Shown piece by piece: positions 1-64,000 of a stretch of 64,000 nucleotides of DNA. The notes beneath the pieces were generated by a model. It was not told the origin of the DNA, did not search any database, and saw nothing but the letters and a program-made list of their open reading frames with translations. This DNA is from Fuscovulum blasticum DSM 2131 (GTDB lineage Bacteria > Pseudomonadota > Alphaproteobacteria > Rhodobacterales > Rhodobacteraceae), in contig NZ_PZKE01000009.1 in assembly GCF_003034965.1 (NCBI RefSeq), positions 1 to 64,000 on the forward strand. The letters are read 5' to 3'. Made by a program: the position numbers and the translations under genes. Position 1 is the stretch's first letter; the number at the start of each line of letters is the position of its first letter.

Positions 1-398
1 TGCGGCCAGTCGAAGGTGGCACGCACCCAGTCAAGCACGGCGCGGGCCGCTTCCAGCGCGATGCCCCGGCCTTCGGCGGCAGGCACCACGAACCAGCCCA
101 GTTCCGGGGCGGGATAGTCATCGGCGTGATAGATGCCCACTTCGCCCAGATAGGCGCCGGTCTGGCGGTCTTCCACGGCGAAGGGGCCATAGCCCCGCAG
201 CGGCCACAGCGCCACATCGGCCGCCCAGTGCCGCCAGGCAGCCGCGCGCGGCAGGGGGCCGCCTTCATGAACCGACCGGGGCGAGGCGAAGAAATCGGCC
301 CAGGGTTCGAAATCCGACAGTTTCGGCAGGCGCAGCCGCAGGCGGCCGGTCTCAAGGACCGGGCCATGTGCCGCGAACTGTGCCGAACCGAGGGTCAT
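1..398 (-). CDS. GNAT-family N-acetyltransferase, 3' end cut off by window
   Basis: Reading the minus strand from the ATG at 396-398 gives an open frame of at least 132 residues that continues past base 1. The start reads MTLGSAQFAAHGPVLETGRL, and the motif ETGRLRLR is the usual first strand of RimJ/RimL-type GNAT acetyltransferases. Further on, ELGWFVVPAAEGRGIALEA is the acetyl-CoA pyrophosphate-binding loop (motif A, Q/RxxGxG/A type). The family transfers an acetyl group from acetyl-CoA to an amine; the substrate cannot be told. The start overlaps the ffh stop codon by four bases (ATGA), so the two genes are probably translationally coupled. The missing C-terminus is only a window edge effect. 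Confidence 0.85.
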   Translation of the reverse strand, partial: MTLGSAQFAAHGPVLETGRLRLRLPKLSDFEPWADFFASPRSVHEGGPLPRAAAWRHWAADVALWPLRGYGPFAVEDRQTGAYLGEVGIYHADDYPAPELGWFVVPAAEGRGIALEAARAVLDWVRATFDWP

Positions 399-1897
399 TT
401 CTTGCGCATCAGCCCCGAAAGACCAGCCGGCAGGGTGATGCCGCGCGCCATGCCGGGCAGGCCGGGCATACCGGCGCCGGACATGCCTTGCTGCATACCC
501 TTGGCGGCCTCGGCCAGTTGTTCAGGCGTCATCTTCGAGGGGTCGGGCATCCCGCCCTTGCCCATCATCGACTTGATGGCCTGTTTCATCATGCCACCCT
601 TGCCCATCTTCTTCATCATCTCGGCCATCTGCTTGTGCTGTTTCAGCAGGCGGTTCAGGTCCGAGACATCAAGGCCGGCACCGGCGGCGATGCGCTTCTT
701 GCGGCTGGCGGCCAGAAGGTCGGGGTTGGCCCGTTCCTTCTTGGTCATCGAGTTGATCAGCGCGATCTGGCGTTTCAGCATCTTGTCGTCGATGCCGGCT
801 TCCGCCGCGGCGGCCTGATGCTTGGCCATGCCGGGCAACATGCCCATCAGGCCCTTCATGCCGCCCATCTTGATCATCTGTTCCATCTGGGCCTTGAGGT
901 CGTTCATGTTGAACAGACCCTTGGCAAAGCGCTTGGCCATGCGTTCGGCCTGTTCGGCCTCGAAGGTTTCCTGCGCCTTCTCGACCAGGGCCACGATGTC
1001 GCCCATGCCCAGGATGCGGCCGGCCACACGCTCGGCCTCGAACACCTCGATGGCGTCCATCTTTTCGCCAAGGCCGACAAAGCGGATCGGCTTGCCGGTG
1101 ACGGCACGCATCGACAGCGCCGCACCGCCGCGACCGTCGCCGTCCATCCGGGTCAGGACAACGCCCGAGATGCCGACCTTGCCGTCGAATTCGGTGGCGA
1201 CATTCACCGCGTCCTGGCCCGTCAGGCCGTCCACCACCAGCAGGGTTTCGCGCGGGGCGGCGATGTCGCGGACCGACTGCACCTCATCCATCAGCACTTC
1301 GTCGATGTGCAGGCGGCCGGCGGTATCGAGGAAGATCACGTCATAGCCGCCAAGCGACCCTTGGGTCTTGGCGCGCCTGGCGATCTGGACTGCGCTTTCA
1401 CCCTTGACGATGGGCAGGGTATCGACGCCGATCTGGGTGCCCAGGATCTGCAACTGCTCCATCGCCGCGGGGCGGTTGGTGTCCAGCGAGGCCATCAGGA
1501 CGCGCTTGCCGTTCTTGTCCTTCAGGCGCTTGGCCAGCTTGGCGGTGGTGGTGGTCTTGCCCGAGCCCTGAAGGCCGACCATCAGGATGGTGGCGGGCGG
1601 GTTGTCGATCTTGAGCGCGTCGGCCGGGCCGTCGCCGGCCAGCACGCGGATCAGTTCGTCATGGACGATCTTGACGACCATCTGGCCGGGGGTGATCGAC
1701 TTGGTGACGGCGGCGCCGGTGGCCTTGTCCTGCACGCGCTTGATGAAGTCGCGGGCGACGGGCAGCGAAACGTCGGCCTCAAGCAGGGCAACGCGCACTT
1801 CCCGCAGGGCGGTGATGACATCGGCCTCGGTAAGGGCGCCCTGCTTCGTCAGGCGGTCGAACACGCCGCCAAGGCGTTCTGACAGGCTTTCGAACAT
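395..1897 (-). CDS. ffh: Signal recognition particle protein Ffh
   Basis: Ffh is the GTPase of the signal recognition particle; with 4.5S RNA it brings nascent membrane proteins to FtsY at the inner membrane. The 500-residue product begins MFESLSERLGGVFDRL and has the N domain (about 1-90), the GTPase domain with P-loop GLQGSGKT at 108-115, DTAGRLH and TRMDGDGRGG, and a methionine-rich M domain (about 320-440) that binds RNA and signal peptides. The length is normal for the family. The start at 1897 is chosen because AGGAGA lies just upstream; an open frame continues to 2089 but that part is not conserved in the family. It overlaps the GNAT gene by four bases. Confidence 0.97.
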   Translation of the reverse strand: MFESLSERLGGVFDRLTKQGALTEADVITALREVRVALLEADVSLPVARDFIKRVQDKATGAAVTKSITPGQMVVKIVHDELIRVLAGDGPADALKIDNPPATILMVGLQGSGKTTTTAKLAKRLKDKNGKRVLMASLDTNRPAAMEQLQILGTQIGVDTLPIVKGESAVQIARRAKTQGSLGGYDVIFLDTAGRLHIDEVLMDEVQSVRDIAAPRETLLVVDGLTGQDAVNVATEFDGKVGISGVVLTRMDGDGRGGAALSMRAVTGKPIRFVGLGEKMDAIEVFEAERVAGRILGMGDIVALVEKAQETFEAEQAERMAKRFAKGLFNMNDLKAQMEQMIKMGGMKGLMGMLPGMAKHQAAAAEAGIDDKMLKRQIALINSMTKKERANPDLLAASRKKRIAAGAGLDVSDLNRLLKQHKQMAEMMKKMGKGGMMKQAIKSMMGKGGMPDPSKMTPEQLAEAAKGMQQGMSGAGMPGLPGMARGITLPAGLSGLMRKK

Positions 1898-2099
1898 GGC
1901 GCTCTCCTTTGCGCGGGTCACGGGTCTGCCCCGATATGGGGCGGCGGGGCCATGCTGCAAAGCCGGACGGCACCCGTGGGCGCAACCGCGCTGACGGATG
2001 TCGATCCCGGGCCTGTGCCCATGGGACCGGAAGCGATCAGCCTCCGGGGAATTGGGTCGGGCGATACGCCTGCGGGGGCACGGAGTCAAGCGCCGCGGG

Positions 2100-3758
2100 T
2101 TACAGCCCCTGTCCGGCCAGCATGGCGCGCAACGCCTCCAGCCGTTCGGCGGGCCAGTCCAGCGCCAGAACCTCGGTCCAGGCGTTCAGGTAATCGGCGC
2201 CGGCATAGACATGGCCGCGGCCGGGGGGCGTGGTGGTGGCGGTCAGCATGTCGAAGCCGACCTGAAGGAAGGTGACCACCGGAAACCAGCGCAACCCCGG
2301 CGAGACATCGGGGCCGCGCGGATCGGCCAGCCAGGCGGGGCGGCGCCACAGAAGATCGGCCGAGAAATGGGCGATCGCGTCGGACGGGTAGGCAAGATAG
2401 ACGATGCGCACCGCCCCCCAGGGGGCGGTGGCATCGCGCAGCAGGTTTTCCTGCGTGGTGATGCGGATGACCGAACCGTCGCCCACCTGCGGCGCCCAGG
2501 CGGGGCTATCGGCGTTGCGGTCGGTGATCACCTGCCGCCAGTTGCCATCGGCAAAGGGCGGGCCGGCCCAAAGCGCGCCCTGCATCGGGTCGCCCAGAAC
2601 CTTGGGCAGCCAGACCGCCAGTTCGCCGTTGCGCGCGCCCAGCGACAGGCCGAACAGGTAAAGCTGCGGGCGGCTGTCGCGCGGCAGGCTGTGCCAGTGG
2701 TCATAGAAGGTGCGGAACACCTCGGCCGCGGTTTCGGCCCCGTATTCGGGTTGCAGGATCAGGGTCATCCAGCTTGGCAGGTAGGAATACTGCACCGCCA
2801 CCGTCGCCACATCGCCCTGGGTGAGGTAGTCCAGCGGCTGCATCGCGGCCGGGTCCATCCAGCCGGTGCCGGTGGGGGTGGCGATCACCAGAACCTTGCG
2901 GTCAAAGGCGCCCTGACGCTCCGCCTCGGCCAGGGCCAGACGGGCACGGTCGGCGGCGGTGTCGGCGTTGTTCAGGCCGACATAGATGCGCAGGGGGTCG
3001 CGCGCCGGCAGTCCGGTCAGCGCGGTGATGGTGGCGGCATCGGGGCCATCCAGCACCCAGCTTCGGCCGGCCGCCCCCAGACCTTCCCAGCCAACCAGCG
3101 AGGCGGGGCCGCCGGTCTTGCCTGCGGGCGGTGGCGCCTGATCGTCGGGCATCAGCCGGTCCAGCGCAGCATAGGTATCGTCCAGCGCCCCAAGGACGCG
3201 GGCCAGAACCAGATCGTTGCCGACGGCCCAGAACAGAAGGCCGGCCAGGAACAGCCCCAGCGCCAGGGCCAGACGGCGCGGGATCAGCCGCTGAAGCTGG
3301 GCCGAGATCACCCGCCAGAGCCGGCGGAACAGCCGCCCCAGCAGCACCAGCAGCAGCGCCAGCACAGCGGCGACGGCCAGGATGGTGAAGGGGCGCGCGG
3401 TTTCGACCGGCGGGATGTCCATCGCCAGATGGATGCCGTTCTGCCAGCCGGTGACGTTCCACAGCCCCCAGCCCGCCAGCGCAAGCGCGGCCGCAACCGA
3501 CAGGCGCAGCGCGCGGCGCTGGTTGCGCGGCGCGGGCGTGCCCCGTTCGAACAGCCAGAACCACAGCGCGACCAGGGCCCAGCCGATCAGATAACCGGCG
3601 GCAAAGCACACGCCGGCCAGCGCCCCCTGCACCAGCCCGGCGCGCGGGATCAGCGATGGCGTCAGCGAGGCGGTGAAACAGGCCGCACCCAGCACCAGAC
3701 CGGCCGCCGAAGGGCGCCCCAGAAGCGGCAGATCCTGCGAGGGGGTCAGGCGGAACAT
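2100..3758 (-). CDS. Membrane-anchored alpha/beta-hydrolase (Abhydrolase_9 type)
   Basis: The 552-residue product has an N-terminal half with about five hydrophobic helices (roughly 20-205) and a C-terminal soluble alpha/beta-hydrolase domain. The nucleophile elbow is visible as FGLSLGARNGE, with Ser in the middle of the G-x-S-x-G-like turn. This architecture matches the Abhydrolase_9_N plus Abhydrolase_9 families, whose substrates are unknown but are suspected to be esters or lipids at the membrane. The start at 3758 (MFRLTPSQD) follows GGAAAGG. It stands alone between ffh and the divergent Hint gene. Family recognised from memory; function not assigned. Confidence 0.8.
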   Translation of the reverse strand: MFRLTPSQDLPLLGRPSAAGLVLGAACFTASLTPSLIPRAGLVQGALAGVCFAAGYLIGWALVALWFWLFERGTPAPRNQRRALRLSVAAALALAGWGLWNVTGWQNGIHLAMDIPPVETARPFTILAVAAVLALLLVLLGRLFRRLWRVISAQLQRLIPRRLALALGLFLAGLLFWAVGNDLVLARVLGALDDTYAALDRLMPDDQAPPPAGKTGGPASLVGWEGLGAAGRSWVLDGPDAATITALTGLPARDPLRIYVGLNNADTAADRARLALAEAERQGAFDRKVLVIATPTGTGWMDPAAMQPLDYLTQGDVATVAVQYSYLPSWMTLILQPEYGAETAAEVFRTFYDHWHSLPRDSRPQLYLFGLSLGARNGELAVWLPKVLGDPMQGALWAGPPFADGNWRQVITDRNADSPAWAPQVGDGSVIRITTQENLLRDATAPWGAVRIVYLAYPSDAIAHFSADLLWRRPAWLADPRGPDVSPGLRWFPVVTFLQVGFDMLTATTTPPGRGHVYAGADYLNAWTEVLALDWPAERLEALRAMLAGQGL

Positions 3759-4142
3759 GCGGCACCTTTCCGTTGTGCCCGCCCTGTTTCCCAAGGCCGG
3801 GGCCGGGTCGTCAACCGGCAATCGCAGCTTGAGGGTGCGGCCATCTTCGCAACATCGCGCACCACCCGACGCCTCCGCCGCCAGCACTGGCCCCCGAATT
3901 TCGACGACGGAATACCCGCAGGTATCGTCAGAATGACCAGTAACCGCACAGAATGGCTGCCCACGCGGGCAAAAACTGTTCCTTTGGTGGTGACAGAAAA
4001 ATACATGGGGGATATGTTTCTAAAGGGACCATCCTGAACAGGGCGGGCACCACAGTGGGCAGCGTCCTGCCCGGCCATATGACTCAAGGAGAACGACTGC
4101 TGCGCGGCGACCCCCAAGGTCGAACGTTGGAAAGGATGCAGA
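3759..4142. other. 384-base intergenic region with divergent promoters
   Basis: The left part (3759-3890) is GC-rich and serves the minus-strand hydrolase. The right part (3890-4142) is clearly poorer in GC and belongs to the plus-strand Hint gene. It holds a plausible promoter (see separate entry) and a leader hairpin at 4057-4072 (GGGCAG, four-base loop, CTGCCC). No small gene or RNA was recognised. Confidence 0.6.
3990..4018 (+). promoter_or_regulatory. Candidate sigma70 promoter for the Hint gene
   Basis: GTGACA at 3990-3995 and TATGTT at 4013-4018 are separated by exactly 17 bases in a locally AT-rich stretch about 125 bases before the Hint start codon. This is a by-eye match and could be fortuitous, but it is the best one in the gap. 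Confidence 0.4.
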
Positions 4143-5282
4143 ATGCCGACGACAACAAATACATGGGGTTGGGTTCAGACAAGCCCGGGGCTTAACAATG
4201 GCGGGTCGACCGACATCAGCGCGGCCATGAACGGGCGGGTGTTCACCATGGGAGGCGGCGGGAACACCACCACAGTCCCCTATGGCGACATGGACATGTA
4301 TGATGCGAATGACGACGGTCTCATCACGACCAATGTCAATACGCCGAGCACGGGCGACCGGCTGATCATCAACGGAACCAATTACGTCCTGAACGAACTC
4401 GGGATCTTCAACGCGTCAACCTACACTTATGTTGGCGAAGGCGGCGTGGTGAAGACCTATGTCGCCCGCGTGGTGGTCTATCAGCTTGCCAACGGCAACC
4501 TTGTCGTCCGTATGCGCGACGATGACCGCGATGCCGCCCCGGCCGATTTCCGGTTTCAGAATGTGACAAGTGTTCAGCTTGGCTCCTGGGACGGCACGCG
4601 CTATTCCTCGACCGTGGTTTCGAACTTCGACGCCTTCCCGCCGAACCTTTGTTTCTGTCGTGGAACACTGATCGAGACCGAGCATGGACCCGTCGCGATT
4701 GAATCGCTTCGCCCCGGCGATCTGGTCCGCACGCGCGATAACGGTTTGCAGCCGGTTCGCTGGATCGGGTCGACACTGGTCAGCGCGGCATCCCTTGCGG
4801 CCAATCCGAAACTTCGGCCGATCCGCATAGACAGGGGCGCATTGGGGGCTGACATGCCCTCAACACCGCTTATGGTATCGCCTCAGCATCGCGTGGTGAT
4901 TTCTTCACAGATCGCGCAGCGGATGTTCGGCACCGATGAGGTTCTGGTGGCGGCGAAATCCCTGCTGGGCGCGGCCGGCATCGAGGTTGCCGAGGATGTT
5001 CCCGAGGCCGAGTATTTCCACATGCTGTTCGACCGTCACGAGATTGTCTGCTCGAACGGGGCGGTGACCGAATCGCTTTACACCGGCCCCGAGGCGCTGC
5101 GCTGCATCGACCCGGACGCGCTGGAAGAGATCATGGCGCTGTTCCCCGAACTGCGGCTTGCCGTCGAAACACCCGCTGCGGCCCGCCCGATGCCGGCAGG
5201 ACGGCAGGCGCGCCGGCTGGTGGCGCGGCATGTCGAGAACCGCAAACCCCTGTTCGGCGACGCCCCGCGCGTCTGGGCCTGA
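4143..5282 (+). CDS. Hint-domain protein (Hint_2 family) with unknown N-terminal domain
   Basis: The 379-residue product has an N-terminal region (about 1-170) rich in Gly, Asn and Thr that I do not recognise, followed by a Hint module. The Hint start is CFCRGTLIETEHGPVAIESL, containing the candidate nucleophilic Cys, followed by RPGDLVRTRDNG and the later block VSPQHRVVI. Hint domains self-process by an N-to-S acyl shift in inteins and hedgehog proteins; in Rhodobacteraceae this family is common on secreted or surface proteins, but its function is largely unknown. There is no classical N-terminal signal peptide, as is common for proteins leaving by type I secretion. GGAAAGGA precedes the ATG, fixing the start. 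The gene is monocistronic, followed by a terminator at 5305-5331. Confidence 0.85.
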   Translation: MPTTTNTWGWVQTSPGLNNGGSTDISAAMNGRVFTMGGGGNTTTVPYGDMDMYDANDDGLITTNVNTPSTGDRLIINGTNYVLNELGIFNASTYTYVGEGGVVKTYVARVVVYQLANGNLVVRMRDDDRDAAPADFRFQNVTSVQLGSWDGTRYSSTVVSNFDAFPPNLCFCRGTLIETEHGPVAIESLRPGDLVRTRDNGLQPVRWIGSTLVSAASLAANPKLRPIRIDRGALGADMPSTPLMVSPQHRVVISSQIAQRMFGTDEVLVAAKSLLGAAGIEVAEDVPEAEYFHMLFDRHEIVCSNGAVTESLYTGPEALRCIDPDALEEIMALFPELRLAVETPAAARPMPAGRQARRLVARHVENRKPLFGDAPRVWA

Positions 5283-5304
5283 GCGCCCGCCCCGCTGACA
5301 GTTG

Positions 5305-5331
5305 CGGGCCCTGCCTTCATGGCGGGGCCCG
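5305..5331 (+). terminator. Intrinsic-terminator-like hairpin after the Hint gene
   Basis: An 11-base-pair stem (CGGGCCCTGCC / GGCGGGGCCCG with one G-T pair) and a five-base loop lie 22 bases after the Hint stop. The following tract TTGCATTT is only weakly T-rich. Confidence 0.6.
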
Positions 5332-5444
5332 TTGCATTTGGCCCGACTCTGCCCCGCGCCTGGTTTGACCGCCGCAGTTTCCGCTTGCGGCGGGATCGGC
5401 TTTCTTCTTCCCTGTGCGGCAGCGCACAAGGCAAGCAGGTGACG

Positions 5445-6329
5445 ATGGAAAACTGGGACGAGATCCGCACCGCCTTTCAGGTGGCCCGCATGGGCACGGT
5501 TTCGGGGGCGGCCGATGTGCTGGGGGTGCATCATGCGACGGTGATCCGCCATATCGACGCGCTGGAAAAGCGGCTGGGGACGCGGCTTTTCCAGCGCCAT
5601 GCCCGTGGCTATACCGCGACCGAGGCGGGGCGTGACCTGCTGTCGGTGGCGCAGGCCACCGAAGAGCAGTTCGCCCAGTTGCAGAACCGGATCAAGGGTC
5701 AGGGCGAGACGGTGCAGGGCGAGCTGGTGGTGACATCCATCGCCGGAATCCCCGATCTGCTGGTGCCGGTGCTGACCGGATTCCAGACCCGCTGGCCTGC
5801 GGTGATTGTCCGCTTCCTGACCGACATGCGGTTGTTCCGGCTGGACTACGGCGAGGCGCATGTCGCCATTCGTGCAGGGTCGGTGCCGGAAGAGCCGGAC
5901 AATGTGGTGCAGCCGCTGGTGCGGCTGAAGACCGGGCTTTACGCGGCGAAATCCTATGCGGCCGCGCATGGCCTGCCGGCATCCGAGGCGGATTTCGCCG
6001 GGCACCGCTTCATCTCGCCCGACAACGAGGCCAGCCGGGCACCGTTCTACCGCTGGCTGCGCGACCATGTGGCGGCCGACCAGATGGGGTTCCGCACCAC
6101 CGAGCCCGCCGCCTCGGAAGCGGCGCTGCGCGGCGGGGCGGGGATCGGCTTCCTGTCGGCCTATCGGGCGGCGGGCGACCCCGATCTGGTCGAGGTGCTG
6201 GCGCCCCGGGTCGAGTGGGACTCTCCGCTATGGATCGTCACCCATGTGGACCTGCACCGCACCCGCAAGGTGCAGGCCTTTGTCACCCATCTGAAAGAGG
6301 CGGCGAAGGACTGGCGGCTGTGCAGTTGA
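5445..6329 (+). CDS. LysR-family transcriptional regulator
   Basis: The 294-residue product starts MENWDEIRTAFQVARMGTVS and has the typical N-terminal winged helix (about 1-60), including GAADVLGVHHATVIRHIDAL and the LysR hallmark RLFQRH. The rest is the periplasmic-binding-protein-like effector domain. Its length fits the family. The start is placed at 5445 since the helix-turn-helix normally begins within the first few residues; the open frame upstream lacks conservation. The stop overlaps the next gene's start by ten bases, so the regulator and the EamA exporter are probably one transcript. The effector is unknown. Confidence 0.88.
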   Translation: MENWDEIRTAFQVARMGTVSGAADVLGVHHATVIRHIDALEKRLGTRLFQRHARGYTATEAGRDLLSVAQATEEQFAQLQNRIKGQGETVQGELVVTSIAGIPDLLVPVLTGFQTRWPAVIVRFLTDMRLFRLDYGEAHVAIRAGSVPEEPDNVVQPLVRLKTGLYAAKSYAAAHGLPASEADFAGHRFISPDNEASRAPFYRWLRDHVAADQMGFRTTEPAASEAALRGGAGIGFLSAYRAAGDPDLVEVLAPRVEWDSPLWIVTHVDLHRTRKVQAFVTHLKEAAKDWRLCS

Positions 6330-7201
6330 CCGAAAGCCGCCGCGGCCATGCCGCGATGCTGGGGTTTTCGGCGCTGGTGGCGGGGTCATTCTCGCTGGGC
6401 AAGCTGGCGGCGCCGCTGATCGACCCGGCGGCGATCACCGCGGCGCGCTTCGCGGTGGCGGCGGTGCTGGTGGGGGCCGTGGCCGGGCTGACGCGGGGCT
6501 TTCCCCGCGCGGCGCTGGCGGCGCCGTGGCGCTATCTGGCGCTTGGGGCGCTGATGGCGGCCTATTTCGTGCTGATGTTCGAAGGGCTGAAAACGGCGAC
6601 GGCGGTTTCCACGGCGGCGGTCTTTACCCTGACGCCGGTCATGGCGGCGGGGTTCGGCTGGCTGCTGTTGCGGCAGCGGACCGGCGCGCGGATGGCGCTG
6701 GCCCTTGCGCTGGGCGCGGCGGGGGCGCTGTGGGTGATCTTTCGCGGCGATCTGGCGGCGCTGATCCGGCTGGAGGTGGGGCGCGGGGAGGCGATCTATT
6801 TCTGGGGCTGCGCGGCCCATGCCCTGTATGCCGCGCTGGTGCGCAAGCTGAACCGGGGCGAACCGGCGATTGTCTTCACCTTCTGGACCATGGTCGCGGG
6901 CACGGTGGCAATGCTGGTCTGGGGCGGGCCGGCGCTGCTGGCAACCGACTGGGCGGCACTGCCGGGCGTGGTCTGGGTGACGCTGGGCTATGTCTCGGTC
7001 GCGGCAACGGCGGCGACGTTCTTTCTGGTGCAATACGCGGCGCTGCGGCTGCCGGCGGCCAAGGTGATGGCCTATACCTATCTGGTGCCAAGCTGGGTGA
7101 TCCTGTGGGAGCTGGCGCTGCATGGCACGGTGCCGGCGGCGCTGGTGGCGCCGGGGGTGGGGCTGACCTGCGTGGCACTGGCGCTGCTGCTGAAGGAATA
7201 G
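6320..7201 (+). CDS. EamA/DMT-family transporter
   Basis: The 293-residue product is almost wholly hydrophobic, with about ten predicted membrane helices arranged as two EamA repeats of five. This is the drug/metabolite transporter superfamily, generally exporting small metabolites through the inner membrane. A GTG at 6320 is preferred as the start because GAAGGA lies nine bases upstream and the resulting length is usual; an ATG further upstream falls inside the LysR gene. It is co-transcribed with the LysR gene (ten-base overlap) and followed after four bases by gluconokinase. Substrate unknown. Confidence 0.85.
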   Translation: MQLTESRRGHAAMLGFSALVAGSFSLGKLAAPLIDPAAITAARFAVAAVLVGAVAGLTRGFPRAALAAPWRYLALGALMAAYFVLMFEGLKTATAVSTAAVFTLTPVMAAGFGWLLLRQRTGARMALALALGAAGALWVIFRGDLAALIRLEVGRGEAIYFWGCAAHALYAALVRKLNRGEPAIVFTFWTMVAGTVAMLVWGGPALLATDWAALPGVVWVTLGYVSVAATAATFFLVQYAALRLPAAKVMAYTYLVPSWVILWELALHGTVPAALVAPGVGLTCVALALLLKE

Positions 7202-7205
7202 GCCG

Positions 7206-7691
7206 ATGCGCGTGGTGGTGATGGGCGTCTCGGGCTGCGGCAAGTCCACGCTGGCGGCGGGGCTGGCGCAGGCGCTGGACGCGCGCTTCGTGGATGCCGA
7301 CGACCTGCACCCGGCGGCCAATGTGGCGCGGATGGCGCGGGGCGAGGCGCTGAGCGATGCCGACCGCGCGCCCTGGCTGGACCGGGTGGCGCAGGTGCTG
7401 GCCGAAGGGGCGCCGGTGGTGGTGGCCTGTTCGGCGCTGAAACGCGCCTATCGCGACCGGCTGCGCGCGGCGGGCGGGGTGCGGTTCCTGTATCTGGCGG
7501 TGCCAAGGGCCGAGCTGGCGGCGCGGATGCAGGCGCGCACGGGGCATTTCATGCCGCCCGCGCTGCTGGACAGCCAGCTTGCCACGCTGGAGGTGCCGGA
7601 GACGGATGAGGCGGTCACGCTGGACGGCACGCGGCCGCCCGCGCAGGTGCTGGCGGCCGCGATGGCGGCGGTGTCGGGCCGGTTCAGTTGA
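7206..7691 (+). CDS. gntK: Gluconokinase
   Basis: The enzyme phosphorylates D-gluconate to 6-phosphogluconate, feeding the Entner-Doudoroff or pentose phosphate route in the cytoplasm. The 161-residue product has Walker A GVSGCGKST at residues 7-15, followed by DADDLHPAANVARM, the gluconate-binding and lid segment typical of GntK, and CSALKRAYRD. Length and motifs match the thermoresistant gluconokinase family closely. It sits four bases behind the EamA gene in the same direction. Its last eight bases overlap the end of the convergent DUF2892 gene. No other gluconate genes are nearby. Confidence 0.93.
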   Translation: MRVVVMGVSGCGKSTLAAGLAQALDARFVDADDLHPAANVARMARGEALSDADRAPWLDRVAQVLAEGAPVVVACSALKRAYRDRLRAAGGVRFLYLAVPRAELAARMQARTGHFMPPALLDSQLATLEVPETDEAVTLDGTRPPAQVLAAAMAAVSGRFS

Positions 7692-7887
7692 AGGCGCAGC
7701 CGGCGCGGATGCCCATCTTCCGGAACACGATGGCCGCCGGGCAGAAGCCGGTGAACGAGGACTGGATCAGGTTCAGCCCGATGAACACGGTGAACCAGAC
7801 GAACAGCGGCGAGACATAGGCCGTCAGCAGCACGCTGAGCAGCACCATGCAGCCGGCGAACAGCATCACGGAACGATCAAGGGTCAT
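7684..7887 (-). CDS. DUF2892 (YgaP-type) membrane protein
   Basis: This 67-residue protein has two hydrophobic helices and ends in the family block NLIQSSFTGFCPAAIVFRKM. It matches the DUF2892 family, the same two-helix module that anchors the rhodanese YgaP, often found with sulfide and persulfide genes. It lies 18 bases behind the RND pump gene and is probably the last gene of that operon. The Cys in GFCPA is conserved in the family. Its stop overlaps gntK, which runs toward it. Confidence 0.85.
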   Translation of the reverse strand: MTLDRSVMLFAGCMVLLSVLLTAYVSPLFVWFTVFIGLNLIQSSFTGFCPAAIVFRKMGIRAGCAFN

Positions 7888-7905
7888 GGGGTTTCCTTTC
7901 GGGGA

Positions 7906-10900
7906 TCAACTGCGGAAGACACGGTAGATGGCCGGGATGACCAGAACCGTCAGCAGGGTCGAGGTCAGCAGGCCGAACAGAAGCGAGATGGCGAGGCCCT
8001 GGAAGATGGGGTCGGCCAGGATGACCGCCGCGCCGATCATCGCGGCGATGGCGGTCAGCAGGATGGGCTTGAAGCGGATCGCGCCGGCCTCGATCAGCGT
8101 GGCCACGGTCGGGCGGCTGCCGGGCGGTGTGGCATGGCGGATGAAATCGACCAGCAGGATCGAATTGCGCACGATGATGCCCGCCAGCGCGATGAAGCCG
8201 ATCATCGAGGTGGCCGAGAATGGCGCGCCGAACAGCCAGTGGCCCAGCATGATGCCAAGGAAGGTAAGCGGAATGGGCGTCAGGATCACCAGCGGCAGCT
8301 TGAAGCTGCCGAACTGCGCGACGACAAGGATGTAGATACCCAGAAGCGCCACGCCGAAAGCGGCGCCCATGTCGCGGAAGGTGACCCAGGTCACTTCCCA
8401 TTCGCCATCCCACAGGAGGGTAATCTTCGATTCATCCTGCGGCTGGCCGTGCAGGCTGATGTCGGGCGCCTGCCCCGCCGGCCAGTCCATCGCGCGGACG
8501 GCATCGGCCACGGCAAGCATCCCGTAGAGCGGCGCTTCGAAATCGCCGGCCAGATCTGCGGTGACCATCTCGATCGAACGGCCGTTGTGGCGGAAGATCG
8601 GATAGCTGGCCTGTTCCCCGGCCACGGTGACGACATCGCCCAGTTCCACCACGCCACGCGCACCGGGCAGGGTGTTGGCGGGAATGGGCGTGGTCAGGAA
8701 GGTTTCGTCCAGAACGCGGCGGTTCTTCGGCAGTTCCAGCCGCAGCGGCAGCGGTATCCGCCCTTCGCCCCGGTGGGAATAGCCGACGGTCTGGCCCCCG
8801 TTCAGGATGGCCAGCGTATCGAACACATCCTGTTCCTGCACGCCGAAGAATTCAAGCTGGTCGGTCGAGATGGTGGCGCGCAAGCGGCGGGCGCGAGTGC
8901 CGAAGCTGTCATCCACATCCACCACGAAGGGCACGCTTTCAAAGGCCTGCCGGATGCGGGTGGCCGCTTCGCGCCGCGCCTCGGGCGTGGGGCCGTAAAC
9001 CTCGGCCAGCAGGGTGGCCATGACGGGCGGGCCAGGCGGCGGTTCGACGGTTTTCAGCACGGTGCCGGGTGGCAGGGTCAGGCCCTTCATCCGTTCGCGG
9101 ATGTCCAGCGCGATGGCGTGGCTGGGGCGGTCACGGTCGGCCTTGTTGGTGAGCAGGATTTCCACCTCGCCCAGTTCGGGCGAGGCGCGCAGGAAGTAAT
9201 GCCGCACCAGACCGTTGAAGTTGAAGGGCGCGGCGGTGCCGGAATGGGTGCGGACCGACAGCACCTCGGGCAGGCCCATCACCACGGCGGCCACATCCTG
9301 CGCCACGCGGTCGGTCGCCTCGACCGAGGCGCCTTCGGGCAGGTCGATCATCACCGACAGCTCCGACTTGTTGTCGAAGGGCAGAAGTTTGACCGTGACA
9401 TCCTTGGTGTAAAGCGCGGCCAGCGAGCCGAAGGACAGGACCACGGTGCCCAGAAGGAAGACCAGCGCGCTTTTCCGGCTGGCCAGAACGGGGCGGGCGA
9501 CGGCGGCGTAAAGCCGGCCCAGCTTGCCGCCGGGGGCGCTGTGGGCACCCTCATGACCGTGCGCGGACATGTCGGCGCGGCCGGCGATCCTGACCATCAG
9601 CCAGGGGGTGATGATGACGGCGACGAAGAAGGAAAAGATCATCGCCGCCGAAGCATTGGCCGGGATGGGCGACATGTAGGGGCCCATCAGCCCCGAGACG
9701 AACAGCATGGGCAGCAGCGCCGCGACCACGGTCAGCGTGGCGACGATGGTGGGATTTCCCACCTCGGCCACGGCGTCGATGGCGGCCTGCACGCGGGGGC
9801 GGCTGTCCTTCATGCCCCAGTGGCGGGCGATGTTCTCGATCACCACGATGGCATCATCGACCAGGATACCGATGCTGAAGATCAGCGCGAACAGGCTGAC
9901 GCGGTTCAGGGTGTAGCCCATGATCCAGCTTGCAAACAGCGTCAGCAGAATGGTGACCGGAATGACGATGGCCACCACCATCGCCTCGCGCCAGCCGATG
10001 GCGACCCAGACGAGAATGATGATCGAGATCGTCGCAAGGCCCAGGTGGAACAGCAGTTCATTGGCCTTTTCATTGGCCGTTTCGCCATAGTCGCGGGTGA
10101 CGGTGACCTGAACGCTGTCGGGGATCAGGGTGCCTTCGGCGGCGTGCAGGCGGTGCAGCGCGGCCTCGGCCACCACGACGGCATTGGCGCCGGCGCGTTT
10201 GGCGATGGCAAGCGTCACAGCGGGGGTGCGGATCAGGCTGCCGTCTTCGGCCCGGGTGACCATGGCGACGATGTGATCCGAGGTGTCAGGGACGTAGGAC
10301 ACGGTTGCCACATCTGCGACATACACGGGGCGACCGTCGCGGGTGGTCAGCAGCAGGTTCGCCACCTCGGACGGGGCGCGCAGGGTTTCGCCGGCCACAA
10401 GATCAATCTGGTCGCCGCCGTCGCGGATGCGGCCGGTGTTCAGGGTGCGGTTGGCCTGCTGCACCTTGCCGGCCAGTTGCTGCAAGGTCACGCCGTAAAG
10501 CGCCAGCCGGTCGGGATCGGGGGCGATGCGGATCGCTTCGGTCGCGTCGCCAACAAGGTAGGTCAGGCCCACGTCATCAGTCTTGGCAAGGTCTGCCTGC
10601 AAGGCGCGGGCGATGCGGGTCAGGTCGGCCGAGGAAACCTGCTGGCCCGGGCGGGGCGACAGGGTGAGCGAGAGGATCGCCACATCGTCGATGCCGCGCC
10701 CGACGACCAGAGGTTCGGGAATGCCGACCGGCAGCCGGTCGATGTTGGCGCGCAGCTTTTCGTGGACGCGCAGGATGGCATCTTCGGCCTTGGTGCCGAC
10801 GTTGAAGCGGGCGGCGACCATGGTGCTGTCGTCATGCGTCTGGGAATAGACGTGTTCCACGTCGTTGATGCCCTTGACGATGATCTCAAGCGGTTCGGTC

Positions 10901-11121
10901 ACCAGCTTGACCGCATCTTCCGCGCGCAGGCCGGGGGCCTGAACGAAGATGTCCACCATGGGAACCGAGATCTGCGGTTCCTCTTCGCGCGGCAGCGAGG
11001 TGAGGGCGACAAGGCCTGCGGCCAGCGCGGCCAGAATGAACAGCGGTGTCAGCGCCGAGGCGATGAAGCTGCGGGTCAGGCCGCCGGCGATGCCCAGCGG
11101 ATGCGAGGGGCGGTCAGTCAT
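7906..11121 (-). CDS. RND efflux pump, inner-membrane permease subunit
   Basis: The 1071-residue product is the size of AcrB/MdtB pumps and has their layout: a helix near the N-terminus, a large periplasmic porter domain, six helices, a second porter domain and six more helices. SIGILVDDAIVVIENIARHW carries the paired Asp of the proton relay in TM4. Such pumps work as trimers with the adaptor encoded just upstream and an outer-membrane channel, which is not in this window. The start at 11121 (MTDRPSHPLG) overlaps the adaptor gene by eight bases, indicating translational coupling. Substrate unknown; neighbouring DUF2892 and the operator hint at sulfur stress. Confidence 0.93.
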   Translation of the reverse strand: MTDRPSHPLGIAGGLTRSFIASALTPLFILAALAAGLVALTSLPREEEPQISVPMVDIFVQAPGLRAEDAVKLVTEPLEIIVKGINDVEHVYSQTHDDSTMVAARFNVGTKAEDAILRVHEKLRANIDRLPVGIPEPLVVGRGIDDVAILSLTLSPRPGQQVSSADLTRIARALQADLAKTDDVGLTYLVGDATEAIRIAPDPDRLALYGVTLQQLAGKVQQANRTLNTGRIRDGGDQIDLVAGETLRAPSEVANLLLTTRDGRPVYVADVATVSYVPDTSDHIVAMVTRAEDGSLIRTPAVTLAIAKRAGANAVVVAEAALHRLHAAEGTLIPDSVQVTVTRDYGETANEKANELLFHLGLATISIIILVWVAIGWREAMVVAIVIPVTILLTLFASWIMGYTLNRVSLFALIFSIGILVDDAIVVIENIARHWGMKDSRPRVQAAIDAVAEVGNPTIVATLTVVAALLPMLFVSGLMGPYMSPIPANASAAMIFSFFVAVIITPWLMVRIAGRADMSAHGHEGAHSAPGGKLGRLYAAVARPVLASRKSALVFLLGTVVLSFGSLAALYTKDVTVKLLPFDNKSELSVMIDLPEGASVEATDRVAQDVAAVVMGLPEVLSVRTHSGTAAPFNFNGLVRHYFLRASPELGEVEILLTNKADRDRPSHAIALDIRERMKGLTLPPGTVLKTVEPPPGPPVMATLLAEVYGPTPEARREAATRIRQAFESVPFVVDVDDSFGTRARRLRATISTDQLEFFGVQEQDVFDTLAILNGGQTVGYSHRGEGRIPLPLRLELPKNRRVLDETFLTTPIPANTLPGARGVVELGDVVTVAGEQASYPIFRHNGRSIEMVTADLAGDFEAPLYGMLAVADAVRAMDWPAGQAPDISLHGQPQDESKITLLWDGEWEVTWVTFRDMGAAFGVALLGIYILVVAQFGSFKLPLVILTPIPLTFLGIMLGHWLFGAPFSATSMIGFIALAGIIVRNSILLVDFIRHATPPGSRPTVATLIEAGAIRFKPILLTAIAAMIGAAVILADPIFQGLAISLLFGLLTSTLLTVLVIPAIYRVFRS

Positions 11122-12130
11122 GGCCGGCCCCTTCGGCGGCGGTGATCTCGGCGGCGGCGGTGGCGCCATCGGTGCGGATGCGGTCGCCGGGCTGCAGGCC
11201 GCTGAGCACCTCGACGCTTTCGACGCCGCCGATCACCTGCGGTTCCCCGGGCAGGACGGTGCGCAGGGCAAGGCCGGCGGCGGTTTCGACGGCGACGAAA
11301 TCAACCCCGGCGCGGGTGATCAGCGCCGCGCGCGGCACCGCCAGCGCGGGGCGGGCGGCCATGGGCAGGCGCACCAGCACGCGGGCATCGACAAAGCGGC
11401 CCGACAGACCCTGCACGGCGACATCGGCCAGAACGCGGCCGTTCTCGATCAGCGGGTAGATGCGTTCCAGGGTGCCCTGCACCTCGCCCTCGGGGGTTTC
11501 GATGGGCAGGGTGGCGCCTTCGTGCAGCGCGGCGGCGTGGCGTTCGGGGATGGCCAGCCGCAGGAAGATGCCGCCGCCGCCCAGAAGCACGACCTCTTCG
11601 CCCGCCATGACAACGGCACCCTTGGCCACCGGCACATCCAGCACGCGGCCATCGGCCGGCGCCAGAACGTCGCCTTCGGCGGCCTGCTGTTCAACGACCT
11701 GCCGCTGCGCGGCGACCGCCTCGATCTGGCCTTTCAGCACGTCGACCTGCGTTCGCAGCGCATCCAGACGCTGGGCGGTGGTCACGCCGCGCGCCAGCAG
11801 GTCTTCGCCGCGCTTCAGCTCGGCCTCGGCATTGGCAAGCTGCGCGTCCAGCGAGGCGCGCTGCGCATCGTAGGCGGAAATCTGGAAGGCCAGCTTTTCA
11901 TCCACGATGCGGCCCAGCAGGGCACCGGCCTTGACCTCATCGCCTTCCTTGACGGTCAGGTCGACCAGCGTGCCGCCCAGCCGGGCGCGGGCGGGCAGAC
12001 GGTCGCGCGCTTCGACCTGACCGAAGACGGACTTCCAGTCGGTCAGGTCAACGGGGGCAAGGGTGACGGTTTCGGCCATGGCCGACAGCGGAAGCCAAAG
12101 GGCCAGCATCACGGAAATCACGCGGTTCAT
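11114..12130 (-). CDS. RND efflux periplasmic adaptor (membrane fusion protein)
   Basis: The 338-residue product starts MNRVISVMLALWLPLSAMAE, a signal peptide, followed by beta-barrel, lipoyl-like and hairpin regions (a coiled coil rich in Ala, Glu and Arg around 85-140) and ADGRVLDVPVAKGAVV, the second half of the lipoyl domain. It links the RND pump to an outer-membrane channel. The ATG at 12130, with GAGGG seven bases upstream, is preferred over the in-frame ATG 33 bases further up. First gene of the operon adaptor - pump - DUF2892. Confidence 0.9.
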   Translation of the reverse strand: MNRVISVMLALWLPLSAMAETVTLAPVDLTDWKSVFGQVEARDRLPARARLGGTLVDLTVKEGDEVKAGALLGRIVDEKLAFQISAYDAQRASLDAQLANAEAELKRGEDLLARGVTTAQRLDALRTQVDVLKGQIEAVAAQRQVVEQQAAEGDVLAPADGRVLDVPVAKGAVVMAGEEVVLLGGGGIFLRLAIPERHAAALHEGATLPIETPEGEVQGTLERIYPLIENGRVLADVAVQGLSGRFVDARVLVRLPMAARPALAVPRAALITRAGVDFVAVETAAGLALRTVLPGEPQVIGGVESVEVLSGLQPGDRIRTDGATAAAEITAAEGAGHD

Positions 12131-12168
12131 GGGCAGGCCCTCGGGGTCAGGGGGACGATTCACACTCC

Positions 12169-12196
12169 TATATATTCATAATTTTGCATTTGTAAA
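12169..12196 (-). promoter_or_regulatory. Promoter of the RND operon with embedded operator
   Basis: On the minus strand TTTACA (12191-12196) and TATATA (12169-12174) are 16 bases apart. The spacer contains ATTC-N8-GCAT (12174-12189 on the plus strand), one base from the ATTC-N8-GAAT pattern I recall for SqrR/BigR sulfide-responsive repressors, and a second dyad GCATTT-GT-AAATGC at 12186-12199. The stretch is strikingly AT-rich against its surroundings. Operator identity is inference. Confidence 0.55.
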
Positions 12197-12231
12197 TGCC
12201 AGAGCGTCCAAGCCCGTTGCGGAAAGCGGGA

Positions 12232-13488
12232 TCAGGGCTGGATGAGGATCGCGCGGAAGTCGTTGACGTTGGTCAGCGTGGGGCCGGTGACGACCTGCCG
12301 GTCGATGGCGGCAAAGAAGCTGTGCGCATCATTGGCAGCCAGCGCGGCGGCCGGGTCCAGCCCGGCGGCGCGGGCGCGCGACAGGGTGTCGGGGCCGATC
12401 AGGGCGCCGGCGACCTCGGCCGCGCCATCGACGCCATCGGTATCGCAGGCCAGCGCATGGATGCCCCCTGCCCCATTCAGCGCCAGTGCCAGCGCAAGGC
12501 AGAATTCGGCGTTGGGGCCGCCGATGCCGGTGCCGCGCCGGGTCACGGTCAGCTCTCCCCCGGACAGCAGCAGGACCGGCCTGTCGCCGGGGCGCAGACT
12601 GGCCTGCACCTGAAGCGCCTGAGCCGCCTGTGCGGCGGCCACTTCGCGCGCCTCGCCTTCCAGCGCATCGCCCAGGAACCGGACCTCGCACCCCGCGCTT
12701 CGGGCCATATCGGCGGCGGCGGCCAGGCTTTGCGAAGGGGCGGCGCAGATGATGTTTTCCACCCGCGACAGGCGCGGATCATCGGGGCGGACGACGCCGG
12801 TCGGGCGTGACAGCACGCCGGAAACGGCGGCGGGCACCGGCACCTGCCAGCGGGCCAGCAGGGCGCTGGCCTGAACCGCGGTGGTGGCATCGCCCACGGT
12901 CGGGCCAGAACCGATGAAGGCCGGATCGTCGCCGGGCACGTCGGAGATCATCAGCGCCAGCATCCGGGCGGGGAAGGCGGCGGCGGCAAGCTGGCCGCCC
13001 TTGACCCGGCTGAGGTGCTTGCGGACGGTGTTCATCGCCGAAATGGGCGCCCCCGAGGCAAGAAGGGCCGCGTTGACCGCCTGCTTGTCGGCAAGGGTCA
13101 GGCCCGTCGCCGGGGCGCAGAGCAGCGCCGAGGCCCCGCCCGAGATCAGCGCCAGCACGAAATCATCGGGCGTCAGGCCGTGCAGCAGGGCCAGCATCCG
13201 GTCTGTCGCGGCCAGACCGGCGGCATCGGGCACCGGATGGGCGGCTTCGACGATCATGATCCCGCGACAGGGGCGGCCATAGCCATAACGGGTGAGAACC
13301 AGCCCCTCGCAGGGGCCCCAGACGGATTCAACCGCCTCGGCCATGCGGGCGCTGGCCTTGCCCGCGCCGATGACCAGCACGCGGCCCGGTGGCCGGGCCG
13401 GCAGGTGGCGGGCCAGCGAGCGCATGGGGTCGGCCACCTCGACGGCGCGGTCGAACAGGGCACGCAGCAGGGGGGCGGGGTCGTCCAT
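12232..13488 (-). CDS. ttuD: Glycerate 2-kinase (MOFRL family)
   Basis: The 418-residue product matches the GckA/TtuD family (DUF4147 followed by MOFRL domain): GRVLVIGAGKASARMAEAVE near the N-terminus, SGGASALLCAP in the middle and LLSGGELTVTRRGTGIGGPN before the MOFRL end with ALACDTDGVDG. The family phosphorylates glycerate to 2-phosphoglycerate; older annotation calls it hydroxypyruvate reductase. The start at 13488 (MDDPAPLLR) is eight bases after the LacI stop, although its ribosome site is weak. As last gene of the 15-gene catabolic operon it suggests that a C3 product (glycerate, hydroxypyruvate or tartronate semialdehyde) leaves the pathway here. Confidence 0.88.
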   Translation of the reverse strand: MDDPAPLLRALFDRAVEVADPMRSLARHLPARPPGRVLVIGAGKASARMAEAVESVWGPCEGLVLTRYGYGRPCRGIMIVEAAHPVPDAAGLAATDRMLALLHGLTPDDFVLALISGGASALLCAPATGLTLADKQAVNAALLASGAPISAMNTVRKHLSRVKGGQLAAAAFPARMLALMISDVPGDDPAFIGSGPTVGDATTAVQASALLARWQVPVPAAVSGVLSRPTGVVRPDDPRLSRVENIICAAPSQSLAAAADMARSAGCEVRFLGDALEGEAREVAAAQAAQALQVQASLRPGDRPVLLLSGGELTVTRRGTGIGGPNAEFCLALALALNGAGGIHALACDTDGVDGAAEVAGALIGPDTLSRARAAGLDPAAALAANDAHSFFAAIDRQVVTGPTLTNVNDFRAILIQP

Positions 13489-13496
13489 GGCGGGGA

Positions 13497-14516
13497 TCAC
13501 CGGGAAAGCGTGGAGCCGCGGGCGATCAGTTCGACCGGGGTCAGGGTTTCGGGCGGGGGCGCGCAGCCGTCGCGCAGCCAGCGCAGCATGGTTTCGGCCA
13601 TGCGCTGGCCGAAACAGGCAATGTCGCAGCGCACCGAGGTGAGGCCCGGAAAGACCTGCGCGCAATCCTCGATGTCGTCGAAGCCGACGATCTTGAGGTC
13701 GGGGCCGACGCGGCGGCCGATCTCGGCGCAGCCGGACAAAAGGCCAAGCGCCACCAGATCGTTGAAGCAGATCACCGCATCGACATCGGGGTGGCTGCGG
13801 GCCAGAAGGCGGGCCGCCTCGCGCCCGAAGGCGCGGCCGGGGCGGCCGGGCAGCACCAGCGGCGGCAGGCCGGCGGCGGCCAGAACGGCCAGATAGCCCG
13901 ACATGCGCTGATAGGTGACCTCGCGCCCTTCCAGCCCGCCCAGAAAGGCGATGCGGCGGGCGCCAAGGTCCAGCAGGTGGCGGGCGGCAAGGCGACCGCC
14001 GGCAAGGTAATCGGGGGCGGCAAAGGGGAAGCGGTCCACCTCGGGCACCACCTTGCGCAGCACCTGCAAGGCCGGGATGCCGGCGCGGGAAATGGCGCCG
14101 AAGGTGGCGTCTTCCTGTCCGTAGGTGGGGGCGATGATCAGCGCCGAAACCCCGTGTTCCAGCATGGCCGAGACGACCTGACCCTGAAGATCGGGGTCTT
14201 CGTCGGTATTGGCCAGCACGGTGGCATAGCCCGCCGCCGACAGGGCCATTTGCAGCGAGGTGGCGAATTCGGTGAAAAAGGGGTTGCGCAGGTCATTGAT
14301 GACAAGGCCGATCAGCCCGGCATTGGCGCTGCGCAGGGTGGCGGCGGCGCGGTTGTAGACATAGCCGATGTCGGCCATGGCCTGCCGGACCTGCTGGCGG
14401 GTTTCCTCTTTCACCAGCGCGGAATTCTGCAGGACAAGGCTGACCGTCGATTTCGACACGCCCGCCTGTCGGGCGACATCCACGATGGTCGGTCGGCGGT
14501 CCATTCCCTGCCCCAT
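13497..14516 (-). CDS. LacI-family transcriptional regulator
   Basis: The 339-residue product begins with the LacI helix-turn-helix (RRPTIVDVARQAGVSKSTVS) and hinge, followed by a sugar-binding periplasmic-protein-like core (DLRNPFFTEF, GFDDIEDCAQ). An ATG twelve bases inside (14504) is an alternative start. It lies inside the operon, 15 bases behind the DUF993 gene and eight before glycerate kinase, so it would be autoregulated. The obvious targets are the two LacI-type half-palindromic operators at the operon promoter near 29114-29149. Inducer unknown; probably the imported sugar or a metabolite of it. Confidence 0.92.
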   Translation of the reverse strand: MGQGMDRRPTIVDVARQAGVSKSTVSLVLQNSALVKEETRQQVRQAMADIGYVYNRAAATLRSANAGLIGLVINDLRNPFFTEFATSLQMALSAAGYATVLANTDEDPDLQGQVVSAMLEHGVSALIIAPTYGQEDATFGAISRAGIPALQVLRKVVPEVDRFPFAAPDYLAGGRLAARHLLDLGARRIAFLGGLEGREVTYQRMSGYLAVLAAAGLPPLVLPGRPGRAFGREAARLLARSHPDVDAVICFNDLVALGLLSGCAEIGRRVGPDLKIVGFDDIEDCAQVFPGLTSVRCDIACFGQRMAETMLRWLRDGCAPPPETLTPVELIARGSTLSR

Positions 14517-14531
14517 TGCCCTGCCCCGCCG

Positions 14532-15695
14532 TCAACCGAAGCCGTGCAATTGCAGCAGCAGGCGCATCCGCGCGGTGGCAAGATCCGGATCGGACAGCAA
14601 ACCGGCCTGATCCGCAAGGCGGAACACCTGCGCGTAATGGGTGATGTCGCGGCTGGACTGGAATCCGGCGGGCATGATGAAATGGCGCTGGCTGCCGTTC
14701 AGCCAGGCAAGGAAGGCGATGCCGGCCTTGTAAAACCGCGTCGGCGCGCGGAAGATTTCGCGCGACAGGGGCACCGTGGGGGCCAGAAGCCGGTCATAGG
14801 TGGCGCGGTCACCCTGCGCCAGCGCCTCAAGCGCCTGCGAGGCGGCGGGGGCGATGGCGGCGAAGATGCCCAGAAGCGCGTGCGAATGGCGGGTGCCATC
14901 CCCGGCGATCAGCGGCGCATAGTTGAAATCGTCGCCGGTATAAAGGCGGACGCCTTCGGGAAGACGCGCGCGGAACGCCTCTTCATGCGACTGATCGAGA
15001 AGGGAAATCTTGATGCCGTCCACCTTGGCTGGGTTTTCCGCGATCAGCGACAGCACGAAATCGGAGGCCTGATCCACGGTGGCGCAGCCCCAGTAGCCGG
15101 CAAGGGCGGGATCGAACATGTCGCCCAGCCAGTGCAGGATGACCGGATCTTTCGCCCCGTCGATCAGGCGGCGATAGACGGCGTGATAGGCGTCGGGGCC
15201 GGCAGAGAGGGCCGGCAGGGCGCGGGTGGCCATCAGGATAAGCTGGCCGCCGGCGGCTTCGATCGCCTCGGCCTGATGTTCATAGGCGGCGGCAATGGCA
15301 TCGGGCGTGGTCAGGCTGCCGGGCGCGGCGTGATCGGTGCCGCAGCCGCAGGCGACACGGGGACGCAGGGGGTGCGCGCGGGCAGCGGCCATGGTGCGGT
15401 TGATCAGTTCCTGCGCGGTCAGCCAGTCAACGCCCATGCCGCGCTGCGCGGTATCCATCGCTTCGGCCAGACCAAGGCCCTGATCCCAGAGCCCCTGCCG
15501 GAAGGCCAGGGTCGCGCCCCAGTCAACGGCGGGGCGGGTGTCCCAGGGGCTGCGTTCGCGCAGCGGATCAGACACGACATGCGCGGCGGCAAAGGCGGTG
15601 CGGGTCAGCGCCACGCGGGGCGCGCGCGGCACCAGCGGCGTGCCGGTCAGTGCATGGGGGACCAGGCGGCCGTCTTCGGTGGGCAGGGTCAGCAT
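14532..15695 (-). CDS. DUF993 protein (dihydrodipicolinate-synthase-like fold)
   Basis: The 387-residue product matches the DUF993 family as I know it, a TIM-barrel group placed near the DapA/aldolase superfamily. Visible blocks are VACGCGTDHAAPGSLT, VILHWLGDMFDPALAGYWG and KVDGIKISLLDQSHEEAFR; the Lys in VDGIKIS stands where class I aldolases carry the Schiff-base Lys. The reaction is not known. In this operon, ahead of glycerate kinase and behind several dehydrogenases, a retro-aldol cleavage or keto-sugar step is a reasonable guess. The start at 15695 (MLTLPTEDG) overlaps the Dabb gene by seven bases. Confidence 0.78.
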   Translation of the reverse strand: MLTLPTEDGRLVPHALTGTPLVPRAPRVALTRTAFAAAHVVSDPLRERSPWDTRPAVDWGATLAFRQGLWDQGLGLAEAMDTAQRGMGVDWLTAQELINRTMAAARAHPLRPRVACGCGTDHAAPGSLTTPDAIAAAYEHQAEAIEAAGGQLILMATRALPALSAGPDAYHAVYRRLIDGAKDPVILHWLGDMFDPALAGYWGCATVDQASDFVLSLIAENPAKVDGIKISLLDQSHEEAFRARLPEGVRLYTGDDFNYAPLIAGDGTRHSHALLGIFAAIAPAASQALEALAQGDRATYDRLLAPTVPLSREIFRAPTRFYKAGIAFLAWLNGSQRHFIMPAGFQSSRDITHYAQVFRLADQAGLLSDPDLATARMRLLLQLHGFG

Positions 15696-16012
15696 GGGGC
15701 ACCTGTGAAGGGAAGGTCGAAGACAAGGATGCCGTCGATGCCGCCGGCGGCATGGGCCACAAGGCCGGCGCCGAAAGCCCGGTGTTCGGCATCGGCCTGA
15801 TAGGTGGCCAGCGCGTCCCAATCGGCGAAGTCGATGGTGAAGCCGTGCAGATAGCCGCGTTCGATCTGTTCGGGGCTTTCGGACCGGCCGGCGGCGAATC
15901 CCGCCACCCCCGGCAGCCGGGCGGCAAGGCGGGGGATGGGGGCGAACAGGTCGGCGGCCTGCGCATCGGTCACGTCGGGGCGGAAGCGGACAAGGACGAT
16001 GTGGCGGATCAT
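15689..16012 (-). CDS. Dabb (stress-responsive A/B barrel) protein
   Basis: The 107-residue product starts MIRHIVLVRFRPDVTDAQAA, the typical opening of the Dabb family, and includes GFTIDFADWDALATYQAD with the family's HxxF/Y-like strand and YQ-H block. These small dimeric ferredoxin-fold proteins often accompany catabolic operons; most have no proven role, some are cyclases or isomerases. It follows the GMC gene by four bases and overlaps DUF993 by seven. A start 24 bases upstream is possible but spoils the conserved N-terminus. Confidence 0.85.
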   Translation of the reverse strand: MIRHIVLVRFRPDVTDAQAADLFAPIPRLAARLPGVAGFAAGRSESPEQIERGYLHGFTIDFADWDALATYQADAEHRAFGAGLVAHAAGGIDGILVFDLPFTGAPC

Positions 16013-16016
16013 GGCG

Positions 16017-17603
16017 TTACATCCGGTGGGCGGCACGGATCAGATCGGCGGCCTTTTCGCCGATCATGATCGCGGTGGCGTTGGTGTTCGAGGACACGAC
16101 GGTCGGCATGATCGAGGCATCGGCGACGCGCAGCCCGGCGATGCCGTTGAAGCGAAGCTGCGGGTCCAGCACGGCCTGCGGGTCCACGCCCATTCGGCAG
16201 GTGCCGGCGGGGTGGTGGTCGGTCTTGGCATGGGCGCAGGCATAGGCGAAATAGTCGGCCTCGGTCTGCACCTCGGGGCCGGGCAGGCGTTCGGCCAGGA
16301 TGAAGGGCTTGAGCGCGTCTTGCCGCAGGATTTCCCGCGCAAGTTTCAGGCCGCGGATCGACATCTCGCGATCATAGGGATCCTGCCAGTAGTTCGGGTC
16401 GATCAGCGGCGCGGCCAGCGGATCGGCCGAGGCCAGCCGCACCGTGCCGCGCGAGCGGGGGCGCAGGAAGGCGGAATTCAGGGTGACACCGCCCTGCGGC
16501 ATGGCGGCCACGCCCGCCTCGATGCCGGAGCCAAGGCCAAGGTGGAACTGGATGTCGGGCGAGCGGGCCGAAGGATCGGCATACCAGAAGCCGCCGGTTT
16601 CAAACAGCGACGAGGCCACGGGACCGCTGCGGGACAGCAGGTATTGCAGGCCCGCCAGCACCGACAGATGCGGCTTGGCGAAGCGGTCATAGGTGTGCGG
16701 GCCGTTACATTCGGCAATGGCGAACAGGTCAAGGTGATCTTGCAGGTTGGCGCCGACCTGCGGCTGGTCCAGCACCACGGGCAGGCCCAGGCTGCGCAGA
16801 TGATCCGCCGGGCCGATGCCCGAAAGTTGCAGCAGGCGGGGCGAACCGATGGCGCCCGAGGACAGGATCACCTCGCCCTCGGCGCGGACGATGCCCTGCC
16901 CGGCCAGTTCGACCCCGGTGGCGCGGCCGTTTTCCACCACGATCCGCAAGACCTGCGCGCCGGTGCGGACGGTCAGGTTCGGACGGCGGCGGGCCGGGCC
17001 AAGATAGGCGACCGAGGCCGAGGACCGGCGGACGTTGCGTTGGGTCAGTTGATAATAGCCGACGCCATCCTGTTTCTCGCCGGCCATATCGTTGTTCCGG
17101 GGAATTCCGATCTGGGCCGCGGCGGCGAAATAGGCTTCGCAGATGGGCAGCGGCGCGGCGGGTTTCGACACGCCCAGCGGGCCGCCCTGGCCGTGATAGC
17201 GGTTCGACCAGGTGTCGTTGTCTTCCGCCTTGCGGAAATAGGGCAGCACGTCTTCGTAGCCCCAGCCGGTGCAGCCCATCTGGCGCCAGTCGTCATAATC
17301 CTGCGCGGCGCCGCGGGTGTAGATCTGGGCGTTGATCGACGATCCGCCGCCAATGACCCGGGCCTGCGTGTAGCGGATCTGCATCCCGTTCATGTGGCGC
17401 TGCGGCACGGTGGACCAGCCCCAGGAGCCGATGCCCTTGGTCATCTTGGCAAAGCCGGCGGGCAGGTGGAAGAACGGGTGGCGGTCGGTGCCGCCCGCTT
17501 CCAGCAAGAGCACGCGGGCGGCGGCGTTTTCCGACAGCCGGGCGGCCAGAACGCAGCCGGCCGAGCCGCCGCCGATGATGATGAAATCGTAAGACGCGGT
17601 CAT
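16017..17603 (-). CDS. GMC-family FAD oxidoreductase (choline-dehydrogenase-like)
   Basis: The 528-residue product has the FAD-binding IIIGGGSAGCVLAARLSE at the N-terminus, the GMC signature VIGGGSSINAQIYTRGAAQD, and the C-terminal catalytic block HHPAGTCRMG with the partner Asn in SSNTNATAIMIGEKAA. It oxidises an alcohol group of a small molecule using FAD. It is the first of two GMC enzymes in the operon and belongs to the choline/glucose-oxidase-like branch, unlike the other one. No signal peptide, so cytoplasmic. The ATG at 17603 is one base from the SDR stop codon. Substrate unknown. Confidence 0.9.
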   Translation of the reverse strand: MTASYDFIIIGGGSAGCVLAARLSENAAARVLLLEAGGTDRHPFFHLPAGFAKMTKGIGSWGWSTVPQRHMNGMQIRYTQARVIGGGSSINAQIYTRGAAQDYDDWRQMGCTGWGYEDVLPYFRKAEDNDTWSNRYHGQGGPLGVSKPAAPLPICEAYFAAAAQIGIPRNNDMAGEKQDGVGYYQLTQRNVRRSSASVAYLGPARRRPNLTVRTGAQVLRIVVENGRATGVELAGQGIVRAEGEVILSSGAIGSPRLLQLSGIGPADHLRSLGLPVVLDQPQVGANLQDHLDLFAIAECNGPHTYDRFAKPHLSVLAGLQYLLSRSGPVASSLFETGGFWYADPSARSPDIQFHLGLGSGIEAGVAAMPQGGVTLNSAFLRPRSRGTVRLASADPLAAPLIDPNYWQDPYDREMSIRGLKLAREILRQDALKPFILAERLPGPEVQTEADYFAYACAHAKTDHHPAGTCRMGVDPQAVLDPQLRFNGIAGLRVADASIMPTVVSSNTNATAIMIGEKAADLIRAAHRM

Positions 17604-17604
17604 G

Positions 17605-18366
17605 TCAGAGCCTTGGAATGGAAAGCCCGCCGTCGACGGGAAGGATGGCGCCGGTGGCAAAGGCGAACTGGCCGGTGGCCAGCGGCACGCTGACAGCGGC
17701 AATGTCTTGCGGGTGGCCCCAGCGGGCGGCGGGGACGAGGCCGCCTTCGATGCGGGCGGTGTATCTGTCCTGCACGGCGGCGGTCATCGGGGTGGCGATG
17801 ATGCCGGGGCGCAGGTCGAAGACGCCGATGCCATGCGGCGCAAGGCGCAGCGCCAGCGCCTGCGCGGCCATGGCGATGCCGGCCTTGGAAATGCAGTAAT
17901 CGGCCCGTTCGACCGAGGCGAGCGCGGCCGAGACCGAGGTGACGAACAGGATGGACCGATAGTGGTCGGCCGGGGCGGCCAGCATCTGCCGCGCCACCGC
18001 CTGCGCCATGAAAAACGCGCCGCGGGTGTTGATGCCGGTGACGAAATCGAAGGCTTCGGGCGTGATGTCCAGCATGTCGCCCCGAACGCGGGCGGGAACG
18101 CCGGCGTTTTGCACCAGCGTGGCGATCGGCCCCAGTTCGGCGGTGATCCGGGCGATCAGGGCCGGTGTGGCGGCGACATCGGCCAGATCGTGACGGAAGT
18201 AGCGGGCCTGCGGGCCAAGGCTGTGCAGGGCCTGCCCCACTTCGGGCGCGTCGGGGGCGGGCAGCGAGACAAGGGCGATGCGGAAGCCCGCGCCGGCAAG
18301 GGCCGTGGCAATGCCAAGGCCGATGCCCTGCTGGCCGCCGGTGATCAGGGCAAGGGGCGCGGTCAT
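17605..18366 (-). CDS. Short-chain dehydrogenase/reductase
   Basis: The 253-residue product is a classical SDR: ITGGQQGIGLGIA (cofactor-binding TGxxxGxG), QNAG, and YCISK, the active-site Tyr-x-x-x-Lys. It ends ATGAILPVDGGLSIPRL, the usual C-terminus of the 3-oxoacyl-ACP-reductase-like group. It uses NAD(P)H/NAD(P)+ on a hydroxyl/keto group. It overlaps the upstream GMC gene by four bases (ATGA). Probably another oxidation or reduction step of the operon's pathway. Confidence 0.92.
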   Translation of the reverse strand: MTAPLALITGGQQGIGLGIATALAGAGFRIALVSLPAPDAPEVGQALHSLGPQARYFRHDLADVAATPALIARITAELGPIATLVQNAGVPARVRGDMLDITPEAFDFVTGINTRGAFFMAQAVARQMLAAPADHYRSILFVTSVSAALASVERADYCISKAGIAMAAQALALRLAPHGIGVFDLRPGIIATPMTAAVQDRYTARIEGGLVPAARWGHPQDIAAVSVPLATGQFAFATGAILPVDGGLSIPRL

Positions 18367-19856
18367 GCGGCAAGCCTCTGGCGGATATGATCCCCGGCCC
18401 GCAGCGCCAGCGCGGCGACGGTCAGCGAGGGGTTCACCGCGGCCGAGGTGGGCAGGACCGAGGCATCGACGATATAGAGATTGTCCAGATCATGCGCGCG
18501 CAGGTCGGGGGTAACCACGGACCGGGTGGGATCATCGCCCATGCAGGCGGTGCCGCATTGGTGGCTGGGCTTCGACTTGGGAAAACCGCGCGACAGCACG
18601 ATGGGCCAGCCGGCGCGGCGCATCGCCTGCTTCAGCCGTTTGACCAGCAGGTCATGCGCGGCGACATTGGTGCGCCGCCAGTCCAGCACCACGCCGCCGC
18701 TCTTGCGCCAGAGCACCCGGCTTTCGGGATCGGGCAGGTCTTCCGACATGGCCATGATATGGATGGAATGATCGGCAATGTGGCGGGCCAGCCAGGGGGG
18801 AAGGTTGCCTTCGGCGGCCAGGATGGGGCCGGTGACACGGCCCAGCATCTGCACATTGCCCAGCGGTTCGCCGTTCGGGCCGCCGGTCAGATACCAGTCG
18901 TTGAACTGGATGGTCTTTTCATAGACCGTCCGGTTGCGGCGGAACGGATGCCAGGCGACCAGCCCGGTCAGGTTGTGGTTCATGAAGTTGCGGCCAACCT
19001 GATCAGAGCTGTTGGCCAGCCCGCGCGGATGGTCGTCGCTGGCCGAGGCCAGCAGCAGCGCGGCCGACATGACGGCCCCTGCGGCCAGGCAGACCACGGG
19101 GGCGGTCAGTACCTCGCGCCGGCCGTCGCATTCCACCTCGACCCCGGTCACGCGGCGGCCTTCGGCCATGAGGCGCGTGGCGCGGGTGCCGGTCAGCAGG
19201 GTGACGTTGGGGTGTTTCAGCGCCGCAGTCAGCCCGCAGGATTCGGCATCGGACTTGGCGCCGGTGGTATCGGGGAAGGCATCCCAGGTGGTGGGGGCGC
19301 GGGCCAGCCAGCGGTCGAGATCAACCCCCAGCGGCAAGGACGAGACATGCAGACCCTGCGCGGCGAAGGCGCTGCGCAGGGCGGCAATGTCAGGTTCGTC
19401 CGGCACGGGGGGAAAGGGATAGGGCGCGGAATGGGGCGGTTCGGTCGGGTCATCGCCCAGGGCGCCGCGCACGCGATACAGGGTTTCGGCCTGCGAATAA
19501 TAGGGTTCGAGATCGGCGTAGGAGATCGGCCAGCCGGGGGTGGTGCCCTGCATGTGGCGCAGCGGGCGGAAATCCTTTTCGCGATAGCGCAGCAGGACCG
19601 CGCCATAGAACTTGGTATTGCCGCCGACGCAGGCGTAATTGCCGGGGTTGAAGGCAGCGCCCCGGGCATCGCGCCAGGTTTCGCGCGGCTTGAAGTGACC
19701 GCGCCCGAAGATCGCCACCGGATCGCGCGCCTCGGGGCTGTCAACCAGCCGCTCGCCCCGTTCGACAATCAGGATGCGGCGGCCGGTGGGGGCAAGGGCG
19801 GCGGCCAGCGTGGCCCCGCCCATGCCGGAGCCGAGGATGATCACATCGGGCGACAT
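18363..19856 (-). CDS. GMC-family oxidoreductase (gluconate/glucoside-dehydrogenase-like)
   Basis: The 497-residue product has ILGSGMGGATLAAAL for FAD, CVGGNTKFYGAVLLR, and the C-terminal SHQCGTACMGDDPTRSVV and AAVNPSLTVAALALRAGDHI. These are features of the branch that includes gluconate/fructose dehydrogenase large subunits and glucoside 3-dehydrogenases. The small and cytochrome subunits of those complexes are not encoded here. No signal peptide is seen. It overlaps the ABC ATPase stop by one base (TGATG). In a sugar-importing operon, oxidation of a ring hydroxyl to a keto sugar is the leading hypothesis. Confidence 0.88.
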   Translation of the reverse strand: MSPDVIILGSGMGGATLAAALAPTGRRILIVERGERLVDSPEARDPVAIFGRGHFKPRETWRDARGAAFNPGNYACVGGNTKFYGAVLLRYREKDFRPLRHMQGTTPGWPISYADLEPYYSQAETLYRVRGALGDDPTEPPHSAPYPFPPVPDEPDIAALRSAFAAQGLHVSSLPLGVDLDRWLARAPTTWDAFPDTTGAKSDAESCGLTAALKHPNVTLLTGTRATRLMAEGRRVTGVEVECDGRREVLTAPVVCLAAGAVMSAALLLASASDDHPRGLANSSDQVGRNFMNHNLTGLVAWHPFRRNRTVYEKTIQFNDWYLTGGPNGEPLGNVQMLGRVTGPILAAEGNLPPWLARHIADHSIHIMAMSEDLPDPESRVLWRKSGGVVLDWRRTNVAAHDLLVKRLKQAMRRAGWPIVLSRGFPKSKPSHQCGTACMGDDPTRSVVTPDLRAHDLDNLYIVDASVLPTSAAVNPSLTVAALALRAGDHIRQRLAA

Positions 19857-20968
19857 CAGGGGGCGATCCGTTCTTCCGTCTTCGGATCGAAGGCCACGGC
19901 CTTTTCCATGTTCACGGCAAAATCGAACATCTGACCGGGCTGCACGTTCACATCGGCCCGCATCCGGGAAATGATGTCGCGGCCCGACAGCGACATGGTG
20001 ACGAAGGTGTCTGACCCCGCCGGTTCGGTGACGCCGACGCGGTTCGGCAGCGCCTGGATATTGCCCGACTTGCGGTCCGCGCCTTCGGGATCGGTGATCG
20101 CCTCGGGGCGGATGCCCAGCAGGATGTCCCGCCCGTCCCAGGCGGCAAGGCCGGGCTGCGAGAAGCGAAGGTGGCGGGTCTGGCCTTCGGAATCGGTCAG
20201 CTCGGCATGGGGCACGCCTTCGCGCAGACGCACGGTGGCCGGCACGATGTTCATGGCGGGACTGCCCATGAAGGTGGCCACAAAGACATTGGCCGGGGTG
20301 TCGTAGATTTCCTTGGGCGTGCCCAGTTGCTGGACATAGCCCTTGTTCATCACCGCGATGCGGGTGGACAGCGTCATCGCCTCGATCTGGTCATGGGTGA
20401 CATAGACGATGGTCGTGCGCAGCTTCTGGTGCAGCTTCTTGATCTCGGTCCGCATGTCGACGCGCAGTTTCGCATCAAGGTTCGACAGCGGTTCGTCGAA
20501 CAGGAACACGTCGGGATCGCGCACGAGCGCCCGGCCCATGGCGACGCGCTGGCGCTGCCCGCCCGACAACTGCCCGGGCTTGCGGTCAAGCAGGTGGTCG
20601 ATCTGGAGAAGTTTCGACACCTCGGCCAGCGCCTTGTCCCGTTCAGGCTTGGGAACGCCGTGCATTTCAAGGCCGAAGGTCATGTTCTGGCCAACGGTCA
20701 TGTTGGGGTAAAGCGCGTAGCTCTGGAACACCATGGCGATGTTGCGCTTGGACGGGTGCACCCCGTTGATGACGCGGCCCTTGATGGCGATTTCGCCGCC
20801 CGAGATGTTTTCCAGCCCGGCGATCATGTTCAGGAGCGTGGACTTGCCACAGCCCGAGGGGCCGACAAGCACGAGGAACTCGCCCTCTTCGACCGCGATG
20901 TCGACGCGATGAAGGACTTCGACGGCGCCGTAGGATTTGGTGACGTTGCGGATGTCGAGAAAGCCCAT
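19856..20968 (-). CDS. Sugar ABC transporter ATP-binding protein (UgpC/MalK type)
   Basis: The 370-residue product has Walker [10 protein letters not shown], signature LSGGQRQRVAMGRAL, Walker B DVFLFDEPLSNLDAKL and the H-loop THDQIEAMTL, so it is catalytically complete. A C-terminal TOBE/regulatory domain (about 240-370) places it in the MalK/UgpC group that powers CUT1 sugar importers. It is the fourth gene of the transporter set and lies behind a double palindrome (20997-21042) that separates it from the permeases. Confidence 0.94.
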   Translation of the reverse strand: MGFLDIRNVTKSYGAVEVLHRVDIAVEEGEFLVLVGPSGCGKSTLLNMIAGLENISGGEIAIKGRVINGVHPSKRNIAMVFQSYALYPNMTVGQNMTFGLEMHGVPKPERDKALAEVSKLLQIDHLLDRKPGQLSGGQRQRVAMGRALVRDPDVFLFDEPLSNLDAKLRVDMRTEIKKLHQKLRTTIVYVTHDQIEAMTLSTRIAVMNKGYVQQLGTPKEIYDTPANVFVATFMGSPAMNIVPATVRLREGVPHAELTDSEGQTRHLRFSQPGLAAWDGRDILLGIRPEAITDPEGADRKSGNIQALPNRVGVTEPAGSDTFVTMSLSGRDIISRMRADVNVQPGQMFDFAVNMEKAVAFDPKTEERIAP

Positions 20969-20996
20969 GGGTCAGCTCCGGACGGTCAGGGTGGGG

Positions 20997-21042
20997 CCAG
21001 GAATTTTCGAAAATTCCTGGCAAAATTCTTCGAAGAATTTTG
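20997..21042. repeat. Tandem perfect palindromes between permease and ATPase genes
   Basis: Two perfect palindromes lie side by side: 24 bases at 20997-21020 (arm CCAGGAATTTTC) and 22 bases at 21021-21042 (arm CAAAATTCTTC), followed by CGGCGG. Both centre on TTCGAA. In RNA they would form two stable hairpins. A pair of the same design occurs at 22861-22905. Confidence 0.85.
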
Positions 21043-21054
21043 CGGCGGCGCGGG

Positions 21055-21933
21055 TCATCCCTTCACGCTCCCCGCCATCAGGCCGCGCACGAAGTAGCGG
21101 CCGGCAACGATGTAGACGAGCAGCGTGGGCAGGGCGGCAAGGATCGCACCAGCGAAGTGGACGTTGTATTCCTTTACCCCGGTCGAGGACTGGACAAGGT
21201 TGTTCAGCGCCACCGTCATGGGCTGCGAGGTGCCCCCGAAGCTGGCGCCGAACAGGAAGTCGTTCCAGATGTTGGTGAACTGCCAGATCACCGACACCAC
21301 GGCGATGGGGCCGCTGACCGGCAGGAGGATGCGCCAGAAGATGCGGAAGAACCCGGCCCCGTCGATCTGGGCCGCACGCACCAGTTCGGTCGGGAAGGCG
21401 GCATAGTAGTTGCGGAAATACAGCGTGGTGAAGCCGATGCCATAGACCACATGGACCAGGATCAGCCCCGGGACGCTGCCCGCCAGCCCCAGCTTGCCCA
21501 GCACCATGGCCATCGGGATCAGCACGATCTGGAACGGGATGAAGCAGGAAAACAGCATCAGCCCGAACACCCAGGTATCACCGCGAAAGCGCCATTTGGT
21601 CAGGACATAGCCGTTCAGCGCGCCGACGATGGTCGAGATGGTCACGGCGGGCACGACCATCAGGATCGAGTTCAGGAAATAGGGTTTCAGGCCGGTCGGC
21701 TCGATCCCGATCTGGGCGGTGGACCAGGCCGAACGCCAGGCGTCGAAGGTCCAGATCTGCGGCAGGGCCATCATGTTGCCGCCGGTGATCTCGGCCAGCG
21801 GCTTCAGCGAGTTCACCCCCATGACATACAGCGGCAGCAGGTAGAACAGCGTGAACAGCAACAGCACCAGATAGATCAGCGCGCGGGTGATCCTGCCGGT
21901 GGAGACGGCGGTGTCTTGCGATTGGGCAGACAT
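21055..21933 (-). CDS. Sugar ABC transporter permease (MalG type)
   Basis: The 292-residue product has six predicted membrane helices and the EAA-type cytoplasmic loop PTELVRAAQIDGAGFFRIFW that contacts the ATPase. The C-terminal GRYFVRGLMAGSVKG is the hallmark ending of MalG-type CUT1 permeases. The ATG at 21933 overlaps the previous permease's stop by one base (TGATG); the GTG one codon earlier is less likely. Confidence 0.93.
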   Translation of the reverse strand: MSAQSQDTAVSTGRITRALIYLVLLLFTLFYLLPLYVMGVNSLKPLAEITGGNMMALPQIWTFDAWRSAWSTAQIGIEPTGLKPYFLNSILMVVPAVTISTIVGALNGYVLTKWRFRGDTWVFGLMLFSCFIPFQIVLIPMAMVLGKLGLAGSVPGLILVHVVYGIGFTTLYFRNYYAAFPTELVRAAQIDGAGFFRIFWRILLPVSGPIAVVSVIWQFTNIWNDFLFGASFGGTSQPMTVALNNLVQSSTGVKEYNVHFAGAILAALPTLLVYIVAGRYFVRGLMAGSVKG

Positions 21934-22826
21934 CACTTCTTCTCCTTCAGTTCGGCGTAAAGGTAGGGAACCATGATCGCCGCGATGGTCATCAGCATGA
22001 TCACGGCAGAAGAGGCGCCGATGCCCATCTGGTTGCGGGTGAAGGTGTAGGAATACATGAAGGTGGCCGGCATCTCGGTTGATCGGCCGGGGCCGCCGCC
22101 GGTCAGCGCGACGACAAGATCATAGCTCTTGATCGCCAGGTGCGACAGGATCACGAAGGCCGACAGGAAGGCCGGGCGCAGCATCGGAATGACGATGCGG
22201 CGGTAAAGCTGCCAGTTCGAGGCCCCGTCGATCTGCGCGGCCTTCAGGATTTCGTTGTCGATGCCGCGCAGGCCGGCCAGGAACATGGCCATGACGAAGC
22301 CGCTGGTCTGCCAGACGGCGGCGATCACGATGCAGTAGATCGCCAGGTCATTGTCCTTGATCCAGGTGAAGGTGAAACTTTCCCAGCCCCAGAGGCGCAT
22401 CACCTTTTCCAGGCCGATGCCGGGATCAAGAAACCATTTCCAGGCGGTGCCGGTGACGATGAAGGACAGCGCCATGGGATAAAGGAAGATCGGCCGAAGG
22501 AAGCCTTCGCCACGGATCTTCTGGTCAAGGAAGATGGCCAGCATCAGGCCGATGGCCGAGCAGATCACGATGTAGAGCGAGGCGAAGACGGCGATGTTGC
22601 CGATGGCGATGTGCCAGTGTTCCAGCGCGAAGAGCCGGCGGTAGTTGTCGAGACCGACGAAATCATACTTCGGCAGCATCTTCGATCCGGTGAAGGACAG
22701 AAGCACCGTGAAGGCGATGAAGCCGTAGACGAAGAGCAGGGTCACCGCGAAGGACGGTGCAAGCACCATCTTCGGCAGCCAGTCCTGCAATCTGGTGCGG
22801 AAATCCGCTGTGGCGGGCGCTGTCAT
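21933..22826 (-). CDS. Sugar ABC transporter permease (MalF type)
   Basis: The 297-residue product has six membrane helices and the EAA loop NEILKAAQIDGASNWQLYRR. The sequence LYPMALSFIVTGTAWKWFLDP is typical of permeases partnering glucose/mannose binding proteins. GGGAGG eight bases before the ATG fixes the start. It follows the binding-protein gene after 118 bases that carry a double palindrome, and overlaps the MalG-type permease by one base. Confidence 0.93.
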   Translation of the reverse strand: MTAPATADFRTRLQDWLPKMVLAPSFAVTLLFVYGFIAFTVLLSFTGSKMLPKYDFVGLDNYRRLFALEHWHIAIGNIAVFASLYIVICSAIGLMLAIFLDQKIRGEGFLRPIFLYPMALSFIVTGTAWKWFLDPGIGLEKVMRLWGWESFTFTWIKDNDLAIYCIVIAAVWQTSGFVMAMFLAGLRGIDNEILKAAQIDGASNWQLYRRIVIPMLRPAFLSAFVILSHLAIKSYDLVVALTGGGPGRSTEMPATFMYSYTFTRNQMGIGASSAVIMLMTIAAIMVPYLYAELKEKK

Positions 22827-22860
22827 CGCATACCTCCCCGGTCACGCCGCTGGCGCGAGG

Positions 22861-22905
22861 CAAAAGTTTTCGAAAACTTTTGCAAATTCCTTCGAAGGAA
22901 TTTGC
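22861..22905. repeat. Tandem perfect palindromes after the binding-protein gene
   Basis: A 22-base perfect palindrome at 22861-22882 (arm CAAAAGTTTTC) touches a 24-base one at 22882-22905 (arm GCAAATTCCTTC), again followed by CGGCGG. Compared with 20997-21042 the arms differ but every change is matched in the opposite arm. Located just after the binding-protein stop, such hairpins commonly protect the upstream message. Confidence 0.85.
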
Positions 22906-22944
22906 GGCGGGAAGGGGCGGATGCCGCCCCTTCCCTGTCGCGGG

Positions 22945-24198
22945 TTACTGCGCGGCGGCGACGGCTTCGGCCAGCGCCTTGGCGGCGGCGGCGCCATCGG
23001 CATACTGGCCATTCACCGCGGCGGTGATCACGTCATAGGTGGCGTTCTTGACCGAGGCGGGCGCGCCGTGGCCATGGGCCATCGAGCCGAACAGCGTGCC
23101 GGCGGCGCTGGCTTCGGCCAGATCCTTCATGCCCTTCTTGCCGCAATCGTCGAACGCGGTGTCCGGCACGTCGGTGCGGGCCGGGACCGAGCCCTTGACC
23201 ACGTTGAAGGCCGACTGGAACGTCGGGCTTTCGATGGCGGTCGCCATGGCCTTCTGCGCAGCGATCTTGGCATCGCCCTGCACGGCGAACATCGCGAACT
23301 GGTCCGAGTTGAAGGTGACGGCCCCCTGGGTGCCCGGGAAGCGGATGCAGACGAAATCGGTGCCCGGCACCTTGCCGGCCTTGAGGAATTCGCCCTTGGC
23401 CCAGTCGCCCATGAACTGCATCCCGGCTTCGCCGTTGATGACCATGCTGGAGGCAAGGTTCCAGTCGCGGCCCGAGAAGTTGTCATCCATGTAGCTGCGC
23501 AGCTTGATCAGGTGATCGAAGGCCGCGGCCATCTTTTCACCGCCAAGCGCCGCCGGGTCGAGGTCGATGAAGGCGGCCTTGTAGAAATCGGCGCCTTCCG
23601 CCAGCACCAGCGCGTCGAAGATGGTGGCGTCCTGCCAGGGCTGGCCGCCATGGGCGACCGGGGTGATGCCCGCTTCCTTCATCTTGTCCAGCACGGCGAC
23701 CAGTTCGTCCCAGGACTTCGGCTCGCCCAGACCGGTGGCGTCAAGCGCGGCCTTGTTGATCCAGACCCAGTTGGTCGAGTGGACGTTGACCGGCGCGGCG
23801 ATCCAGTGGCCGTCATATTTCGAGAAGCGCTGAAGCGCCTCGGGGATCACGGCATCCCAGCCTTCGGCGGTGGCCACGTCATCCAGATTGCCAAGCGCGC
23901 CTTCGGCGGCCCAATCCTGGATGTCGAAGCCCAGCATCTGCACGGCGGTGGGCGGGTTGCCGGCGGTGACGCGGGCGCGCAGCGCGGTCATCGCGGCCTC
24001 GCCGCCGCCGCCGGCAACGGGCATGTCCACCCAGCCGATGCCCTTGGCGGCCAGATCTTCCTTGAGGACGTTCAGCGCCGCGGCTTCGCCGCCGCTGGTC
24101 CACCAGTGCAGCACTTCCACGTCTTCGGCCTTCGCGATGCTGGTCGTCATCGCCAGCACGGCGGCGGCCTTCATGGTCATTCCAAGGTAAGCACGCAT
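22945..24198 (-). CDS. Sugar ABC transporter substrate-binding protein (glucose/mannose type)
   Basis: The 417-residue product has a signal peptide ([20 protein letters not shown], cleavage likely after AKA) and then [20 protein letters not shown] and [20 protein letters not shown], blocks I associate with the GtsA-like glucose/mannose binding proteins. It would capture a hexose or glucoside in the periplasm and deliver it to the two permeases downstream. The start at 24198 is chosen because GGGAGGAAACG lies directly before it; an ATG 27 bases upstream has no site. Gap to the aldehyde dehydrogenase is 37 bases. Confidence 0.92.
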
Positions 24199-24235
24199 CG
24201 TTTCCTCCCGTTTGCGTTCTGTCATCCGCCGGCGC

Positions 24236-25759
24236 TCAGGCCGGGCGGGTCTTCACCCAAGGGGCCCGCGTGCGACCGATGCGCAGGACGAGCGACTTGA
24301 TTTCCAGGAACTCCTCCAGCCCCTGACGGCCGATCTCGCGACCCTGGCCTGACTGTTTCATGCCACCGAACGGCACTTCGGGGAAGCCATCCATCCAGGT
24401 GTTGGTCCAGATCGTGCCGGCCTGCGCGCCGCGTGCGAAGGCCAGGCAGGTGTGGACGTTCTCGCTCCAGACGCCCGCCGACAGGCCGTAGCTGGCATCG
24501 TTCACCAGCGACAGCGCCTGATCCAGCGTGCGGAAGGTCAGGACCGACAGCACGGGGCCGAACACTTCGTCGCGGGCGATGGCCATGTCGGGGGTGACAT
24601 CGCAGATCACCGTGGGCTGGTAGAACTGCGCGCCAAGGCCGGGCACGGGAAGGGCCGCGCCGCCAAGGGCGACCCGGGCGCCGGCGGCGACGGCGGCCTG
24701 CACATAGCCGTGAATCCTGGCGTTGTGTTCGGGGGTGACGATGGCGCCGACCTGCGTGTCGGGGCTGAGCGGATCACCGAAGGCGACCTGACGCGACAGG
24801 TCCACCACACGGGCGATGAATGCCTCGGCGATGTCTTCGTGAACGATGATCCGGCTGCCCGAATTGCAGCACTGGCCGACGTTGAAATAGACGCCGAACA
24901 CCACGGCATCGGCGGCAGCTTCCAGATCGGCGTCGGGGAAGATGACCTGCGGGTTCTTGCCGCCCAGTTCCAGCGCCACCTTCTTGAGCGTGTCCGATGC
25001 CGTGCGCGAGATCAGCTTGCCCACGGCGGTGGAGCCGGTGAAGGTGACCATGTCCACGGCGGGGTGGCTGCTCATCAGGCTGCCGACCGGGGTGCCGGTG
25101 CCCAGCACGATGTTGACCACGCCGGCGGGAAGGCCGGCCTCGATCAGCAATTCGCCCAGCATCGCGGTGGTCGACGGCGTGAATTCCGAAGGTTTGACAA
25201 CGCAGGTGCAGCCGGCGGCCAGCGCGAAGGGCAGCTTCTGCGACAGAATCCAGAACGGGAAGTTCCACGGCGTGATGATCGAGACCACGCCGATGGGTTC
25301 CTTGAGCACGGTGGCCAGCATGTCGGGGCCAAGCGTGTTGTGGCTGTCGCCGGTGATGTCGCGGCCAAGGCCGGCGGCATAGCGCCAAAGGTCGGCGGCA
25401 CCGGCAATCTCGCCCCGCGACTGGGTGATCGGCTTGCCGCTTTCCAGCGTCTCGATCAGGGCAAAGCGTTCGACATTCGCCTCGATCAGGTCGGCCACGC
25501 GGTGCAGCACGGCGGCGCGGGCCTTGGCGGAAAGCCCGCTCCAGCGGCCATCGTCAAAGGCGGCGCGGGCGGCGGCGATGGCGGCTTCTGTATCGGCGGC
25601 AGTGCCGACGGCTGACCGGCTGACCACCACCCCGTGCGAGGGGGACACGCGGTCAAGCAGGTTGGCGCTGCCGGTCCAGGTGCCGCCGATCAGGTGGCGG
25701 TTCTGGCGCGGTTCGGGAAGGGAGGCGCCGGTGGCGGCGATCAGGGTGATCTGGGTCAT
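24236..25759 (-). CDS. Aldehyde dehydrogenase family protein
   Basis: The 507-residue product is a full-length NAD(P)-dependent aldehyde dehydrogenase: [13 protein letters not shown] (cofactor site), catalytic Glu264 in LELGGKNP and the catalytic Cys at 298 in [10 protein letters not shown], with the usual [20 protein letters not shown] near the end. It oxidises an aldehyde to an acid; there is no CoA-acylating signature that I recognise. The ATG at 25759 is one base after the hydratase stop. It probably processes an aldehyde made by the operon's dehydrogenases or a lyase. Confidence 0.93.
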
Positions 25760-25760
25760 G

Positions 25761-26528
25761 TCAGGTTCCGGGGAAGACGGGGGGCCGCTTTTCGCGGAAG
25801 GAGGCAACCCCTTCGGCGCGGTCGGCGCTGGCGGAAATGGCGGCAGAGCCAAGCGCCTCGATGAAGGCGGCGCTGTCTTCGCCGCAACCGGCCAGCAGCA
25901 TGGCCTTGGCGGTTTCAACGGCGCGGGGCGACAGGCGCAGGACGCCTTCGGCGATGGCTTCGGCCGCGGCGCGGGGGTCTTCGGCAACTTCGGCGGCAAA
26001 GCCCAGGGCAAGGGCGCGGTCGGCGGTGATGCGGCGCCCGAACAGCGCCATTTCGCGCACCACGGGCGGGGGCAGCAGCCGGGCAAGGCGTTGGGTGCCC
26101 GACCAGCCGGGAACGATGCCGATGCCCGCTTCGGGAAGCGCCAGCGTGGTCTTCGGCGCCATCACGCGGATGTCGCAGGCGGCGGCCAGTTCCAGCCCGC
26201 CGCCAAAGGCATGGGCGTGCAGCACGGCGATCGTGGGGCGGGCCAGACGGGCCAGGCGGTCGAACAGGCGGTGGCCCGAGCGGACCCAGTGGCGGGCGAA
26301 TTCGGCGGGGGACAGGTCGCCCCAGCCATTGATGTCGGCGCCCGAGCAGAAGGCGCGGGCGGGTTCGGCGGTGACCAGAACGCAGGCGATGTCGTCCGAG
26401 CGTTCGATGGTGTCGAGATGGGCCGCCAGATGGCCCAGCATTTCCACCGAAAAGGCGTTCAGCCGGGCGGGATTGTCGAGCCGCAGTTCGGCAATGCGGC
26501 CACGGATGTCGAGGTGAACCGCGCTCAT
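25761..26528 (-). CDS. Enoyl-CoA hydratase/isomerase family protein
   Basis: The 255-residue product has both catalytic glutamates of crotonases: Glu113 in GGGLELAAACDI and Glu133 in LPEAGIGIVPGWSGTQ, 20 residues apart as in the rat enzyme. The oxyanion-hole segment is AFCSGADING. It likely adds water to an enoyl-CoA or performs a related CoA-thioester reaction. The ATG at 26528 overlaps the CoA-transferase stop by four bases; longer in-frame starts lie inside that gene. Its presence with a CoA-transferase implies that part of the pathway runs on CoA esters. Confidence 0.92.
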   Translation of the reverse strand: MSAVHLDIRGRIAELRLDNPARLNAFSVEMLGHLAAHLDTIERSDDIACVLVTAEPARAFCSGADINGWGDLSPAEFARHWVRSGHRLFDRLARLARPTIAVLHAHAFGGGLELAAACDIRVMAPKTTLALPEAGIGIVPGWSGTQRLARLLPPPVVREMALFGRRITADRALALGFAAEVAEDPRAAAEAIAEGVLRLSPRAVETAKAMLLAGCGEDSAAFIEALGSAAISASADRAEGVASFREKRPPVFPGT

Positions 26529-28096
26529 GGCTGCCAGCCCATCGGGCCTTCGGCCAGCAGCGACAGCGGCATCGTCACCGCATCGGGCGCCAGCGCCACG
26601 CGGCCATGGCTGGCATCGACGATGTCGCGCTGCGGATTGATGCCGGGCATGATCTCGGTTGCGACAAGGCCGCCGGGGGCAAGCCGCATCACGCAGCGTT
26701 CGGTGATATACAGCACCTCTTGCCCCTGCGCGCGGGCCCGGTTGCCCGAGAAGGTGACATGTTCGACGCGATCCACCATCTTGGTGAACTTGCCGGGCCT
26801 TTCCACCCGCAGCCCGGCGGACGACACGGCGATTTCGGCCCCCGCCTCGAACCAACCGGAGAAGACGATCTTTTTCGCATGGGCGGTGATGTCGACAAAG
26901 CCGCCGCAGCCGGCGGTCAGGTAGGGCTTCTTGCCCAGTTTCGAGACGTTGACGTTGCCTTCCACGTCAACCTCAAGGAACGACAGGAAGGACATGTCGA
27001 AGCCCGCGCCCTGAAAGTAGATGAACTGCTGCGGCGACGGGATATAGGCATCGGCGTTCGAGGCGCAGCCGAAGGCGAAGCCGGTCAGCGGCATCCCCCC
27101 CACGGCGCCCTGTTCGATGGCCCAGGTCACCGCCTCGGGGTGGCCTTCCTCCAGCAGGATGCGGGGCACCATGGCGCTGATGCCGAAGCCAAGGTTCGCG
27201 GTCATGCCGCCGCGCAGTTCCATCGCGGCGCGGCGGGCGATGGCTTTTTCCACGCCCGGTTCGGCCAGATCGAAGCTGGACCACGGGCGCATGATCTGGC
27301 CGGAAATGGCCGGATCATAGGGGGTTTCGGTGGTCTGGCGCTGATCGGGGTCGATCACCACCAGATCGACCAGATGGCCCGGCACCCGCACGTCATGCGG
27401 GCGAAGCGAGCCGTTGGTGGTGACGCGCTTGACCTGCGCGATGACCAACCCGCCGTTGTTGCGGGTGCAGATCGCCTGCTCCAGCCCGCCCAGATAGGCG
27501 CCTTCGTGTTCATAGGTCAGGTTGCCGTGTTCATCGGCGGTGGTGGCGCGCAGGATGCAGACATCGGGCTGGATGTTGGGGAAATGCAGCCAGGTCTGCC
27601 CCGCGAATTCGACGCGCGCCACGATGGGCCGGGCCGCGCCGCTGGCGTTCATCGCGCAGCCTTCGCGGACGGGATCGACAAAGGTTTCAAGCCCGACCCT
27701 GGTCAGCACGCCGGGGCGGCGGGCGGCGGCTTCGCGGTGCATGTCGAACAGGATGCCCGAGGGCACGTTGTAGGCGGCGACGCGATCCTCGACGATCATC
27801 TTCCAGATCTCGGGCATCGGCAGGTTCGACGGGCCGGAGGGGTAAGACCCGGCCAGGACGCGGGTCAGCAGACCGTCCTGCGCGATATGGTCGATGCCCT
27901 TGACGCCATACATGTCGCCGGCGGCGATGGGGTGCAGCGTGGTCAACCCGCGCGGGTGGCCTTCGGCGCGGAACCTGTCGCCCAGGGCGCGCAGCACCAG
28001 ATCGGGGCAGCCCAGGCCCGAGGAGGAGGAGACGGTGACGGTGGCGCCGTCGGCGATGCGGGAAACGGCCTCGGCCGGGGTGACGATCTTGGTCAT
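26525..28096 (-). CDS. Family I CoA-transferase (YdiF/propionate-CoA-transferase like)
   Basis: The 523-residue product contains both halves of a family I CoA-transferase in one chain. The N-terminal half has VTVSSSSGLGCPDLVLRALG, and the second half carries IEQGAVGG (residues 327-334), where Glu328 matches the catalytic Glu that forms the CoA thioester. Such enzymes move CoA from acetyl- or other acyl-CoA to a carboxylic acid. Here it would activate an acid made by the aldehyde dehydrogenase for the hydratase. It overlaps genes on both sides by four bases. Confidence 0.9.
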   Translation of the reverse strand: MTKIVTPAEAVSRIADGATVTVSSSSGLGCPDLVLRALGDRFRAEGHPRGLTTLHPIAAGDMYGVKGIDHIAQDGLLTRVLAGSYPSGPSNLPMPEIWKMIVEDRVAAYNVPSGILFDMHREAAARRPGVLTRVGLETFVDPVREGCAMNASGAARPIVARVEFAGQTWLHFPNIQPDVCILRATTADEHGNLTYEHEGAYLGGLEQAICTRNNGGLVIAQVKRVTTNGSLRPHDVRVPGHLVDLVVIDPDQRQTTETPYDPAISGQIMRPWSSFDLAEPGVEKAIARRAAMELRGGMTANLGFGISAMVPRILLEEGHPEAVTWAIEQGAVGGMPLTGFAFGCASNADAYIPSPQQFIYFQGAGFDMSFLSFLEVDVEGNVNVSKLGKKPYLTAGCGGFVDITAHAKKIVFSGWFEAGAEIAVSSAGLRVERPGKFTKMVDRVEHVTFSGNRARAQGQEVLYITERCVMRLAPGGLVATEIMPGINPQRDIVDASHGRVALAPDAVTMPLSLLAEGPMGWQP

Positions 28097-29094
28097 GCGG
28101 TGGCCCCGTATTGGACGGTCTGGCGGGTGCCGGTGCGGGCGGCCTGACGCACGGCCAGCGCCACCGCCAGCGAGGCGATGCCGTCATGGCCGGTGGCGGC
28201 GGGCTGGCCCTGGCCGGCAACGGCGCGGGCGAACTGGCGGACGGCGACGGTGTACAGGTCATCACTCGCGAAGGGCACGGAGGTGCGCCCGCCGGCGGTG
28301 ACAAGTTCAACCTCGCCCAGCGGGCGTTGGGTCATCACGCCGCGCGCGAAGATCGACCCTTCGGTGCCATGCACCTCAAGCCCCGATCCGGCGAAGGGGT
28401 GGGTGAAACTTTCATGGGCAAAGACCATGGCGCCCGAGGGCATGGACCAGACCGACATGGCGCTGTCTTCCACCCCCTGCCCCATGCCCGAGGTGGCGCT
28501 TTGCGCGACCACGGTCTGCGGGTCTTCGCCCAGCAGGAAGCGGGCCACATCGGCGTTGTGAACGGTGATGTCGGGAATGACGCCGCCGCCGGCGCCGGCA
28601 TCGTTGATGCGCCAGCCCTGCAGCGTCACCGGCAGGTGGACGGCGTGGAAGATGCGCAGCGACAGCACCCGCCCGATGCGGCCCGAGGCGACCAGATCGC
28701 GCACGGCGCGGTGGCTGCCCGAACAGCGCAGGTGGTGGTTGGTGGCAAAGACCACGCCGGCGGCATCGGCGGCGGCAACCATTTGCTGCGCTTCGGCCAG
28801 CGTCAGGCCCAGCGGCTTTTCGCACAGCACATGCTTGCCCGCGGCGATGGCGGCCAGCGCCTGCGCGTGGTGCTTTTCGTTGGTCGAGGAGATGTAGACC
28901 GCAGCGACGCCCGGATCGGCCAGGGCGGCGGCCAGATCGGTGGTGCAGGCCGGGATGGCGTTGGCTTCGGCAAAGCGGGCGGCAAGGTCGGCAGAGCCGC
29001 TGACGACGGTGACGATCTGATGCCCTGCCGCGCGGAAAGCAGCACACATGAATTGCGAAGCAATGGTGCTTGCCCCGATCAAGGCCCAGCGCAT
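28093..29094 (-). CDS. Gfo/Idh/MocA-family oxidoreductase, first gene of operon
   Basis: The 333-residue product has the N-terminal NAD(P) Rossmann fold MRWALIGASTIASQFMCAAF, the family motif CEKPLGLTLAEAQQM with the catalytic Lys, and ATNHHLRCSG. It oxidises or reduces a sugar or cyclitol hydroxyl. The start at 29094 is fixed by GGAAGAGG immediately upstream. It opens the 15-gene operon, about 30 bases downstream of the predicted transcription start, and overlaps the CoA-transferase by four bases. Confidence 0.92.
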   Translation of the reverse strand: MRWALIGASTIASQFMCAAFRAAGHQIVTVVSGSADLAARFAEANAIPACTTDLAAALADPGVAAVYISSTNEKHHAQALAAIAAGKHVLCEKPLGLTLAEAQQMVAAADAAGVVFATNHHLRCSGSHRAVRDLVASGRIGRVLSLRIFHAVHLPVTLQGWRINDAGAGGGVIPDITVHNADVARFLLGEDPQTVVAQSATSGMGQGVEDSAMSVWSMPSGAMVFAHESFTHPFAGSGLEVHGTEGSIFARGVMTQRPLGEVELVTAGGRTSVPFASDDLYTVAVRQFARAVAGQGQPAATGHDGIASLAVALAVRQAARTGTRQTVQYGATA

Positions 29095-29107
29095 CCTCTT
29101 CCCCCCC

Positions 29108-29156
29108 CCGGATTTGGATCGTTCCAAAATTTGTATATGGAACGATCCAAATCCGG
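29108..29156. repeat. 19-base perfect inverted repeat made of two LacI-type operators
   Basis: The arms 29108-29126 and 29138-29156 are perfectly complementary over 19 bases with an 11-base spacer. Each arm contains TTGGATCGTTCCA or its complement, the form TTGGAWCGWTCCAA with central CG typical of LacI-family operators. The two operator centres are 23 bases apart, one in the promoter spacer and one over the start of transcription. Confidence 0.8.
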
Positions 29157-29160
29157 TCAA
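29132..29160 (-). promoter_or_regulatory. Sigma70-like promoter of the 15-gene catabolic operon
   Basis: On the minus strand TTGACC (29155-29160) and TATACA (29132-29137) are separated by exactly 17 bases. One LacI-type operator fills the spacer and the other begins right after the -10 box, so a bound repressor would block polymerase. The start codon at 29094 is about 30 bases after the expected start of transcription. The likely repressor is the LacI gene at 13497-14516. Confidence 0.75.
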
Positions 29161-29185
29161 GACGATTCGAAGGCTGGCACAAAGG

Positions 29186-29214
29186 GCCGGGGCCGCGGGT
29201 TTCGCGGCCCCGGC
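29186..29214 (-). terminator. Terminator-like hairpin after the TonB receptor gene
   Basis: A perfect 12-base-pair stem (arm GCCGGGGCCGCG) with a five-base loop lies ten bases beyond the receptor stop, followed on the minus strand by CCCTTTGTG. It insulates the receptor operon from the catabolic operon's promoter that begins at 29160. Confidence 0.65.
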
Positions 29215-29223
29215 AGGCGCGGG

Positions 29224-31293
29224 TCAGAACTTGGCCGAAAGCGCCAGATGGAAAGTGCGGCCCGGTTCGTAAACCTGCACCAGCGCAGGATCGACCGCGT
29301 TGGACCGGGCCAGATGCGTGGCGTAGGCCCGGTCGAACAGATTGTCGACGCCGGCAGTCAGCGTGACCGTTTCGCTGATGTCATAGCTGCCGAACAGGTT
29401 GAACACCGCATAGCCGGGCGTTGCGGCCGGGTCGCGGGCGGGGTCGATGCGGTCCTGCCCGTCGGCCCAGACCATCTGGGTGCCCAGCCGCCAGGCGCCT
29501 TCGCCATAGGACACCGCCAGCTTGCCCATCAGCGGCGGGATCTGCGCCAGTGGCGCGTCGTCATCGCGGTTCTGGCCACGGGTATAGGCCAGATCCCCGG
29601 TCAGTTGCAGGCCGCCGCTTTGCCATGACCCCGACAGTTCTACCCCGGCGAGTTGGGCCGAGACGTTGCGATAGGTGGTCACCCCGGCGAAGGTGCTGGC
29701 GTCGCGCAGGATGAAATCATCCACCCGGTCGACATAGGCGGTGGCGGTCAGGGCCCAGTCATCGCGCTTGACCTCGACCCCCAGGTCGAATTGCAGGTGC
29801 TTTTCCGGCGCGATGTCGGGGTTGCCGACCCAGTTGCTGCGGCCCATGGCGCGTTCGGTGGCATCCGCCGTGCGGACCGAGCGGGACAGGCCGACAAAGC
29901 CGGTCATGCCACCGCCGAAATCATGTTCGAACCGGACCAGTCCGCCCCAGTTGTCTTCGCGGCGGGCGTCGTTGAAGGTGGTGCCGTAATAGGTGGTGTA
30001 GAAGCCGTTGGGCGCCGCCGCCGCATAGCCGGGCAGACCCGCCGCCGCACCCGCGCTGGCCTTCACATGGTCATGGCGCAGACCCAGTTTCAGCGTGTTT
30101 GCGGCATCCAGTTCGGTTTCGGTTTCGGCATAAAGCCCGGTCTGTTCGATGGTGACATCGGGCCACATCAGGAAGCGCGCATTGGCAGGGTTCGCGGCCT
30201 CGATCGCGGGGCGGGCGGCGGCCATGCCGCCGTAAAGGATGGCCAGGCGATTGTTCGACTGGTGGTCGATGCCCAGCCGGGCGGTGGTGCTGCCGAAGGT
30301 GAACTGCGCCTCGACCTTGCCGCCGTGCGTGTCGGAAGTGGTGGGAACGCGCATGAACATGCCCGTGGCGGGGCGCAGCGAATAGTTGTCCATGACGTGA
30401 TCGACTTCGGACAGGAAGACCTCGGCCTCGATCCGGCGCAGGGCGCCGGCGTCCAGATCCACCCCGCCGCGCAGGCGCCAGACGGTGGTATCGGTGGACG
30501 GGCTGTCCATCCCGGCGCCGGCGAACAGCACGTCGCGGGCGGCATCGCGGTCATAGTCCAGCGCGATGTCGAAGCCCTGCCCCACATAGCCGAAAGTCAG
30601 GCCGCCGCTGGTCTGTTCATAGGCGCTGCGCACCGTGCGGCCCGCGCCATCGGCGTAATCGTCGGCATCCTTCGCCTCGACCGCGCCCTTGACGTAGAAG
30701 CCGTTGCCCAGCGTCCAGGTGAACCTGCCGCCCGCGCCCAGCGCATTGGCGTTTGATCCGGCGCTGGCGTGAGCCTCGCCGGTAAAGCCGTTGGCCGCGC
30801 CGGCGGGGGGCGCCTCGCGCTCCAGCCGGACGGTGCCGCCGGTGCCGCCGGGGCCGTTGGTCACGCTGGCATAGCCACGGGTCACCGTCACCTTGTCGGC
30901 GCGGGCAAAGGCCGCGGTCGAGGCGGGCGGGTCCATGTGGTTGGGGCAACCGCCATAGGTGACGGCCCCGGCGTCGATGACGTTGATCTGGTTCGAGTTC
31001 AGCCCGCGGATCACGATGTCAAGCCCTTGGCCGCCCATGCGGCTGCTGGCGATGCCGGGCAGCGTGGTCAGCACAGCGCCGCCGTCCAGATAGGACGGGG
31101 TGCCAAGGGTGGCTGGGTCGAAGACGGTGCCCGAGGCGGTGCTTTGTGGGCCCTTGATCCCGCTGCCCGTAATGTAGATCGGCGGCAGCGGGGTGGCGGG
31201 GTCTTCGGTCGCACCCTGCGCAAGCGCGAGGCCCGAGATCGAGCCGAGCAGGAGGGCGGTCGCGCCAAGGCGCGTCATGTTGGCGATGGTCAT
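29224..31293 (-). CDS. oprC: TonB-dependent copper receptor (OprC/NosA family)
   Basis: The 689-residue product has a signal peptide (cleavage near residue 25), a plug domain (about 35-160, with MGGQGLDIVIRGLNSNQINV) and a 22-strand-type barrel ending in FHLALSAKF with the C-terminal Phe of outer-membrane proteins. Cys116 and Met120 in GGCPNHMDPP, and His299 and Met301 in VDHVMDN, reproduce the CxxxM and HxM copper ligands known from Pseudomonas OprC, with nearly the same spacing. It would import copper across the outer membrane using TonB. Odd point: the transcript probably begins with a cobalamin riboswitch. Start chosen at 31293 with AGGGA upstream. Confidence 0.88.
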   Translation of the reverse strand: MTIANMTRLGATALLLGSISGLALAQGATEDPATPLPPIYITGSGIKGPQSTASGTVFDPATLGTPSYLDGGAVLTTLPGIASSRMGGQGLDIVIRGLNSNQINVIDAGAVTYGGCPNHMDPPASTAAFARADKVTVTRGYASVTNGPGGTGGTVRLEREAPPAGAANGFTGEAHASAGSNANALGAGGRFTWTLGNGFYVKGAVEAKDADDYADGAGRTVRSAYEQTSGGLTFGYVGQGFDIALDYDRDAARDVLFAGAGMDSPSTDTTVWRLRGGVDLDAGALRRIEAEVFLSEVDHVMDNYSLRPATGMFMRVPTTSDTHGGKVEAQFTFGSTTARLGIDHQSNNRLAILYGGMAAARPAIEAANPANARFLMWPDVTIEQTGLYAETETELDAANTLKLGLRHDHVKASAGAAAGLPGYAAAAPNGFYTTYYGTTFNDARREDNWGGLVRFEHDFGGGMTGFVGLSRSVRTADATERAMGRSNWVGNPDIAPEKHLQFDLGVEVKRDDWALTATAYVDRVDDFILRDASTFAGVTTYRNVSAQLAGVELSGSWQSGGLQLTGDLAYTRGQNRDDDAPLAQIPPLMGKLAVSYGEGAWRLGTQMVWADGQDRIDPARDPAATPGYAVFNLFGSYDISETVTLTAGVDNLFDRAYATHLARSNAVDPALVQVYEPGRTFHLALSAKF

Positions 31294-31368
31294 GGTTTTT
31301 TGTCCCTTGTTTCCGGGCACGCGGTCACCTTGCGCCGCGCGGCTTCCGTTGGTCTGTCTGAGGTGTGG

Positions 31369-31779
31369 TCAGGCAGCGATCCGGGCCGGGGGGCCGCGGA
31401 TCAGACGGGACAGGTCAAGCGGCTGCGGCACCACGCGGGGCGCGGGCACGGGCAACGACAGGCTGGCGACAAGACGCCCTGCCAGCACCGGCAGCGGCGA
31501 CGGATCGTCCAGCAGCGCGATTCCGGTCAGGCAGAAGGGGCAGTTCTGGGCGGGGTTGGCATCGGGCTTTTCGGTATCGCTGATCTCACCGGTTTCAAGG
31601 TTCAGCAGAACCGTGCGCATGCTGCCCTGCGAGCAGAGCACGATCTCGAGCATCCCGTCGGCCAGCCGACCCGGCTGCAACGGGCGCAGCCCCAACGACA
31701 GTTGCAGCGCAAGCAGCAGAACAAGGGCCGCAGACAGCGGCCCGCGCAGGCGGGAGAAAAAACCCATCACAACATTCAT
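31369..31779 (-). CDS. DUF2946-family protein, probably copper-related
   Basis: The 136-residue product has one N-terminal hydrophobic segment (AALVLLLALQLSLGL) acting as signal or anchor and the block QNCPFCLTG, the conserved CxxC site of the DUF2946 family. Members of this family sit beside copper receptors and chaperones, which fits the OprC-like gene 75 bases downstream. The start is uncertain: ATG at 31779 or at 31767, neither with a good ribosome site; the first lies inside an inverted repeat (31771-31792). Confidence 0.7.
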   Translation of the reverse strand: MNVVMGFFSRLRGPLSAALVLLLALQLSLGLRPLQPGRLADGMLEIVLCSQGSMRTVLLNLETGEISDTEKPDANPAQNCPFCLTGIALLDDPSPLPVLAGRLVASLSLPVPAPRVVPQPLDLSRLIRGPPARIAA

Positions 31780-31792
31780 CAATGCGAATGTT
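31771..31792. promoter_or_regulatory. AACATTC-N8-GAATGTT inverted repeat at the DUF2946 start
   Basis: Seven-base perfect arms with an eight-base spacer contain the exact ATTC-N8-GAAT pattern recalled for ArsR-type SqrR/BigR repressors. It overlaps the first possible start codon of the DUF2946 gene. It could be an operator of an internal promoter or an RNA hairpin; on the minus strand TTTTTT follows eight bases later. Confidence 0.4.
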
Positions 31793-31804
31793 CGCACGGT
31801 TGAC

Positions 31805-31838
31805 GCGGCCCGACAATTTACAAGTTGTCGCAGGCCGC
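31805..31838. repeat. Hairpin after the ATPase-like gene
   Basis: Outer arms GCGGCC/GGCCGC enclose a 20-base imperfect palindrome (arms CGACAATTT and AAGTTGTCG, one mismatch). It starts six bases after the stop of the ATPase-like gene and may attenuate or stabilise the message between it and the DUF2946 gene. Confidence 0.55.
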
Positions 31839-31843
31839 GATAT

Positions 31844-32587
31844 TCAGAGGCCGGCAATGCGTGCCTGCGGCAGGACGGCGGTTTCGTCAGCGGTGATGCG
31901 ACCGTGCTGAAGGCGGATCACCCGGTCAACGGCATCGGGAACCGGGGCGGTTTCGGGCAGCGCGCAGACGGCCGCCAGGCCAAGACGGCGCAGATGATGC
32001 AGCAGCGCGGGCAGATGGCGGGCCTCGTCCGGGTCGGCGGGGCGATCCAGCACCACAAGCGCGGGGTCTTGCGCCAAGGCGCAGGCCAGACGGGCAAGCT
32101 GCCGGTCGCCGGGGCGCAGCGTGCCGAAGCGGCGGCGGGCAAGCGGGCCAAGGTTCAGCCGCTCCAGCACCTCGGCCACGGCTTCGGCGTCGCGCCAGCC
32201 GGGGCGGCCGGTGGCCCGGCAGGCCTGCCGGCCAAGGGCGACAAGCTGGCGCAGGGTCAGGCCCGGATCAAGCGGCGCTTGCAGCACGGCGGCCACGGTT
32301 CGCGCCGCCTCATGCGGCGGGATCAACCACAGGTCGCGCCCCTGCAGCAGGACGGCGCCGCGGGTTGGCGCCAGGGCGCGGCACAGCAGCCGCAACAGCA
32401 CCGAGGTGCCCGCGCCGGGCGGCCCGGCAAGCCCCAGCACCTGCCCCGCCTGAACGGTGAAGCTGATGTCGGCAAGGGTCGGGCCGCCGCTGCGGGCGGT
32501 CCAGCCCACGCCGCGAAGCTGCAACAGGGCAGGCCGCGAAACGGGGCAGACAGGGGCCGCCGGGGGGCGGTGTCTTGGGTCTTCCAT
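31844..32587 (-). CDS. Degenerate ABC ATPase homologue under B12 riboswitch
   Basis: The 247-residue product has the fold and length of FecE/BtuD-type ABC ATPases, but nearly every catalytic motif is changed. Walker A (55-62) reads GPPGAGTS with Thr61 in place of Lys; the signature (157-163) reads LRPGDRQ instead of LSGGxRQ; Walker B ends LDRP with Arg182 in place of the catalytic Glu; and the H-loop His is absent (CALPETA). The Q-loop Gln remains (VLQAP). The frame is intact with a strong AAAGGAG site, so this is a maintained gene and not a wreck. No permease lies nearby. It is the first gene after the riboswitch. It may be a regulatory or structural pseudo-ATPase. Confidence 0.8.
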   Translation of the reverse strand: MEDPRHRPPAAPVCPVSRPALLQLRGVGWTARSGGPTLADISFTVQAGQVLGLAGPPGAGTSVLLRLLCRALAPTRGAVLLQGRDLWLIPPHEAARTVAAVLQAPLDPGLTLRQLVALGRQACRATGRPGWRDAEAVAEVLERLNLGPLARRRFGTLRPGDRQLARLACALAQDPALVVLDRPADPDEARHLPALLHHLRRLGLAAVCALPETAPVPDAVDRVIRLQHGRITADETAVLPQARIAGL

Positions 32588-32636
32588 CGCAAGCTCCTTT
32601 CCGGGGCACCCCGCCCGGTGTGGTTGATCTGACGAT

Positions 32637-32820
32637 GGCAGGTCTCCTGACTCGCGGGTCGTGGCTTCCCCCGCCTTCCCGGACCCGCAATCGGAGGCCC
32701 AGTGGCGATGGGGGTCGCTCGCCGCTTACAGTTGCGGGGGCAGTCACGGAATTGGCGCCGCCGGCGCCGCACCGTGTTCCCTTTTCATCCGGTCAGCCCT
32801 TGCAGACCGCCGGAACCATC
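32637..32820 (-). ncRNA. Cobalamin riboswitch
   Basis: Read on the minus strand, this leader shows the conserved parts of an adenosylcobalamin riboswitch in order: GATGGTTCC near the 5' end, GATGAAAAGGGAA, the core GACTGCCCCCGCAACTGTAA, GCCACTGG, GGGAAGG and the B12 box AGTCAGGAGACCTGCC (32637-32652). Between it and the start codon at 32587 lies a GC-rich hairpin (CCGGG/CCCGG) ending directly at the AAAGGAG site, a plausible expression platform for translational control. When cobalamin is bound, downstream genes should be turned off. Boundaries are approximate by about ten bases. Confidence 0.93.
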
Positions 32821-32938
32821 GCGGACAGGTTGCCTTGGGGGGTCGCCGCGGGGCAAGCCCGGCTGCGACGCCTGTCGCTCCGCGCCCGACATGGGTTGCG
32901 ATCCCGTAAAAGGGTGCGGCGGTGCCGTGCCCCGGCGG

Positions 32939-33565
32939 TCAGGACAGCATCCGCGCCAGTTCGGCAATGTTGCGGGCGCCCATCTTGGCCAGCACGCGCG
33001 ACCGATGCGCCTCGACCGTGCGCATCGAGATGCCAAGGTCATCGGCGATCTGCTTGTTCAGCCGGCCTTGCAGCATGAGGACCATCACCTCGACCTCGCG
33101 CGCCGACAGGCTGGCGCGGCGCTGTTCAAGGTTCAGCCGGTCGCGGGCGGCGGCCACGCGGTCACGGCGCAGGGCGATGGCGCTGAGGGCAAGATCGACG
33201 ATCTGATTGTCGTTGAACGGCTTTTCCACGAAGTCGAAGGCGCCGGCCTTCAGGCTTTGCACCGCCAGCGGCACATCGGCATGGCCGGTCAGAAAAATGA
33301 CCGGCGGCAGCGCATCGACGCCGCCTTCCTGCGCCGACAGGGCATCCAGCACCTGCGGCCCCGACATTCCGTCCATCCGCACATCCAGGATCAGGCAGCC
33401 GCAACCGGGCTGCGGCCAGCCGGCCAGCAGCGCCTCGCCCGAGGGCCAGAGCCGGGTGGCGATGCCGCGCGATGCGAAGAGGAAGGCCAGCGCGTCGCGC
33501 AGGGCTTCCTCGTCATCAACGATATGCACGGCAAGATCGGTGTCGGCGGTCATGTCGGCGGTCAT
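32939..33565 (-). CDS. dctR: C4-dicarboxylate response regulator DctR (FixJ/NarL type)
   Basis: The 208-residue product has a receiver domain (about 10-125) with the acidic pair at 17-18, phospho-acceptor Asp61 in LILDVRMDGMSG, the switch Thr in FLTGHAD and Lys in EKPF, then a LuxR-type helix-turn-helix (about 145-205, LSAREVEVMVLMLQGRLNKQ). It is the partner of the DctS kinase, which it overlaps by four bases, and activates dctPQM as in Rhodobacter capsulatus. AGGAGG eight bases upstream fixes the start at 33565. Confidence 0.93.
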   Translation of the reverse strand: MTADMTADTDLAVHIVDDEEALRDALAFLFASRGIATRLWPSGEALLAGWPQPGCGCLILDVRMDGMSGPQVLDALSAQEGGVDALPPVIFLTGHADVPLAVQSLKAGAFDFVEKPFNDNQIVDLALSAIALRRDRVAAARDRLNLEQRRASLSAREVEVMVLMLQGRLNKQIADDLGISMRTVEAHRSRVLAKMGARNIAELARMLS

Positions 33566-35511
33566 GGCGTGGCCTCCTTTGCGGCTTCGGCACGATCCCC
33601 GGTGGCGGGGGGCGGGCCGGCCGGCAGCGTTACCGCGAAGACCGTGCCACCCGGGGGGTTGGGCGCGTGCTCAAGCGTTCCGTGGTGCAGTTCGACGATG
33701 GAGCGGCAGATGTTCAGCCCCATGCCCATGCCATGGCTCTTGGTTGAGGTGAAGGGATCGAACAGCTTGCCGGACAGCGCCTCGGGAATACCGGGGCCGC
33801 GGTCGATGACTTCAAGCCGCACGGTTTCGCCCTGCGCCGTCAGCCGCACCGCCAGCACATCGCCGCTGCGCGGGCCTTCGGCCATGGCCTCCATGCCGTT
33901 GCGGATCAGGTTCACCAGCACCTGTTCCAGCAAGATACGGTCCGCTGCCACCTGCGGCAGGTCGGGGGGCGCCTCAAGCCGCAGCCGTACCCGCATTTCG
34001 CGGGCATCGGCGCCCAGCAGGCCGATGGCATCGGCGGCGACCTCGGCCAGATCCAGCGCCACGAACTGCGGTTCGCGCTTTTTCACGAAATCCTGGATGC
34101 GGCGGATGATCAGCCCGGCCCGCCGCGCCTGCGTGGCCATCTTTTCCAGCGCGCCGCGGATGAGCCCGGGGTCATTGCGGCCCTGATCCAGCAGGTTCAG
34201 CCCGCCCGCCGCGTAAGAGGCGATCGCCCCCAGCGGCTGGTTCAGTTCATGCGCAAGGGTTGAGGCCATTTCGCCCAGCGTCACCAGCCGGCCGGTGCGG
34301 GCCATGGTTTCATCCTGCTCGCGCGCCAGCCGGGCGGCGCGGCGGGCTTCGGTGATGTCGATGATCGAGCCCATCCAGCCGCGATGCCGCCCGGCGGCGT
34401 CGATCAGCGGCGCCTCGAACACCTGCACGTCGATCTCGGAACCGTCGGCGCGGCGGAAGCGGCTTTCAAAGGCCTGCGGCACCGCCTGCCCTTCGCGAAG
34501 CTGGCGCTGGCGGTCCAGCGTTTCGGCCAGCGTCTCGGGCGCCCAGTAGGGCATGGGCGGATCGCGCCCGATCAGGGTTTCGGCGGGCAGGCCGACCAGC
34601 TTGCAGAAGGCGGCGTTGACGTAAAGAATCCGCCCGTTGTGATCCTTGGCGCGCAGGCCGACGGTCAGGCTTTCCTCCATAGAGCGGCGGAAGGCCATTT
34701 CGGCGCGCAGCCGTTCTTCGGCGCGGCGGCGGTGCACAGCGTTGCGCTGCACCACCACCAGCGCCAGCACGGCAAAGGACGCCAGCGCCACGATGGCCCC
34801 CAGCAATGCGCTGTTGCCAAAGGCGGGCGGGCGGTCATAGGCCGAAATCTGCAGCGTGGTGCCGCGCAGGGGCGGGTCGAAGCTGATGCCGTGTTGCGGC
34901 GCGCCTTCGGCCACCGGACGGCGGGCCCGTTCGGCCAGCGTGCCCGACACATCGAAGATCCGCACGCCGTATTGTTCGGCGATCCACCACGGAATGTGAC
35001 GGTCAAGGATCAGCGGCAGCGCCAGCGTGGCGGTCACCACGCCTTCGCTGGATGAAATGCGCTGCGCCATGGTCACCACGCCATCGGTGACGGGGCCGTA
35101 AACCGGCCGCGACGACACCGCGGGAGAGCGCAGCATCAGATCGGCCATGGCCTGTTCGCCCGGCGACACCCCTTCGGGCACGCCCGCCACCAGCCGGCCC
35201 TGCGCATCGAACCAGCGCACCGCCAGCATTTCGGGATTAGCCGCGATATGCAGCCTTGCGCGGCTGGTCAGCACATCCTGCGGGGTGTCGGCCGCGCCAT
35301 CCAGCGCCAGCCGCACCAGCATGTCCTCATCCACCGACATCTGGAACCGCAGGGTCTGTTCGACCCACAGCGCATCGGTCGCCAGCTTGGTGCGGGCGCG
35401 CTGGTCATCGGTCTGCGCCCCGATGCGGATCAGCACCGCCACCAGCGCGATCAGCGCCACGATAGCCACCAGCGGCACCAGTGAAAGCATGTCCCACCGG
35501 CGAGAACCCAT
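33562..35511 (-). CDS. dctS: C4-dicarboxylate sensor histidine kinase DctS
   Basis: The 649-residue product has TM1 (about 9-29), a periplasmic sensor region (30-235), TM2 (237-255), a PAS domain (about 275-390) and a histidine kinase core with phospho-acceptor His421 in STLAHELNQP, N-box NLIRNGMEAM and G-boxes DRGPGIP and GMGMGLNICRS. It senses dicarboxylates such as malate, succinate or fumarate and phosphorylates DctR. Start at 35511 is plausible; an internal Met eight codons later is an alternative. It is divergent from dctPQM. Confidence 0.93.
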   Translation of the reverse strand: MGSRRWDMLSLVPLVAIVALIALVAVLIRIGAQTDDQRARTKLATDALWVEQTLRFQMSVDEDMLVRLALDGAADTPQDVLTSRARLHIAANPEMLAVRWFDAQGRLVAGVPEGVSPGEQAMADLMLRSPAVSSRPVYGPVTDGVVTMAQRISSSEGVVTATLALPLILDRHIPWWIAEQYGVRIFDVSGTLAERARRPVAEGAPQHGISFDPPLRGTTLQISAYDRPPAFGNSALLGAIVALASFAVLALVVVQRNAVHRRRAEERLRAEMAFRRSMEESLTVGLRAKDHNGRILYVNAAFCKLVGLPAETLIGRDPPMPYWAPETLAETLDRQRQLREGQAVPQAFESRFRRADGSEIDVQVFEAPLIDAAGRHRGWMGSIIDITEARRAARLAREQDETMARTGRLVTLGEMASTLAHELNQPLGAIASYAAGGLNLLDQGRNDPGLIRGALEKMATQARRAGLIIRRIQDFVKKREPQFVALDLAEVAADAIGLLGADAREMRVRLRLEAPPDLPQVAADRILLEQVLVNLIRNGMEAMAEGPRSGDVLAVRLTAQGETVRLEVIDRGPGIPEALSGKLFDPFTSTKSHGMGMGLNICRSIVELHHGTLEHAPNPPGGTVFAVTLPAGPPPATGDRAEAAKEATP

Positions 35512-35602
35512 CAGGCTCTCGGCCGCCCAGGGCTCGGGGCGTGCCTTCCCCGAAACGGGGGCGGCTTCGGGAACGTCGCGGTCGGTCGTGTTGTTTCCCC
35601 CT

Positions 35603-35619
35603 CACACCGGATCGGTGTG
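35603..35619. promoter_or_regulatory. Dyad CACACCG-GAT-CGGTGTG in the dctS/dctP gap
   Basis: A perfect seven-base inverted repeat with a three-base spacer lies midway between the divergent dctS and dctP genes, 116 bases before the dctP start. It is a candidate binding site for a DctR dimer controlling dctPQM. No convincing sigma54 promoter was seen. Confidence 0.45.
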
Positions 35620-35698
35620 CCACGGGCTGCGGCAGATTGTCTATTGGGGAAAGCCACAATAGCGACCGCGCGCCCCTCTGACGCATGACTGTCACATT

Positions 35699-35718
35699 CC
35701 CGCCGGGGAGACGGCGGG
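35699..35718 (+). repeat. Leader hairpin directly before the dctP ribosome site
   Basis: CCCGCCG, a six-base loop and CGGCGGG end a few bases before GGAGGAG of dctP. As RNA this would sit at the 5' side of the ribosome site and may stabilise the abundant dctP message or tune its translation. Confidence 0.5.
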
Positions 35719-35734
35719 CCCGGAGGAGAATCAC

Positions 35735-36751
35735 ATGGCTACCCATACCCCGATCACCCGTCGGCAGCTTGCTGCCATGGCCGGCGCCACCGCGCTTGTC
35801 CTGTCCTTCGCCGCGCCGGCGCTGGCCGAGCCGATCGTCATCAAGTTCAGCCACGTCGTGGCGCCCGACACGCCCAAGGGCAAGGGTGCCGCCAAGTTCG
35901 AGGAACTGGCCGAAGCCTATACCAACGGCGCGGTGGACGTGCAGGTCTACCCCAACAGCCAGCTTTACAAGGACAAGGAAGAGCTTGAGGCGCTGCAACT
36001 GGGCGCGGTCCAGATGCTGGCCCCGTCGCTGGCCAAGTTCGGCCCGCTGGGCGTGCAGGATTTCGAGGTTTTCGACCTGCCCTACATCTTCAAGGACTAT
36101 GACGCGCTGCACGCCGTGACCAAGGGCGAAGTCGGCAAGATGCTGCTGGGCAAACTTGAGGACAAGGGCATCACCGGCCTGGCCTATTGGGACAACGGCT
36201 TCAAGATCATGTCGGCCAATTCGCCCGTGATCACGCCGGACGATTTCCTGGGTCTGAAGATGCGCATCCAGTCGTCCAAGGTGCTGGAAGCCGAGATGAA
36301 CGCGCTTGGCGCCGTGCCGCAGGTGATGGCGTTCAGCGAAGTGTATCAGGCGCTGCAGACCGGCGTTGTGGACGGCACCGAAAACCCGCCGTCGAACATG
36401 TATACCCAGAAGATGAACGAGGTGCAGAAGCACGCCACGATCTCGAACCATGGCTATCTGGGCTATGCGGTGATCGTGAACAAGCAGTTCTGGGATGGCC
36501 TGCCCGAAGATGTGCGCGCCGGTCTGGACAAGGCCATGGCCGAAGCGACCGACTATGCCAACGGCATTGCCAAGGCCGAGAACGAAGCCGCGCTGGAAGC
36601 CATGAAGGCGGCCGGCACGACCGAGTTCCACGAGATGACCGAGGAAGAGCGCGCGACCTGGGTCGAGGTGCTGACCCCGGTGCATGACGAAATGGCCGAC
36701 CGTATCGGCGCCGAGACCATCGCCGCCGTCAAGGCCGCGACCGGCGGCTGA
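35735..36751 (+). CDS. dctP: TRAP transporter C4-dicarboxylate-binding protein DctP
   Basis: The 338-residue product is the periplasmic solute receptor of the DctPQM TRAP system and binds malate, succinate or fumarate. The leader ITRRQLAAMAGATALVLSF with cleavage after ALA has a twin-Arg-like start, so Tat export is possible. Family blocks are IKFSHVVAPDTPKGKGA, GLKMRIQSSKVLEAEMNAL with the carboxylate-clamping Arg, and DGTENPPSNMYTQKM. GGAGGAG precedes the ATG. It is followed by a strong hairpin at 36759-36782 and then dctQ. Confidence 0.95.
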   Translation: MATHTPITRRQLAAMAGATALVLSFAAPALAEPIVIKFSHVVAPDTPKGKGAAKFEELAEAYTNGAVDVQVYPNSQLYKDKEELEALQLGAVQMLAPSLAKFGPLGVQDFEVFDLPYIFKDYDALHAVTKGEVGKMLLGKLEDKGITGLAYWDNGFKIMSANSPVITPDDFLGLKMRIQSSKVLEAEMNALGAVPQVMAFSEVYQALQTGVVDGTENPPSNMYTQKMNEVQKHATISNHGYLGYAVIVNKQFWDGLPEDVRAGLDKAMAEATDYANGIAKAENEAALEAMKAAGTTEFHEMTEEERATWVEVLTPVHDEMADRIGAETIAAVKAATGG

Positions 36752-36758
36752 CCGGCAA

Positions 36759-36782
36759 GGGGCGGCCCGGCCGGGCCGCCCC
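36759..36782. repeat. 24-base perfect palindrome between dctP and dctQ
   Basis: The arm GGGGCGGCCCGG is followed immediately by its exact complement. The resulting hairpin begins eight bases after the dctP stop and probably protects the dctP part of the message, giving more receptor than membrane subunits. Confidence 0.75.
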
Positions 36783-36817
36783 ACCCCTTCCCTTTTCCCA
36801 TGTGATGAGGTCAAGCC

Positions 36818-37498
36818 ATGCTTCGCTTGCTTGACCGTGCCGAAGAGATCCTGATCGTCTGGCTGATTGCGCTGGCGACCGTGATCATCTTCGTCTCGGT
36901 CGTACACCGCTATTCGCTTGGCCTTTCGGCAGATGCCGTGGCCTTTTTCCGCACCCATGAAATGCCGGCGCTGTCGGCGGCCGCCAAGACGTTCTACTTC
37001 GGCCTGCGGTCGATCAATCTGGTCTGGGCGCAGGAGCTGTGCATCATCCTGTTCGTCTGGATGGCCAAGTTCGGCGCGGCCTACGGGGTGCGCACCGGCA
37101 TCCACGTCGGGATTGACGTGCTGATCAACCGGCTGGCCGCCCCCAAGCGGCGGTTCTTCATCCTGTTCGGTCTTTGCGCGGGCGCGCTGTTCACCGGCAT
37201 CATCGCGACGCTGGGCACCAATTTCGTCTGGCACATGGCCCATGCCTCGGCCCGGTCGCCCGACCTGGAACTGCCGATGTGGCTGATCTACCTGGCCATT
37301 CCGCTGGGGTCGTCGCTGATGTGCTTCCGCTTCCTGCAGGTGGCCTGGGGTTTTGCCCGCACGGGGGAACTGCCGCACCACGACCACGGCCATGTTGACG
37401 GGATCGAGGAAGAGGCCGGCATCGACGATCTGGGCGAAGCCTTCCTGTCCAGCCCGCTGACGCCGCGCGACCTGGTCGAAAAGCCGAAGGACGAATGA
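36818..37498 (+). CDS. dctQ: TRAP transporter small membrane subunit DctQ
   Basis: The 226-residue product has four predicted membrane helices (about 12-32, 65-85, 103-125, 145-165) and the family block WAQELCIILFVWMAKFGAAY. It matches the large DctQ of Rhodobacter, including a charged cytoplasmic tail of about 45 residues. It joins DctM in the Na+-driven permease complex. The start at 36818 follows GATGAGG. Spacing to dctM is one base. Confidence 0.94.
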   Translation: MLRLLDRAEEILIVWLIALATVIIFVSVVHRYSLGLSADAVAFFRTHEMPALSAAAKTFYFGLRSINLVWAQELCIILFVWMAKFGAAYGVRTGIHVGIDVLINRLAAPKRRFFILFGLCAGALFTGIIATLGTNFVWHMAHASARSPDLELPMWLIYLAIPLGSSLMCFRFLQVAWGFARTGELPHHDHGHVDGIEEEAGIDDLGEAFLSSPLTPRDLVEKPKDE

Positions 37499-37499
37499 C

Positions 37500-38822
37500 A
37501 TGAGCGCCCTTATCATCTTCGGGCTTCTCATCGCCCTCATGCTGACCGGAATGCCGATCTCGATCTCGCTCGGCCTGACCGTTCTGACCTTCCTGTTCAC
37601 CATGACCGAAGTGCCGATCGACACGGTGGCACTGAAGCTGTTTACCGGCATCGAGAAGTTCGAGATCATGGCGATCCCGTTCTTCATTCTGGCCGGCAAC
37701 TTCCTGACCCATGGCGGGGTTGCCAAGCGGATGATCAACTTCGCCACGGCGATGGTCGGGCACTGGCACGGCGGGCTGGGTCTGGCGGGCGTGATCGCCT
37801 GCGCCCTGTTCGCCGCGGTGTCCGGTTCCTCGCCGGCGACGGTGGTCGCCATCGGCTCAGTCATCCTGCCGGCCATGGTGGCGCAGGGCTTCCCCAAGCA
37901 GTTCGGCGCGGGTGTCATCACCACGTCCGGCGCACTGGGCATCCTGATCCCGCCGTCGATCGTGATGGTGATGTATGCGGTGGCCACCAGCGGGATGCAG
38001 GTGCCGGGCCCCGATGGCCAGATCGTCGACTCGGCCTCGGTGGGCGAGCTGTTCATGGCCGGTGTCGTTCCGGGCCTGATGCTGGCGGGGTTCCTTGCCT
38101 TCACCACCTGGTACCGCGCCCGCAAGTTCGGCTATCCGCGGCTGGCCAAGGCCAATTTCGGCGCGCGCTGGACCGCTTTCCGCGAGGCGATCTGGGGTCT
38201 GCTGCTGATTGTGGTGGTGATCGGCGGGATCTACACCGGCATCTTCACCCCGACCGAAGCCGCGGCCATGTCGGCGGTCTATGCCTTCATCGTGGCGGTC
38301 TTCGTCTACAAGGACATGAAGCTGAAGGACGTGCCGCGGGTGCTGCTGTCTTCGGCCAACATGTCGGCGATGCTGCTTTACATCATCACCAACGCCGTTC
38401 TGTTCAGCTTCCTGATGGCGCATGAGGGCATTCCGCAGGCGCTTGGCGAATGGATGGTGAATGCCGGGCTGAGCTGGTGGGTGTTCCTGATCATCGTCAA
38501 CATCCTTCTGCTTGCCGCCGGCAACTTCATGGAGCCGTCGTCCATCGTGCTGATCATGGCGCCGATCCTGTTCCCTGTCGCGGTGCGGCTTGGCATTGAC
38601 CCGGTGCATTTCGGCATCATGATCGTGGTCAACATGGAGGTGGGGATGTGTCACCCGCCGGTGGGGCTGAACCTCTATGTCGCAAGCGGCATCACGCGGA
38701 TGGGCATCACCGAACTGACGGTCGCCGTCTGGCCCTGGCTGCTGACGATGCTGGTCTTCCTGCTGCTTGTGACCTACGTCCCGGCGATCAGCCTGTTCCT
38801 GCCGCATCTTCTGGGCATGTAA
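37500..38822 (+). CDS. dctM: TRAP transporter large permease subunit DctM
   Basis: The 440-residue product has about 11-13 membrane helices and family motifs such as GSSPATVVAIGSVILPAM, GALGILIPPSIVMVMYAV and MCHPPVGLNLYVASGI. It carries dicarboxylate across the inner membrane with Na+. Last gene of the dctPQM operon, followed by a bidirectional terminator. Confidence 0.96.
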   Translation: MSALIIFGLLIALMLTGMPISISLGLTVLTFLFTMTEVPIDTVALKLFTGIEKFEIMAIPFFILAGNFLTHGGVAKRMINFATAMVGHWHGGLGLAGVIACALFAAVSGSSPATVVAIGSVILPAMVAQGFPKQFGAGVITTSGALGILIPPSIVMVMYAVATSGMQVPGPDGQIVDSASVGELFMAGVVPGLMLAGFLAFTTWYRARKFGYPRLAKANFGARWTAFREAIWGLLLIVVVIGGIYTGIFTPTEAAAMSAVYAFIVAVFVYKDMKLKDVPRVLLSSANMSAMLLYIITNAVLFSFLMAHEGIPQALGEWMVNAGLSWWVFLIIVNILLLAAGNFMEPSSIVLIMAPILFPVAVRLGIDPVHFGIMIVVNMEVGMCHPPVGLNLYVASGITRMGITELTVAVWPWLLTMLVFLLLVTYVPAISLFLPHLLGM

Positions 38823-38850
38823 CCGGCAGACCTTTTGCCCTGCAGCGACA

Positions 38851-38878
38851 ATCGCCCGTCCCGAAAGGGGCGGGCGAT
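38851..38878. terminator. Bidirectional terminator between dctM and the methyltransferase gene
   Basis: ATCGCCCGTCCC, the loop GAAA and GGGGCGGGCGAT form a 12-base-pair stem with one G-T pair between the two convergent genes. T-rich tracts are short on both sides. Confidence 0.7.
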
Positions 38879-38885
38879 CCGCGTT

Positions 38886-39509
38886 TCAGGGCGGCCCGGG
38901 CTTGCGCGCCACGATGAAATGGCTTTGCGGGCTGCGGCCAAAGCTGCGCTGCGTCTCGATCGTGAAGCCGGCTGCAAGGATTGCCTGCCGCAACTGCGGT
39001 TCGCTGAGCGATGTCGCGGGCGGAAACAGCCCGAAGACCCGCAGCAGCGGGAACAGAAGGCGCAGGGTCCGGCGCAGGTCGGCAAAGCACCAGGTCTTGC
39101 TGATCAGCCGCCCGCCCGGGCGCAGCGCCGCGTGAACCTGTGCCAGCGTGGCGGGCATGTCCGGCACCAGATGCAGCAGGTTGAAGGCGCAGATCGCGTC
39201 GAAAGGCGCGCCGTCAAAGGCTGTTCCGGCCTCTGCCAGCACGAAGCGCACGTTCGGCGGCACGGCCTTGGTCCGCGCGATCTGCAACATCCGGTCCGAG
39301 AAATCGGTGGCGATCCACTCGGCCACCTGCGGGCCCAGCCGGATGGCCGTGCCGCCGGTGCCGCAGCCCAGTTCCAGCACCCGGTCACGGGGGCGCAGCC
39401 GCGCGCCAACCTCGGCCAGCATCTCTTCATAGGCGGCCACGTCCTTGATCGGCCGCGCGGCATAGCGGTCGGCGATCCGGTTCCAGAAGGCCTGTCCGGT
39501 TGCGGTCAT
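38886..39509 (-). CDS. Class I SAM-dependent methyltransferase
   Basis: The 207-residue product has the SAM-binding motif VLELGCGTGG (44-53), DFSDRMLQIA as motif II and FNLLHLVPDMPATLAQVHAA / LRPGGRLI as later motifs. It resembles the Methyltransf_11/25 group. The substrate is unknown. Its start overlaps the kinase-like gene by four bases, so the two are co-translated; pairing with an ABC1/UbiB protein could suggest quinone or lipid metabolism, but this is a guess. Confidence 0.88.
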   Translation of the reverse strand: MTATGQAFWNRIADRYAARPIKDVAAYEEMLAEVGARLRPRDRVLELGCGTGGTAIRLGPQVAEWIATDFSDRMLQIARTKAVPPNVRFVLAEAGTAFDGAPFDAICAFNLLHLVPDMPATLAQVHAALRPGGRLISKTWCFADLRRTLRLLFPLLRVFGLFPPATSLSEPQLRQAILAAGFTIETQRSFGRSPQSHFIVARKPGPP

Positions 39510-40846
39510 GGCGCCCCTTCCTGTTGCAGATGCGGTGTGATCAGGCGGCGCAGGTCAACCTGCGCCTTCATCCGGCTGGCCAGCAGGTAGATGCCGCCGA
39601 ACTTGCGTTGCAGATAGAAGGTATCCATCGGCGGCAGGCGGACGTGGTCGCGCTGGTCCGACATGGACATCGCCGCCTCGCGCATCCGCGTGACCAGATC
39701 CGAGGCGCCAAAGTCGAACGGGCCATTATGGCGCAGCGGTTCCAGGGACATTTCGAACATTTCCAGCATGGCCCGTTCCAGCGGCGCGGGCGTGTCTTCG
39801 GCCAGAAAGCCGATCTGCCGCGCCGCCGCCCGGATGCCGGGCCGGTCGCCGTGCAGCCCGGCCTGCAACAGCCCGCGATACTGATCGGCCAGCACGGCGG
39901 GAAATTCGCGCGTCGCGCCGAAATCCAGCAGGATCACGCGGCCGGTGTCCGGGGCGTGGCGGTAGTTGGCGAAGTTCGGATCGGTCTGCATCAGCCGGAA
40001 TTCGAACAGTTCGCGGAACAGCAGGTCGATCAGCAGCGTCATCACGCGGTTGCGCTCGGCCTGCGGGGCGGGGGCCAGGTCATCAATGGGGATGCCCTGC
40101 ACGAAGTCCATGGCCAGCACATCGGGCGTGGTCAGGTCGGCGTGCAGGCCCGGCACAAGGAAGGCCGTCTCGCCGGCCAGCAGTTCGCCAAAGCGCGCAA
40201 GACAGCGCCCTTCGCGTTCATAATCCGCCTCTTCGTGCAACTGGCGCTTTGCCTCGGCCAGCATCGGCGCCACATCCACGCCCCGGGGCACCAGCCCGGC
40301 CATGCGCAACAGCGCGGCGACGTTGTCCACGTCAGAATCAATACTGCGGCGCACCCCGGGGTATTGCACCTTGATCGCCAGATCGCGGCCATCGCGGGTT
40401 TGTGCCCGGTGCACCTGCCCGATCGAGGCGGCGGCGACCGGATGCACGTCGAACCTCTGGAACCGGCGCAGCCAGTCGGTGCCCCAGGCATCGGTCAGCA
40501 CCTTCTTCAACTGCGGCCCCGGCATGTGATGCGCCTCGGCCCGCAGCCGGCCCAGAATCTGCGCCAGTTCGGGCGGCAGCATGTCGCCCGCATCCATGGA
40601 AATCAGTTGGCCCACCTTCATTGCCGCGCCGCGCATCTGCGCCAACTGGTCGGCCACCTTGCGCGCATTGGCCGGGGTCAGGATCAGGTCGCCCATGCGG
40701 GGCCGCTGTCCGCGCGCCAGTTGCAGCGCGCCCTCGGCCGCGACACTCCCCGCAATGCGCGAGGCAAGGCCGCCCAGTTGCGCCAGCCGCGCAAGGCGTG
40801 AACTGGGAACGGCGACGGCTTTCATCTCGGGCTTGCGATGCGGCAT
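39506..40846 (-). CDS. ABC1/UbiB-family atypical kinase
   Basis: The 446-residue product has the hallmark KxGQ motif (MKVGQL, 77-80), the Ala-rich loop AAASIGQ (138-144) that replaces the P-loop, Lys159 in AIKVQYPGV, MQTDPNFANY as catalytic-loop equivalent and LDFGAT for metal binding. Relatives (COQ8/ADCK, UbiB) are ATPases or kinases that help ubiquinone synthesis. This copy lacks the C-terminal transmembrane pair typical of UbiB itself, so it belongs to the shorter AarF-like group. Start at 40846; an alternative is 21 bases downstream. Confidence 0.9.
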   Translation of the reverse strand: MPHRKPEMKAVAVPSSRLARLAQLGGLASRIAGSVAAEGALQLARGQRPRMGDLILTPANARKVADQLAQMRGAAMKVGQLISMDAGDMLPPELAQILGRLRAEAHHMPGPQLKKVLTDAWGTDWLRRFQRFDVHPVAAASIGQVHRAQTRDGRDLAIKVQYPGVRRSIDSDVDNVAALLRMAGLVPRGVDVAPMLAEAKRQLHEEADYEREGRCLARFGELLAGETAFLVPGLHADLTTPDVLAMDFVQGIPIDDLAPAPQAERNRVMTLLIDLLFRELFEFRLMQTDPNFANYRHAPDTGRVILLDFGATREFPAVLADQYRGLLQAGLHGDRPGIRAAARQIGFLAEDTPAPLERAMLEMFEMSLEPLRHNGPFDFGASDLVTRMREAAMSMSDQRDHVRLPPMDTFYLQRKFGGIYLLASRMKAQVDLRRLITPHLQQEGAP

Positions 40847-40966
40847 CGGGGGCTTTCCGGGCAAAGGGGCGGCAGGGGGCAGGCGTGGGGACGTCTGCAG
40901 GTACACCTGTGGTCTGCGGCCCCGTCCGGCAAGGTCAGGTGCATCAGGCGTTCGCGCCTGTCACGG

Positions 40967-41485
40967 TCAGCGTTCATTGGCGGCCACTGCCTGCAGCAGC
41001 AGAACCTGATCGGCGGTCACCCGCAACAGGCAGGCCGAGGCCTTCGCCATGCGGTTCAGCTTGCCGCGATAGCGCATCGCTTCAAGGATGCAGCGCTTTT
41101 CGGACCAGTCCTTCCAGGCGGTCTGCATCAGCGCCAGATCGTCGGTCATCCGTGGCGAGCCCTGCTTGATGGCCTTGGCAAAGATCCGGTCCAGCTTCAC
41201 CGCCCGTTCCTGGGCCGCGGCATAGGCGGGCTCCATCTGCGCCGCCCACCATTCCGCTTCGGTGTTCAGGCAGATCGCGGCATCAAGATCGGTCGCCCCC
41301 TTCACCGCGGCAAGGCAGGCGTCGGCGGCCCGCCCGACGCAGGCGACGCGGTCGGCGCCGGTTTTCGCGGCGGCGACGCAGGTCGCGGTCGGTTCGGCAG
41401 AGGGGGCAAGGGGCGCAGGGGTCTGGGCAAGGCCCGCCCCTGCCCCGGCGATGGACAAAAGCAGCATAAGAACATTCGGTTGCAT
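40967..41485 (-). CDS. Exported DUF1311 (LprI-like) protein
   Basis: The 172-residue product has a signal peptide (MQPNVLMLLLSIAGAGAGLA) and a cysteine-containing helical body with EAEWWAAQMEPAYAAAQERA and AWKDWSEKRC, the pattern of the DUF1311/LprI N-terminal family, some of which inhibit lysozyme. It probably folds in the periplasm with disulfides. Stands alone. Start at 41485 follows GAAAGG at a slightly long distance. Confidence 0.78.
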   Translation of the reverse strand: MQPNVLMLLLSIAGAGAGLAQTPAPLAPSAEPTATCVAAAKTGADRVACVGRAADACLAAVKGATDLDAAICLNTEAEWWAAQMEPAYAAAQERAVKLDRIFAKAIKQGSPRMTDDLALMQTAWKDWSEKRCILEAMRYRGKLNRMAKASACLLRVTADQVLLLQAVAANER

Positions 41486-41916
41486 GAACCCGGCCTTTCG
41501 GGGCTGGGAGGTCTGGCCGAAACAGGGGCCGGGGCCTCCGACAAGTGAGGACTGGCACATGACCCGGGCCGCGGATCGCGCCGCCGGGCATGGCGCGCAT
41601 GAAGCATCCGGCCCGCGGGGTGGTCTGTGATCAGGTCACACAGCCGGGGGACAAACACGCGCCCTGCCACGTTTCGCCGCACCGGCAAAGGCGCGGCGCC
41701 CGATGGGCGGGGCCGGAAAGGCACCCGTCGCCCCGCCTTCATCTTGCGCGGTTGCCCTGCGGTTGTTAAACACGCAGAAATGGCAATCCTGCCTTGCCGG
41801 ACCATGATCCGGTATAGGAAGTTATTGCGTTTCTTCAATAAGACAACATGTCAGGTTGACCACTGTCAGCTTTTATTGACAGTTTGGGTGACAACCGACG
41901 AAAGGCCGCACACGCG
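41486..41916. other. 431-base intergenic region before the nuo operon
   Basis: The left two thirds are GC-rich with no recognised gene. From about 41760 the sequence becomes AT-rich and carries likely control sites for nuoA: an FNR-like TTGCG-N4-TTCAA at 41825-41838, the dyad CTGTCA-N8-TGACAG at 41863-41882 and several further GTCA/TGAC elements. I could not place a confident -35/-10 pair. Confidence 0.55.
41863..41882. promoter_or_regulatory. Inverted repeat CTGTCA-N8-TGACAG upstream of nuoA
   Basis: Six-base perfect arms, 35 bases before the nuoA start, surrounded by TTGACC and GGTGACAA. Candidate operator or activator site for the nuo operon. Confidence 0.4.
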
Positions 41917-42315
41917 ATGTCCGAAATTCTGGGAACGCTTGATCCGCGGGCCGCGCTGGTGCTTCACCTTGGCGTCGTGGCCTTCGTGATGGTGGCGATC
42001 CTTGTGGTCGCCGGCACCTTGCGCGAACCGGGGCGGCCGGGCTTTGGCATCTATGAAAGCGGCGCGCCGCCCGGCCCGGCCCTGCTGGGCCGCACCGCGA
42101 CGCAGTATTTCCTGATCGCCGTCATCTTCATGATCTTCGATGTCGAGGTGGCGCTGCTGTTTTCCTGGGCGGTCGCGGCCAAGCTGCTTGGCCCTTCGGG
42201 CCTGATCGCGGCGACCGTCTTCATCGTCGTGCTGCTGGCGGCGCTGGCCTGGCTGTGGCTGGACGGCGCGCTGGAAACCGCCCCGCCGCCCCGCGAAGCG
42301 GAGGATGCGTCGTGA
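41917..42315 (+). CDS. nuoA: NADH:quinone oxidoreductase subunit A
   Basis: The 132-residue product has three membrane helices and the family block [18 protein letters not shown] and [16 protein letters not shown], with the acidic residues of the NuoA loop near the quinone channel. Start at 41917 (MSEILG) is preferred over an ATG 33 bases upstream because GAAAGG precedes it and the family starts here. First gene of nuoA-N; overlaps nuoB by four bases. Confidence 0.95.
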
Positions 42316-42911
42316 CCGGCACCGCGCCTGAAACCGGCCTTGCGCAAAGCGCGCTGTTCACCAAGCTGGACGATCTGGTTGCCTGGTCGCGCAAGCACAG
42401 CCTGTGGCCGTTCAACTTCGGCCTGTCGTGCTGCTATGTCGAAATGGCCAGCGCGCTGACGCCGGTTTACGATCAGGCCCGTTTCGGCGCCGAGGTGATC
42501 CGGTCCACCCCGCGGCAGGCCGATCTGCTGATCGTGTCGGGCACGGTGTTCCGCAAGATGGCGGTGCCGCTGTACCGGCTGTATCAGCAGATGCGCGAAC
42601 CCCGCTGGGTGATCTCGATGGGGGCCTGCGCCAATTCCGGCGGCATGTATGACGTGTATTCGGTGGTGCAGGGCGTCGACAGTTTCCTGCCGGTCGATGT
42701 CTATGTTCCGGGCTGCCCGCCCCGGCCCGAACAGTTGATGGACGCGCTGGTCCTGCTGCAACAGAAGATCGCGGCCGAGCGGCGGCCGCTGTCCATCCGC
42801 ATGGGCGAAATGCCCGCGGCCCGCCCCTTTGCCCCGGTTCCCCGGCGCGATGCGCTGCGCGAGACCCGCGCGCAGATGACCCGCCTGACCGGCCCCGAGG
42901 AGGCGTCATGA
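42312..42911 (+). CDS. nuoB: NADH:quinone oxidoreductase subunit B
   Basis: The 199-residue product carries the N2 [4Fe-4S] ligands: tandem Cys in LSCCYVEM, Cys in GACANSGG and Cys in PGCPPRPE. N2 hands electrons to quinone. The start is GTG at 42312 (VTGTAPETG), supported by GGAGGA eight bases upstream and a four-base overlap with nuoA; the upstream ATG lies inside nuoA. Overlaps nuoCD by four bases. Confidence 0.95.
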
Positions 42912-44665
42912 GCCTTGACACGCCCCCTCTTGCCCCGGTGGTCGAGGCGCTGCGCGCGCAGTTCGGCCCGGCGATCCTGTCACAGCAAGAGACCGGCGAA
43001 GGCTTTCCGGTGCTGTGGATCACGCCCGAGGCCAGCCCCGGCGTGCATCACTTCCTGCGCGAACGGGTGCCGCAGCCCTTTACCCTGCTGGCCGATCTGT
43101 GGGCGGTGGACGAAACCCGCCGCCAGCATCGCCCCGGCCCCGCCCGCGGGGTAACGGTGCAAAGCCACCTGATCAGCCTGGAACGCAATGCCGACATCCG
43201 GCTGAAGGTGGCCTGCGACGCGGATGCCCCGCGCGCGCGGTCCGTTGCGCAGGTGTTTCCGGCCGCCGACTGGTACGAACGCGAAGCCTTCGACATGTTC
43301 GGCGTCACCTTCGACGGCCGCGCCAGCCATCGCCGCATCCTGATGCCCGCCACCTGGCAGGGCCATCCGCTGCGCAAGGACCATTACGCCCGCGCCACCG
43401 AACAGCCGCCCTTCCGCATGACGGAAGAGTTCTTCGCGGCGGAAGAGGCCGCGAACACCATCGACCCCGTCGCCCTGGGCCTGCCGGTGCTGAAGGACGG
43501 GGAAGAGCTGATGCAGCTCAACTTCGGGCCGCACCACCCTTCGACCCATGGCGTGTTCCGCATCGTCCTGGGCCTGCACGGGGAAGAGGTGATCTGGGCC
43601 GTTCCCGACATCGGCTATCACCATCGCGGCGCGGAAAAGATGGCCGAACGCCAGACCTGGCACGGCTTCATCCCCTATACCGACCGGATCGACTATCTGG
43701 GCGGCGTGATGAGCGAGCTGCCCTATCTGATGGCGGTCGAGCGGATGTGCGGCATCACCGTGCCGGCGCGCGCGCAGGTGATCCGGGTCATGCTGTGCGA
43801 ATTCTACCGCATCATGAACCACCTGCTGTTCTACGGCACCATGGCGCAGGACGTGGGCCAGATGTCGCCCGTCTTCTACATGTTCACCGACCGCGAACGC
43901 GGCTACCGCGTGCTGGAGGCCATCACCGGGGCGCGGATGCACCCGGCCTTCTTCCGCATCGGCGGCGTGGCGATGGACCTGCCGAACGGCTGGGACGGGC
44001 TGGTCCGCGATTTTCTGGACTGGATGCCGCCCCGGCTGGACGATTACCGCCGCATGGTGATGAATTCGGACCTGTTCCGCATCCGCACCGTGGGCGTCGG
44101 GGCCTATGACACGGAAACCGCGCTGAAATGGGGCACCACCGGGCCGGGCCTGCGCGCCACCGGCATGGCCTGCGACTGGCGCAAGCTGCGGCCCTATTCC
44201 GGCTATGACCAGTTCGAGTTCGACATTCCCACCGGCAGCCGGGGCGACATCTATGACCGCACCGATGTGCGCGAACAGGAAATGCGCCAGTCGCTGCGCA
44301 TCATCCGCCAATGTCTGGACAACATGCCCGGCGGCCCCGTCAAGGCCGACCACCCGCTGACCACCCCGCCCGACCGCGCGGCGATGCAGCATGACATCGA
44401 CACGCTGATCCCGCATTTCCTGACCATGGCGCAGGGCACCGTGGTGCCGCGGGGCGAGGCGACGGGCCAGATCGAAACCCACCGCGGGCTGGCGCAATAT
44501 GCGCTGATCTCGGACGGCGGCACCTCAAGCTATCGCACCCGCATCCGCACGCCTTCTTTCGCGCATCTGCAGATGCTGCCGCACATCCTGCCCGGGATGA
44601 CCGTGGCCGATGTGGTGGCCCATATCGCCAGCCTTGATTTCGTCATGTCGGATGTTGACCGATGA
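42908..44665 (+). CDS. nuoCD: NADH:quinone oxidoreductase fused subunit C/D
   Basis: The 585-residue product fuses the 30-kDa NuoC domain (about 1-190, with [19 protein letters not shown]-like block near 115-135) to the 49-kDa NuoD domain (from about 200, [14 protein letters not shown]). NuoD forms the quinone site with NuoB. The fusion is the mark of E. coli-type complex I; typical alphaproteobacterial operons have separate nuoC and nuoD. Overlaps nuoB and nuoE by four bases each. Confidence 0.96.
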
Positions 44666-45135
44666 CCCTGCCCGCAGACCTGGAAACCCGCATCCGGCAT
44701 CTGGTCGCCCATGAAGGCGGCCCGCGCGCGGCCATGCTGGAAACGCTGCGCAGCGTGCAGGCGGCGGAAGGCTGGGTTTCCGACGAACGGCTGGCGCAGG
44801 TGGCCGCCGTGCTGGGCGTCACCCCGGCGGAACTGGACGGGGTTGCCAGCTTCTACAGCCTGATCTTCCGCCGCCCGGTCGGGCGCACCGTCATTCTGCT
44901 TTGCGACGGGGCAAGCTGCGGGCTGAACGGGGCGGATGCGATCCGCGATGCGATCAGGGACCGGCTTGGCATCGGCTATGGCCAGACCACGCCCGATGGC
45001 CGCTTCACCCTGATCAACAGCGCCTGCGTCGGCGGCTGCGACCGCGCGCCCGCCGCCGTGGTTGGCCCGGACCGCACGCTGGTTGGCCCGCTGACGCCCG
45101 CGCTGCTGGAAGAGCTGATCGGGGGCGCGCCATGA
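44662..45135 (+). CDS. nuoE: NADH:quinone oxidoreductase subunit E
   Basis: The 157-residue product is the 24-kDa-type subunit holding [2Fe-2S] cluster N1a: CDGASC (CxxxxC) and [11 protein letters not shown] (CxxxC) in a thioredoxin-like C-terminal half. It works with NuoF in the NADH-oxidising tip. Four-base overlaps with both neighbours. Confidence 0.95.
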
Positions 45136-46421
45136 CGACCGACCTTCCCCTGACCGGCCGCGCCCGGCCTGACCGCGTGCCGCACAGCCTGCCAGAATGG
45201 CGCGCGCTTGGCGGCTATCAGGCGGTGGAACGCGCGCTGGCGCTGACGCCCTTGCAGGTGCTGGACACCGTGGATGCCGCCGCCCTGAACGGGCGCGGCG
45301 GGGCGGGGTTCCCGGCGGCGCGCAAATGGCGCTTCATGCCGGCCGCGGCCGATGCCGTCAGCCCCGGCCCGAACTACCTGATCGTCAACGGCGACGAGAT
45401 GGAGCCCGGCGCCTTCAAGGACCGCTTCCTTCTGGAAGCCCTGCCGCACCAGTTGATCGAAGGCACGATCATTGCCGGTTTCGCCACCCATGCGACCGAG
45501 GCGATCGTGCTGATCCGCGACGATTACCGCGCCGCGATCGCCGGCCTGACCCGCGCCATCGCCGAGGCCGAGGCCGCCGGTCTGCTGGGCGACAACATCC
45601 TGAACACCGGCTACAGCCTGCACATTCGGGTGCACCCCAGCGCCGGCCGCTATATCGTGGGCGAGGAAACTGCCCTGATCGCCGCGCTGGAAGGCGGTCG
45701 CGCCATGCCGCGCAAGCGCCCGCCCTTCCCGGCGCAATCGGGCCTGTGGGGCCGCCCGACCACGGTGAACAACGTCGAGACCATTTCGCATGTGCCGCAT
45801 ATTCTGGCGCATGGCGCGCAATGGTTCCGCGCCCTGTCGCGCACCGAGGAAGGCGGGACCAAACTTTACGGCCTGTCGGGAAGGGTGAACCGCCCCGGCC
45901 TGATCGAGGCGCCGATGGGCACCACCGCGCGGGAACTGATCGACCGCGCCGGTGGCGTGTCGGGCAACGGGCGGCTGCTGTGTTTCCAGCCCGGCGGCGG
46001 CGCCACCGGCTTTCTTGGCCCCGAGGCGCTGGATGTGCCGATGGACTTTGGCCATGTCGCCAAGGCCGGGTCGATGCTGGGCACCGGCACGCTGATCGTG
46101 CTGGACGAAACCGCCTGCCCGGTTGAGGTGACGGCCCGGCACATGGCCTATTACGCCCGCGAAAGCTGTGGCTGGTGCGTGCCCTGCCGCGAGGGGCTGC
46201 CCTGGGCCGCCCGCATCCTGCACGCGCTGGAAGAGGGCACCGCCCGGCGCGAAGACCTGCAAGCCCTGCACGACATCGCCCGCGAGGCCAGCCCGCGCGG
46301 CCGCAGCTTCTGCGACCTGATGGGCGGGGCCATGGGGCCGCTGGCCTCGCTCCTGTCGCGCTTTGGCGATCTGGTGGACGACCACCTGCATGGCGGCTGC
46401 CCGCGGCGGAGGGCGCCATGA
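45132..46421 (+). CDS. nuoF: NADH:quinone oxidoreductase subunit F
   Basis: The 429-residue product binds FMN and NADH (NGRGGAGFPAARKWRFM and NGDEMEPGAFKDR) and carries N3 [4Fe-4S] ligands in ESCGWCVPCREG plus a later Cys in RSFCDL. It is where NADH gives up its electrons. Start at 45132 in the ATGA overlap with nuoE; open frame further upstream is inside nuoE. Confidence 0.96.
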   Translation: MTTDLPLTGRARPDRVPHSLPEWRALGGYQAVERALALTPLQVLDTVDAAALNGRGGAGFPAARKWRFMPAAADAVSPGPNYLIVNGDEMEPGAFKDRFLLEALPHQLIEGTIIAGFATHATEAIVLIRDDYRAAIAGLTRAIAEAEAAGLLGDNILNTGYSLHIRVHPSAGRYIVGEETALIAALEGGRAMPRKRPPFPAQSGLWGRPTTVNNVETISHVPHILAHGAQWFRALSRTEEGGTKLYGLSGRVNRPGLIEAPMGTTARELIDRAGGVSGNGRLLCFQPGGGATGFLGPEALDVPMDFGHVAKAGSMLGTGTLIVLDETACPVEVTARHMAYYARESCGWCVPCREGLPWAARILHALEEGTARREDLQALHDIAREASPRGRSFCDLMGGAMGPLASLLSRFGDLVDDHLHGGCPRRRAP

Positions 46422-48928
46422 CCATCAAGCTGAAGATTGACGGGCGCGAAGTGACGGTCGAGGATGGCCGCGATCTCTTGTCCATCGCGCTGGAGCAGGG
46501 CGTGGATGTGCCGCATTTCTGCTGGCACGCGGCACTTGGCTCTGTCGGGGCGTGCCGGATGTGCGCGGTGAAGGTCGCGCCGGGCGAAGGCACGCCGGGC
46601 AAGGTGGAAATGGCCTGCATGACGCCGGCCAGCGACGGTATGGTCGTGGACACGACCGATGCCGAAGCCGCGCGGTTCCGGGCGCAGGTCATTGAATGGC
46701 TGATGCTGAACCACCCGCATGATTGCGCGGTGTGCGAGGAAGGCGGCGCCTGCCATCTGCAGGACATGGTGGTTGCCACCGGCCACCATGACCGCCGCGC
46801 CAGGGGGCCGAAGCGCACACATCGCAACCAGAACCTTGGCCCGCTGCTGACGCATGAGATGAACCGCTGCATCGGCTGCTGGCGCTGCCTGCGGTTCTAT
46901 CGCGACCATGCGGGCGGGCGCGATTTCAACGCCTTCGGCGCGCATGACCGGCTGTATTTCGGCCGCGCTGGGGACGGGCCGCTGGACAGCCCCTTTGCCG
47001 GCAACCTGGCCGAGGTCTGCCCGACCGGCGTCTTCACCGACAAGGCTTGGTCCGGTGTCTATGCCCGGCCCTGGGATCTGTCGGCCACGCCCGCGATCTG
47101 CACCGGCTGCAGTGCGGGCTGCAACGTGACGCTGAACGAACGGGGCGGAACGCTGCGCCGGGTGCTGAACCGCTATCACGGCGCGATCAACGGCTTCTTC
47201 CTGTGCGACCGGGGCCGCTGGTCGCCCTGGTCGGTGGATGGGCCGGGGCGGCTGACAGGCGCCGTCACGCTGCCCCGCGTTGCGGGGGCAGTCGGGCTGG
47301 GGTCGCCCCGTGCTTCGCTGGAATCGAACTGGGCGCTGCGGCGGCTGGTGGGGCCGGGCCGGTTCTTTGCCGGCGTGTCCGACCGGGAAACCGCGCTGAC
47401 CGCCCGCATGGCGGCGCTGCTGAAGGCAAGCCCCGTCCCCAGCCTGACCGAGATGGCCGCCGCCGATGCCATTCTGGTGCTGGGCGAAGACCTGACAGCC
47501 ACCGCGCCGCGCGCCGCGCTGGCGCTGCGGCAGGCCGTGCGCGGGGCGGAACGGGATCTGGCCTGCAAGAAAGGCGTCGCGCTGTGGCTGGACGATGCCG
47601 TCCGCGTGGCCGGTGAAGGCCGGCGGTCGCCGCTGGCGCTTGTCACCGCGCTGCCCGATGCGCTGGACGACATTGCCAGTTTCGCGATCCGCCGCGCGCC
47701 GCATGACATGGCGGCCTTTGCCGCGGCCATTCTGGCCGCCCTGCAAGGCAGGCCGGCAGACGCCGAGGCCAGTGCCATCGCGCAGGCCCTGTCGACGGCG
47801 CGGGCGCCGCTGATCATCGCGGGCGCGGGGCTTGGCCTTGCCGGCCCGGTGGAAGCCGCCGCCAGCCTGGCCACGGCCCTTGGCCCGAAGGCGCGGCTTG
47901 CGCTGTTCCCGGCCGAAGCCGGCAGCTTCGGCCTGTCGCTGTTGGCGCCCGCCGGAGGGATCGAGGCGGCGCTGGCCGAGCTGGAGCGGAACCCCGGCCC
48001 GCTGGTCGTGCTGGAAAACGACCTGTTCCGCCGGGCCGATCCGGCGCTTGTCGAACGCCTGTTCGCAAAGGCAACGCAGGTGATCGCGCTGGACCATCTG
48101 GCGACCGAAACCACCACCGCCGCCGCGCTGGCCGTTCCGGTGGCGGCCCCTGCGGAAGCGGCCGGAACCTGGGTCAATCACGAAGGGCGTGCCCAGCGCA
48201 GCTTTGCCTTCCGCCCTGCCGATCCGCAGGCCCCCACCGCCTGGCGCGTGCTGGCCGCGCTGGCGGGCGAAACGCCCGAACCCGGGCTTGACGCGCTGCT
48301 TGAGGCGCTGGTTGCCGACCTGCCCGCGCTGGCCGCCGTTCGGGACGGCGCCCCCGGCGTGGACCACGGGCCGGTGCCGCGCGCCCATCCGCGCCAATCG
48401 GCGCGCACCGCCGGAAACCACCCTGACCGCGCGACGCGGACCGACCCGGATTCGCCGCTGAGCTGGACGATGGAAGGCGACCGTGCGCCCGAACCCGCGC
48501 TGGCCACCTGGACCGACCGGCCCGGCCTGCATTCCGTTTCGGCCGAATATGCGGCGCAGCAATGGATCGGCGGGCCGCTGAAAGGCGGCGATCCGGGTGT
48601 GAACGTCCTGCACGCCGCCGCCGATGCCCCGGCGCTGGCCGACCCGCCCCCCGGCGCGGGACTCCTGGGCCTGCCGCTGCACAGCCCCTTTGCCGCGCAT
48701 GAGGCCGATGCCGCCAGCCCGCCGCTGGCCGCGCGCGCGCCTGCCGCGCGGGTGACGCTGCACCCCGCCGATGCCGCCCGCCTTGGGCTGACCGCCGGCG
48801 CGCTGCTGGTGATCGACGGCCGCCCTGCCCCGGCGCCCTTGTCGCTGGACCCGGACCTGCCGGCCGGCCACATCGGCTTGTCGGGCCTGCGCGCGCTGCG
48901 CCCCGTCATCCTTGGGGGGGCGCCATGA
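46418..48928 (+). CDS. nuoG: NADH:quinone oxidoreductase subunit G
   Basis: The 836-residue product has an N-terminal ferredoxin domain (Cys in HFCWHAALGSVGACRMCAV), the N5 ligands (HDCAVCEEGGACH), N4 ligands (CIGCWRCLRF and later EVCPTG) and the extra N7 cluster motif CTGCSAGC followed 27 residues later by Cys in FFLCDRGRW. N7 is present in E. coli-type enzymes. The C-terminal half is a molybdopterin-oxidoreductase-like domain without cofactor function. It is somewhat shorter than E. coli NuoG (about 900). Overlaps by four bases on both sides. Confidence 0.95.
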   Translation: MTIKLKIDGREVTVEDGRDLLSIALEQGVDVPHFCWHAALGSVGACRMCAVKVAPGEGTPGKVEMACMTPASDGMVVDTTDAEAARFRAQVIEWLMLNHPHDCAVCEEGGACHLQDMVVATGHHDRRARGPKRTHRNQNLGPLLTHEMNRCIGCWRCLRFYRDHAGGRDFNAFGAHDRLYFGRAGDGPLDSPFAGNLAEVCPTGVFTDKAWSGVYARPWDLSATPAICTGCSAGCNVTLNERGGTLRRVLNRYHGAINGFFLCDRGRWSPWSVDGPGRLTGAVTLPRVAGAVGLGSPRASLESNWALRRLVGPGRFFAGVSDRETALTARMAALLKASPVPSLTEMAAADAILVLGEDLTATAPRAALALRQAVRGAERDLACKKGVALWLDDAVRVAGEGRRSPLALVTALPDALDDIASFAIRRAPHDMAAFAAAILAALQGRPADAEASAIAQALSTARAPLIIAGAGLGLAGPVEAAASLATALGPKARLALFPAEAGSFGLSLLAPAGGIEAALAELERNPGPLVVLENDLFRRADPALVERLFAKATQVIALDHLATETTTAAALAVPVAAPAEAAGTWVNHEGRAQRSFAFRPADPQAPTAWRVLAALAGETPEPGLDALLEALVADLPALAAVRDGAPGVDHGPVPRAHPRQSARTAGNHPDRATRTDPDSPLSWTMEGDRAPEPALATWTDRPGLHSVSAEYAAQQWIGGPLKGGDPGVNVLHAAADAPALADPPPGAGLLGLPLHSPFAAHEADAASPPLAARAPAARVTLHPADAARLGLTAGALLVIDGRPAPAPLSLDPDLPAGHIGLSGLRALRPVILGGAP

Positions 48929-49890
48929 TCATCCTTGGCACGATCCTGACGCTGGTCTTCTCGGCCGTGCTGATTGCCGCGCTGCTGGTTGCCGCGGGCG
49001 TGTTCACCTGGGTTGAACGCCGGGTGCTGGGGTTCTTTCAGGAACGGCTTGGCCCCAACCGGGTTGGTCCCTTCGGCTTTCTGCAATGGGTGGCCGATAC
49101 GGTGAAGCTGATCACCAAGGAAGACGCCGCCCCGCCCGGCGCCGATCTGTTTGCCTACCGTCTGGCGCCGGTGCTGGCCTCGGCCCCGGTGCTGGCAGGG
49201 TTCGGCGTGATCGCCTTCGCGCCGCAGATGTCGGTGGCGGCGCTGGACATGGGGCTGATCTTCGCAATGGGGATGCTGGCGCTGACCGTTTACGGCATGG
49301 TGCTGGGTGCCTGGGCCAGCCGCAACCGCTATGCCATGCTGGGCGGGTTGCGCGCGGGGGCGCAGCTTCTGGCCTATGAAAGTTTCCTTGGCCTGTCGCT
49401 GATGGGCGTGGTGCTGCTGACCGGATCGTTCAACCTGGGCCAGATCGTTGCCGCGCAGGGCGATCTGTGGTTCGTGGTGCAGCAACCGCTGGGGTGCCTG
49501 CTGTTCCTGATTGCCGGCACCGCCGCCGCGCACCGCCTGCCGTTCGATCTGCAGGAATCCGAACAGGATCTGGTGGCCGGGTTCATGACCGAATATTCGG
49601 GAATGAGTTTCGCGCTGTTCTTCCTGGGCGAATACCTTGCCATCCTGCTGGTCGCGGCCCTGGCCACCACGCTGTTCTTCGGCGGCTGGCATGGGCCGTG
49701 GCTGCCCGGTCCGGTGTGGTTCGGGGTCAAGATGGGCGTCATCGCCTTCGCCTTCATCTGGGTCAGGGCCGCTCTGCCGCGCCCGCGCTATGACCAGTTG
49801 ATCACCTTTGCCTGGAAGGCGGCGCTGCCGCTGGCGCTGCTGAACCTGCTGCTGACCGGGGCCCTTGTCGTGCTGGGGGGCCAGCCATGA
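48925..49890 (+). CDS. nuoH: NADH:quinone oxidoreductase subunit H
   Basis: The 321-residue membrane protein has about eight helices and the conserved [19 protein letters not shown] loop that borders the quinone channel, as well as [20 protein letters not shown] with the acidic residues of the E-channel. Four-base overlaps with nuoG and nuoI. Confidence 0.96.
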
Positions 49891-50402
49891 CCGGCATCCT
49901 TGACCAGCTCTGGCGCATCGGGCGCATGTTGTTCCTGCCCAAGCAGACGCGCGGCTATCCCGAGGTCAAGCCGGTGCTGCCGCCGCGCTACCGCGCCCGC
50001 ATCGTGCTGACCCGCGACCCCGACGGCCAGGAACGCTGCGTCGCCTGCAACCTGTGCGCCGCCGCCTGCCCGCCCGATTGCATCGAGGTGGTGAAGGCCG
50101 AAACCGAGGATGGCCGCTGGTATCCGGCCACCTTCCGCATCAACTTTTCCCGCTGCATCTTCTGCGGCTTCTGCGAAGAGGCCTGCCCGACCAGCGCCAT
50201 CCAGTTGACGCCCGATTTCGAACTGGCCGACTACGACCGCGACTCGCTTTTGTATGACAAGCAGGATCTGCTGATCGCCGGCCCCGGCAAGCGGCCCGAC
50301 TACAGCTATTGGCAGGTGGCCGGCAAGGCCATCGCCGGCAAGGACAAGGGCGCGGGCGAAAACGAGGCGCCGCCGGTTGACCTGAAGGATCTGACGCCAT
50401 GA
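49887..50402 (+). CDS. nuoI: NADH:quinone oxidoreductase subunit I
   Basis: The 171-residue product holds two [4Fe-4S] clusters, N6a and N6b, in [15 protein letters not shown] and [15 protein letters not shown]. It bridges NuoG and NuoB in the electron path. Length and motifs match E. coli-type NuoI. Four-base overlaps on both sides. Confidence 0.97.
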
Positions 50403-50911
50403 ACGCAACCTTCGCCCTGTGGGCCGGGTCGCTGGCCCTGATCTCGGCCCTGCTGGTGGTGACGCGCGCCAGCGTTGTGCACGCGCTGATCTGGCTGCTG
50501 GTCACGCTGCTGTCGCTGTCGGCCAGCTTCTTCGCGCTTGGCGCGTCCTTCGCGGGGGCGGCGCAGATCCTGATCTATGCCGGGGCCATTCTGGCGGTCT
50601 TCGTCTTCGTGGTGATGACGGTCGATGCCTCGCCCAAGGCGCTGGAGCAGGAACGCGCCCGGCTGGGCCGCGCCTGGGTGCCGCCCGCGCTGGTGGCGGC
50701 GCTGGTGCTGGTGCCGCTGTTTGCCTGGCGCGGCGCACCGGGCGCCGACACGGCCGCGCCGATGGGGGCCGCGGTCTCTGCCACCGATCTTGGGATGCTG
50801 CTGTTCGGCCCCTGGGCGGCGGTGGTGGAAATCGCCTCGGGCCTGCTGCTGGCGGCGCTGATGGGCGCGCGCCACCTGGGCCGGCGCGGCAAGCCGGAGG
50901 GACGGGGATGA
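50399..50911 (+). CDS. nuoJ: NADH:quinone oxidoreductase subunit J
   Basis: The 170-residue membrane protein has five predicted helices; [20 protein letters not shown]-like sequence (about 45-75) is the pi-bulged TM3 region characteristic of NuoJ. It couples the quinone site to the antiporter modules. Overlaps nuoK by four bases. Confidence 0.94.
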
Positions 50912-51216
50912 CCGAAGACAGCTTCACCGCCCTGATGCTGCTGTCCACCGCACTGTTCGTGGTGGGGCTGTTCGGCGTTCTGGCCCGCCGGTCGATCCTG
51001 ATCCAGCTTCTGTCGCTTGAGGTCGCGCTGGCTGGCCCGTCGCTGGCCTTCATCACCGCCGGTGCCCGCCATGCCGATGCCGGGGGCCAGGCGATGTTCG
51101 TGATGATCCTGATCCTTGCCGCGGCCGAGGTGGCGCTGGGGCTGGCGCTGTATCTGCGCCTGCGCCGCACCGCTGACGGCACCGACAGCGACAGCCTCAG
51201 CAGCCTGAGGCACTGA
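50908..51216 (+). CDS. nuoK: NADH:quinone oxidoreductase subunit K
   Basis: The 102-residue product starts [20 protein letters not shown] and has three helices with the two key membrane glutamates (LLSLEVALA and AAAEVALGLAL) of the MrpC-like NuoK. Start at 50908 lies in the ATGA overlap with nuoJ. The next gene starts one base after its stop. Confidence 0.95.
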   Translation: MTEDSFTALMLLSTALFVVGLFGVLARRSILIQLLSLEVALAGPSLAFITAGARHADAGGQAMFVMILILAAAEVALGLALYLRLRRTADGTDSDSLSSLRH

Positions 51217-51217
51217 G

Positions 51218-53230
51218 ATGGAAGTTTTCGGCCTTGTCCTGACCTATAACCACCTGCTGCTCACGATCCCCTCGATCGCGCTGGCCGGTTTCGTGATGCT
51301 GGGGCTTGACCCCTTCCGCCTGCGCGATTTCGAGGTGCGGGCGCTGGCGCTGATCGGCGGGGTTGGTCCGCTGATCCCGATGCTGGTGTTCGCCAATGCC
51401 TGTTTCCACGGCCAATGCACCGGCATGGTGCCGATCTTTACCCTGAAGGTGGGCGAATCCACCGTGGCGCTGGCCCTGCAGATGGACCCGCTGGCCGCGC
51501 TGGTGGGGCTGACGGTCTGCGTGATCGGCGCGGCGGTGATCCTGTTCTCGGTCGCCTATATGCAGGGCACGGCGCTGCCCGACCTGCGGCGGTTCTTCGC
51601 GCTGATGCACCTGTTCCTGGCCGGGATGCTGACCATGGTGCTGGCCGGCGATTCCATCGTGCTGTTCCTGGGGTGGGAGCTGATGGGGCTCTGCTCCTAT
51701 CTGCTGATCGCCTACAACACCACCTCGGCCGAGGCGATCCGCGCCGGGCGCAAGGCCTTCATCATGACGCGGGTGGCCGACGCCTTCCTGCTGGCCGCGC
51801 TGCTGCTGCTGTTCCTTGAGGCGAATTCGGTGCGGCTGGACCACCTGATCCCGGCCGGGGTGGCCGCGCAGGACGGGATGCGCCCGATCATCGCCGCGCT
51901 GCTGCTGGGCGGGGCCATCGGCAAATCGGCGCAGGTGCCGATGCACACCTGGCTGCCCTCGGCCATGGCCGGCCCGACGCCGGTGTCGGCGCTGCTGCAT
52001 TCGGCCACCATGGTGGCGGCGGGCGCGGTGCTGCTGATGCGCTTTTCGCCCATCATCCAGGCCGAGCCGGTGGTGATGGCCATCGGCGCGGGGCTTGGCG
52101 CACTGACCGCGATCTTCGGCGCCGCCGCGGCGCTGTTCCAGCAGGACATCAAGCGCCTGCTGGCCTATTCCTCGATCAGCCAGATCGGCTACATGATGCT
52201 GGCCATCGGCGTGGGTGCGCCCGAGGCGGCGGCGGCGCATTTCGTGGTTCATGCGATCTTCAAGTCGCTGCTGTTCCTGTCAGCCGGGCACATCACCCAC
52301 CATTCGCCGCGCGGCACCGACATTATGGCGATGCGCGGGGCCAGCCAGCGCAATCCGCTGGCCTTCCTGGCGTTCAGCGCAGGGGCTGCCTCGCTGGCGG
52401 GGTTGCCGGTCATCACCGGCGGCTGGTGGTCGAAAGAGGCGATGCTGGGCGCGGTCTGGGGGGTGGAACCGGCGCTCTGGACGGTGGCGGTGCTGGCGGC
52501 CGTGCTGACCGCCGCCTATGCCACCCGCGCCGTGCTGATTGCCGCCATGCCGGACCCCGGCAGCCATGACGGGCACGCGGACCACGACGACAGCCACGAC
52601 ACGGGCTATACGCTTGTGCCGCTGGCCTTCCTTGGCTTTGGCGCGTTGCTGGCGGGCGGGCTGGTCGAGCCGATCATGCACCTTCTGGGCGCCCATGTGC
52701 CCCATGCGCCGCTGTTCACCATCCTTGTCGCATCCATCGCACCGTTGGTCGGGGTCGCCATCGCCTTTGCGCTGGCCTATGTGCCGGCGCTGGCCAACGG
52801 GCTGCAACGCGCCCGCGACATTGCCCGGCGCACCCGCCGCCGCCCGCGCCGGCAGGACAAGCCTGCCGGGTTCTGGGTCCGCATCGCGCTGGCCTTCAGC
52901 CGCGGCCTGCGGATCGACACGCTGTACCAGATCGTCTTTGTCTGGCCCTTCGTGAAACTGGTGCGCTGGCTGAACGGCTATGGCCGCGGTGTTGCCGATC
53001 CGGCAGGCAACCTGCCCGCCATGGCCGCGCTGCGCCTGCAACGCGCCATCACCGCACCCTTTGCCCCCGACTGGATCGACCGCACCTGGACCGCGTTTGG
53101 CGGCCGCATCCTGGCCCTGTGGGCGGCGCTGCGCCGCCTGCAAACCGGCCGCGCCCGCGACCACGGCCTGTACATGGCCGCGGGCACCGCGGGGCTTCTG
53201 CTACTTGCCTGGGGACTGACATGGCATTGA
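51218..53230 (+). CDS. nuoL: NADH:quinone oxidoreductase subunit L
   Basis: The 670-residue antiporter-like subunit has about 14-16 helices, with the proton-pathway motifs LFLGWELMGLCSYLLIAY (membrane Glu) and GKSAQVPMHTWLPSAMAGPT (Lys and Pro of the broken helix), and the long C-terminal amphipathic arm. A His/Asp-rich loop (about residues 445-465) is notable. Overlaps nuoM by ten bases. Confidence 0.96.
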   Translation: MEVFGLVLTYNHLLLTIPSIALAGFVMLGLDPFRLRDFEVRALALIGGVGPLIPMLVFANACFHGQCTGMVPIFTLKVGESTVALALQMDPLAALVGLTVCVIGAAVILFSVAYMQGTALPDLRRFFALMHLFLAGMLTMVLAGDSIVLFLGWELMGLCSYLLIAYNTTSAEAIRAGRKAFIMTRVADAFLLAALLLLFLEANSVRLDHLIPAGVAAQDGMRPIIAALLLGGAIGKSAQVPMHTWLPSAMAGPTPVSALLHSATMVAAGAVLLMRFSPIIQAEPVVMAIGAGLGALTAIFGAAAALFQQDIKRLLAYSSISQIGYMMLAIGVGAPEAAAAHFVVHAIFKSLLFLSAGHITHHSPRGTDIMAMRGASQRNPLAFLAFSAGAASLAGLPVITGGWWSKEAMLGAVWGVEPALWTVAVLAAVLTAAYATRAVLIAAMPDPGSHDGHADHDDSHDTGYTLVPLAFLGFGALLAGGLVEPIMHLLGAHVPHAPLFTILVASIAPLVGVAIAFALAYVPALANGLQRARDIARRTRRRPRRQDKPAGFWVRIALAFSRGLRIDTLYQIVFVWPFVKLVRWLNGYGRGVADPAGNLPAMAALRLQRAITAPFAPDWIDRTWTAFGGRILALWAALRRLQTGRARDHGLYMAAGTAGLLLLAWGLTWH

Positions 53231-54675
53231 TCGCACTTATCCTTCTGCCCTTCCTCGGGGGGATCTTCGCCCTGATCGCCGGCAAGGCCGAACCCACCGC
53301 CGCCCGCATCGTGGCCGTGGTGTTCCTGTTCTGCGGCGTGCTGGCGCTGGCCTGGACCTATCAACATGCCGAGGCCGGCCGCTGGATGATGATGACCCGC
53401 GAACCCTGGGCGCCGGCCATGGGCATGTCGATCATCCTGGCCATCGACGGGCTGTCGTTCATCATGGTGGCGCTGTCGCTGGCGCTGGGGCTGCTGACCG
53501 TGGTGCTGTCCTGGAACGCCACCGACCGCGCGCCGCTGCTGCACGCCACGCTATGCTGGACCGTTGCCGCGTCGAACGGCGTGTTCCTGGCCTTCGACCT
53601 GGTGCTTCTGGCCTTCTTCTGGGAACTGATGCTGGTGCCTTCGTTCCTGCTGATCGCGATCTGGGGCCATGGCGACCGCGAGGCGGCGGCGATCAAGTTC
53701 CTGATCTACAACGCCATCGCCGGGCTTGGGCTGCTGGCGGCGGTGTTCTGGATCGGCGCGTCCGGCCCCACCGTCAGCTTCGATGCCTTCGAGGTGGCCG
53801 AACGCGGCCTTCCCCCCACGGCGCAGATCTGGCTGCTGCTGGGCTTTGCGCTGGCCTTCATGGTCAAGCTGCCGGTGCCGCCCTTCCATGCCTGGCTGCC
53901 CGATGCCCATACCCAGGCGCCCACCGTCGGTTCGATCCTGCTGGCGGGGCTGCTGTTGAAGACCGGGGCCTATGGCCTGTTCCGCTTTCCCACCCTGCTG
54001 TTCCCGCAAGGGATGGAGGTGCTGGCCCCCTATGGCCTGATCCTTGGCGCCTTCGGCACGATCTATGGCGCGCTGGTCGCCTGCGGTCAGACCGATGCCA
54101 AGCGGCTGGTCGCCTATACCTCGGTCGCGCATATGAGCGTGGTGCTGATGGGCATCTGCGGCGGCGTCCACTTCTCGCTCATGGGGGCGGGGATCATCAT
54201 GGTGGCCCATGCCTTCTCGGCCTCGGCGCTGTTCCTGCTGATCGGGGCGGTCTATGACCGGGTTCATACCCGCGACCTGCGCGAACTGGGCGGGCTGCAA
54301 CGCAGCGCCCCGCGCTTTGCCGCCGCCTTCGCGCTGTTCTTCTCGGCCACGCTGGCCATGCCCGGCACCGCCAACTTCCTGGGCGAGGCGCTGGTGATCA
54401 CCGGCATGTTCCAGGTGAACTGGCTTTACGCCTCGATCACGCTGGTGTCGCTGGTGGTGTCGGTGGTCTATGGCACCCGGCTGTTCCAGCGCATCGTCTT
54501 TGGCACGCCGCGCAAGGCGCAGGTCACGGTGGACCTGTCGTTCCGCGAACTGGGGCCGGTGGTCGTGCTGGCGATCGGAACGCTGCTGTTCGGCGTGCTG
54601 CCGCAGTTCCTCATGACCGGGCTTGATCCGGCCGTGAACTCGGCGGTCGAGGCCTTGCGGGCGGCAACTCCGTGA
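53221..54675 (+). CDS. nuoM: NADH:quinone oxidoreductase subunit M
   Basis: The 484-residue antiporter-like subunit has about 14 helices, with FFWELMLVPSFLLIAIWG (membrane Glu) and KLPVPPFHAWLPDAHTQAPT (Lys of the proton path). Start at 53221 (MALIALILL), within the end of nuoL, fits the family; longer in-frame starts overlap nuoL further and are not hydrophobic. Confidence 0.96.
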   Translation: MALIALILLPFLGGIFALIAGKAEPTAARIVAVVFLFCGVLALAWTYQHAEAGRWMMMTREPWAPAMGMSIILAIDGLSFIMVALSLALGLLTVVLSWNATDRAPLLHATLCWTVAASNGVFLAFDLVLLAFFWELMLVPSFLLIAIWGHGDREAAAIKFLIYNAIAGLGLLAAVFWIGASGPTVSFDAFEVAERGLPPTAQIWLLLGFALAFMVKLPVPPFHAWLPDAHTQAPTVGSILLAGLLLKTGAYGLFRFPTLLFPQGMEVLAPYGLILGAFGTIYGALVACGQTDAKRLVAYTSVAHMSVVLMGICGGVHFSLMGAGIIMVAHAFSASALFLLIGAVYDRVHTRDLRELGGLQRSAPRFAAAFALFFSATLAMPGTANFLGEALVITGMFQVNWLYASITLVSLVVSVVYGTRLFQRIVFGTPRKAQVTVDLSFRELGPVVVLAIGTLLFGVLPQFLMTGLDPAVNSAVEALRAATP

Positions 54676-56015
54676 TGGCGACCATGGGCCTTGAACCGCT
54701 GGCCGTGCTGGGCCTTGCCGCCGTGATCGCCATGGCGATCTCGCCGCGCGCGTCCGACGGCACCACCCGCAGCATCGCGGCGCTTGGCCTGATCGCGGCG
54801 CTGATCCTGGCCGCCGGATCGCAGGGGGCGCTGACCTCGGCCCTGCTGACCGGCGATGCCGCCGCCCGCTTCGGCACCGGCCTGTGCTGCCTGTCGGGGC
54901 TGGCGGCGCTGGCGATCCTGCGCCCCGCCTCGGCCCCGCGCGAGGCGCCGGCGCTGATCCTGCTGGCAACGCTGGGCGCATCGGTGCTGTCAGGGGCGGC
55001 CCATGCGGCAACGCTGTTCGTGGGGCTGGAACTGGTGACACTGGCGCTGATCGCGCTGACCGTGCTGCCCCGCAGCGCCCCCGCGCTGGAGGCCGGCTAC
55101 AAGCTGCTGATCCTGGGCGGCATCGGCGCGGCAACGCTGCTGATGGGGCTGGCCTTCGCCTTTGCCGCGACCGGCGAGCTGACCTTTGCCGCCTGGTCCT
55201 CGACCGACCGGCTGGTGGCACTGGGGGCGGCGCTCTTGCTAGCGGGGCTGGCATTCAAGTTCTCGCTTGTGCCGTTCCACATGTGGACGCCCGACATCTT
55301 TTCCGGTGCCCCTGCGGCGGCGGCCATCGTGGCGGGGGTCGCCTCGAAGGTGGGCGTCGCCATCGTGCTGTTGCGCCTGCAACCGCAGATGCCCGCCACC
55401 GGCATCTGGCAAACCGGGCTGGCCGCGCTTGGCATCGCCTCGGTGGTCTTGGGCAATCTGCAGGCGCTGCGCCAGCCGTCGCTGCCGCGGATGCTGGGCT
55501 TTTCGTCCATCGCCCATTCCGGCTATCTGGCACTGATCCTGGCTTCGGGCGCGGCCGACACGGCCCAGGCGGTGCTGTTCTACATCGCCACTTACGCGCC
55601 CGCGCTGTTTGCCGCCCTTGCCGCCGCGGCCATTCTGGACCGCGACGCCAATCTGACCGGCCTGCGCGGCCTTGTCTGGGCGCAGCCGCTGACCGGGGCC
55701 GTGCTGACGCTGGCGCTGCTGTCGCTGGCGGGCCTGCCGCTGGCGGTGGGCTTCTGGGCCAAGTTCCAGTTGTTCTCGGCGTTGGCACAGGCGGGCACCT
55801 ACGGGCTTCTGGCCGTGGCGATCCTTGGCTCGGCGGCGGGGCTTTACTTCTATCTCCGCTTCACCGTCACCCTGTTCCGCCGCGACGGGGTGGATTTTCC
55901 CCGCCCCCCGCATTGGCAAGAGGCCGCCGTGCTGCTTGCCGCGGCGGCCACCATCGTGGGGCTGGGCGTCTATCCGGGGCCGCTGTATGCGCTGGTCACG
56001 GCCAGCCTGCCCTGA
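54675..56015 (+). CDS. nuoN: NADH:quinone oxidoreductase subunit N
   Basis: The 446-residue antiporter-like subunit has about 14 helices with LFVGLELVTLALIAL (membrane Glu) and FKFSLVPFHMWTPDIFSGAP (Lys). Start at the ATG 54675, overlapping the nuoM stop by one base (TGATG); a GTG one codon earlier is also possible. Last gene of the nuo operon, followed by a short terminator hairpin shared with modA. Confidence 0.95.
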   Translation: MATMGLEPLAVLGLAAVIAMAISPRASDGTTRSIAALGLIAALILAAGSQGALTSALLTGDAAARFGTGLCCLSGLAALAILRPASAPREAPALILLATLGASVLSGAAHAATLFVGLELVTLALIALTVLPRSAPALEAGYKLLILGGIGAATLLMGLAFAFAATGELTFAAWSSTDRLVALGAALLLAGLAFKFSLVPFHMWTPDIFSGAPAAAAIVAGVASKVGVAIVLLRLQPQMPATGIWQTGLAALGIASVVLGNLQALRQPSLPRMLGFSSIAHSGYLALILASGAADTAQAVLFYIATYAPALFAALAAAAILDRDANLTGLRGLVWAQPLTGAVLTLALLSLAGLPLAVGFWAKFQLFSALAQAGTYGLLAVAILGSAAGLYFYLRFTVTLFRRDGVDFPRPPHWQEAAVLLAAAATIVGLGVYPGPLYALVTASLP

Positions 56016-56026
56016 CCGGCGAAGGT

Positions 56027-56043
56027 GACCGGCGATGCCGGTC
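56027..56043. terminator. Short hairpin between convergent nuoN and modA
   Basis: GACCGGC, loop GAT, GCCGGTC: a perfect seven-base-pair stem that reaches into the modA stop codon. Probable bidirectional terminator though without a T-run. Confidence 0.5.
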
Positions 56044-56812
56044 AGTTCAGAACCTTGAAGCCCTGATCGGCGAAATGCCTGTCCGCCGCTTCGGTGGACA
56101 GCGCCTCGAAAAACGCCTTGTCGGCGGCATCGGCCGCGCCAGTCAGCAGCGCCGCGGGGTAAAGAATGGTCTTGTGGCTGTTGTCCGGGAAGGTGCCGAC
56201 CACCGTCACATTGTCATCGGCCACCGCGTCCGAGGCATAGACGATGCCATAGGGCGCCTCGCCCGCCGAAACCAGCGCCAGCGTCGCCCGCACGTTTTCG
56301 GCCTGCGCGACCAGAGGTTCGACCGCCGGCCAGATCCCCAGGCTTTCCAGCGAAGCCTTGCCATATTGCCCGGCGGGCACCGAATCGACCATGGCCATGG
56401 CCAGCTTGCCATCGCCCAGCAAGGCCTTCAGATCGAAGCCGGGCTTGATCTCGACCGGGGCCGCGTCCTTGCCATGGGCGATCAGCACCAGCGTATTGCC
56501 CAGCAGGTCTTCGCGGGTGCCGGGCACCACCAGACCGGCCTTCTCGACCTCATCCATCCAGTTGACGGCGGCCGAAATGAAGATGTCGGCCGGGGCGCCT
56601 TCAAGGATCTGCTTGGCCAGCGCGTTCGACCCGGCATAGCTGATGGTCACCGTATTGCCGGTGGCGGTCTGGAAATCGGCGGCCACCGCATCCAGTGCGT
56701 TCTTCAGCGAGGCGGCGGCGAACACCACCACCTCTTCGGCGGCAGCAACCTGCGGCAGCACCAGGCTGGCCGCAATGAGCGAGGCAAACAGGGGACGGCG
56801 GGGGAAGGACAT
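56042..56812 (-). CDS. modA: Molybdate ABC transporter binding protein ModA
   Basis: The 256-residue product has a signal peptide ending near residue 25 (VAAAEEVVVFAAASLKNAL), and the molybdate-binding serines are in AAASLKNAL and SYAGSNALAKQI, with ADIFISAAVNWMDEV following. It captures molybdate or tungstate in the periplasm. No modB or modC is in the window, so permease and ATPase genes must be elsewhere. CAAGGAG before the ATG supports the start. Likely controlled by the Mo-box-like palindrome 15 bases upstream. Confidence 0.93.
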   Translation of the reverse strand: MSFPRRPLFASLIAASLVLPQVAAAEEVVVFAAASLKNALDAVAADFQTATGNTVTISYAGSNALAKQILEGAPADIFISAAVNWMDEVEKAGLVVPGTREDLLGNTLVLIAHGKDAAPVEIKPGFDLKALLGDGKLAMAMVDSVPAGQYGKASLESLGIWPAVEPLVAQAENVRATLALVSAGEAPYGIVYASDAVADDNVTVVGTFPDNSHKTILYPAALLTGAADAADKAFFEALSTEAADRHFADQGFKVLN

Positions 56813-56826
56813 GGGGGCTCCTTGGC

Positions 56827-56848
56827 GTTATGTCTGGAGAAACATAAC
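56827..56848. promoter_or_regulatory. Mo-box-like palindrome between modA and modE-like gene
   Basis: GTTATGT, eight bases, ACATAAC: perfect seven-base arms, resembling ModE/MopA sites (TATA-rich dyads such as CGTTATAT). It lies 15 bases before modA and 112 before the regulator, fitting repression of modA by Mo-bound ModE. Confidence 0.65.
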
Positions 56849-56959
56849 AATCCACGGACCGGCCCCGCGCAAGCGATATTTCCGGCAAAACACAACCCCG
56901 GGACATTCCCCGCCTGATCCCGCTTGATCCCCGCCGCCGTTGCCCGCAAAACTGGCAGC

Positions 56960-57322
56960 ATGACCGACCTGCCCGATGATGCGCGCCTGTTCCTTCGCCT
57001 GTTCTTCGGCGATTTCCGGTTTGGTCCGGGCAAGGCCGCCATGCTGGAAGGCATCCGCGACACCGGCTCGATCTCGGCCGCCGGCCGCCGGATGGAGATG
57101 AGCTACAAGCGCGCCTGGATGCTGGTCGAAGAGATGAACGCCGCCTTCGCCACCCCGCTGGTCGAAAGCAGCCGTGGCGGCAGCGGCGGCGGCGGCGCGC
57201 GTCTGTCAGAGACCGGCCATCAGGTGCTGGCCCATTTCCGCGCCATCGAGGCCGCAGCCGCCACGGCCGCCACCCCCGACATGCAGGCCCTTGCCGCCCT
57301 GATGCGCCCACGGGACCACTGA
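56960..57322 (+). CDS. modE: ModE-type molybdenum regulator, DNA-binding domain only
   Basis: The 120-residue product is the N-terminal winged-helix domain of ModE/MopA: FRFGPGKAAMLEGIRDTGSI, SAAGRRMEMSYKRAWMLVEE and the Gly-rich wing. The two Mop domains that bind molybdate are missing, although the gene ends normally. The start at 56960 (MTDLPDD) fits the family; the ATG 36 bases upstream gives an odd extension. It is divergent from modA with the Mo-box between. How it senses molybdate is unclear. Confidence 0.88.
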   Translation: MTDLPDDARLFLRLFFGDFRFGPGKAAMLEGIRDTGSISAAGRRMEMSYKRAWMLVEEMNAAFATPLVESSRGGSGGGGARLSETGHQVLAHFRAIEAAAATAATPDMQALAALMRPRDH

Positions 57323-57388
57323 CGCAAACCGGCAGCACACGGGATGCGGCTCAGCCACCATGGGCCAAGGACACAGGAGCGCGGCCTT

Positions 57389-58378
57389 TCACGCCGATCT
57401 GACACGCCTTGCATCGTTGCCGGAGTCTGCCGCCCCCAGCCCCAACACCTTTCGCAGCGTGCCCGAGGCGATGGCGGACTGCGCGTCGGGGGACAGACCG
57501 GCGCCGTTCAGTGCGGCCTGCAGGCGGGGGCGGATCGGGCCCTGGCTGACGATGGGCCAGTCGCTGCCCGCAAGCACGCGGTCCGGCCCCAGCGCCGCCG
57601 CCAGTGCGGCAATCACCACCGGGTCAAACCCCATGGTGTCGGCAAAGACCTGACGGCGCAGCACCTTGGCCGCCGGGCTGCGCCCGTCTTCGGGCTGGTC
57701 ATAAGCCGCGCCCAGCAGGATGCCGGCAATCGCCAGATTGGTGACAACCACCTGCAACCCGGGAAGGCGGTCGAAGACCCCTTCGGCGATCAGGCTGGCC
57801 AGCGCCGCACTGTTAACCGTGCCGCGGGCCAGCAGCGTGCCCAGCCGGCCGAAGGGGGCAAGCTGTTCGGTCAGACCGGGCGGATTGACCGGGTGCAGGA
57901 AGACCGGAACGCCCAACCCGGCGGCGGCTTCCAGCACAGGGCGGGCTTCGGGCGCGTTGATCAGGCGGTCGCCGCGCCCGCTGTCAAGGAATACCCCGTG
58001 CAGGCCCAGTTCCTGCACGGCGCGGGTCAGTTCGCGCGCCGATGCCTCGCCACCGAAGGTGTCAACGGCGGCCAGCCCGAAAAGCTGCCCCGGCCGTTCG
58101 GCCACCAGCGCGGCCAGGGCATCGTTCAGCCGGGCCGGCAGGTCGGCGGGAAACCCGGCCGGATGCGGGGCGATCAGGGCCAGCGGCACGTTCACCACCC
58201 GCCCGGCCAGATCGCCGCTGTCGATGTCTTCCACCAGCGCACGGGGGTCGGTGATCTTGCCGATGACCGATTGCCAATGCGCCCGGTTCGCGGCGCTGCC
58301 CGTGACCAGATGGCCCAGATCGAACCCCGGCGGGATGTAGTGGCTGTGAAAGTCGATGATCGACAGGGGCGCAGGCAT
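57389..58378 (-). CDS. Amidohydrolase (COG2159, Amidohydro_2) family protein
   Basis: The 329-residue product shows metal-binding HxH in DFHSHYIPPG, a later His in FLHPVNPPG and the metal Asp in AGSDWP. The family contains decarboxylases and hydrolases of aromatic or small acids (for example ACMSD and gamma-resorcylate decarboxylase). It is the last gene of the sulfonate-type ABC locus, 31 bases behind the ATPase, so it may act on the carbon skeleton left after desulfonation. Start at 58378 with AAGGAA upstream. Confidence 0.86.
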   Translation of the reverse strand: MPAPLSIIDFHSHYIPPGFDLGHLVTGSAANRAHWQSVIGKITDPRALVEDIDSGDLAGRVVNVPLALIAPHPAGFPADLPARLNDALAALVAERPGQLFGLAAVDTFGGEASARELTRAVQELGLHGVFLDSGRGDRLINAPEARPVLEAAAGLGVPVFLHPVNPPGLTEQLAPFGRLGTLLARGTVNSAALASLIAEGVFDRLPGLQVVVTNLAIAGILLGAAYDQPEDGRSPAAKVLRRQVFADTMGFDPVVIAALAAALGPDRVLAGSDWPIVSQGPIRPRLQAALNGAGLSPDAQSAIASGTLRKVLGLGAADSGNDARRVRSA

Positions 58379-58409
58379 GGAGACGGGTTCCTTCTGAGGG
58401 GCCGGCCGT

Positions 58410-59150
58410 TCAGGCGGCATGGGCACCGGGGCCGAACAGCAGATCAAGGATGCGGGCCTTTTCGGCCTGAAAGGCGGCCGAGGTGCGGGCGCGCGGCTGC
58501 GGCAGGTCGATCTTCAGATCGGCCCGGATCTCCCCGGGCGGGCCCGCCAGAACCAGAATCCGGTCAGACAGGGCCAGCGCCTCGTCGATGTCATGGGTGA
58601 TGATGACGACATTCGGCACCTCCTGCCCAACCATCTCCAGCAGGTGATCCTGCATCCGCAGCCGGGTCAGCGGGTCCAGCGCGGCGAAGGGTTCGTCCAT
58701 CAGCAGAAGCCGGGGCCGGCGCACCAGCGCGCGGGCGATGCCCACCCGCTGCGCCATGCCGCCCGACAACTGGCGCGGCAGGGCATTGCCGAAGGCGGGC
58801 AACTGCACCTGCGCCAGCGCCGCCTGAACCGCGGCGGCGCGGTCGCTGGCGGGCTGATCCCAGATGCCAAGCTCGATATTGGCGCGCACGGTGGCCCAGG
58901 GCAGCAGGCGGGGTTCCTGGAACACCACGGCCACATCCGGCCGCGCGCCGGTGATCGGTGTGCCGTCCAGCCGCACCGTGCCGCCGGTCAGCGGATCAAG
59001 CCCGGCCAGAACCCGCAGCAGAGTGGACTTGCCGCAGCCCGAGGGGCCGACGACGCCCAGCACCCGGTCCTCTCGCCCCAGCGAAAAGGTCACGGGACCA
59101 AGCGCGCGGAAGGCGCCGTAGGTCTTGACCAGTGACTGCACCTCAAGCAT
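58410..59150 (-). CDS. ABC transporter ATP-binding protein (SsuB/TauB type)
   Basis: The 246-residue product has complete motifs: Walker [10 protein letters not shown], signature [15 protein letters not shown], Walker [17 protein letters not shown] and ITHDIDEAL. The [19 protein letters not shown] stretch is typical of the nitrate/sulfonate/taurine group. It partners the permease encoded one base overlap upstream (TGATG). Confidence 0.93.
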
Positions 59151-60013
59151 CAGCTTGCCCTTTCCAGCGTGTCCTGCCAGCGCAGCGCCCAGGCGGCGAT
59201 GGCGGCAAGGATCATGTCGGTGACCTTGCCGCAGGCGGCGAAGATCAACATGCAGGCCATGACCAGCGCCGGACGGCCGGTCATCTGCCCGTCCAGCAAC
59301 AGAAAGCCGATCCCGCGCGAGGCGCCCATCAGTTCCGCCGCGACGACCACGATCCAGGCCACGCCCATGGATTGCCGCAGCCCCACGAAATATGACGGCA
59401 GGCTGGCCGGCAGCAGGATGCGCCCCATGAGCCGCAGCCCGGTCAGCCGGTTCACCCGGCCCACCTCGATCAGCTTGCGGTCCACGCCGGCAACGCCGGC
59501 CATGGTGTTCAGATAGACCGGAAAGAAGGTGACCAGCGCGATCAGCGCCACTTTCGACGCCTCACCGATGCCGAACCACAGGATGAACATCGGAATCCAC
59601 GCCAGCCCCGGAATGGTGCGCAGCGCATGGATGGTGGGGTCAATCAGGGTGCGGAAGGTCAGCACATAGCCGGCCAGAACCCCCAGCACGGTGGCGGTGC
59701 CGGCCCCGATGGCAAAGCCCGCCATCACCCGGCCCAGCGAGGGCGCAAGCTGGTGGCGCAGTTCGCCGCTGCGCAGCAGATCCACCAGCCAGACCACCAC
59801 CTCAGCGGGATGGGGCAGCAGATAGGCGGGAACCCGGCCGGAAATGCTGACCAGATACCAGACCAGCAGGATCGCGGCGGGAAAGACCAGCGCAAGCGCC
59901 AGCCGGCGCAGACGCGCGGCCCAGGCCGGCCAGGGCTTGCCTGTCCGGGCATGGGCATCGGGCGGGGGTCGACGGGCAACGGCGGGGCGGTCGGGCAGGC
60001 TGGCGTCAGTCAT
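59150..60013 (-). CDS. ABC transporter permease (SsuC type)
   Basis: The 287-residue product has about six helices, a proline-rich cytoplasmic N-terminus and the EAA loop (VDRKLIEVGRVNRLTGLRLM). AYLLPHPAEVVVWLVDLL is the standard opening of nitrate/sulfonate/taurine permeases. The ATG at 60013 abuts the stop of the DszB-like gene. Confidence 0.92.
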   Translation of the reverse strand: MTDASLPDRPAVARRPPPDAHARTGKPWPAWAARLRRLALALVFPAAILLVWYLVSISGRVPAYLLPHPAEVVVWLVDLLRSGELRHQLAPSLGRVMAGFAIGAGTATVLGVLAGYVLTFRTLIDPTIHALRTIPGLAWIPMFILWFGIGEASKVALIALVTFFPVYLNTMAGVAGVDRKLIEVGRVNRLTGLRLMGRILLPASLPSYFVGLRQSMGVAWIVVVAAELMGASRGIGFLLLDGQMTGRPALVMACMLIFAACGKVTDMILAAIAAWALRWQDTLERAS

Positions 60014-60014
60014 G

Positions 60015-61079
60015 TCATTCCGCCGCCGCAATGGCCGGCACCGGCGTTTCCGCCAGCAGCGCCTGCGCGCGGACCAGCGGCCCGAAGTCGATGAACCGGG
60101 TGAAATCGACCGGCCGGTCGATGAAGCCGTGGTCCACCAGCAGCCGGTTCTGGCTTTCCAGCCGCGCGATCAGCGTGTCGTCCAGCGAAAGGCCAAGCTG
60201 TTCATGCACGCGGGGCGAGAAGGCCCGGTCAACCAGATCTTCGGGCAGGCCGGATTCGATGGCGATCAGCCGTTTGGCCTGCCGCTCTTGCGCCCTTGCC
60301 CAGGTGGCGGCGCGCAGGGTCTGGGCGACCACACGGTCCACCAGATCGGGGCGGCGGTCCAGCAGATCGCCGGTGACCGTCAGTGTCAGAGGCGCGTCGT
60401 TGTTCACCCAGCGGGCGGTGTCCTGACTGTCGAAGATCGCCCGCGCTCCGGTGAAGCCTTGCGTGATGGCGGCGATGGCGCCTTGCGAAAAGATCGCGTC
60501 CACCTCGCCGCGGATCAGCGCCTCGGCCTCTTCGCGCTGATGGCCCAGCATGAAATCAGCGCGCCAGAGGCTGTCTTCCGCGCGCCGGGCATCCTGCGCG
60601 CTGTCCACATAGGCGCGGGCGATGCGGACCTCGGTTGGAACGGTGTCCTGCAAGCGCAGGCCGTTGGCGGCCAGCACATCAGAGAAGCCGCGCAAGACGG
60701 TGGTGCGCCAGAAATCCACCGGGTCCGCCAGCCGCCGCGGGATCGAGATCCGCTTGCCGCGAAGGTCAGCCACACTGCGAATGTCGCTGTCAGGGCGGAC
60801 AAGGATGACGCGCAGGCTTTCGTTGAAAGACAGCCCGATCAGCCGCACATCCCGCCCGGCGGCGCGGGAAAACAGCGGGGGTGTATTGCCGCCCTGCCGG
60901 AAGAAGTTCGGCTGGGTCTGCTGGAAATGTGATTGCCGGGCGCTGCGGTCGGGTGTGGTGGCCAGCGACCGGAAGGCGATGCCTTCGGTTTGCAGATCCT
61001 GCGCGATCCAGCCATTCAGCACGGCCAGGCTGAAGGCGGTGGGCACCGGGCAGCGGGTATACCAGAAGGTGTTGGTCAT
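60015..61079 (-). CDS. DszB-like protein, probable sulfinate desulfinase
   Basis: The 354-residue product looks at first like a sulfonate-binding protein but has no signal peptide. Its N-terminus FWYTRCPVPTAF aligns with YSNCPVPNAL of DszB, the 2'-hydroxybiphenyl-2-sulfinate desulfinase. Cys10, His51 (SHFQQTQP) and Arg61 (FFRQGGNTPPL) fall where DszB has its catalytic Cys27, His60 and Arg70, with the same ten-residue step from His to Arg and the following GG-x-x-PPL. I therefore call it a cytoplasmic desulfinase-like enzyme that would release sulfite from an imported sulfinate. Substrate unknown. It sits between binding protein and permease of a sulfur-compound importer. Confidence 0.75.
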   Translation of the reverse strand: MTNTFWYTRCPVPTAFSLAVLNGWIAQDLQTEGIAFRSLATTPDRSARQSHFQQTQPNFFRQGGNTPPLFSRAAGRDVRLIGLSFNESLRVILVRPDSDIRSVADLRGKRISIPRRLADPVDFWRTTVLRGFSDVLAANGLRLQDTVPTEVRIARAYVDSAQDARRAEDSLWRADFMLGHQREEAEALIRGEVDAIFSQGAIAAITQGFTGARAIFDSQDTARWVNNDAPLTLTVTGDLLDRRPDLVDRVVAQTLRAATWARAQERQAKRLIAIESGLPEDLVDRAFSPRVHEQLGLSLDDTLIARLESQNRLLVDHGFIDRPVDFTRFIDFGPLVRAQALLAETPVPAIAAAE

Positions 61080-61112
61080 CGGGGGCTATCCTGTTCGGGC
61101 AAGACTGCGAGG

Positions 61113-61128
61113 GGGGCGCGCGCGCCCC
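61113..61128. repeat. GC palindrome between binding-protein and DszB-like genes
   Basis: GGGGCGCGCGCGCCCC is a perfect 16-base palindrome in the 84-base gap after the binding-protein stop. It resembles the intercistronic hairpins after the other two binding-protein genes in this window. Confidence 0.5.
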
Positions 61129-61163
61129 GGACCTGAAGGCCCGGGGGCACATGGGGCGGCGGA

Positions 61164-62156
61164 TCAGCCCGCCGCCAGAACCTGCGTGATGTAGCTGCCC
61201 GCCAGCAGGCTGTTCGTGGCGGCTGCAAGGTCGGTTCCGGCCGGGATCGACCCGGTGTCGCGCAGCGCCTCGCCCGCGGCGATCAGGTTGGCCACGTCGG
61301 CATCGGTGATAGCGAACTGATCCAGCACGTTGCGGTTGAACGACCGTTCGGCCACCGGCTGTTCCAGCTTGCCCGCCGCCGCGTAAAGCGCCAGCGCCTC
61401 GGCCGGGTTGGCCTTGATGTAATCGACCGCGCGGACATTGGCCTTCAGGACGGCCGTCACCAGATCGGGGTTTTCGGTGGCAAAGTCCTTGTGGACGTTC
61501 AGCACGCCGCCGGTGATCAGCGACAGGTCGCGGTAGATCGGCACCGAGCCGCGGGTGATCTCGGTGATGGCGAAATCGGGGTCCAGCGCCGCCCAGGCAT
61601 CGACCTGCCCGCTTTCCAGCGCCAGCCGTCCTTCGGGGTGTTGCAGGGGCACCACCTCGACCTCGGTGGCGGGGATGCCTTCCTTCGCCAGTGCGCGCAG
61701 CAGGAAAAGATAGGGTTCGGTGGCGCGGGTGGCGGCCACCTTCTTGCCGCGCAGATCCTGCAGTGTCTTGATGCCCGAGTCGGGCAGCGCCAGAAGCGTG
61801 GTGCTTTCCCCGCGCGACAGCCACGAGATCACCTGGTTCGGCGCGCCATTGGCATGGCCCAGCAGGGCCGCCGATCCGGCAGAGGCGCCAAAGTCGATGG
61901 CACCGCTGCGCAGGAATTCCAGCGTCTGGTTCGACCCGCGCGACAGGGTCCATTCCACGGCAATGCCCTTGGCGCCGAACTCTTCCTCAAGCCAGCCCTT
62001 TTCCTTGATCACCAGCGTAGACGGCGTGGCGTAGGAAAAGCCCAGCCGAACGGCGCTTGCGGCCGCCCGCGCCTGTCTGACAAGCGCCGGTGCCGTCAGG
62101 GCCCCGATGCCGGCCAGCGTGGCCAGGGTGAAATTGCGTCGTGTGATCGTGGTCAT
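61164..62156 (-). CDS. Sulfonate-type ABC substrate-binding protein (SsuA-like)
   Basis: The 330-residue product starts MTTITRRNFTLATLAGIGAL, a twin-arginine-type signal peptide, and continues VRLGFSYATPSTLVIKEKGW and LEFLRSGAIDFGASAGSAAL, the pattern of the NMT1/SsuA family for nitrate, taurine and sulfonates. It is the periplasmic receptor for the SsuC/SsuB pair downstream. Start at 62156 with CAGGTG upstream; an upstream extension is not conserved. An AT-rich patch at 62260-62295 probably contains its promoter. Confidence 0.9.
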   Translation of the reverse strand: MTTITRRNFTLATLAGIGALTAPALVRQARAAASAVRLGFSYATPSTLVIKEKGWLEEEFGAKGIAVEWTLSRGSNQTLEFLRSGAIDFGASAGSAALLGHANGAPNQVISWLSRGESTTLLALPDSGIKTLQDLRGKKVAATRATEPYLFLLRALAKEGIPATEVEVVPLQHPEGRLALESGQVDAWAALDPDFAITEITRGSVPIYRDLSLITGGVLNVHKDFATENPDLVTAVLKANVRAVDYIKANPAEALALYAAAGKLEQPVAERSFNRNVLDQFAITDADVANLIAAGEALRDTGSIPAGTDLAAATNSLLAGSYITQVLAAG

Positions 62157-62259
62157 GCTGCGCACCTGCTGGTTGATTTTCGGGCCACCCGGCCCTGAAA
62201 TGTTGCCCGGCCTTCGGTGGCCGCGCGGAACAGGCCCCAAGGGTTGCACCGCGCAGACA

Positions 62260-62295
62260 TGACGTAAATATCTACCAGATAAGTCGAGTAATTTT
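62260..62295 (-). promoter_or_regulatory. AT-rich promoter patch for the sulfonate-type locus
   Basis: An isolated AT-rich stretch 105-140 bases before the binding-protein start contains the dyad ATCT-ACC-AGAT (62270-62280). I take it as the promoter/operator area, but I cannot place definite -35 and -10 boxes or name the regulator. Confidence 0.4.
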
Positions 62296-62398
62296 GGAAA
62301 ACCCGCCCTGCCAGCCCCCCTTCCGGCGAAGCGGCGCTTCCCCGGAACGGCCTGTCCGCGACAAGACCGTTCCTCGCCCTGTGATTGTTGCCGGGGGC

Positions 62399-62430
62399 GG
62401 CAGGCGCGCGGATGATTCGCGCCGCCTGCC
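62399..62430 (-). terminator. Hairpin after the TauC-like permease gene
   Basis: GGCAGGCGCGCG and CGCGCCGCCTGCC pair over 12 base pairs with one bulged base around a seven-base loop, starting seven bases after the permease stop. No T-run follows, so it may only be a 3' stabilising hairpin. Confidence 0.45.
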
Positions 62431-62436
62431 GGTGGG

Positions 62437-63663
62437 TCAGGCCTTGCCGCGCCAGGGAACCAGCCGCCGTTCGGCGAACCGCATCAGGATGTCGATGCCG
62501 TAGCCGATGATCCCGATCAGCAGGATGCCCATCACCACGATGTCGGTAAGCTGGAACTTCGAGGCCACCAGGATCATCATCCCGGCCCCCTTTTCCGCCG
62601 CCACCAGTTCGGCCGCCACCACGGTGCCCCAGCAGACGCCCAGCGCAACGCGCAGGCCGGTAAAGATGTCGGGCAGCGAGTTCGGCACGATGACATGCCA
62701 CAGAACCTGTCGCGGCGAGGCGCCAAGACTGTAGGCGGCATGGACCTTGGACAGGCGGATGCCGGTCACGCCGGTGCGGGCGGCGATCACCATGATCCAC
62801 AGCGCAGCCAGGAACAGCAGCACGATCTTGCCGCTTTCCCAGATGCCGAACCAGATGATGATCAGCGGAATCAGCGCAAGCGGCGGCACAGGCCGCATGA
62901 ATTCGACGATCGGGTCGAACCAGCCGCGGAACCAGCCCGACAGGCCCATTGCATAGCCCAGCGGCACGCCGACCAGCGTGCCCAGCACCAGCCCCGCCAG
63001 CACCCGCCACAGCGAGAAGCCGACATGTTCCCACAGCGAATTGTTCTGGTAGCCGTTCCGCGCAATCTCGACAAAGCGCGCGGCCACGGCTTCGGGCGGG
63101 GGCAGCCAGATCGGCTCCATCTGCCAGCCGGCATCAGGGGTGAAGCTGACCGACCCCTTCGAGGTGAGGACGGCGCGGCCATGCGCCACGCGCACCGCCT
63201 GGTCTGCGGTCACGGGCTGGCCGTCGATGGCGGTGATGCGCGCCCCTTCCCCGTCATTGGCGGCGGGGCGGACCAAGGCGCTGCGCCAGGCCGGGGTGAT
63301 TTCGGCATCGTCCACCGCAATGCCGCTGCCACCCGTGGCAGCCGGCGCCTGGGGCTTTTCGCCCGGGCGGTGGACACGCACGGTCACGGTGCCCTGCCCG
63401 GTGCCGCCCTTGCCATCCTCGACCGTGTAGGTGAAGGCGGTGTCGCCCAGGAACGGCCCCGGCACATGCAGCGGCACCAGCCGCGACCCGGTGAAGGCGC
63501 CCCAGATCAGGAACAGCACCCCCACCGACAGGACCGAGGCCACCCGGCTGGGCCGGATCGCGCTGGTGTCGCCAAAGGCGGCGCGGGGTGTCTTGCGCCA
63601 AAGCAGCCGGGTCAGCGCCCAGGCCACCACGAACAGCGCCACATAGGCCAGAAGGACGGTCAT
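62437..63663 (-). CDS. TauC-type ABC permease with inserted Ig-like periplasmic domain
   Basis: The 408-residue product is far longer than usual TauC/SsuC permeases (about 260-280). Residues 3-20 and 43-58 are two membrane helices. About residues 70-180 then contain sequence typical of tandem Ig/cadherin-like adhesin repeats: [20 protein letters not shown] (77-96) and [17 protein letters not shown] with [11 protein letters not shown] (143-180). After this comes the normal permease core from [20 protein letters not shown] onward, with its EAA loop and five helices. The insertion would lie in the periplasm, facing the binding protein. It overlaps the ATPase gene by four bases (ATGA). Confidence 0.85.
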
Positions 63664-64000
63664 GCCGCCACCTCGGACCGGCCCATGATCTCTTCCTCCA
63701 TGCCCCAGATCAGCGACAGGATCTCATCCCGGCGGGCATGAAAATTGGGGCGCGACTTCACGGCGCGCAGATCGGCATCGACCCCGGCTTCGGCAAAGGG
63801 CAGGTGATATTCGCGGAAGATGCGGCCCGGACGCGGCGCCATGACGATCAGCCGTTCGCCCAAGAGCAGCGCCTCTTCGACGGAATGGGTGATCAGGATC
63901 ACCGTCTTGCCGGTTTCCTTCCACAGCTTCAGCACAAGGCCCTGCATCTTTTCCCGCGTCAGCGCATCCAGCGCGCCCAGCGGTTCATCCATCAGCACCA
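63660..64000 (-). CDS. TauB-type ABC ATP-binding protein, N-terminus outside window
   Basis: The frame enters from the right edge and ends at 63660. Visible are Walker B and D-loop [20 protein letters not shown], the H-loop [15 protein letters not shown] and a C-terminal tail ending [13 protein letters not shown]. The tail and SVEEA block are typical of taurine/sulfonate/nitrate ATPases. It overlaps the TauC-like permease by four bases and forms a separate importer from the SsuBC-like pair downstream. Confidence 0.9.

What the first reader, a model, noticed from the sequence alone, without database searches (positions are those of the whole stretch)
60015..61079. DszB-like desulfinase built into a sulfonate-type ABC operon
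Seen: no signal peptide; Cys10 in YTRCPVPTAF, His51 and Arg61 with RQGGNTPPL match the order and local spacing of DszB's Cys27, His60 and Arg70. It lies between the binding protein and the permease. Known: DszB releases sulfite from 2'-hydroxybiphenyl-2-sulfinate and is itself related to binding proteins. Inference: the locus imports an organic sulfinate (or a sulfonate reduced inside) and removes sulfur at once; the amidohydrolase at the end would treat the remaining carbon skeleton. Automatic pipelines would call this an ABC binding protein.
Basis: partly seen in the sequence, partly recalled or inferred. Interest (0 to 1): 0.75.

Follow-up and report, generated by a model that had tools for sequence, protein, structure and literature searches.

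The report
Misannotated sulfur-releasing enzyme in importer operon
A gene that automatic annotation would take for a nutrient-binding protein is most likely an enzyme inside the cell that strips sulfur from an imported organic compound, one of a wider family of such enzymes found beside different kinds of importers.

Summary
Window 60015-61079 (minus) encodes 354 aa whose best solved relative by sequence and fold is the desulfinase DszB (E 6e-19; Z 34.0, next SsuA 25.1). DszB's Cys27, His60, Arg70 and Gly73 fall on Cys10, His51, Arg61 and Gly64. In 50 family members (query included) RxGG is invariant, Cys kept in 42, His in 47. An in-frame stop three codons upstream leaves no room for a leader. 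The order binding protein - DszB-like - permease - ATPase - amidohydrolase recurs in Arsenicitalea (49-74% identity). The binding protein and this enzyme are the two poorest in Cys+Met of 48 called window ORFs, a sulfur-sparing sign. Relatives sit beside four other importer classes, often with flavin monooxygenases. Neither genome with the five-gene operon gave a TauD or an SsuD/SfnG/DszA-type enzyme. Best reading: a cytosolic sulfinate desulfinase releasing sulfite from an imported compound, in a sulfur-scavenging island. Substrate and activity are unproven. Precedents: DszB-like genes beside ssu-type genes in Rhodococcus IGTS8 and Gordonia.

The parts
60015..61079 (-). DszB-like desulfinase, 354 aa; Cys10, His51, Arg61, Gly64 at DszB's Cys27, His60, Arg70, Gly73; Cys10 is its only Cys
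   Evidence: phmmer to 2de2 E 6.4e-19; AF2 pLDDT 86.3; VIA-align Z 34.0 to 2de3; motif survey; composition
61164..62156 (-). SsuA-type substrate-binding protein with an RR-containing, leader-like N-terminus (Tat-like by eye); no Cys, no Met but the start
   Evidence: TIGR01728 203.3 bits, cut-off 163.5; N-terminus; 64% identical to the Arsenicitalea gene
59150..60013 (-). ABC permease, SsuC-like; ATG one base after the desulfinase stop
   Evidence: PF00528 E 4e-20; SsuC model 165 bits, below its cut-off of 347; 74% identical to the Arsenicitalea gene over 251 aa; sequence
58410..59150 (-). ABC ATPase, SsuB/NtrD-like (curated NCBIfam cut-offs not reached by the matches shown)
   Evidence: PF00005 E 3e-31; 68% identical to the Arsenicitalea gene
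57389..58447 (-). Amidohydrolase-2 superfamily enzyme closing the operon (true start may lie downstream of 58447)
   Evidence: PF04909 E 8e-24; nearest solved relatives 5-carboxyvanillate and aminocarboxymuconate-semialdehyde decarboxylases; 49% identical to the Arsenicitalea gene
62437..63663 (-). TauC-like permease with an Ig-like (Big_9) stretch, upstream neighbour, probably another transcription unit
   Evidence: TauC model 230.5 bits, cut-off 342; 280-bp gap to the binding protein gene
63660..63998 (-). C-terminal part of a TauB-like ATPase; the gene continues beyond the window end
   Evidence: TauB model E 4e-31 on the fragment; full ORF L024:6660-7466

Best explanation
The protein is a cytosolic, cofactor-free enzyme of the DszB (2'-hydroxybiphenyl-2-sulfinate desulfinase) family. 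The SsuA-type binding protein and the permease/ATPase bring in an organosulfur anion, most likely a sulfinate. The desulfinase closes over it; Arg61 and Gly64 hold the SO2 group, Cys10 gives its proton to the carbon and His51 (with Thr8) stabilises the leaving state, so that SO2/sulfite is released. Sulfite then enters cysteine and methionine synthesis, and the amidohydrolase processes the remaining carbon compound. Shown here: family membership by sequence and fold, conserved active site, no leader peptide, operon order conserved in a second genome, sulfur-sparing composition, no TauD and no SsuD/SfnG/DszA-type monooxygenase found in either genome, sulfur-metabolism neighbours. Taken from the DszB literature: the chemistry. 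Inferred: substrate, sulfite release by this protein, the role of the amidohydrolase.
For: DszB homology over query 3-327 and best fold match DszB, Z 34.0 over 323 residues against 25.1 for the best binding protein. RxGG in 50 of 50 family members, Cys in 42, His in 47, Thr/Ser at position 8 in 49; the operon's own SsuA lacks these residues. PMC6100217 (passages): C27S inactive, RXGG highly conserved in DszB homologs. The low-confidence loop 157-171 of the model falls on DszB 183-197 in the alignment, overlapping the 187-204 loop that folds over substrate. Sulfur sparing: of 48 called window ORFs of 150 aa or more, the binding protein and this enzyme have the lowest Cys+Met content (0.28 and 0.56 per 100 aa, median 3.57) and the amidohydrolase is fourth; in 26 of the 33 members with Cys at position 10 among 41 it is the only Cys. 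PMC8557817 (passages) counts one Cys and no Met in DszB as part of sulfur sparing. The binding proteins form one branch apart from DszB plus the family, 99/98. Relatives lie beside four importer classes other than SsuABC. Relatives' neighbours include SfnG-, SsuD- and SfnB-like monooxygenases. Sulfur genes beyond the window. In Rhodococcus IGTS8 a chromosomal 'SsuA/DszB' protein listed between SsuB and SsuD is more abundant in the DBT culture.
Against: Identity to DszB is only about 26%. No activity, expression or substrate evidence for this gene. Thr replaces Ser25. No sulfinate-producing monooxygenase in the operon, so the source of the sulfinate is unexplained. The DszB mechanism as computed applies to aromatic sulfinates; an alkyl sulfinate would need other chemistry. 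Distances in the pocket were not measured. DszB and one distant relative have long branches and their place in the tree is unsure. Eight of 50 members have Ser for Cys, so not every family member is a DszB-like catalyst. No promoter-like site was found and no shared upstream motif of note.
Confidence: 0.72

Rival explanations
1. The enzyme acts directly on a sulfonate: a DszB relative that has moved from sulfinate to aryl-sulfonate protodesulfonation, giving sulfonate sulfur without oxygen or reduced flavin.
For: The binding protein is of the sulfonate family; in both genomes with the five-gene operon no TauD and no SsuD-type protein among the luciferase-like monooxygenases found, so imported sulfonates would need another route. 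A Gordonia paper says in passing that such a desulfinase hydrolyses sulfinate or sulfonate (PMC3868597, passage).
Against: The characterised reaction of DszB is on a sulfinate; the C-S bond of a sulfonate should be harder to cleave this way (general chemistry, recalled). The own genome has Xsc, a route for taurine-derived sulfoacetaldehyde, so sulfonate use does not need this enzyme in every case.
Confidence: 0.1
2. A cytosolic non-enzymatic binder: a former binding protein that now senses or buffers sulfonates or sulfinates for regulation.
For: The fold is also that of SsuA (Z 25.1), and 8 of 50 family members have lost the catalytic Cys.
Against: The query keeps the DszB active site, and its only Cys is the catalytic one; no regulator lies among the five operon genes; many relatives sit in clusters with monooxygenases.
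Confidence: 0.08
3. An exported substrate-binding protein, as Pfam annotation implies, serving as a second receptor of the transporter.
For: PF09084 passes its cut-off (34.5 against 20.5 bits); N-terminal hydropathy does not exclude export.
Against: In-frame TAG as the third codon before the ATG and a fold that starts at residue 3-4; TIGR01728 far below its cut-off (81.7 against 163.5); a proper binding protein is encoded next to it; relatives accompany other importer types.
Confidence: 0.04
4. A binding-protein-fold enzyme with other chemistry, for instance a decarboxylase as in 4,5-dihydroxyphthalate decarboxylase, working with the decarboxylase-like amidohydrolase.
For: 4,5-dihydroxyphthalate decarboxylase shares the fold (9jp7, Z 14.3).
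Against: Z is far below DszB's 34.0; DszB's Cys/His/RxGG set is conserved; sulfur context and sulfur-sparing composition.
Confidence: 0.06

Closest known systems
DszB, 2'-hydroxybiphenyl-2-sulfinate desulfinase (Rhodococcus; PDB 2DE2/2DE3)
   Same: Homology over nearly the whole length, same fold, Cys/His/Arg/Gly active site and RXGG motif, no leader in the query, uncertain loop where DszB's substrate-closing loop lies, one Cys only
   Different: About 26% identity; Ser25 is Thr8; sits in an ABC importer operon with an amidohydrolase instead of with DszA and DszC; substrate unknown
DszB-like genes in ssu-type clusters of actinobacteria: IGTS8_peg4802 'SsuA/DszB' (PMC8557817) and Gordonia terrae bdsA (PMC3868597)
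   Same: A desulfinase-like gene listed beside sulfonate-type ABC genes; both induced or more abundant when an organosulfur compound replaces sulfate (passages)
   Different: Those clusters also hold monooxygenases; no amidohydrolase is mentioned in the passages seen; I did not compare sequences
SsuABC / TauABC sulfonate and taurine importers
   Same: Binding protein, permease and ATPase of the operon are of this kind; the desulfinase shares the binding-protein fold
   Different: The sulfur-releasing step would be a cofactor-free DszB relative, not SsuD or TauD
SfnG / SfnB and DszA / DszC sulfone pathways
   Same: In Rhizobium acidisoli a relative lies between an SfnG-like and an SfnB-like monooxygenase, the order of dszA-dszB-dszC (order as in the IGTS8 table)
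   Different: No such monooxygenase in the window's operon, and no SfnG-, SsuD- or NtaA/DszA-type one found in the genome

Membership tests
DszB desulfinase family | Sequence homology to DszB over most of the length, better than to binding proteins | tested here: met
   2de2 E 6.4e-19 over 3-327; best binding protein 3e4r 8.9e-6 over 63-154
DszB desulfinase family | DszB fold, closer than the binding proteins compared | tested here: met
   Z 34.0 against 25.1 (1000 chains compared)
DszB desulfinase family | Catalytic Cys27, His60, Arg70 and RXGG (residues from PMC6100217 and PMC12168087) | tested here: met
   C10, H51, R61-Q-G-G64
DszB desulfinase family | Ser25 hydroxyl bound to His60 | tested here: inconclusive
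   Thr8 in the query: hydroxyl kept, residue changed
DszB desulfinase family | Active-site residues meet in the pocket | tested here: inconclusive
   Overlay on 2de3 spans residues 3-341, but no coordinates were available to measure distances
DszB desulfinase family | Cytosolic, no leader | tested here: met
   In-frame TAG as third codon before the ATG; fold begins at residue 3-4; hydropathy alone not decisive
DszB desulfinase family | Sulfite release from a sulfinate | not testable with these tools
   needs an assay
4S-pathway dszABC operon | DszA- and DszC-type monooxygenases beside dszB | tested here: not met
   None in the operon or the island; own genome: one luciferase-like monooxygenase, TIGR03858, four sub-cut-off matches to SfnB
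SsuA aliphatic sulfonate-binding proteins | Curated family score (TIGR01728) | tested here: not met
   81.7 bits against a cut-off of 163.5; the wider Pfam NMT1 is passed at 34.5 against 20.5
SsuA aliphatic sulfonate-binding proteins | Exported, with signal peptide | tested here: not met
   No room for a leader

The most novel reading that the evidence does not exclude
A cofactor-free desulfonase: in genomes where no TauD and no SsuD-type enzyme was found, the operon imports an aryl sulfonate and this DszB relative removes sulfite from it directly by Cys-proton transfer, giving an oxygen- and flavin-independent way to use sulfonate sulfur, with the amidohydrolase decarboxylating or opening the remaining ring acid.
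Probability: 0.08. Interest if true: 0.85.

Novelty: new variant of a known kind. Interest (0 to 1): 0.48.

Why it matters
DszB is studied mainly as the slow step of fuel desulfurization. The evidence here points to a wide, patchy family across Proteobacteria and Actinobacteria, tied to importers of several kinds, with a sulfur-sparing make-up, and mostly named as binding proteins where named at all. If true, organic sulfinates (or sulfonates) have dedicated import and desulfination operons that annotation hides, and the family is a source of new DszB-like catalysts. One simple sulfite-release assay would decide it.

Tried and rejected
Single-sequence AlphaFold gave a useless model (pLDDT 35.4); an 11-sequence alignment gave 86.3. 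N-terminal hydropathy as a test of export did not discriminate. Viral contigs: 60 stretches matched a pattern, none a relative. No shared upstream motif of note between the window operon and Arsenicitalea (best 14 of 18, GC-rich); no sigma-70-like site in 57300-62500 (0 found, 0.4 expected). Two papers listed for 'sulfinate desulfinase' concern cysteine sulfinate desulfinase, a different enzyme (PMC12316311, PMC10179380; passages). I rejected a 4S pathway in this genome because no DszA-, SfnG- or SsuD-type monooxygenase appeared; this rests on those enzymes being found by PF00296, which I recall and did not test. The tree does not resolve where DszB joins the family.

Prior art. A draft of this report said that no paper on DszB-like genes beside ABC operons had turned up; a second look at listed papers showed two. 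PMC8557817 lists IGTS8_peg4802 'Dibenzothiophene desulfurization enzyme B, SsuA/DszB' between SsuB and SsuD entries, and PMC3868597 lists the Gordonia desulfinase GTC6_01605 with sulfonate-type ABC genes at neighbouring numbers, all up on benzothiophene. PMC4839641 reports DszB-like peptides in the proteobacterium Chelatococcus (passages). Interest was lowered from 0.52 to 0.48 for this. Searches (listings capped; others showed 20 of 95, 20 of 67 and 10 of 21) showed no paper whose title or abstract start concerns this operon or the family in Proteobacteria outside Chelatococcus; that covers one open-access library only, and most listed papers were not opened. Of all papers cited I saw passages, none whole.

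Full report
Observation. The ORF at 60015-61079 on the minus strand reads 354 aa from an ATG. Against solved structures (7 distinct sequences at E up to 1) its only match over most of its length is DszB: 2de2 E 6.4e-19 and the C27S form 2de3 2e-17, query 3-327 to DszB 20-349; binding proteins follow at 8.9e-6 or weaker over parts. Cys10 falls on Cys27, His51 on His60, Arg61 on Arg70 and Gly64 on Gly73. Pfam sees NMT1 on residues 70-114 (34.5 bits, cut-off 20.5), and the SsuA model is far under its cut-off (81.7 of 163.5), which is how a pipeline would come to call it a binding protein.

Location of the protein. The third codon upstream of the ATG is an in-frame TAG, and the first strand of the predicted fold is residues 4-9, so there is no room for a leader. 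The neighbouring binding protein starts with an RR-containing, leader-like stretch. A hydropathy index did not separate them (query 1.68, neighbour 1.82) and is not used as support.

Structure. A model from the query and 10 homologs from loci L005-L010 has mean pLDDT 86.3 and pTM 0.87. Foldseek ranks the three DszB chains first, then SsuA. VIA-align gives 2de3_A Z 34.0, rmsd 2.9, 323 residues; 2de2 Z 33.0; then SsuA 3uif 25.1 and, below further SsuA entries, TauA 21.0. The uncertain loop of the model, 157-171, falls on DszB 183-197 by the alignment; DszB 187-204 is a loop that becomes helical over bound substrate (PMC6100217, passages). I had no coordinates and could not measure distances in the pocket.

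Active site in the family. From all loci in hand, tblastn hits at E up to 1e-15 that span 250 or more query residues gave 50 distinct proteins, the query included (shorter hits and copies were dropped): position 10 Cys 42, Ser 8; position 51 His 47, Asn, Ile and Asp one each; Arg61, Gly63 and Gly64 50 of 50; position 8 Thr 48, Ser 1, Ala 1. The set leans on a few clades and is not independent. The operon's own SsuA has none of these residues. In DszB, C27S is inactive, H60Q loses about 17-fold, and RXGG is described as highly conserved in homologs. In a tree of 52 rows the 10 binding proteins form one branch (99/98) apart from DszB and 41 family members; DszB and L013 have long branches and their place is unsure, and two rows carried read-through letters past their stop.

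Sulfur sparing. The query has one Cys, Cys10, and one Met besides the start; the binding protein has no Cys and no other Met. Among 48 ORFs of 150 aa or more called in the window by a simple base-composition caller of mine, these two have the lowest Cys+Met content, 0.28 and 0.56 per 100 aa (median 3.57), and the amidohydrolase is fourth, 1.42; third is the ORF at 56042-56812, outside the operon. Permease and ATPase do not show it (10 and 4 Met). In 26 of 33 members with Cys at position 10 that Cys is the only one (41 proteins looked at). PMC8557817 treats DszB's single Cys and lack of Met as part of sulfur sparing (passages). This fits proteins made under sulfur shortage and marks the kept Cys as functional.

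Distribution. The family is rare and patchy. Counts include the window's own genome: genus 3 of 13, family 4 of 198 at E up to 1e-20, one of them at 24% identity, class 3 of 385, phylum 7 of 398; the samples overlap in some genomes. 87 of 72,556 plasmid records hold a relative, 47 of them Sinorhizobium.

Operon. Binding protein, desulfinase, permease, ATPase and amidohydrolase follow each other on the minus strand; the permease ATG comes one base after the desulfinase stop (read). Arsenicitalea aurantiaca has the same five genes in the same order: 64%, 61%, 74%, 68% and 49% identity. This is the strongest evidence that desulfinase, importer and amidohydrolase work together; it is one further genome. 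The amidohydrolase's nearest solved relatives are 5-carboxyvanillate, aminocarboxymuconate-semialdehyde and gamma-resorcylate decarboxylases, which would suit an acid left after desulfination; that is inference.

Importer swapping. Relatives sit beside other importer types: Peripla_BP_4 with BPD_transp_2 in two Conexibacter loci; SBP_bac_3 in G040 with amino-acid-type permeases in G040 and G037, and amino-acid-type genes in Variovorax; SBP_bac_8 in Rhizobium ACO-34A; Dpp/Opp-type in rhizobia and others; SsuABC-type in Streptomyces SAT1, Sphingobium, Methylovorus and others. The enzyme stays while the importer class changes, which fits an enzyme and not a receptor matched to one permease. In 15 of the 27 loci of 9-20 kb looked at (L005-L010, L014-L027, L048-L054) a luciferase-like monooxygenase lies near, by annotation, Pfam or BLAST against a small reference set; in the other 12, the window's own and Arsenicitalea among them, I saw none. 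The loci are not independent. Of eight neighbours scanned with NCBIfam, LLM proteins resemble SfnG (L023, L006), SsuD (L019, L014) or NtaA/DmoA (L017; the only one over its cut-off), one acyl-CoA-dehydrogenase-like protein resembles SfnB (L023), and two (L018, L025) matched nothing at E up to 1e-30. In Rhizobium acidisoli the order is LLM - DszB-like - SfnB-like.

What feeds the enzyme here. The window's genome (99.99% complete) has no TauD match, one luciferase-like monooxygenase, of family TIGR03858, and only sub-cut-off SfnB matches, as have 9 of 14 control genomes; it has Xsc. Arsenicitalea's genome (completeness not told) has no TauD match and two luciferase-like monooxygenases, TIGR03858 and MsnO8. 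So neither genome showed the usual partners. Either the sulfinate is imported as such, or another oxygenase makes it, or the enzyme takes a sulfonate. I favour import of a sulfinate.

Island. Beyond the window end, same strand, lie TauB- and TauA-like genes (TauA-like below the curated cut-offs), an EpsC/CysE-type serine acetyltransferase (NF041874 just over its cut-off, TIGR01172 below), an O-acetylhomoserine/serine sulfhydrylase (TIGR01326; no Cys, one Met), two CMD/alkylhydroperoxidase-like proteins (TIGR04029 over, TIGR04030 below its cut-off), the family 2A encapsulin cargo cysteine desulfurase (NF041166) and the shell (NF041162). That encapsulin rises on sulfur starvation in Synechococcus, though its knock-out had no growth phenotype there (PMC8049743, passages). 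This supports a sulfur-scavenging role for the region.

Precedents. Rhodococcus IGTS8 has a chromosomal protein named 'SsuA/DszB' (peg4802) listed between SsuB and SsuD among proteins up in the dibenzothiophene culture (PMC8557817). Gordonia terrae's desulfinase gene GTC6_01605 has sulfonate-type ABC genes at neighbouring numbers, and all rise on benzothiophene (PMC3868597). So a desulfinase-like gene beside ssu-type genes is not new in itself; the operon without monooxygenases and with an amidohydrolase, and the breadth of the family, I have not seen in print within the searches named. The same Gordonia paper names a Sinorhizobium that desulfurizes benzothiophene; S. meliloti pSymA holds two relatives, a lead I did not follow.

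Verdict. The protein is a DszB-family enzyme in a conserved sulfonate-type ABC operon, outside a 4S operon. The chemistry and substrate remain to be shown.

Noticed in passing
L008, L009, L010, L021, L035, L036, L037, L038: Eight of 50 family members have Ser at the catalytic Cys position, the natural counterpart of the inactive C27S mutant; all eight lie within a few kb of a copy that keeps Cys, and four of the eight have no Cys at all. They come from three groups, and some loci were fetched around such a pair, so the pairing is partly a matter of sampling. A paired active and inactive desulfinase may form a complex or a substrate-holding partner.
   Followed up: partly
L024:13636-16396 (window frame 70636-73396, beyond the window): Family 2A encapsulin shell and its cargo cysteine desulfurase at the head of the same-strand sulfur island.
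   Followed up: partly
62437-63663: TauC-like permease carries an extra region before the transport domain, with a Big_9/cadherin-like match at residues 71-97 and a weak PDZ-like match.
   Followed up: no
L015, L017, L021, L050, L052: These loci hold two or three divergent DszB-like copies within 20 kb; L017, L021 and L052 also a Fis-family regulator and TonB receptors.
   Followed up: no
L024:9700-10482: A 260-aa ORF between the sulfhydrylase and serine acetyltransferase genes with no Pfam match at E 1e-5 and no NCBIfam match at 1e-10.
   Followed up: no
56042-56812: A ModA-like (by eye) binding protein gene, third lowest in Cys+Met of 48 called window ORFs.
   Followed up: no
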